From: a virus
Length of the DNA: 23,600 nt
Strand: one strand, 5' to 3'
IMG/VR virus record: IMGVR_UViG_3300000116_000233
Coordinates: 1 to 23,600 of that record
A model generated the notes under the pieces. The model was not told where the DNA came from. It saw only the letters and a list, made by a program, of their open reading frames with translations, and did no database searches. Made by a program: the position numbers and the translations under genes. How positions within the stretch are numbered: the stretch's first letter is position 1; each line of letters begins with the position of its first letter. Positions 1 through 23,600 of this stretch are shown in pieces.

Positions 1-320
1 GTGCCTTGATTAGCTAAAGCTTGAGCTAAACCAGCAACACCTGATCCGCCAGCCGCACCTCTTAATCCACTAAGTAAATTTGCTCTTTGTTGTGCACCTT
101 GCTCTGCTTGAAAGTCTGCTGCAACAGTGTTAACTTGCAAATCTTCCATTGTGTTTTCCATACCTGCGAAAGGATTTTGAAACTCAAAGGATTTAAAAGA
201 TTCTTTTTGATCTGCTAAAACTTGTTGTTGCCTAGCTTGCTGTGCTGATTGTTCTGCTAGCTGAGCATCTGTAGCGCTTGTTATCGATGCTTCAGTTCTT
301 CGTTGTTGTCTTTTTCCCAT
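1..320 (-). CDS. Gln/Ala-rich virion-type protein, partial (N-terminal part only)
   Basis: An open frame starts at an ATG at 320 (N-terminus MGKRQQRRTEASITSATDAQ) and stays open for 106 codons to the left edge, so the C-terminus is missing. The visible part is rich in Gln, Ala and Glu. It runs from a helical, probably coiled-coil region (about residues 10-45), through a short FQNPFAGMENTMEDLQVNT stretch (about 52-70), to the Gly/Ala-rich LLSGLRGAAGGSGVAGLAQA. Proteins of this style recur near the end of structural clusters in marine phages, where I would expect an internal-core or injected virion protein; that role is inference from memory. It starts one base after the stop of the GNAT-like gene, which argues for the same late operon. 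The leader is A/T-only, with no Shine-Dalgarno. Confidence 0.7.
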   Translation of the reverse strand, partial: MGKRQQRRTEASITSATDAQLAEQSAQQARQQQVLADQKESFKSFEFQNPFAGMENTMEDLQVNTVAADFQAEQGAQQRANLLSGLRGAAGGSGVAGLAQALANQG

Positions 321-321
321 A

Positions 322-741
322 TTATAAATATTTAAACGCCTCGTAAGCCGGAGCGTCTCTCTCTATATGCCAACCTTGGCTTTCGTGTATATTTTCCATG
401 TGTTTGTTTACGCATATCGTGAAGAGCATAGACATTCCCCATGTTTCTTTTGCTTCTTTTGCCACGTTTGCTACTAGCAACTCTAGCATTTGTCTTCTAT
501 CTTTTTGCTTGTACTCTGGATTAGATACTAACCATGTTTGATAACCTACTTCAGGGTTCACAGCTGCGTACAAAAAGACTGCTGCTACTGGTATATCATT
601 ACTTTCTATTACAAAACACCTTTCATTGCTTGGTAAGACTTTTCTTTTAACTGGTATTTCTTTCCACCACCATCTCCACCATTCGCAACACATTTCATAA
701 TCACCTTCTTTAAAGGTTCTAAATGTTACTTTGTTATTCAT
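322..741 (-). CDS. GNAT-like acetyltransferase-fold protein, degenerate
   Basis: This 139-residue protein has the overall pattern of a small GNAT N-acyltransferase. An N-terminal strand and helix (VTFRTFKEGDYEMCCEWW) are followed by a central strand region (CFVIESNDIPVAAVFLY, about 43-59). Next come TWLVSNPEYKQKDRRQMLELL, spanning the strand before the acetyl-CoA loop and the following helix, and a final MENIHESQGWHIER segment, as in GNAT C-termini that end with a GF/GW turn. The usual Arg/Gln-x-x-Gly-x-Gly/Ala acetyl-CoA loop is not intact (KQKDRR instead), so catalysis is doubtful. An unusual Trp cluster, WWRWWW, lies at about residues 21-26. Its place among tail and virion genes suggests modification of a virion or host component, or a structural use of the fold; neither can be decided here. 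Confidence 0.6.
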   Translation of the reverse strand: MNNKVTFRTFKEGDYEMCCEWWRWWWKEIPVKRKVLPSNERCFVIESNDIPVAAVFLYAAVNPEVGYQTWLVSNPEYKQKDRRQMLELLVANVAKEAKETWGMSMLFTICVNKHMENIHESQGWHIERDAPAYEAFKYL

Positions 742-789
742 TATTTAATTAAATTCAATTATAGTGTATATAGTCACAGTTAGTGCACA
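742..789. other. 48-base AT-rich gap
   Basis: This gap lies between the stop of the 118-residue gene and the ATG of the GNAT-like gene. It holds only a very short imperfect palindrome around tagtgcacacta at its left-hand gene border and an AT-rich leader. I see no convincing promoter or terminator. Confidence 0.6.
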
Positions 790-1146
790 CTATTTACTAC
801 TTTCGCTTACTTCAGAGCTTATAGCAAACAACTCTACTTTATCAAAAGAATCGTTTACTAACGTAACGTCGGCGAAGTAACCTTTTAAGCCACTAGTGTT
901 TATTCTAGCGTCTTTAGAAAACATTAAAAAATCATTTGCAGAAGGAGCATTAACAGCAGCATCGTCTTCTACTTCTATAAAACTAATATTATTTTCGTTA
1001 ACACCAATGTTTATTATAGGGCCTATTTTTTGCGGCTCTCCAGCAACTTGACCTATACCTACATTTTCTACACTAGTAGAAAAGTAAGCTATATCACCTA
1101 CTTGTAGTGACGTATTTTGCATTTGTGATTTTAAATTTATTATCAT
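790..1146 (-). CDS. Conserved-type small virion-associated protein, unknown function
   Basis: This 118-residue protein ends in TAG and starts within an A/T-rich leader 10 bases after the 500-residue gene. Its N-terminal half (LQVGDIAYFSTSVENVGIGQ, then GPIINIGVNENNISFIEVED) reads as a small beta barrel with a VGD turn. The C-terminal half contains NDFLMFSKDARINTSGLKGY and ends KVELFAISSEVSESSK. The FMFSKD...GYFADV...SEVSESSK pattern resembles small proteins I associate with marine phage structural clusters, but I know no established function. Its position between two virion genes makes a tail or fibre accessory, or an assembly role, the best guess. Confidence 0.6.
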   Translation of the reverse strand: MIINLKSQMQNTSLQVGDIAYFSTSVENVGIGQVAGEPQKIGPIINIGVNENNISFIEVEDDAAVNAPSANDFLMFSKDARINTSGLKGYFADVTLVNDSFDKVELFAISSEVSESSK

Positions 1147-1156
1147 ATTATAGTTA

Positions 1157-2659
1157 TTATGCTCCAGAAGTTCCTGGTGTTATAAACTTATCTAAGTCTA
1201 AGTATATAGTTTTATTTGCGTTTGGGTATCTTTTTATTATAAAAGAAAAATAAATATCGCATGATGTTGTTAAAATGCTATTTTTGTCGCTATGAGCAAA
1301 AAATATCTTTTCTTTACCAGCAAAAGCTTGATTAATATCACAAGTAAATAACCCATCACCTCCTGAGCCATCCGCGTCAGGAGTAACAACATTAACATTG
1401 TTAGTTGAGGTATTAACAGCGTTTGGTCCGTCAAAGTTTATTAAACTTCCTCCAGCTATACCATAAGTAGAGTTAACAGTTACATTTGTATTTGTAACAG
1501 GAGCTCTAAGTTGAGCTTCTACTTTGCTAGTTTCTCTAGCTAGCCAACTAGCAGTATTGCTAGCTTCAAACAGTGTTCCTAAAACAGAATTTATAAGAGA
1601 AAATCCATAGGCTCTAAAAGTCATAGTTAATCCATCGCTTATAGCTTGAGCATTACTTAGTGTTAATACTTTAGTGTCAGTATTTATACCTGTTATTACG
1701 GTGCTAGCAGAAGGCTTTGTTGTAGAAGTTAAATAATAAAGTTGCATACCTATTACTAGCTCTGTTAAATCATCAACTATAACCTCGTTGCTAGGCGTTA
1801 TAAAAGTTAAAGTTACTCCATCGCTAATAGACATAGCCGCTGATAAAGTTATATCTTTAACATCACTACCAACGTTTACAGCCGCAACAGTAGTGCCGTA
1901 TGTTACGCCAGTTCCAAAAACGTAATCGCCAACCTGTATATTAGTTGTAACATAACTAGTATCTAAAGTAACAGCGGTACTGCTACTCACTGCACCGTCT
2001 ACAGTATCAGTTTTTTCAGTAATACTTGATCTATCAACAGTTTCTGTAGTTGTATAATAAAAAAATTGATCAGTAAGTTTTCCTGAATTTTCAATAATTA
2101 ATCCAAAACCGTTAGCATCATTTTTTTTATTAAAAACAGACCACGTGCTAGATAGCGTAGAGTTTGCTGTTTCTCCAGCTTGACCTAGTGAAGTTACACT
2201 AGCCGCAGCAGGATCCGCTGTAGATCCAAGACTAGCAGATTGACCATAAGTGTTTGTGTTTTCAGTTCCAACAGCCGCAGTAACAGTAACAGTTTCTCCT
2301 TGCTCAATTTGTTTGCTAATTACTTGCTTGCCATTAAAAACTAAAGTATCAGCTTCAGGTAATAACATAAAAGTGTAGGTTCCAGCTGAAGATGGAAAAG
2401 CTATAGTTCCATTGTAAACAGCAGAAGTCATTTCAATGTTTAAAACGCTTTCTGAATCAAATTGAGTTTGAGCTGAAGGAAAATTGTTGTCTATAAAGTT
2501 GTAGAAAAACTCTCCCGCTCCAGATCCTGTTTTAGTATGCTGTATTCTCAAAGAAAATTTAGCACCAGCTTCACCCGACACGCTAAAAAATCTATTTTCG
2601 CCGTTCTTATTGATAGCGGCAGTACTAATGTTTAAAGAGTTTATTGTTTTATTTTCCAT
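1157..2659 (-). CDS. Beta-rich virion protein with a duplicated module
   Basis: This 500-residue protein is rich in Thr, Ser and Ala and has no membrane segment. The N-terminal 125 residues read as a beta sandwich (GENRFFSVSGEAGAKFSLRI ... GTYTFMLLPEAD). Residues 130-175 are a low-complexity Ser/Thr/Ala linker. Residues 241-289 and 301-350 are two copies of one beta module, each ending in ISDG(V/L)T(L/M)TF. The C-terminal part (about 395-500) has an Asn-rich stretch and finishes CDIYFSFIIKRYPNANKTIY. It starts eight bases after the giant tail protein, so it is likely another tail, fibre or decoration component of the same operon. I do not recognise a named family. Confidence 0.65.
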   Translation of the reverse strand: MENKTINSLNISTAAINKNGENRFFSVSGEAGAKFSLRIQHTKTGSGAGEFFYNFIDNNFPSAQTQFDSESVLNIEMTSAVYNGTIAFPSSAGTYTFMLLPEADTLVFNGKQVISKQIEQGETVTVTAAVGTENTNTYGQSASLGSTADPAAASVTSLGQAGETANSTLSSTWSVFNKKNDANGFGLIIENSGKLTDQFFYYTTTETVDRSSITEKTDTVDGAVSSSTAVTLDTSYVTTNIQVGDYVFGTGVTYGTTVAAVNVGSDVKDITLSAAMSISDGVTLTFITPSNEVIVDDLTELVIGMQLYYLTSTTKPSASTVITGINTDTKVLTLSNAQAISDGLTMTFRAYGFSLINSVLGTLFEASNTASWLARETSKVEAQLRAPVTNTNVTVNSTYGIAGGSLINFDGPNAVNTSTNNVNVVTPDADGSGGDGLFTCDINQAFAGKEKIFFAHSDKNSILTTSCDIYFSFIIKRYPNANKTIYLDLDKFITPGTSGA

Positions 2660-2667
2660 GTTTTTAT

Positions 2668-5600
2668 TTAATCTACGCTTAGTATTTCACCTAATCCTTG
2701 GAAACTTAAGCTTCCTACTTGATCAGAGCTTTTACTAGAGCTTTCAACTCCTTTTATATAATTAAACCATTTACCTTCTTTTTTAATAAACTCTGATATA
2801 TCACCGATTTCAATATCTGTCAATATACTTGTAGAGTGCCAGCCTGTACTTTGAGCTCCAACTAATGCGTTGCTAGTGTTTATATCACTTACAATAGTTC
2901 CGTCAGCTAACGTATGCTGAGCGTGCGCAAGTCTTTTTGAGTCAGTACCTTCGTAGCTTATAGTGTTAAAAGATTTTACAGAAGAAGGTGATTGATTAAG
3001 AACAGCTGTTATTGTTGAATTATAATTGTTGTTGTAAAATTTATTATATTCTTCGCTCGTATAGTGTTGATACAACGTACCTAATCTCATTGTGAAATAA
3101 TTTTTAGACAAGCTAACGCCATTTTCCGGAATAAAAGATTTGAAACTAACCCATCCTTTAACGTCTTCACTGTAACTAATAGTTTTGTCTTTTAAAATAC
3201 TTGAAGGTACTACAGCTAAAGTTATACTGTCTATGTCTCCTTCTACAACAGCATGATTTTTAGTATATATAACTAAAGTTTCTTGAAGCTCATTAGCTTG
3301 TCTTTCTGCTAAACCACCATGACTAGGAGATATCTCCAGTGTTCTTTGAATATTATAGCTTTCGCCGTTTGCAGTGCTTGAAATACCAAATCTAAAGCCT
3401 TTGTCATTTGCATTAAAGTAATAGCCGTGTACAGAGCCGCTTGTAAGGTCGTTATTAATGGTTAATCTATATGTTTTATCTTCTTCTAAATGCCCTATAA
3501 GTTGTTCTATTTGAACAGGATTATTTATTCCGTCAGTTACGTCAAAAGTAAATTTATTAGATCCTTGATTCCAAATAATACTAGTTTCTATGTTTTGATC
3601 AAAACCACTAAATGTCCAGTTGTCAGCGCTACCTCCAGTAAAGTAATTAGATCTTTTTACAGAAACATTATTTATTGCTCCCGTAAAGCCAGTGTTTGGA
3701 TTTGCGTAAAATGTAAGCTTTTCTGGGTTGTTTTCGTTTATAGCACCGGTAAGCCAAGTTGAATCAATAGCTGCTTGAGCTATTATGTTTGATCCTTGAG
3801 GCTGAACTTTAATAACAGGCGTAGTGTTGTTAAAGTAAAAGTCTACTTCATACTCTCCAGCTTCTGTTATATTATCTATTGTTAATCCTTCAGCGTCTAC
3901 ATTAGTTACTCTTGCTCTTAAAGATCCAGTTAGTGGCGAAGGGCTGTATGGTGTACCTCCGACTAACGCTTGAACTTCAAACTTAAGCGTGTGAGATATA
4001 TTAGTGTTGCTAGTTTCAGGTAAAGATATTGCGCTTTGATTCCAATATACCCCGCCAAAACCACCTGGCGCATCAAAGCAAAGTAAGTTTTCGTAATAAT
4101 AAGCGTCTGGATTTAAGTTAAAAGGCGTGTTTTCAGTTATGAAATCGTACATGTAGTGCGGAGCTTGATAGTTTTCAGCAGGCGTGCTCCAATTTGAAGG
4201 AGCTGTCATAGAAGCTCCTGGGCTAATTTTGTACATTTCTATTGTGTTTACAACAAGCGTTCCATTGTAAACTTGAACTTTAAATTCATCAGCATCACCT
4301 TCGTACTTAAATATACATCTATACTGACTATCACTAATAGCCTGCATTCTCATGCCTTTAATAGAATCTAATGCGTTGCTACCGGTTACTCTACCAAAAG
4401 AAAATTCTGGATAGTTTTCATCACCTGAGTTGTGATTACTATTATTTAGTCTAGCTTGATCTATTGCAGCACTAGAGCCAAGTACAGATCTTATTATTGG
4501 ATCTACTTGATTTTCATCTTGATCATTTGGATCAATATATATGTCTACCATATACCACTCGCCTTGCTCATAGCCATTATCGCCTAAGTCAATATTAGCA
4601 TATGCACTGCTAGCGCCTATATACTCAAATTTAGTTTTACCGTTGAAGTCTAAAATTTCCTCTCTGTAGTACTCACCTTCTACCTGCACACCAGCATTAG
4701 CATCGTATAAGCTCTCAGCCAAAGGATTTGTTCCAGGATTTATATACCAATTATCGCCTTGATCACCTGTAACAGGACCTTGGGTAGCTGGATTCTGTGG
4801 ACCATACTCTTGTTCGGCAGCCCACCAAAAATTTACTCTATCAGAATTTGGAGTTGTCCATGCATACTCGTCTTCAAAGTAATACTCTATTTCAGCAAAA
4901 GCAGGTTGAACACTTCCATCTTCAGTATAAGAACTGCTAACAGCTTTGTGATGTTTTATTTTTATTTTATGACTAAGACTTCTATTCTTAATAGGCATGG
5001 CAGCAGCACCGCCGTAAGCTGCTTGTCTGTAGTTACTTGTAGTAGGAAATTCTGCTATTTCATAATTCTCTCCACCGCTTAAATCTGTATTTAAAGATAA
5101 TTCTGGACCATCTGAAATACTTACCAAAGCACTGCCGCTGTCAACAAAAGAGTTTTTAATTAAGTTTGATTTATATGTTTCGGCAATAGTTAAGTTGTAC
5201 TGCTTCTTATACGCATCATAAGTACCTATACACTCTATATCAAAGTCCTGTAAAGCATCTCTAAAGTAATCGTGCATACCAGCGTCTGATATAGGTGTTA
5301 AACCATCCATAGATAACCTTAGCACCGCGCCTCTTTGTTTGTCTGTAAAATAAGCTCTGTATGATTCAGAAGCAAAAGACTCTGGGTTTTTAGATATACC
5401 GTAATCTCCTGAAAACGGAACAGCCTGACCAAGAACATTTGAAGATGATATTAATTGAGGATTACCATCAGCATTAAACAACGCGTCTTTATTAGCTATT
5501 ATCTTTATAGTTTTATCCTCACAAAAAGCAACTAAGTCCGTGCTTCTTGAAAACAACTTCTGAATACTACCGTAGGTAGGATTTAAGTCTTTTGTAATCT

Positions 5601-8600
5601 TTTCAGCCATGATAAACTGATTAAGATTATTTGTAGCAGAGTTAGAGTTGTATATACCAGAGTATATTAATCCATTTTTTCTTTGTTCTTCTTGATAAGG
5701 TTCTTCTAATGTAGCTGAAGCTTTAGCACCATTAGTAATTTGCATAGTATTAAAGTCGTCTCTAATTCTATTTGATTCGATACCATTTCCAAAATTAAAA
5801 CAATTAAACCAACTTAATCCCATTTGTTTAGTTGGATCTATTTCTGGATTTATTTCAAAAGCACCTACAACAGTGTCGTCTGCCGTGTAAGTTATTGCTC
5901 TAGTTACAACACCGGTAGTGTATCCTCCGTTTTCTCTATAAAATCTAATAGGTTGACCAACGTAATCTACGTTTGCAGGAAACCCTGTGTCTCCTCCACC
6001 AATATCTCTTATTTCAAAACGCTCGTTGCTATTCCATCTTCTTAAATATCTAAACACACCTTGTCCACCTGCAACAAATGGAATTTCAACTCTACAGCCT
6101 TCAGGTGCAAAAACATTTCTATTTTTTTCTGTTAATCTAACAGGTATTGCATCTCCAGCTTCGTAATAAATATCTAACTCAGTGTTATCTTTTGGTTCTA
6201 CTTCCCATATTATTGGAGATTTAGTTACTTCCCATATTATTGGAGATTTAGTTACTTCTCCAGTATTCACCTGATTATTAGCTGTTATAAACTCTATTGT
6301 TACCGGAGAGTCAGTGTCTGGCAAAGCTCCTTCTCCTTGTGTACTAGTAGCACCACTTTCTATAGGATTGTACGATTGCTGTAAAGGATTAATGTCTACT
6401 TGTATTATGTAACAAGTTCTTCTATTGTTTCTATTACCAAAGTTTTGTAATGCGGTTTTCATAGCATTAAACTCATTACCTTCGTTATCAGGATTACCGT
6501 TTACATCAGCAGTGTTAGCCCATGCTAGTACAGCTCGCTCTACACTATGGCTGTCATTGTCATCAAGATCTCCTTTTAAAGTTAAATCATCTCCATCGTA
6601 AGTATACATATTTCTCCAAGAAGTGTGGTTGTATATGTGCTTTTCTTTTACTTGCGATATTATTGTATATTCGGTTGCGTCAGAGTCTCCTACAAACCTA
6701 AAAGTTTTGCCTTCAGATAAATTTTCTATAAAAGTATCTATAGAACTACTACCGTTATTCCAAGTAGGATTCCACTGGCCATTGTGTTGGCTAGCGTAGC
6801 TGTTGTCATAACCAAAGCCATTATCTTGATTAGGAGTTCCTGGATTATCATCTTCATCAGAACTGCTTACATTGTTAGGATTAGATTCCATTTCTACAAA
6901 CTGAATTTGACTACTACCTAATCTTGATCCATCTGAATTAGAAAATACGCCGCCACCCCAAATACCTTGCAGGTATTTAGCTATTCCATTTTCTCCGTTT
7001 ATAGTTACGTCTGTAGGTATGTTTCCATCGTGTAGCAGTGGAGCGCCTGGAGCTAAGTAAGATAAGTGTATGTAGTTTCCTCCATATTCGTAAGTTTCAT
7101 CTGATTGTCTAGTTCCGTATATAGTGTCCTGTGCCCATCTTCTACCACCTACGCTATGTATTTCTTGAGCAGATATTATACCTTCTAGTCCGTTTATAAT
7201 TTGTTGTCCAGTGTATTCGTATCCAGCTTCTACAGTAGGATGCACGGACGAGTTTTGAATAGCATAAAATTCAAAGTCCTGAAAGTTTGTTGATGGTTCG
7301 TCTAATCTTCTCCAACCCCAATAATTACCTTGTTCATCTTGGTTGTTTACAAGTTCTGACCATACTACTTCTGGATATACCACGCTTTCTGCACCACCTA
7401 TCCAACCTTGACCAGAATACTTAGCATAGTTAGTTGAACTAGGATTACTAGCCGCCATGTGCATAGCGTCAATAAAAAATCCTCTAGTAACACCTTGGCT
7501 TTGATACGTTAAAGCTTCCCACTCTGCGTGAGTGTCTGTTAAAGAGCCGCCAGCATGAACTTCTGAAGGCTCTGTGTTGTTATTGTTACCTATATAGTTA
7601 CTTATATAAACAGTAGAAGTAGAGTTAGCTATACTGTTAGATGCGTCTGCTTGAGAATTAGCGCTATCTGCCATATAGTAGGTAGGAGCTGATGCTAGCA
7701 CGAAGTCTCCAAAATCTATATCTAACGAGCTAGTAAGAATCTGCTCACTTAATAATTCATCTTGTAGTAGTTTAACAAAAAACTTACCAGAAAAATTTTC
7801 TCCGTCTACTTTATCTTTTCTTTCAATAGTAAATATTAAACCATCTTTAAGCGTTGCATCTGTTGCTCCATCAGCCAAAGTAGCATCTTCTAAAGTAATT
7901 GGCTTTGATAAAGTTAATGCATAAATACCGTTTTCAGTTAATTCAACGTTAGTTATTGAGTATCTTAAAGAGCTAGTGCCTCCAGCTACTTTCCAAGACA
8001 TGTGCAAATTTCTTTTATCTATATTAAAGCTTTCTCCTCCCTGTGGTAGTAAGTGAGATCCTTTATTACTTATACTCGTCCACGCAGATTTAGTTATATT
8101 TATTATTTGTTGGCCTTCGTTATCTATTCTAGTGTCAGCTGATTCAAATATACCATCTACTTCTGTGAATTGATTACCAGTATTCTCTACGCTACCTAAA
8201 CTATGAAAAGCATAAGATATAGATTCTGGAGCTTCATTAGCGATGCCTAAAACTTTATATCTGTTATTGCTTTGTATTTGATCTGAGTTATCTCCTTCGA
8301 TAGCTCTTTTCATAATAATATAATCTTGCTCTTCTACTTTGTTTCTATCTGAAGAAGGTATAGAAATCCAAATATGGTTTTCTTCGTTCGCAAACTCAGT
8401 TGTTTTAGCCGGCGTATAAGCCCTGTCCATTATTAAGTTATAGTATTCTCCAGAGGTTTGTTTTACGTAAAACTTATAGTAATCAACCCAATCAGGAAAA
8501 CCTTCAAAGTTAGCTAATCTAACGCTTAAAGAAGTTGCGTTGCTAGCAAGAAGTCCTACGCTAGGGTTAAAACGCCCGGCTTTTACGCTTGCATTTTCAG

Positions 8601-9912
8601 AAGTGAAAACAGGAGTTTCTCTTCCGTACTTATCTCCATATACTATTCCTAACTGATAGTCTCTTTCAGACTTTAAAGATGGAAGTATTTCACGGCCTTT
8701 AGTCAAGTCAAAACCAATATGTTTTCTTTTTTCTAAACCTCCTGTTAAGTTTGGTTTATTTAAAAAATTATAACCTTGAGTATAATTACCATACACAAGT
8801 CTGTTTCCAATTATTTCTTGAGACAAAGCTTTTCTTGGTACGTTATCCCAAGGTCTTAAAAATTGATTTGCTGGTAGAGCTGCGTATATATTTTCTGTAG
8901 ATATTGTGTAGCTACCTCTAACATCTATTAAATTTGTGTCAGCTGGCGCAATTCCTTGGTCAATAACATTGCTATTTACTATAGTATTCCAAGCATTGTC
9001 AGTTTTATTTATACTAGCCACAGAGTATATAACAGTAGAATCTTCTTGCTTGTACAATATGTCTATCTCAATAACGTCTTTAGGTATGTCATCTCTAACA
9101 AAACCAACTACATCTATGCTACCAATATCGTTAGACATAGCTGTGTTGTATAACTCTTCTACGTTATACGCTGTATTAGAGTTATAGTTTTTTAAGTTTG
9201 GTGAAAAAACAACATCTGTAAAAGGACCAAACGGAGAGTATTCTCCGTCTCTGTATTTGTATCTAAGACAAAATCTAGGAAAAGTTTTTTCAAATATAGG
9301 TTTTTCATTAGACTGAGTTTTGTTTACCTTTAGCAAAGGAGCGTAAAGCGGTGCTCTTTTAATAACAGTAATGTGCTCTTCTTTTAAATAACCTAAATCA
9401 ACATTGTTTACGTATAGATTTGACTGATGGCTAAAAGAATCTACAGGGTGAAACTGATGTGGAGCTGTTTTAATGTTTACCTTCTTAGGCTCGTTGTCTC
9501 CATCTGTCCAATATAAAAAATCATCAATGATATTTATACCTGTTATCTTTTTACCTGTAAATTTTAAAAACGGCTCTACATCAAAACCATAAAGATCAGA
9601 AAGTATAGACTTAGATGTCTTAGTCTCGTGGTCGTACTCTAGTATTAAATCTCTATTTATACCGTGAGCAAACCAGTAAAGCTTATTATTTTTTTCGTCA
9701 GCAATGCTACCAACACACTTATATCCTTGACCTAAAGCTATTGTTCCAGCTGTATCATTACCTAGTATGTTTTGCACTGTGCCAGCATCAGAATCTTCTG
9801 AAGTTGAAATTTCTATATTCAACGCATCTCTATACTGTCCATTAGGAATCAATCTTTCGTCAAGGTCTTTGTTCATTTTACCTTGAGTGAAAGTGTTTTT
9901 AATTTCTGGCAT
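2668..9912 (-). CDS. Giant tail protein (nozzle/stabilisation-type) with inserted beta modules
   Basis: This 2414-residue protein is about three times the length of the T7 gp12 nozzle protein (794 residues). The N-terminus (MPEIKNTFTQGKMNKDLDER, continuing LIPNGQYRDALN) looks like tail-stabilisation proteins of crAss-like and related podoviruses. Residues about 70-145 hold KLYWFAHG and FLYWTDGDNEPKKVN, which read as beta-propeller blades. Residues about 1447-1556 (LFSRSTDLVAFCEDKTIKII ... YFTDKQRGAVLRLSMDGL ... GMHDYFRDAL) look like a second conserved core block. The C-terminus has TISYSEDVKGWVSFKSFIPE and later SSVKSFNTISYEGTDSKR, again a conserved-style block. Between these blocks, about residues 1578-2242, lies an apparent insert of jelly-roll-like segments. 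A 27-base in-frame tandem repeat falls at about residues 1219-1238. A central role in the short tail is likely; the insert may bind surface glycans. Confidence 0.75.
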   Translation of the reverse strand: MPEIKNTFTQGKMNKDLDERLIPNGQYRDALNIEISTSEDSDAGTVQNILGNDTAGTIALGQGYKCVGSIADEKNNKLYWFAHGINRDLILEYDHETKTSKSILSDLYGFDVEPFLKFTGKKITGINIIDDFLYWTDGDNEPKKVNIKTAPHQFHPVDSFSHQSNLYVNNVDLGYLKEEHITVIKRAPLYAPLLKVNKTQSNEKPIFEKTFPRFCLRYKYRDGEYSPFGPFTDVVFSPNLKNYNSNTAYNVEELYNTAMSNDIGSIDVVGFVRDDIPKDVIEIDILYKQEDSTVIYSVASINKTDNAWNTIVNSNVIDQGIAPADTNLIDVRGSYTISTENIYAALPANQFLRPWDNVPRKALSQEIIGNRLVYGNYTQGYNFLNKPNLTGGLEKRKHIGFDLTKGREILPSLKSERDYQLGIVYGDKYGRETPVFTSENASVKAGRFNPSVGLLASNATSLSVRLANFEGFPDWVDYYKFYVKQTSGEYYNLIMDRAYTPAKTTEFANEENHIWISIPSSDRNKVEEQDYIIMKRAIEGDNSDQIQSNNRYKVLGIANEAPESISYAFHSLGSVENTGNQFTEVDGIFESADTRIDNEGQQIINITKSAWTSISNKGSHLLPQGGESFNIDKRNLHMSWKVAGGTSSLRYSITNVELTENGIYALTLSKPITLEDATLADGATDATLKDGLIFTIERKDKVDGENFSGKFFVKLLQDELLSEQILTSSLDIDFGDFVLASAPTYYMADSANSQADASNSIANSTSTVYISNYIGNNNNTEPSEVHAGGSLTDTHAEWEALTYQSQGVTRGFFIDAMHMAASNPSSTNYAKYSGQGWIGGAESVVYPEVVWSELVNNQDEQGNYWGWRRLDEPSTNFQDFEFYAIQNSSVHPTVEAGYEYTGQQIINGLEGIISAQEIHSVGGRRWAQDTIYGTRQSDETYEYGGNYIHLSYLAPGAPLLHDGNIPTDVTINGENGIAKYLQGIWGGGVFSNSDGSRLGSSQIQFVEMESNPNNVSSSDEDDNPGTPNQDNGFGYDNSYASQHNGQWNPTWNNGSSSIDTFIENLSEGKTFRFVGDSDATEYTIISQVKEKHIYNHTSWRNMYTYDGDDLTLKGDLDDNDSHSVERAVLAWANTADVNGNPDNEGNEFNAMKTALQNFGNRNNRRTCYIIQVDINPLQQSYNPIESGATSTQGEGALPDTDSPVTIEFITANNQVNTGEVTKSPIIWEVTKSPIIWEVEPKDNTELDIYYEAGDAIPVRLTEKNRNVFAPEGCRVEIPFVAGGQGVFRYLRRWNSNERFEIRDIGGGDTGFPANVDYVGQPIRFYRENGGYTTGVVTRAITYTADDTVVGAFEINPEIDPTKQMGLSWFNCFNFGNGIESNRIRDDFNTMQITNGAKASATLEEPYQEEQRKNGLIYSGIYNSNSATNNLNQFIMAEKITKDLNPTYGSIQKLFSRSTDLVAFCEDKTIKIIANKDALFNADGNPQLISSSNVLGQAVPFSGDYGISKNPESFASESYRAYFTDKQRGAVLRLSMDGLTPISDAGMHDYFRDALQDFDIECIGTYDAYKKQYNLTIAETYKSNLIKNSFVDSGSALVSISDGPELSLNTDLSGGENYEIAEFPTTSNYRQAAYGGAAAMPIKNRSLSHKIKIKHHKAVSSSYTEDGSVQPAFAEIEYYFEDEYAWTTPNSDRVNFWWAAEQEYGPQNPATQGPVTGDQGDNWYINPGTNPLAESLYDANAGVQVEGEYYREEILDFNGKTKFEYIGASSAYANIDLGDNGYEQGEWYMVDIYIDPNDQDENQVDPIIRSVLGSSAAIDQARLNNSNHNSGDENYPEFSFGRVTGSNALDSIKGMRMQAISDSQYRCIFKYEGDADEFKVQVYNGTLVVNTIEMYKISPGASMTAPSNWSTPAENYQAPHYMYDFITENTPFNLNPDAYYYENLLCFDAPGGFGGVYWNQSAISLPETSNTNISHTLKFEVQALVGGTPYSPSPLTGSLRARVTNVDAEGLTIDNITEAGEYEVDFYFNNTTPVIKVQPQGSNIIAQAAIDSTWLTGAINENNPEKLTFYANPNTGFTGAINNVSVKRSNYFTGGSADNWTFSGFDQNIETSIIWNQGSNKFTFDVTDGINNPVQIEQLIGHLEEDKTYRLTINNDLTSGSVHGYYFNANDKGFRFGISSTANGESYNIQRTLEISPSHGGLAERQANELQETLVIYTKNHAVVEGDIDSITLAVVPSSILKDKTISYSEDVKGWVSFKSFIPENGVSLSKNYFTMRLGTLYQHYTSEEYNKFYNNNYNSTITAVLNQSPSSVKSFNTISYEGTDSKRLAHAQHTLADGTIVSDINTSNALVGAQSTGWHSTSILTDIEIGDISEFIKKEGKWFNYIKGVESSSKSSDQVGSLSFQGLGEILSVD
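3190..5180 (-). other. Insert of about 660 residues, carbohydrate-binding-like beta modules
   Basis: This part of the giant tail gene (residues about 1578-2242) separates two blocks that look like conserved core of the family. It has at least three segments, each resembling CBM4/9-type jelly rolls, with a closing strand of the kind IxxIxLxxV: VVNTIEMYKISPG (near 4220-4250), INNVSVKRSN (near 3650-3680) and DIDSITLAVVPSS (near 3210-3240). The last segment opens with an aromatic Trp strand (NYFTGGSADNWTFSGFDQN). Boundaries are approximate and drawn by eye. That the modules bind carbohydrate is inference from fold-like patterns; no catalytic motif was seen. Confidence 0.4.
6199..6258 (-). repeat. 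27-bp in-frame tandem repeat, about 2.2 copies
   Basis: The sequence from 6199 to 6258 repeats with a period of exactly 27 bases and no mismatch. It encodes TKSPIIWEV twice inside the giant tail protein (EVTKSPIIWEVTKSPIIWEV). Perfect identity at DNA level means a recent duplication or slippage event, and the reading frame is kept. An assembly artefact cannot be ruled out from sequence alone. Confidence 0.95.
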
Positions 9913-9915
9913 ATA

Positions 9916-11448
9916 CTAGTGTTTTATTTGTTTCGACTTACCTCTTAATACCTGAGTTATTTCTTTTAGTTTAATATTTGACAGCCTTAGTTTAGCTTGT
10001 CTAGTAGATGCAAATTTTTCTTTCTTAGCTCTTCTAACTATCATTTCAGGAACATTAGATTTAGTAGATAATACTCCGTATGTAATCCATTTATACATAG
10101 CTTCTTCTGCAAATTTATGAACTTGCATTTCACCGTCAGTTCCAAGGCTATCACTTATGTAATCTAATATTACAGTTTTTCCAGAAATGTTAGAGCTAAA
10201 ATTAATTTTACCGAGTCTATTATCTATATAAAAAGATCCGTTAACTTGTGCTCTTTGTGGGTCAAGACCATATCTCTCACCTTCGTTTGGCCAGTATATG
10301 TCATCTTCATAGTCATCATTGTTTGAGTTTTCAGCTGGAGTTATAGACTTAAAATTAGTGAAAGTAGAAGAAACTTCAATATTAGTAGATCCTAATGCAC
10401 CTATCTCGCCAGTAGATTCCAACGCAATACCAGATACAGTAGAAGCAACTTCTAGCTGTTCACTTATACCTTTAGGAACCGCGTCGTTTACTTGCCAGTC
10501 AGCAATACCTATAATAGTTAAGTAAACCGTTTCGTATTGAGATATATCAATAGGATCAGAAGTTTTAAAGCCAGACTCAGCCCCCGACCACTCTAAGTAG
10601 CCAACATCAAAATAGTCTGGATCAGCATTTGTACTTGCTTCGTATTGCTTTGTTGCGTTTAAATAAAGATCACTTGATGGAGGCTGCGTGCTAAGACCTA
10701 CTCTTACTGTTGAAAGTGGCGTAGCGTAACTTCCTGGCGTTATTGGATTCATAAACCCTTTTGAATGCTCATATAGCGCGACGTCTTGAACTCCAGCCGC
10801 AGCTGTAGTTGCACTTGCAGAGAGAGATATAGAACTAACATCTGTAGTAGAAAGCTCTTTGTAGCAATATGTCACAAAACTATTTGTTTGACCAGCCAGT
10901 ACGCCATAGTTTGTAGGTCTATGTCTTATAGTTAGTTCATCTGTGTCAAATCCAGCTACAAGATCGTTTTGCCCTACAATTAAACCAAGGTTTCCTTTAT
11001 TATTTCTTGTCCAGCCGTTGTTTTTGTTTAAAAGAAAACTATCCGCTAAAGCTTTAGGATAAACATAAGATCCGTCTTCTTCTTGTTGTATTTGAAAAGG
11101 ATTAGAGCTGTCGCTAGTTGGATATATAGGATGCTTTATGCCAGATGAGTCTACATAGCTTATTTGCGTGTAGTTAACATAATCTTGAGGTAGCCTCATA
11201 GTTAAACTAGGTGGCACATCTATTTGCTGCGCTTTTATAGATTTAAACGTGTCAAAAGACAACTCTGCTAAACCTCTTTGTGCCCAAAAAGCTACATCTG
11301 TTCTACTGATTTTATTTATTATTTTTTCATCACCAACATAAACAGCCATGAATTGAGTTATTATATCTTCAAGAGATACAAATTGATAAGAGCCATAATT
11401 ATTTCCTTCGTAATAACTTTCTTGCGTAACGTTATCTAATAATCCCAT
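9916..11448 (-). CDS. Neck/tail ring or adaptor-type structural protein
   Basis: This 510-residue protein has a conserved-looking N-terminus (ESYYEGNNYGSYQFVSLEDI, then ITQFMAVYVGDEKIINKISR). A helical and strand region follows (TDVAFWAQRGLAELSFDTFK, then IDVPPSLTMRLPQDYVNYTQ). The middle (about 185-400) is a long Ser/Thr-rich beta region. The C-terminus is helical and basic, from VHKFAEEAMYKWITYGVLST to a Lys/Arg-rich end. The N- and C-terminal parts look as if they form one core, with the middle inserted as an outward-facing domain. It sits between a smaller neck-type gene and the giant tail protein, where podovirus-like phages carry ring, adaptor or tail-tube proteins. The exact position in the tail cannot be assigned. 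Confidence 0.5.
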   Translation of the reverse strand: MGLLDNVTQESYYEGNNYGSYQFVSLEDIITQFMAVYVGDEKIINKISRTDVAFWAQRGLAELSFDTFKSIKAQQIDVPPSLTMRLPQDYVNYTQISYVDSSGIKHPIYPTSDSSNPFQIQQEEDGSYVYPKALADSFLLNKNNGWTRNNKGNLGLIVGQNDLVAGFDTDELTIRHRPTNYGVLAGQTNSFVTYCYKELSTTDVSSISLSASATTAAAGVQDVALYEHSKGFMNPITPGSYATPLSTVRVGLSTQPPSSDLYLNATKQYEASTNADPDYFDVGYLEWSGAESGFKTSDPIDISQYETVYLTIIGIADWQVNDAVPKGISEQLEVASTVSGIALESTGEIGALGSTNIEVSSTFTNFKSITPAENSNNDDYEDDIYWPNEGERYGLDPQRAQVNGSFYIDNRLGKINFSSNISGKTVILDYISDSLGTDGEMQVHKFAEEAMYKWITYGVLSTKSNVPEMIVRRAKKEKFASTRQAKLRLSNIKLKEITQVLRGKSKQIKH

Positions 11449-11452
11449 TTAG

Positions 11453-12133
11453 CTATGATTTTTGTTGTTGAATATTTTTAAGTTCTTCTTGACCAGCAGA
11501 TTGAGCTAAGTTGTAATCTTCTATAGAAACTCCAGCAAGTTTAAGTATTTTGACCACTAGGTTTGATTGTTCTTCTGGATTCAACTCAAAGTCTTGTTTG
11601 TCAGCAGCGTCAGGATTCCACAGAGCTTTTTCGTTTATTATTACGTAAGTCCACTTAGGGCTCTTTGGCTTTCTTATATATGATATTCTAGTTTGAGTGT
11701 CGGCACTAGGCTTAACGCTAAATCCATTTCCCATAACATAAAATATAGGTCTAGACTTAGTAGGAGTGGTAAGCGGCGACTTATACATTTCCTGTTGCTC
11801 TCTACTAGTTTTTTCAGCAGTATTTCCGTCTACAGTGACTAAGCTCATTCTATAAAAGTCTTCAGGCAACAATTGATCTTCACCTGCGTTGTAAGTGCTT
11901 GTTTTAATAAAAATGCTTATCTTGTCTTGTAGTATACCATTATCATCGGCATAGTCTGATTGATTACCAGGAATTCTTATAGCTCTGTTTAAATCGTAAA
12001 AATATTGATTAAATATTTCCATCTGAGCTTGTTCGGCAAATAAGTTAAACTCTTGTGGAGTGATATAACCTCTTTGTTCTTTATTAGCTAGCGCTAAAAC
12101 TGTTTGATATACTGTGTCTACACTTATTGCCAT
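11453..12133 (-). CDS. Head-to-tail neck/ring-type structural protein
   Basis: This 226-residue protein begins with a helical region containing NKEQRGYITPQEFNLFAEQA and QMEIFNQYFYDLNRAIR. A strand region with PEDFYRMSLVTVDGN follows, then ISYIRKPKSPKWTYV and ALWNPDAADKQDFELNPEEQ. It ends with a helix (LVVKILKLAGVSIEDYNLAQ). The YITPQEFN...QAQxEIF...YFYDLN and ALWNPDAxDxxDFEL signatures are, to my knowledge, common in small virion genes just after the capsid genes of Bacteroidetes podoviruses, including crAss-like phages, where neck ring proteins lie. The length (about 200-230 residues) also fits T7 gp11-like adaptors. The start follows the hairpin at 12146-12187, without a Shine-Dalgarno. Confidence 0.5.
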   Translation of the reverse strand: MAISVDTVYQTVLALANKEQRGYITPQEFNLFAEQAQMEIFNQYFYDLNRAIRIPGNQSDYADDNGILQDKISIFIKTSTYNAGEDQLLPEDFYRMSLVTVDGNTAEKTSREQQEMYKSPLTTPTKSRPIFYVMGNGFSVKPSADTQTRISYIRKPKSPKWTYVIINEKALWNPDAADKQDFELNPEEQSNLVVKILKLAGVSIEDYNLAQSAGQEELKNIQQQKS

Positions 12134-12145
12134 TGTATGTTTTTT

Positions 12146-12187
12146 TATAGTTAAGCAACCACCCCGAAGAGTGGCTGCTCTACTATA
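12146..12187 (-). other. Long UUCG-capped hairpin between genes, no U tract
   Basis: On the mRNA strand an 11-bp stem (AGCAGCCACTC paired with GGGTGGTTGCT, two G-U pairs) is closed by the loop TTCG with C-G closing, the extra-stable cUUCGg form. Below it come one G-U pair and one A-A mismatch, then six more pairs (TATAGT with ACTATA), giving a 42-base hairpin. What follows on the mRNA is A-rich, not a U run, so a simple intrinsic terminator is unlikely. It fills most of the 60-base gap between the 281- and 226-residue genes. An mRNA-stability or processing element is an inference. Confidence 0.75.
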
Positions 12188-12193
12188 GGATAG

Positions 12194-13039
12194 TTACGCG
12201 TTAAAACGCTTTTCAATATTGGAGTAAATCTCCATACCTTCGTCAGTTTTAAACCAAGCGGCTAAAGCTGAATAAGGGTGTTCGTCAAATGGAACTGTAC
12301 ATAATTTTCTATCGTTAGACCCCCAGCTAAAAGTTCTTTGATCTGCAGATAGTGTTAATATACCCATTTCAGTAGCTCTAATACCAAAGTTTCTAAGAAC
12401 TACGTTTTCGTCATTTACTAACTCTAAAAATAACTCTGGATTTCTTTTAGCGTATAATAGTAAATCTCTTTTAAGTTCTTTAGAACTCATCTTAGATACT
12501 TTAGAACCCAACTCTACACGCATAACTGCTTCAGCCATGTCAATGTCTAAGTTCATAGCGGCATTTAATGCTTCTACTTCCAGCTCTAGCCAGTCAATTT
12601 CTTGAGCAGCTATTTTCTGTGGCATTAGCTCTTCGTATATATTCTCCCTGTTAGGATGGTATAACGACAAAAGCTTTTGCAAAGTTACTTTATTTCTAGG
12701 AACAAATAATACTCCATTTCTAAATATAATATGATCTAATCTTTGATCACCTTGCATTTCGTCAACAAAGCATGTTCTTTGATTTGAAGTATGCTTTAAC
12801 TCTCTCTCATAACCTTTTTCCTCGTCAAAATAATATATATTAGCAGCTTTTATAGATCTGCTTAATGGTTTTTTGTCGTATCTTAGAATATAAGTTCTAT
12901 CTTTTATTTCCCAGCCGTCTTCTGGTCCTTTTTTCTTTTTTGGTGTTGGCTTAACTTCTACTTTAGGAGTTTCAACTACCATTGTTTCTTGTGCTTGAGG
13001 TTGTTCTACCTCAGCTTTTTTTGTTTGCTTTTTAGCCAT
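12194..13039 (-). CDS. Conserved-type phage morphogenesis protein, unknown function
   Basis: This 281-residue protein follows the capsid gene. Residues 1-40 are a charged, Lys/Glu/Pro-rich, probably disordered arm. Residues 42-115 hold a compact strand-rich block: GWEIKDRTYILRYDKKPLSR, IYYFDEEKGYERELKHTSNQ, RTCFVDEMQGDQRLDHIIFR and NGVLFVPRNKVTLQKLLSLY. The rest is mostly helical (about 120-215), then a small domain ending GMEIYSNIEKRFNA. The DRTYxL...NQRTxFVDE...IIFxxGxLxVPxxxxxLQKxL pattern resembles proteins next to capsid genes in several marine phage groups, but I know no proven function. The gene is flanked on both sides by cUUCGg hairpins, so its dosage may differ from its neighbours'. 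Confidence 0.55.
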   Translation of the reverse strand: MAKKQTKKAEVEQPQAQETMVVETPKVEVKPTPKKKKGPEDGWEIKDRTYILRYDKKPLSRSIKAANIYYFDEEKGYERELKHTSNQRTCFVDEMQGDQRLDHIIFRNGVLFVPRNKVTLQKLLSLYHPNRENIYEELMPQKIAAQEIDWLELEVEALNAAMNLDIDMAEAVMRVELGSKVSKMSSKELKRDLLLYAKRNPELFLELVNDENVVLRNFGIRATEMGILTLSADQRTFSWGSNDRKLCTVPFDEHPYSALAAWFKTDEGMEIYSNIEKRFNA

Positions 13040-13065
13040 AATATAATATAATAAAAATTAATAAA
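13040..13065 (-). repeat. Repeated AT-rich start leader, copy 1
   Basis: This 26-base stretch directly upstream of the ATG of the 281-residue gene matches the stretch upstream of the scaffold-like gene (15721-15746) at 24 of 26 positions. On the plus strand both begin aatataatataataa and end ttaataaa. It contains no Shine-Dalgarno. It may be a translation enhancer or promoter-like element; copy 1 overlaps the U tract of the capsid-gene terminator. Confidence 0.6.
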
Positions 13066-13094
13066 AAAAAGATCGAGGACCGAAGCCCTCGACC
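13063..13094 (-). terminator. Intrinsic terminator after the major capsid gene
   Basis: On the mRNA strand, 12 bases past the capsid stop codon, a 10-bp stem (GGTCGAGGGC paired with GTCCTCGATC, two G-U pairs) carries a TTCG tetraloop with C-G closing. It is followed at once by a run of eight T (13063-13070). This is the classic rho-independent form. Since neck and tail genes follow on the same strand, read-through or a new start just downstream is needed; partial termination would favour capsid over downstream products. Confidence 0.85.
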
Positions 13095-13106
13095 TTAATA
13101 AATATG

Positions 13107-14531
13107 TTAGTTCATTAACATAAAGTTGTTAGCACCTTGAGTAACTAAACATCTTTCTGATAAGAAGTTTACAGTCATTGCATCTAAAGTTGAAGTAGCA
13201 GCTCCTACAGAACCAGTAATCCAAGTCTTCATTTTTCTGCTTTCTAACTGAGAAGCTCTGTAACGAACGTGTAAAAATGGACGTTTTAGGTTTTTACCTA
13301 ATTGCTCATCGTACACAGAAGATACACCAGCAGGAATAATAACCCCTCTAATGTCTTCTCCAGCTGTAGCGTTAGCGTTAATACCACCTCTTGTTGACAA
13401 GTCGTTTAAGTATTTCCAGTCAGACTTGTAGAAGTCGTAAGATCCTCTACGGAATCCAGAGAAACCTAAGTTCAATGCCATATCTTCAGAGTTGTCAAAT
13501 ACACCGTAAGATGTACCACCAGCTCCGTAAGAATTCATAGAAGCTAGCATGTCATCCATTGCTAAACTAGTAGCTCTGTTTAAGAATAACATGTTTTCTT
13601 CAATAGCACCGTTCTTGTCAAATTCAGCTAAGATAGCATCAAATTCAGCTAAGTCAGTAGCAGCGTTAACACCAGTAACACCAGAAGTTTGGTGACCTCT
13701 GTCCTTGATAGCAGCGAATAAACCTTGTGTACCAACTAAACCGTTAGCACCACCTAAAATAGTAGAAGCATCAGCAGCTTTCTCAGACTCAATCATACTC
13801 ATCTCTAAGTAATCTCCAAATCTTGATCGAGTTTCGCCTTCAGCTTTCATGTACCATAAGTAGCCTGATTGTCCGTCTTCACCAGAAACCTCTACCCAAC
13901 CAACTTGAGAAGCGTCAGAGCCTGAAACTTCGTATTGATCTTTAAGGATAATAGGCTTGTTAGTGAAAGTAGTAAATGCTGGTTTAACAGATCTAGCTCC
14001 AGAATATTCAGTTCCTTTTGAATTTTCAGAACCAAATACTAATACTCTAAGATCATTGTCTGTGTCAGCAAAACCAACATCGCTTAAGTGAGCTCCACCG
14101 TAAGGTAGCGCAGTAATAGTTTGATTGCCAGCTGCAGCAACAGTTACTAAAGCAGTAACAGTTTGGCCTCCACCTGAAATCAATACTTGGTCACCAACAC
14201 GAATACCGTGAGTAGTTGTTTGAGCTACACCATCAATATCTTTAGTAATATTAATAGTACTAGCTGAAGCATCTAAACAGTCCGCTTGATAAGATAAATG
14301 TAATCTACCTTGTTCTGACCAAACAACTTGATCAGCTGACATAGCCTCTTCAGCACCAACTTGACCTAAGAAACCAGAGATAGTACGCTTTCCGTAAACC
14401 TCAGCTTCTGCTTCCATCAAGTCTGGAAGATATTGCTGTGCCCATCCATTGTTCTGGATGTCTAAATAATTGTCCGACGTTATTTGCTGTATAGGTGCAG
14501 CTTGAAACGACGTTCTTGCAGTAATTGCCAT
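13107..14531 (-). CDS. Major capsid protein (HK97-fold type)
   Basis: This 474-residue protein is placed after portal and scaffold-like genes, the standard site. The N-terminal arm (about 1-60) includes NGWAQQYLPDLMEAEAEVYG. Residues about 105-147 form a VGD-type beta insert (GIRVGDQVLISGGGQTVTAL). Then come EYSGARSVKPAFTTFTNKPI and a helical axial region with RFGDYLEMSMIESEKAADAS, followed by the long spine-like helix (LAEFDAILAEFDKNGAIEEN). The C-terminus has RPFLHVRYRASQLESRKMKT and ends LSERCLVTQGANNFMLMN. That ending resembles capsid proteins of crAss-like phages as I remember them; the fold assignment rests on pattern and context. The intrinsic terminator directly after it fits a product needed in hundreds of copies. 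Confidence 0.8.
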   Translation of the reverse strand: MAITARTSFQAAPIQQITSDNYLDIQNNGWAQQYLPDLMEAEAEVYGKRTISGFLGQVGAEEAMSADQVVWSEQGRLHLSYQADCLDASASTINITKDIDGVAQTTTHGIRVGDQVLISGGGQTVTALVTVAAAGNQTITALPYGGAHLSDVGFADTDNDLRVLVFGSENSKGTEYSGARSVKPAFTTFTNKPIILKDQYEVSGSDASQVGWVEVSGEDGQSGYLWYMKAEGETRSRFGDYLEMSMIESEKAADASTILGGANGLVGTQGLFAAIKDRGHQTSGVTGVNAATDLAEFDAILAEFDKNGAIEENMLFLNRATSLAMDDMLASMNSYGAGGTSYGVFDNSEDMALNLGFSGFRRGSYDFYKSDWKYLNDLSTRGGINANATAGEDIRGVIIPAGVSSVYDEQLGKNLKRPFLHVRYRASQLESRKMKTWITGSVGAATSTLDAMTVNFLSERCLVTQGANNFMLMN

Positions 14532-14556
14532 AATTAATTTGTTTTAAATTGTTAAA

Positions 14557-15720
14557 TTATTTTTTGTTTTTAATTTTAAACTTAAAATCAGAAGAATTAT
14601 CGCCTAGCACTTTAAATTTCATACCACCAGCTTCAAACTCTTTGTGAGATTGTCTTGGTGACATATCTACGTTCTTAGCTTTAGCGACACTGTTTTTCAA
14701 CGCGTCAGCTTTGCCTTGTTCGTAAAAGTGATTAGCAATAGCATCAGAATTCATGGCTGAGTATAAAGCTTTGTGATAACCTTTAGCATCTGACATCGTT
14801 CCATCTTTGTTCAAAAACTTCTTGACAAAGTTGTTAATGTCGCTTTGAGTATCTTTTACTTTTCCAGCTTCTTTAACGTTCACTCTATACTTTTTATCTC
14901 CGACGTTATATTCAAAACCTTTGAACTTGTCGTTAAAAACTGATTCAGTCTTTTTTAAGAAAGTAGATTGTTCGTTTTTAATTCTGCTTTCATTCGCTTC
15001 CGATTCCTTGTTGTATCGGTTGAAAAAATCTACAGCTTTTTGTTGCTCACTCGTGAGTTTTGATCCAGCCTTGATCTCTTCGTAATATTTAGACTTTTGC
15101 CCGTCTAAGTAGGCTTTCGCTTCAGCAACTTGCTCTTTTAAAGCGATTTTCTTTTTTCTAATGTCTCTTTCGTCATCTACATCCTCATCAAAAGAAAAGT
15201 TTTCATCCATTAAAAATGCTCTTTCTTCTGCGTCTAAATGAGGTTTAGTTAACTTGTAATATTCTTCTAAAGCCTGATTATTACTCATTTGGCTATAGTC
15301 TTGGTTTAATCTAGCGTAGTCGTTTATATCTCCGCCAGTCTCTTCCATGAAGTCAACTAACTTCTGAATATTTTCAGGTAAAGGTTTGCCAGTAGCTTCA
15401 GCCTCAGCAACAGCTTCTTCAATCTGTTCTTCAACTTCTTCTATTTTTTCGTCAGTTATCTCTTCAATTACTTCCTCGATAACTGGCGTCTCTGCTTCAA
15501 CTACTTCTTTTGTAGTTTCTTCAGCTACAACTTCTACCTCTTGTTCTTCTACTGTTTCTTCTACAGGTTCTTCTACTGGTTTGTTTAAGTCTATTTTAAT
15601 TACTGAATCATCTCCAGCGCTTTGAAACTTACTTTCATCAACAACATCAGTTGTTTCTTCTGCTTGTGGTGTCTCTTCGACTTGTTGAGTTTCCTCAACA
15701 TTTTCTAATTCTTCTTGCAT
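14557..15720 (-). CDS. Acidic scaffold-like / prohead assembly protein
   Basis: This 387-residue protein lies between portal and capsid genes, where scaffolding proteins usually are. Residues 1-115 are extremely Glu/Val-rich and likely disordered (EEPVEETVEEQEVEVVAEET and similar). The middle is helical and charged, with a likely coiled coil at about 178-260 (DERDIRKKKIALKEQVAEAK, then LDGQKSKYYEEIKAG). The C-terminus is basic, with ARNVDM-like SVAKAKNVDMSPRQSH and the end DFKFKIKNKK. The acidic N-terminus, central helix and basic C-terminal tail match the usual design of phage scaffolds, whose basic end contacts capsid protein. No protease motif was seen, and no prohead protease gene is recognisable in this window. 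The start has the repeated AT-rich leader. Confidence 0.65.
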   Translation of the reverse strand: MQEELENVEETQQVEETPQAEETTDVVDESKFQSAGDDSVIKIDLNKPVEEPVEETVEEQEVEVVAEETTKEVVEAETPVIEEVIEEITDEKIEEVEEQIEEAVAEAEATGKPLPENIQKLVDFMEETGGDINDYARLNQDYSQMSNNQALEEYYKLTKPHLDAEERAFLMDENFSFDEDVDDERDIRKKKIALKEQVAEAKAYLDGQKSKYYEEIKAGSKLTSEQQKAVDFFNRYNKESEANESRIKNEQSTFLKKTESVFNDKFKGFEYNVGDKKYRVNVKEAGKVKDTQSDINNFVKKFLNKDGTMSDAKGYHKALYSAMNSDAIANHFYEQGKADALKNSVAKAKNVDMSPRQSHKEFEAGGMKFKVLGDNSSDFKFKIKNKK

Positions 15721-15746
15721 AATATAATATAATAATAGTTAATAAA
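15721..15746 (-). repeat. Repeated AT-rich start leader, copy 2
   Basis: This 26-base element between the portal stop and the scaffold-like ATG is the partner of 13040-13065 (24 of 26 identical). It touches the start codon directly, as copy 1 does, so spacing to the ATG is conserved as well as sequence. Confidence 0.6.
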
Positions 15747-15748
15747 TT

Positions 15749-18166
15749 TTATCTAGGATCAAAACCACCTAAATCAAAACTTCCACTCATAGTATCATTA
15801 CCTGCAGACTCAAAGTTTTTAGGTGCTTTTCCACTCTTTCTTTGATCTATAAGTTCTGATTGCTGTGTAGCTTGTATTTTAGTTCTTTCGTCCTTACGAT
15901 CTTCTTTTTCTTTTTCTTTTGATTTTGCATTTTGTGTTTCAGCAGATCGTAACTGCATATTGTACTGAAACTCTATTCCCATTAATTCTTTTTTAGCAGC
16001 AAGCTCTTGTTGCATTTTTTGAGCATCAAGCTGAGCTTTCATTTGCTCTAACTGCATCTTGTTTTGATTCAATGATTGATCTTTTTGAACTTCAAGTTGA
16101 GCAGCGGCTTGAGCTGCTTGAGTGTTAGACTGCGTTTGCGCTTGAATATTTTCTAACTGCATAGCTCTATCTGCTTCTTGCTTTTTCTTTCTACGTATTT
16201 TTAACAGTTGATTAGCAAGCTTGATGTTTCTTATTTCTCTAAGATCAATAGCATCTTCAAGCTCTATGCTTTTTTGTTGTAGAGCCATTTGAATATTGTT
16301 CTCAAGTAATTGCTTTTGCTCTTCATCTGGAGATAACTCTATGAATATACCAAAGTCATACAAATGTAGCTCAGACATTTCTTCTAGCGTAGCTACGTTG
16401 TGAGATCCAATAGCTTGGATAAAGGCGTTTTTAGTAGGAGAATATTCTAATACATCAGATATTCTAAGCGACATGCACTCTGCCATTTCAGCTGTTAAAA
16501 ATAATCCAGACTGTAATATGTGTCTAGTAGCAGTATTTGAGTTTGCTGCAGCTAGCTTCTGTACGCCAACCAAAGCATTTTTATCAGGCGTTGATCCGTC
16601 TCTAGCTTCATTTAAGCCAGTTACATCTCTAATCATTTGCATGTAATAGTTGTACGTGCCAATTAAACTTTGCATTTTAGCGCCGCCAGATCCGCTAGAT
16701 ATTTCTTGAATAGGCACTTTACCTGGATTCATATCACCTTCTGAAGTAAAAGATCTACCAATAACAGAACCTGTTTGGAAGAACATATTTAAAGCTTCTT
16801 GCGGGTTGTAATTTGTTCCATTGCCTAAATCTATCTCAGCTAAACCATCAGCATCAAGGTAAACTCCATCTGGAACTAGCCTTGACATTACTTGCTGTAG
16901 CTTTAGATGTGTAAGCTGAATCATGTCAGCAAAACCGGTTATCCTTTTTACCAGCGACTCAATTTTACCATTATACATTCTAGGTGCTACAATAGAATAA
17001 GGCATTTTAACTTTAGTAAAGTCACTTTTTGGCCTCATCATGTTTTTAGACATTTCCCACTTTATAAGCTTGCTCGTGCCTAATATCATAGCTCCATCGT
17101 ACAGTGTTTCTATAGATCTTTGAAGCTTAGAATAATCCTGCGCGTCGCTTGGTGGATTAAAAGTGTCGTCTTTCTCAATCAACTTATCTGCACCAGTTCC
17201 AGTTTCTTTAACTTTATAGACTTCGTTCATATAAGTCTTATAGTGAAAGTAAAGTACTTGAATTTTGTTTTGGTCTTCTTTATCAGTAGAATATCTACTG
17301 TTATTATTGTTTTTATTGTAAGAAGAGCTAGATCTTATCTCTTGTAAGTCTTCAGCGTTAAGGTGTGGAAATTGCTTTGCTAATTCGTTTATAGGTATAG
17401 ACTTAACTTCTCCAACGTAATATATGTCATCAAAATAAGGTGAGTCAGTGTAAGAATAAACTAGATTCGCAGGGTCAACATAATCTAAAGTTATTCCTTC
17501 TGATGTTGTAAATCCATTTTTAACAGCACCAATACCTAAAACAGTTAAATCGTAGTAGAATCTCTTTTTTATTAATTCATATTTATTTCCATCAAACAAT
17601 ACATTTAAAGCTTGCTCTTCTGCTAGCTCTACTGCTTGCTTGTAGTTCAGCTGCATGTGCAACTGTAACTCTTCCATTGTTTGAGGTAATATTTTTTCTT
17701 CGCTTTCTGTTAAATCAATACCAAAGTTAGCTGAGATAGTATCATTAAAATCTTTAAAATCCATGTCAGACATTATCTGCTCCATGTACTTTGTTCTTTT
17801 ATCTACTCCGTTTTGAGACTGCGAGTAAGCTTTAATGTCGTAAGTTCTTTCAGCGATACCATTAACAACAATATCTACAAACTTTGGTATAACAGGTACA
17901 GGGCTCCAGTCTAAGTTTAAATAAGATAAATCACCATTAATAGATAATTCATCTTTGTATTTTTGTATAGACTGCTCTCCTCTTGCGTACAATCTTAACC
18001 TGTGAAAGTCGTTGCTGTTGTTTCTATATTTATTAGACGTTTTGTCAGAGTAAAACCACTCTTGCTCTATAGCTTTACCGACTTTTAAGCCGTAGTCGTA
18101 GCTTAGCTTTTCAGCATCGCTTACAGTTTGACTTGGAAAATAACTCTTTATAACAGACTCTGCCAT
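15749..18166 (-). CDS. Portal protein
   Basis: This 805-residue protein follows TerL by four bases. The N-terminal core has FHRLRLYARGEQSIQKYKDE and LNLDWSPVPVIPKFVDIVVN, typical of portals that start with a helical wing region. Later come FYYDLTVLGIGAVKNGFTTS and YVDPANLVYSYTDSPYFDDI. The region from about 440 contains MNPGKVPIQEISSGSGGAKM and MIRDVTGLNEARDGSTPDKN, reading as stem and tunnel-loop regions. From about 600 to 790 the chain is a long Gln/Lys/Glu-rich coiled coil (IRRKKKQEADRAMQLENIQA, ALEVQ-type repeats), longer than in minimal portals and possibly the crown/barrel. The end is Gly-rich (SGSFDLGGFDPR). Its role is the dodecameric DNA entry vertex. The architecture resembles crAss-like portals. 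Confidence 0.85.
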   Translation of the reverse strand: MAESVIKSYFPSQTVSDAEKLSYDYGLKVGKAIEQEWFYSDKTSNKYRNNSNDFHRLRLYARGEQSIQKYKDELSINGDLSYLNLDWSPVPVIPKFVDIVVNGIAERTYDIKAYSQSQNGVDKRTKYMEQIMSDMDFKDFNDTISANFGIDLTESEEKILPQTMEELQLHMQLNYKQAVELAEEQALNVLFDGNKYELIKKRFYYDLTVLGIGAVKNGFTTSEGITLDYVDPANLVYSYTDSPYFDDIYYVGEVKSIPINELAKQFPHLNAEDLQEIRSSSSYNKNNNNSRYSTDKEDQNKIQVLYFHYKTYMNEVYKVKETGTGADKLIEKDDTFNPPSDAQDYSKLQRSIETLYDGAMILGTSKLIKWEMSKNMMRPKSDFTKVKMPYSIVAPRMYNGKIESLVKRITGFADMIQLTHLKLQQVMSRLVPDGVYLDADGLAEIDLGNGTNYNPQEALNMFFQTGSVIGRSFTSEGDMNPGKVPIQEISSGSGGAKMQSLIGTYNYYMQMIRDVTGLNEARDGSTPDKNALVGVQKLAAANSNTATRHILQSGLFLTAEMAECMSLRISDVLEYSPTKNAFIQAIGSHNVATLEEMSELHLYDFGIFIELSPDEEQKQLLENNIQMALQQKSIELEDAIDLREIRNIKLANQLLKIRRKKKQEADRAMQLENIQAQTQSNTQAAQAAAQLEVQKDQSLNQNKMQLEQMKAQLDAQKMQQELAAKKELMGIEFQYNMQLRSAETQNAKSKEKEKEDRKDERTKIQATQQSELIDQRKSGKAPKNFESAGNDTMSGSFDLGGFDPR

Positions 18167-18170
18167 ATTT

Positions 18171-20384
18171 TTATTTTATTATTTTAGATGCACCACCAGT
18201 GTTTGTATACCGTGATATGTTTATGTTTAATTTTGGTCTTTGTACTTCAGCGTTTGGTCTATATAAATGTCTATTGCAAGCCATAATAGCTAGCCCTGAA
18301 CTTATCGCAGCATCAAATTTCGTTCGTTTATTAATATCAAACCTACTCCACTCGTTTAGCGTTTGGTTAAAATATACGTTACCATAATTGCCGTCACCTA
18401 AGTGACCAACGTGATTTTGTATATACATCTCTATAGCAGCTGCGTGGGCTTGCTTTATATCTTCACTAGAGTTTGGTATACCACCAACTTCTTTTTCTGC
18501 AACAGATAATTTATTCCAAACTTTGTCAGGTCTATTCATGCTAAAGCCTCTATAACCTCTACGTTTTAAATAGTAAAGTAATCTAGGCTTATTATTTTCT
18601 GCTAGTATTGGCATACCGTAAAACACTAATGCCATTAATACGTCTTCAAAAAATATTTCAGCGGTTTGTGGTCTTGCAATATACTCTAAGAACATATGAT
18701 TAGGTGGCGCATCTTCCATGCTAAACTTAGTCAAGCCGTGCAAAGCACCTTTAGATCCTCTACCATCAACTGTCCCACTAATATCGTAGCTATCACATCC
18801 AAATGCACCCATGTGCTCATTACCTGGATATTTAACTCCGTTCTTTGTTATTACTTTATTCTGAAGGTTGTGAGGTGGCGTCCAACTAATATTGAATCTT
18901 CCTTTTGGATCAGGATAGAAAACTACCTTAGAATCCTTAACACCACTCTCCCATTGAAAATTACCCGTATTAACTGCAGAGCTATTTCTTATCCCTTCAT
19001 TATAATCTATTTGTTCGTATATTTTAACTAAATTAAATATACTGTTTTTCGCTTCATCTCTGAAAGCGTGTTCTGTTGTTCTAGGAAACTGACGATAAAA
19101 TTCGTTTAAACCATCTTGATCTCCTTTTAATCCTTCAGCTTCGTTCTCCCAGTGCTCAATGATACCTATATCAATCAGTTCACCATCTGGTCCGAATACA
19201 TCATTATCTGGACTATCGAATACTGGTTGTCCGTATTCGTCAATAAATCCTTCATAGTTCCACTCCATTGGGATAAACAAAGAATATAAACCAGACTTTG
19301 TTTGTCCATTTCTATTTCTGCTAGTAACGTCTGAATCATTATAGAGTTTTTTAAAATTATCTCCTCCTTTATCTAAAGCATTTGATGTTGATCCCATCAT
19401 ACACTTGCCAACTATTCTAGCACCTAACCTTAAGCATGTCTTTGTAACTCGCCAGTTGTTAAGTATGTTATCAGGTCTTTCCCACTTACCGCTTTCGTCG
19501 TGCACAAGTAAAGAAAGTTTTTCACCATCATAACTGTTATCACCAGTGTTCTTCCAGTCAATCGTAGTGTCTAGACCTTTTATTTCTTCTAACCTTTCGT
19601 TTATCTCTATTTTTTTACGAGTAAACTTACTCGCTGGTACACGATACGCTAGCTCAGATTTAGGTCTGTCCATACCATCTTGTATTGGCTTGAAGAAAAA
19701 AGGATAGTTTATAGATATAGGTACAACCTTATCAGTAAACATCTTCTTTGCATCGGAACCGCTTTTAGATAGTATCCCATATCTACTATCACTTGATATT
19801 GTAGCTAAATTAACGGTCTCAGCTGAACTCATAAAAGAAAAGCCAGAACGCCTATTCTTAAGGTAACACATGCCGTAGCATCGTTTATCAGCTTTACAAG
19901 CTTCCCAAAATATAAAAAATAATCTATTTGCTTCGCGAAAGTCAGGAGCACCAACGTCTATCTTGCTCCACTGAAGATACATATAGTGTGTACCTGTTAT
20001 GAACGTAGGCGTTCCATTATTATTAAACCAAAAACCACTGCTACGCCTATCAAACTCTCGGTCGATGTAGTCGTGCCATTGTTCTTTTTGATCTTCCGGA
20101 TACGCCTTCCAGTCAAATATTGTTTTAATCTTATCAAGTGCTTTAGGCTTTTCAAGTTGCTTCCACTTTTTATCTTCATTACTATATACTTCTTTAGGAA
20201 CTTTAGGCAAAGCTATATGAAGGTTTTCTATTTCATATATTTCGCCAATTTGACCGCTGTTAGAAAGCACAACAATATCATGCTCCTTATTGTAGCCATA
20301 CTCCCACTTCTTGCCTTTGTTGAGTCTACTTATTGTAGTCTTTTTTATTGGCTCTACTATTTTGAATAAAGTCTGTTCGTACAT
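18171..20384 (-). CDS. terL: Terminase large subunit
   Basis: This 737-residue packaging motor carries an ATPase domain and a nuclease domain. A degenerate Walker A-like segment, KNRRSGFSFMSS (176-187), is followed by a clear Walker B, SLLVHDE (291-297, D296 and catalytic E297), and the coupling-motif-like GSTSNA (331-336). The RNase H-type nuclease region begins GAFGCDSYDISG (first acidic residue D531), with later acidic candidates at E580/D581 (FFEDVLMALVFYG) and D691 (TKFDAAISSGLA). The RRFPRTTEHAF-type linker is present as QFPRTTEHAFRDEA (433-445). Its start overlaps the stop of the small-terminase-like gene as TAATG, implying translational coupling. Its length is at the upper end for the family, with an N-terminal extension of about 100 residues before the ATPase core. 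Confidence 0.92.
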   Translation of the reverse strand: MYEQTLFKIVEPIKKTTISRLNKGKKWEYGYNKEHDIVVLSNSGQIGEIYEIENLHIALPKVPKEVYSNEDKKWKQLEKPKALDKIKTIFDWKAYPEDQKEQWHDYIDREFDRRSSGFWFNNNGTPTFITGTHYMYLQWSKIDVGAPDFREANRLFFIFWEACKADKRCYGMCYLKNRRSGFSFMSSAETVNLATISSDSRYGILSKSGSDAKKMFTDKVVPISINYPFFFKPIQDGMDRPKSELAYRVPASKFTRKKIEINERLEEIKGLDTTIDWKNTGDNSYDGEKLSLLVHDESGKWERPDNILNNWRVTKTCLRLGARIVGKCMMGSTSNALDKGGDNFKKLYNDSDVTSRNRNGQTKSGLYSLFIPMEWNYEGFIDEYGQPVFDSPDNDVFGPDGELIDIGIIEHWENEAEGLKGDQDGLNEFYRQFPRTTEHAFRDEAKNSIFNLVKIYEQIDYNEGIRNSSAVNTGNFQWESGVKDSKVVFYPDPKGRFNISWTPPHNLQNKVITKNGVKYPGNEHMGAFGCDSYDISGTVDGRGSKGALHGLTKFSMEDAPPNHMFLEYIARPQTAEIFFEDVLMALVFYGMPILAENNKPRLLYYLKRRGYRGFSMNRPDKVWNKLSVAEKEVGGIPNSSEDIKQAHAAAIEMYIQNHVGHLGDGNYGNVYFNQTLNEWSRFDINKRTKFDAAISSGLAIMACNRHLYRPNAEVQRPKLNINISRYTNTGGASKIIK

Positions 20385-20656
20385 TATTTAGATCTACCTT
20401 CGGCAAAGCCTTTAAAAACTTTTTCTTTCTTTTCAATAACTTTACCCTCTAGTAAAGCTTCTTCTTCTTGTATGCGGTTAAGTATTTCAAAAGCATCAAA
20501 TATAGCTAGCTTTTTTGTAGCAGCAGCATTTTTAAGTCTATCCGCGGTAATATCATCATCACCGTCAACAATAGCTTCTTTTGCAACTTTTATAAGTTCT
20601 TCAACTGCCCTATGCCCAGCTTGGATTATACTCTTCTTCGTCTCCTTGATATTCAT
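20384..20656 (-). CDS. Small terminase-like helical protein
   Basis: I choose the ATG at 20656 (MNIKETKKSIIQAGHRAVEE), giving 90 residues. Longer in-frame starts, up to 20743, would extend the overlap with the upstream gene from 47 to 134 bases, and the extra residues look like out-of-frame translation of that gene. The protein is nearly all helical: AVEELIKVAKEAIVDGDDDI, then TADRLKNAAATKKLAIFDAF and EILNRIQEEEALLEG, ending FKGFAEGRSK. Small size, helical content and direct coupling to TerL (TAATG) fit a small terminase subunit, though I see no definite DNA-binding helix-turn-helix. The name therefore rests mainly on context. Confidence 0.6.
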   Translation of the reverse strand: MNIKETKKSIIQAGHRAVEELIKVAKEAIVDGDDDITADRLKNAAATKKLAIFDAFEILNRIQEEEALLEGKVIEKKEKVFKGFAEGRSK

Positions 20657-21191
20657 ATTTAATTGTAATAAAGTTTGACAGTATTCTATATAGTCTTTCG
20701 CCTTCAACAACAAACTCATATTCGCTGCTTGGTCTAAAACCAACTAAATCACCTACGTCTACAGTTTTATCAGAATACTTTACGATACCAACTAAAGGTC
20801 TTTCTGAATCAGTATTAAACTGATCAACAGCTTTGACAGGCTTAACAAAGCAATAACCATTAGGCGCTTGCCATTTGTTTTTATTTTTATATAGAAATAT
20901 TTGATCTGTAGATATTAGATACGTGTCTTCGTTAAAGTAAGCCTTACTGTTTCTTTCTCTACCTTTTACGTCGTGCCATCGTCTAAAGACATTGTGGTGC
21001 ACTATAACTTCATCGCCAGGCTTTATATCAGTTTCACCTACTGTAGGCGTAGATATAACTCTAGCTATACGATTTACGTGTTGGTGGTTAAATACTTCAG
21101 TGTTTATTATTAACTCAGAGTCACCTACTTTTTTAGTGTTGTTGTATCTTTGTCCAACAGGTGTTACAACAAAGTTGTAAACGCTCTTCAT
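20610..21191 (-). CDS. Tandem GroES-like co-chaperonin
   Basis: This 193-residue protein shows two GroES-type beta barrels in a row. Domain 1 (about 5-102): FVVTPVG; a long loop (13-40) with the hydrophobic tripeptide L27-I28-I29; NRIARVISTPT; IKPGDEVIVHH (56-66); and the closing strand TYLISTDQIFLYK. Domain 2 (about 110-180): NGYCFVKPV; PLVGIVKYS; VDVGDLVGFRPS (144-155); LYRILSNFITIKYE. In GroES and T4 gp31 the mobile loop with such a tripeptide docks onto the large chaperonin; domain 2 has only a short loop without one. No GroEL-like gene is seen, so host GroEL would be the partner. The gene lies just before the packaging and capsid genes, fitting a capsid-folding role as for T4 gp31. Its start is coupled as TAATG to the preceding gene. 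Confidence 0.75.
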   Translation of the reverse strand: MKSVYNFVVTPVGQRYNNTKKVGDSELIINTEVFNHQHVNRIARVISTPTVGETDIKPGDEVIVHHNVFRRWHDVKGRERNSKAYFNEDTYLISTDQIFLYKNKNKWQAPNGYCFVKPVKAVDQFNTDSERPLVGIVKYSDKTVDVGDLVGFRPSSEYEFVVEGERLYRILSNFITIKYEYQGDEEEYNPSWA

Positions 21192-21412
21192 TAGTATTGT
21201 AGATTATACTCTACAGAAACAGCCATGTTTTTATTAAAGTCTTTCCAAGGTAAAACATCATTGCCTTTTTTAATATAAACAGAAAACTTATTTTCTTCTT
21301 CTATAATATCGCAAATAGTATGACCACCATACACTTCTTGCCCTACGGCATAGTGCATGGCGTCATTCTTATAGTCTTTGCCGATACTAATCTTTCTTAT
21401 CAGCTTCGACAT
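21191..21412 (-). CDS. Small hypothetical protein, 73 residues
   Basis: I do not recognise this protein. It starts with a basic stretch (MSKLIRKISIGKDYKNDAMH), then reads as a small beta domain (YAVGQEVYGGHTICDIIEEE, NKFSVYIKKGNDVLPWKDF) and ends in a strand (AVSVEYNLQY). No membrane segment or metal motif is present. It overlaps the preceding coiled-coil gene by 26 bases and its stop overlaps the ATG of the co-chaperonin gene (TAATG). That tight packing is the best evidence it is translated, and a linked role in assembly is possible. Confidence 0.55.
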   Translation of the reverse strand: MSKLIRKISIGKDYKNDAMHYAVGQEVYGGHTICDIIEEENKFSVYIKKGNDVLPWKDFNKNMAVSVEYNLQY

Positions 21413-21689
21413 TTTCTCTTCTATTTATAGTTCCATCTTGAATATTTATATCACCTGAGCCATATTCTTTTTCAAGCTCTGCTTGCATTACAGTAAGTTG
21501 CTCTTGAATATTAGCTACTTGGTGAAGCAAAGAGTGCTTCTTAGTTTCCATCATACCTAACTCTAGCTGAGCTCTATTTATTGCGTTTACAATATTTTGA
21601 ACTTTTTGCAGCTGCTCATCTGTAATTTTTTCTGCCTTAGGTTTAAGGTCTACGATTTTCTCTGCTTTTGCAGTCTTTCTTTTTGCCAT
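21387..21689 (-). CDS. Coiled-coil protein, 100 residues, unknown function
   Basis: A basic N-terminus (MAKRKTAKAEKIVDLKPKAE) leads into one long helix with heptad-like spacing of hydrophobics (LQKVQNIVNAINRAQLELGM ... LLHQVANIQEQLTVMQAELE, about 26-80). A short polar tail with SGDINIQDGTINRR follows. The design recalls small helical chaperones or assembly factors, but no family can be named. The gene follows the beta-rich 258-residue gene after 33 bases of AT-rich leader with three AATTT-type repeats (21690-21722), and stops in TAG inside the next gene. Confidence 0.6.
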   Translation of the reverse strand: MAKRKTAKAEKIVDLKPKAEKITDEQLQKVQNIVNAINRAQLELGMMETKKHSLLHQVANIQEQLTVMQAELEKEYGSGDINIQDGTINRRENVEADKKD

Positions 21690-21722
21690 AATTTAATTTA
21701 ATTTAAGTTAATTGTTTTTGTG

Positions 21723-22499
21723 CTATATTTCAAAGCTAAGCACAAGCTTTATTGGGTGTTTAACAAACCATTCTTCATCTTCTGCTACTGTAAAACCGTC
21801 AGCGGCGTAAGCTTCAAATGTAATATCTTGGCCGCCAGAAGCAAACGTAGCGTTAATACTTGCTATGGTGCCGTAATCGCCGCTTGCGGTTGTTAGCGTA
21901 TCTCCTACGTCAAACTTTTTGTGAGCGTTAGCAGTTGCTCCAGAAGCATTATCTACTTTTATAGTTAATAATTCATCTGCATCTTCTACTGCTTGAAATA
22001 CGCTAGTACTAAAGTCTAAAGCTGTATTACTAGCGCCAGTCATTAAAGCGAGATAAATAGTATTAAAGCCGTTATCGCTAACTCCAGGTACGCCTTCAAA
22101 CCCTATGAAAGGTATTTGATCAGTATCACCACCGCCACCAGTAGTCATTGTGTTAAAGTTAGATGGAAAACCAACATCGCTTTTTGCGTCTATGTTTAAA
22201 GCAGCCACAACGTCTCTTCTACAGTTTACACCTGTAGCAGTTGCATGTACTGTTCCTAGAGAGCCTGGAGCAGATCCATCTGATTTTGGATTAGCAAAAA
22301 GAATTGTTAAATCCCCTGCTGTTTGGTTAGCACCATCTTTACCGTTTATTACTGCAGTAACGCCTCTTAATACGGCGCCGCCTTTAGGTATGTTGAAAGA
22401 TGTCCAATCAGCTATTAACTCTCCGGCGCCAAAAGCACCATCGTCTTGCTTGTTGCCTGCAACTTCTATTGGTATTGTTACGTTAAAAAATTGTCCCAT
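21723..22499 (-). CDS. Beta-rich probable virion protein, 258 residues
   Basis: The chain is Ala/Gly/Thr/Asp-rich, with no signal peptide or membrane segment. The N-terminal part (MGQFFNVTIPIEVAGNKQDD ... LIADWTSFNIPKGGAVLRGV, TAVINGKDG) reads as a beta sandwich. The middle contains PFIGFEGVPGVSDNGFNTIY and LALMTGASN. Residues about 196-235 form a VGD-type module (FDVGDTLTTASGDYGTIASI) like those in the capsid protein and the 500-residue protein. The end, WFVKHPIKLVLSFEI, is a final strand. Similar proteins are, in my memory, annotated as hypothetical in marine phages; a decoration or fibre role is inferred from composition only. Confidence 0.6.
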   Translation of the reverse strand: MGQFFNVTIPIEVAGNKQDDGAFGAGELIADWTSFNIPKGGAVLRGVTAVINGKDGANQTAGDLTILFANPKSDGSAPGSLGTVHATATGVNCRRDVVAALNIDAKSDVGFPSNFNTMTTGGGGDTDQIPFIGFEGVPGVSDNGFNTIYLALMTGASNTALDFSTSVFQAVEDADELLTIKVDNASGATANAHKKFDVGDTLTTASGDYGTIASINATFASGGQDITFEAYAADGFTVAEDEEWFVKHPIKLVLSFEI

Positions 22500-22504
22500 T
22501 TTAT

Positions 22505-22924
22505 TTATTTATTAGTTTGTTCGTTTTTCTTTGAGCTCCCACCGAAGAAGAAGTCTATTATTGTATTTACCTTAGCGCTCATTGCGCCAAATATTGTTGA
22601 TATAAAGCTAATTTCAAATTCACCTAGCTCTAAGCTTTTAGTGACAAAGTAATTAAACATTACAAATGTAATTCCAAAGTACGCTACTGTAAATAACGTT
22701 GCTAAAACCTTTTGGATAATAGCATCGTCCTTGTACATTTCACGCGCAGACTTTCTGTCTTCAACCTCTTTAGCAAAAGCTTCACGCTCTGCTTCTAACA
22801 TTACAGATTTAATAGCCAACTTAGCTTCGTCACGCTCTTTGTCTGTAGTTATTACCTTGTCTAAAATTCCTTCTGCATTATCTAGTACTTTACCAAATAA
22901 TCCTCCTAAAACATTTTGTATCAT
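22505..22924 (-). CDS. Holin-like membrane protein (3TM/GTA-holin type)
   Basis: This 139-residue protein begins with an amphipathic, charged helical region (about 1-66: VLDNAEGILDKVITTDKERD, LEAEREAFAKEVEDRKSARE). Two hydrophobic stretches follow, VLATLFTVAYFGITFVMFNYF (about 73-93) and ISFISTIFGAMSAKVNTIIDF (about 104-125). It ends FFGGSSKKNEQTNK, a Phe-Gly-Gly-Ser plus Lys-rich tail. This layout, including the FGxS tail, matches the family described as holins of the gene-transfer-agent type. Its start overlaps the metallopeptidase-like stop by four bases (ATGA), so the two are translationally coupled. Membrane location is well supported; lytic function is inferred. Confidence 0.65.
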   Translation of the reverse strand: MIQNVLGGLFGKVLDNAEGILDKVITTDKERDEAKLAIKSVMLEAEREAFAKEVEDRKSAREMYKDDAIIQKVLATLFTVAYFGITFVMFNYFVTKSLELGEFEISFISTIFGAMSAKVNTIIDFFFGGSSKKNEQTNK

Positions 22925-23355
22925 ATAGCTGTTTCTTCTCCGTTGTTAGCATCATCTTCCCATGGAAAGCCAGTATCTCCAGCTTCTTTCCATTGTCCGT
23001 CGACTCTAATCATATCTTTTCCGCCTATAGTTTCTCTTTCAAACTTATCACCGTTGTACATGATGTAATCATCTGTATAAGATAACTTACCTACTTTCAT
23101 GTCTGTAGCGTGACGCATTTCGTGATTTATTACTTGTCTTTCTTCAAAGCTGCCAGGAATTAGTTGATCACTTATAAATATTGATCCGTCCATGTTAGCT
23201 TCACCCATAACTCCTGGGTCTAGACTTTTTCTAATAACAGGTGTTCCAGGTACAGATGCATCAGCATCTCCAGATTCTTTGCCGAACCTCATTTTAGTTC
23301 TTATCTCTCCTTGAGAAGCAATTGGCGTTTTACCTTTACCTAGTTTAAATCCCAT
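22921..23355 (-). CDS. HExxH metallopeptidase-like protein
   Basis: This 144-residue protein has a zinc-binding HExxH motif, HEMRH at residues 78-82, inside FEERQVINHEMRHATDMKVG. The Glu79 would be the catalytic base. A plausible third ligand is Glu133 in PWEDDAN near the C-terminus. There is no signal peptide or membrane segment. The N-terminus is basic and Gly/Ser/Pro-rich. A strand with a beta turn precedes the motif (NMDGSIFISDQLIPGSFEER). The gene sits just before the holin-like gene, so it might act in lysis, but a structural or processing peptidase is equally possible. It has no recognisable peptidoglycan-binding domain. The start overlaps the preceding stop as TAATG. Confidence 0.65.
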   Translation of the reverse strand: MGFKLGKGKTPIASQGEIRTKMRFGKESGDADASVPGTPVIRKSLDPGVMGEANMDGSIFISDQLIPGSFEERQVINHEMRHATDMKVGKLSYTDDYIMYNGDKFERETIGGKDMIRVDGQWKEAGDTGFPWEDDANNGEETAI

Positions 23356-23600
23356 TATCTATCTGTATCTTTTATCATATCATCAATAGCCTTATTAAAG
23401 ACTTTGTCAGTATATGTTTCATTATTGTAGAATACGCTTCTCTCTGATGTTGGCATATCTTCTTCGCCTAACAATATCCTGTATATTCTACTTATTAATT
23501 GACTGCACTTAAACGACGTTTTAAACACTGAGTATTTTATAGTCGTTCTATTTCTGTGTCTCCACACTTCAATCCAGCCTAACTTTCTTAGTTTATCCCA
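23355..23600 (-). CDS. C-terminal part of a possible winged-helix DNA-binding protein (partial)
   Basis: The frame is open to the right edge, so the gene begins outside the window. A GTG at 23567 is in frame, but upstream codons continue as WDKLRKLGWIEVWRHRN, which reads as real protein and argues against that start. LRKLGWIEV followed by RTTIKYSVF resembles the recognition helix and wing of a winged-helix domain, then FKCSQLISRIYRILLGEEDM as a helix. The tail SERSVFYNNETYTDKVF ends in an acidic helix, DDMIKDTDR. This is a pattern-level call only. It is coupled to the metallopeptidase-like gene by TAATG. Confidence 0.45.
   Translation of the reverse strand, partial: WDKLRKLGWIEVWRHRNRTTIKYSVFKTSFKCSQLISRIYRILLGEEDMPTSERSVFYNNETYTDKVFNKAIDDMIKDTDR

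Follow-up and report, generated by a model that had tools for sequence, protein, structure and literature searches.

The longest open reading frame of the window, as the whole 23,600-base virus record analysed here is called, encodes a giant tail protein in which two blocks of conserved core are separated by several hundred residues, and the question raised by this locus is what the intervening segment is and what it could do on a virion. The gene (2668..9912(-), a single open frame, 2414 aa) was compared with Pfam and PHROGs. The family crAss_MUZ_C (PF25729), which marks the muzzle (MUZ) of Crassvirales, was matched above its cut-off (38.6 bits versus 27) over residues 2288-2387, and the whole product matched phrog_14478 with an E-value of 2.7e-137. 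A profile of the muzzle core from 24 relatives without a large insert (A5) aligned in hhalign with residues 1054-1281 of phi-crAss001 gp44 (96.4%, E 1.4e-9, 213 columns); searched against PDB sequences, this profile retrieved no chain of a muzzle. Gp44, which thus shares with the window protein the C-terminal domain family and an alignable core, is described in PMC10172136 as the muzzle, a propeller-containing gatekeeper forming a hexamer at the tail tip and gating the exit. Genes for portal and terminase were recognised by PHROG upstream of the muzzle gene, together with virion structural PHROGs and one gene with a SU10_adaptor match below cut-off. Judged by sequence, the 2414-aa product is a crassvirus-type muzzle protein, related to nozzles, and the initial annotation had rightly placed the scaffold in the tail body. 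The host is likely to be flavobacterial, since tblastn places phages of Flavobacterium, Cellulophaga, Tenacibaculum and Maribacter nearest among isolates and relatives were met in contigs assigned to Flavobacteriales, Flavobacteriaceae and Bacteroidetes, although Maricaulis is also among the bins.

The limits of the segment were set using profile HMMs of the two flanking blocks (best 80 IMG/VR loci), the first of which stops at residue 1576 while the second resumes at residue 2243, so that the part between them comprises residues 1577-2242 (3187..5184(-), 666 aa), in good agreement with the approximately 660 residues at 3190-5180 first proposed. The core before it, bounded by HMM, covers residues 1428-1576 (5185..5631(-)), and its last strand is strand 1 of a hairpin (..GTYDAYKKQYNLTI); the core after it, bounded by HMM and Pfam, covers residues 2243-2411 (2680..3186(-)), opens with strand 2 of that hairpin (TISYSEDVKGWVSFKSF) and contains the PF25729 domain. 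The structure prediction has strands at residues 1561-1566 and 1571-1576, at the end of the core before the site. The segment is missing in the close relatives L003, L008 and L046. The blocks of L003 and L008 are 44% identical to those of the window before the site and 49% identical after it, and are only 10-11 residues apart; the gap in L046 is 10 residues, and the genes downstream of the muzzle in all three match the neighbours of the window gene. In the A5 alignment the site is a short loop running from ..YNLTL to TxSFxExVKGWxSFKSF. Residues 1577-2242 are therefore an optional part, cleanly inserted into a single short beta-hairpin of the muzzle core, and versions with and without it, joined at a clean loop, coexist as they do in 'evolved Dit'-type proteins. 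No Pfam family was matched by the window insert, and tblastn against phages gave no match at E <= 0.01, so the cassette is not detectable in any isolate searched. The insert alone gave one chance match against PDB sequences (E 0.77), the profile of the insert alignment (A1) likewise found a chance match at best (Rab5, E 0.21), and PHROGs matched one family, in 1 of 32 inserts.

Residues 1560-2260 were modelled with AlphaFold2 using an alignment with 31 relatives, and the model (mean pLDDT 74.2, pTM 0.55) is all beta except for short helices. The best VIA-align match was a putative sugar-binding protein (3see; Z 11.8, rmsd 3.3, 152 aligned), followed by CBM4-2 (2y6j; Z 11.7), CBM4 (1gui; 11.5), a hyaluronan-binding module (4d0q; 11.4), CBM16 (Z 11.0) and a porphyran CBM (8xmz; Z 11.0); jelly rolls that do not bind sugars, namely Stig cyclases (Z 10.1-10.7) and Eph ligand-binding domains, were also retrieved. 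By predicted fold, with Z up to 11.8 at a pLDDT of 74.2, the inserted module is thus of the CBM type, as the initial annotation had supposed in calling it CBM4/9-like, although its attribution to that family did not hold: none of 30 records passed the CBM_4_9 (PF02018) cut-off of 25.9 bits and the window record gave no match to it at E <= 1. Since no Pfam family was matched either, the likeness to CBMs is one of fold and not of family. Nor did the described richness in Asn, Ser and Gly stand out, the segment containing 9.3, 8.7 and 8.1% of these residues versus 8.7, 8.0 and 8.0% in residues 1-1578. Foldseek ranked Cry and Vip3 proteins first (TM ~0.13), which were taken to share jelly-roll parts with the insert and not to indicate a toxin; a BFVD search with the insert model retrieved numerous long proteins of tail type, again at TM ~0.13, and did not help to choose between readings.

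The alignment ranges suggest that one roll is nested within another. The alignments to the outer roll span model residues 20-25 to 676 with just 120-160 residues aligned, and those to the inner roll span 43..529 (2y6j) and 42..530 (8xmz); such long spans with so few aligned residues would mean that strand 1 of each roll comes from the beginning of the insert and the remaining strands from its end. In the model, the outer CBM-type jelly roll would consist of strand 1 at about residues 1582-1599 (5116..5169(-), boundary inferred from the VIA alignment ranges) and a remainder at about residues 2094-2235 (3208..3633(-); 3see Z 11.8, 1gui Z 11.5), and the inner one of strand 1 at about residues 1602-1619 (5056-5109(-), from the VIA alignment ranges) and a remainder at about residues 1937-2088 (3649..4104(-), from the 2y6j and 8xmz alignments). 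Between the two parts of the inner roll lies a middle beta module at about residues 1752-1898 (4219..4659(-)), with strands at pLDDT ~75-86, which corresponds to segment M of 39 inserts. The two rolls are paralogous (hhalign of profiles, 95.9%), and the insert contains at least two CBM-type jelly rolls, apparently nested. Every one of the 39 same-kind inserts has matches to four segments, N (residues 1579-1660), M, I and C, a few of those to M and I being weak, and the order is kept in 38; 12 of these inserts lie, to judge by contig names, on contigs outside the set from which the segment profiles were made. The match to I overlaps that to C in L214, and the matches to N and M share an edge overlap in L207. 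Length varies chiefly between segments N and M. L006 carries an extra internal module, modelled with a mean pLDDT of 58; this weak model matched CBM4-2 with Z 9.9 and gave no Foldseek match at E <= 0.001.

The same hairpin is used, and cut, elsewhere. The muzzle gene is divided in two at this point in five records, phi18:3, MW202828, L044, L052 and L223, amounting to 4 of 214 rows with phi18:3 additional; by contrast, a break between the first 147 residues and the block, which puts them on different ORFs, occurs in 5 of 211 rows, with no start detected in 3 further rows, although the stretch between them is ~1,280 residues long. Sequencing error may be behind some of the cuts. In the cultured Cellulophaga phage phi18:3 (NC_021794), gp114 holds the first block followed by ~500 residues matching Big_9 (E 2.8e-20) and cadherin-like families, gp115 begins with the second block (MPKTITYSEKNKGWTSF..) and matches PF25729 at 1.5e-19, and the record credits both proteins to MS/MS proteomics. 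This homologous muzzle has foreign material at the same hairpin as the window, differing in its Big_9/cadherin-like extension and in the splitting of the chain into two genes. In MW202828, cut at the same place, the first half of the muzzle carries 353 extra residues, and between the halves stands an ORF of 183 aa that bears the annotation 'putative glycosidase'. The insert profile scored below 1% in hhalign against the extensions of phi18:3 and MW202828, which are thus not detectably related to the insert. L233 has 434 unrelated residues at the site, including GCTDP..DDGSC repeats like those in the C-tails of other muzzles. Repeats of the form GCxDxxxxNYxPxATxDDGSC occur in C-tails of insert-less muzzles (e.g. 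L229, L254 and L273), the strict pattern being present in 32 of 206 C-tails and in 30 of the 105 longer than 100 aa; fn3 is matched by other C-tails, and HINT/intein profiles by one member. In the Maribacter phage Panino two overlapping frames (L318:4998-7838, 7775-8908) divide the muzzle inside the conserved block before the hairpin, through either an error or a frameshift. The glycosidase annotation in MW202828 and the presence among the fold matches of cyclases and of CBM-like parts of glycosidases could be taken to mean that the insert is a tail-borne enzyme, a depolymerase or glycosidase, instead of a binding module. This is very improbable, as the window insert contains no enzyme family and none convincing was found among 32 members, the annotated gene is itself without a Pfam match, and the top alignments cover CBM parts only.

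Divergence along the gene was measured against the relative L085, with which the window shares 99.3% amino-acid identity in the block before the insert, 63.4% in the insert and 87.8% in the block after it, bearing out the idea that divergence is concentrated in the segment. Synonymous sites behave likewise: pS is 0.64 in residues 1579-2100 and 0.34 in the remaining gene, and peaks at 0.42 among 107 other windows of the same length. Between these two genomes the insert is the fastest-diverging part of the gene, synonymous sites included. The raised synonymous divergence suggests that the insert was exchanged as a cassette with an older allele; high values are not restricted to the insert, upstream genes having dS of 0.78-1.05, so that these genomes are generally mosaic. 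The dN/dS of the insert is 0.26, and positive selection is accordingly not seen in it. Elsewhere in the gene, a 27-bp tandem repeat of 2.5 copies (6199-6267) produces a 9-aa duplication at muzzle residues ~1219-1227 that is missing in the otherwise 99% identical L086.

Jelly rolls often act as assembly modules. The insert might thus be an architectural or protective decoration that stabilises the muzzle subunits or docks tail proteins, and not a binder of the host surface, a reading with which the predominance of purifying selection agrees. Moreover, the material at the site is in some phages the C-terminal extension of one virion protein, with the C-terminus of the muzzle on the next, and local assembly roles are conceivable for that reason. 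A part needed in this way sits poorly with its complete loss from L003, L008 and L046, where the neighbouring genes are retained, and with low identity between inserts whose surrounding cores are near-identical, and we regard a purely structural role as rather improbable.

For the history of the insert, homologues were sampled by similarity to the query (best 80 loci per scan, a first scan and four more), three annotated phages were added, and the 294 loci were reduced to 214 distinct first blocks, of which 206 have both blocks on one ORF, 4 are split and 4 are without the second block. Among the 206 unsplit homologues the site measures fewer than 30 residues in 139, 30-299 in 27, 300-399 in none and at least 400 in 40; the segment is thus far from being carried by homologues of all lengths. 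The mid-sized class (60-399 residues) comprises 18 rows, in none of which segments of the window cassette were matched, and the sequences of L051, L132, L232, L237, L198 and L205 were inspected. L198 and L205 were rejected as hairpin insertions, the conserved second strand following the hairpin directly and the extra length lying further on; the same probably applies to L199, which was likewise left out of the count of hairpin insertions. In a tree of 82 rows the insert is confined to one clade of 37 rows (98/92), within which L003 and L008 are nested in a supported sub-group and L046 in a weaker one; in the remaining insert-less rows of this clade the contig ends inside the insert, with at least 258 insert residues already present. 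A quick tree of 214 rows has one clade (SH-aLRT 97) containing 38 of the 40 insert rows, together with the intact insert-less rows L046, L213, L169 and L097 (the last sharing a contig with L008). The two insert rows outside it are L233 and L103; L103, which shares a contig with L014, is nevertheless a member of the insert clade in the more careful tree of 82 rows. L082-L084 form long branches. The simplest reading of these trees would be one gain in one clade, at least two losses and a separate acquisition in L233.

An apparent mutual exclusion between the insert and a long C-tail was also considered. Raw counts were 1 row with an insert >300 and a C-tail >100, 39 with an insert >300 and a C-tail <=100, 89 with a long C-tail and no insert, and 56 with neither (Fisher p 1e-12, kinship ignored). 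Insert-less members of the insert clade likewise have short C-tails, and of 5 pairs that are independent in the tree 0-1 show a difference in the C-tail, so the association is a clade effect in the tree and was dropped. Its disappearance once kinship is counted, and the concentration of 38 of 40 insert-bearing rows in one clade, would suit a clade trait that was gained once, drifted fast under weak constraint and was occasionally lost, with no adaptive exchange. This account is unlikely, if worth keeping in mind: relaxed amino-acid constraint alone would not raise synonymous divergence as well, and segments N, M and C persist in every one of the 39 same-kind inserts.

It had further been suggested that the insert takes the place of a separate fibre, with the lack of a recognisable fibre in the window as support. 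A record of 23.6 kb says little by such an absence, and the suggestion is not supported by G001 (L025), which has the insert and encodes a Peptidase_S74 tail-fibre protein as well as a Laminin_G_3 protein. Fibre genes were sought by family in G001 and G003 only, and three candidate genes of G003 matched none of the fibre families. Large genes with sub-threshold CBM_4_9 matches lie upstream of the terminase both in G006 (L002; with insert; 1005-aa frame, L322:3535-6531(-)) and in G030 (L008; without insert; L321:2-3460(+)), and are candidates for another adhesin. Because insert-bearing relatives also encode fibre- or lectin-like proteins, the insert would appear to add to separate fibres and not to replace them. 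Three other genes, L309:16745-19042(-) in G003, L305:14832-17222(-) in G001 and L324:8125-11423(-) in G031, have signal-peptide-like starts, the first ending in a Por_Secre_tail domain (type IX secretion sorting; E 3.1e-10, above cut-off), and apparently encode secreted host-type proteins. Near the muzzle gene, the window 790-1146 product (118 aa) is joined with the muzzle C-core in phrog_18548 and phrog_38031, as noted for this gene and for L082:13218-14018, and the C-half of the MW202828 muzzle ends in sequence resembling it by eye; on the strength of the joining PHROGs and this ending, the two may be one protein in other phages. The window 322-741 product (139 aa), among structural genes, matches phrog_17252 of unknown function (E 2.7e-15) and gives the impression, no firmer than that, of a GNAT acetyltransferase.

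The segment is, in our view, probably an optional adhesin cassette whose nested CBM-type jelly rolls are set into a beta-hairpin towards the C-terminus, in the propeller, of a crassvirus-type muzzle. This view draws on the scaffold family, the clean indel, the history, the fast divergence and the reuse of the hairpin, and on the modelled fold and nesting; the hairpin would lie within the propeller according to the domain order given in PMC10172136, and glycan binding is proposed by analogy. Against it weigh the fold matches to jelly rolls that do not bind sugars, the low-TM Cry and Vip3 matches, the negative Pfam and CBM_4_9 searches, the pTM of 0.55, the dN/dS of 0.26 and the high synonymous divergence of upstream genes. 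Phage-tail modules of the CBM jelly-roll fold are known as adhesins, as PMC10688798 and PMC7291167 relate. There, the 'evolved' Dit, Tal and MTP of siphophages are likewise tail proteins with or without loop-inserted CBMs, which resemble 1GUI/1GU3, as does the window insert, and act beside the main receptor-binding protein. In skunaviruses, hosts that produce EPS could again be infected once a Dit with a CBM had been cloned (PMC10688798), and the host recognised by the main receptor-binding protein is also bound by evolved Dits (PMC7291167). The window scaffold is a podovirus-type muzzle (crAss_MUZ_C, phrog_14478) and so not a Dit, Tal or MTP, and it differs further in that the hosts are presumably Bacteroidota, the modules are apparently nested and the chains of some relatives are cut at the loop. 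By analogy with the CBM-bearing Dit, a six-copy polysaccharide-binding ring is proposed. If the muzzle is hexameric as in crAss001, six cassettes would surround the tail exit, where weak but multivalent binding to polysaccharide on the surface of the host, a member of the Bacteroidota and probably a flavobacterium, could keep the tail tip on the cell, so that the muzzle would be able to open; like the CBM-decorated 'evolved Dit' of siphophages, they would work alongside separate fibres.

Among crAss-like phages, carbohydrate-binding-type modules are also present in the virion as BACON-domain and lectin-type tail spikes, but these BACON modules sit on separate fibre or spike proteins (PMC10136315), whereas the CBM-type rolls of the window lie inside the muzzle. 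Muzzle length is reported to vary through insertions, and those described in PMC10172136 lie in the crass and IG2 regions at gp44 318-1021, whereas the insertion of the window corresponds to gp44 1198/1199, a hairpin without an extra loop in crAss001. In 56 of the 60 records listed out of 73, from gut-type crassviruses and Cellulophaga phi14:2, the alignment continues unbroken for at least 80 residues past the site, and the extra residues over the whole stretch number no more than 24. Searches of the open-licence PMC literature turned up no description of CBM insertions at the hairpin site in either a muzzle or a nozzle. More tentatively, and with rather less confidence than not, the hairpin may be a general plug-in socket of flavobacterial crAss-like phages, into which unrelated adhesin cassettes, namely nested CBM jelly rolls, Ig/cadherin modules and DDGSC repeats, are repeatedly docked, exchanged through recombination and stacked within each other, even to the point of breaking the chain into two virion proteins; as the socket sits on the exit-gating protein, engagement of the adhesin could help trigger opening.

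Little is known about the parts with which crAss-like phages bind their receptors, and fibres are usually suspected. Here it is the gatekeeper that bears, in a single defined loop, modules which are optional, diverge fast and are CBM-like. This extends the 'evolved Dit' theme to a second, unrelated tail scaffold and partly explains why one conserved part has been annotated as muzzles of anything from ~1,200 to 3,500 aa or as a pair of 'structural proteins'. The precise site and the insert-less relatives are available for testing how the muzzle senses the cell.
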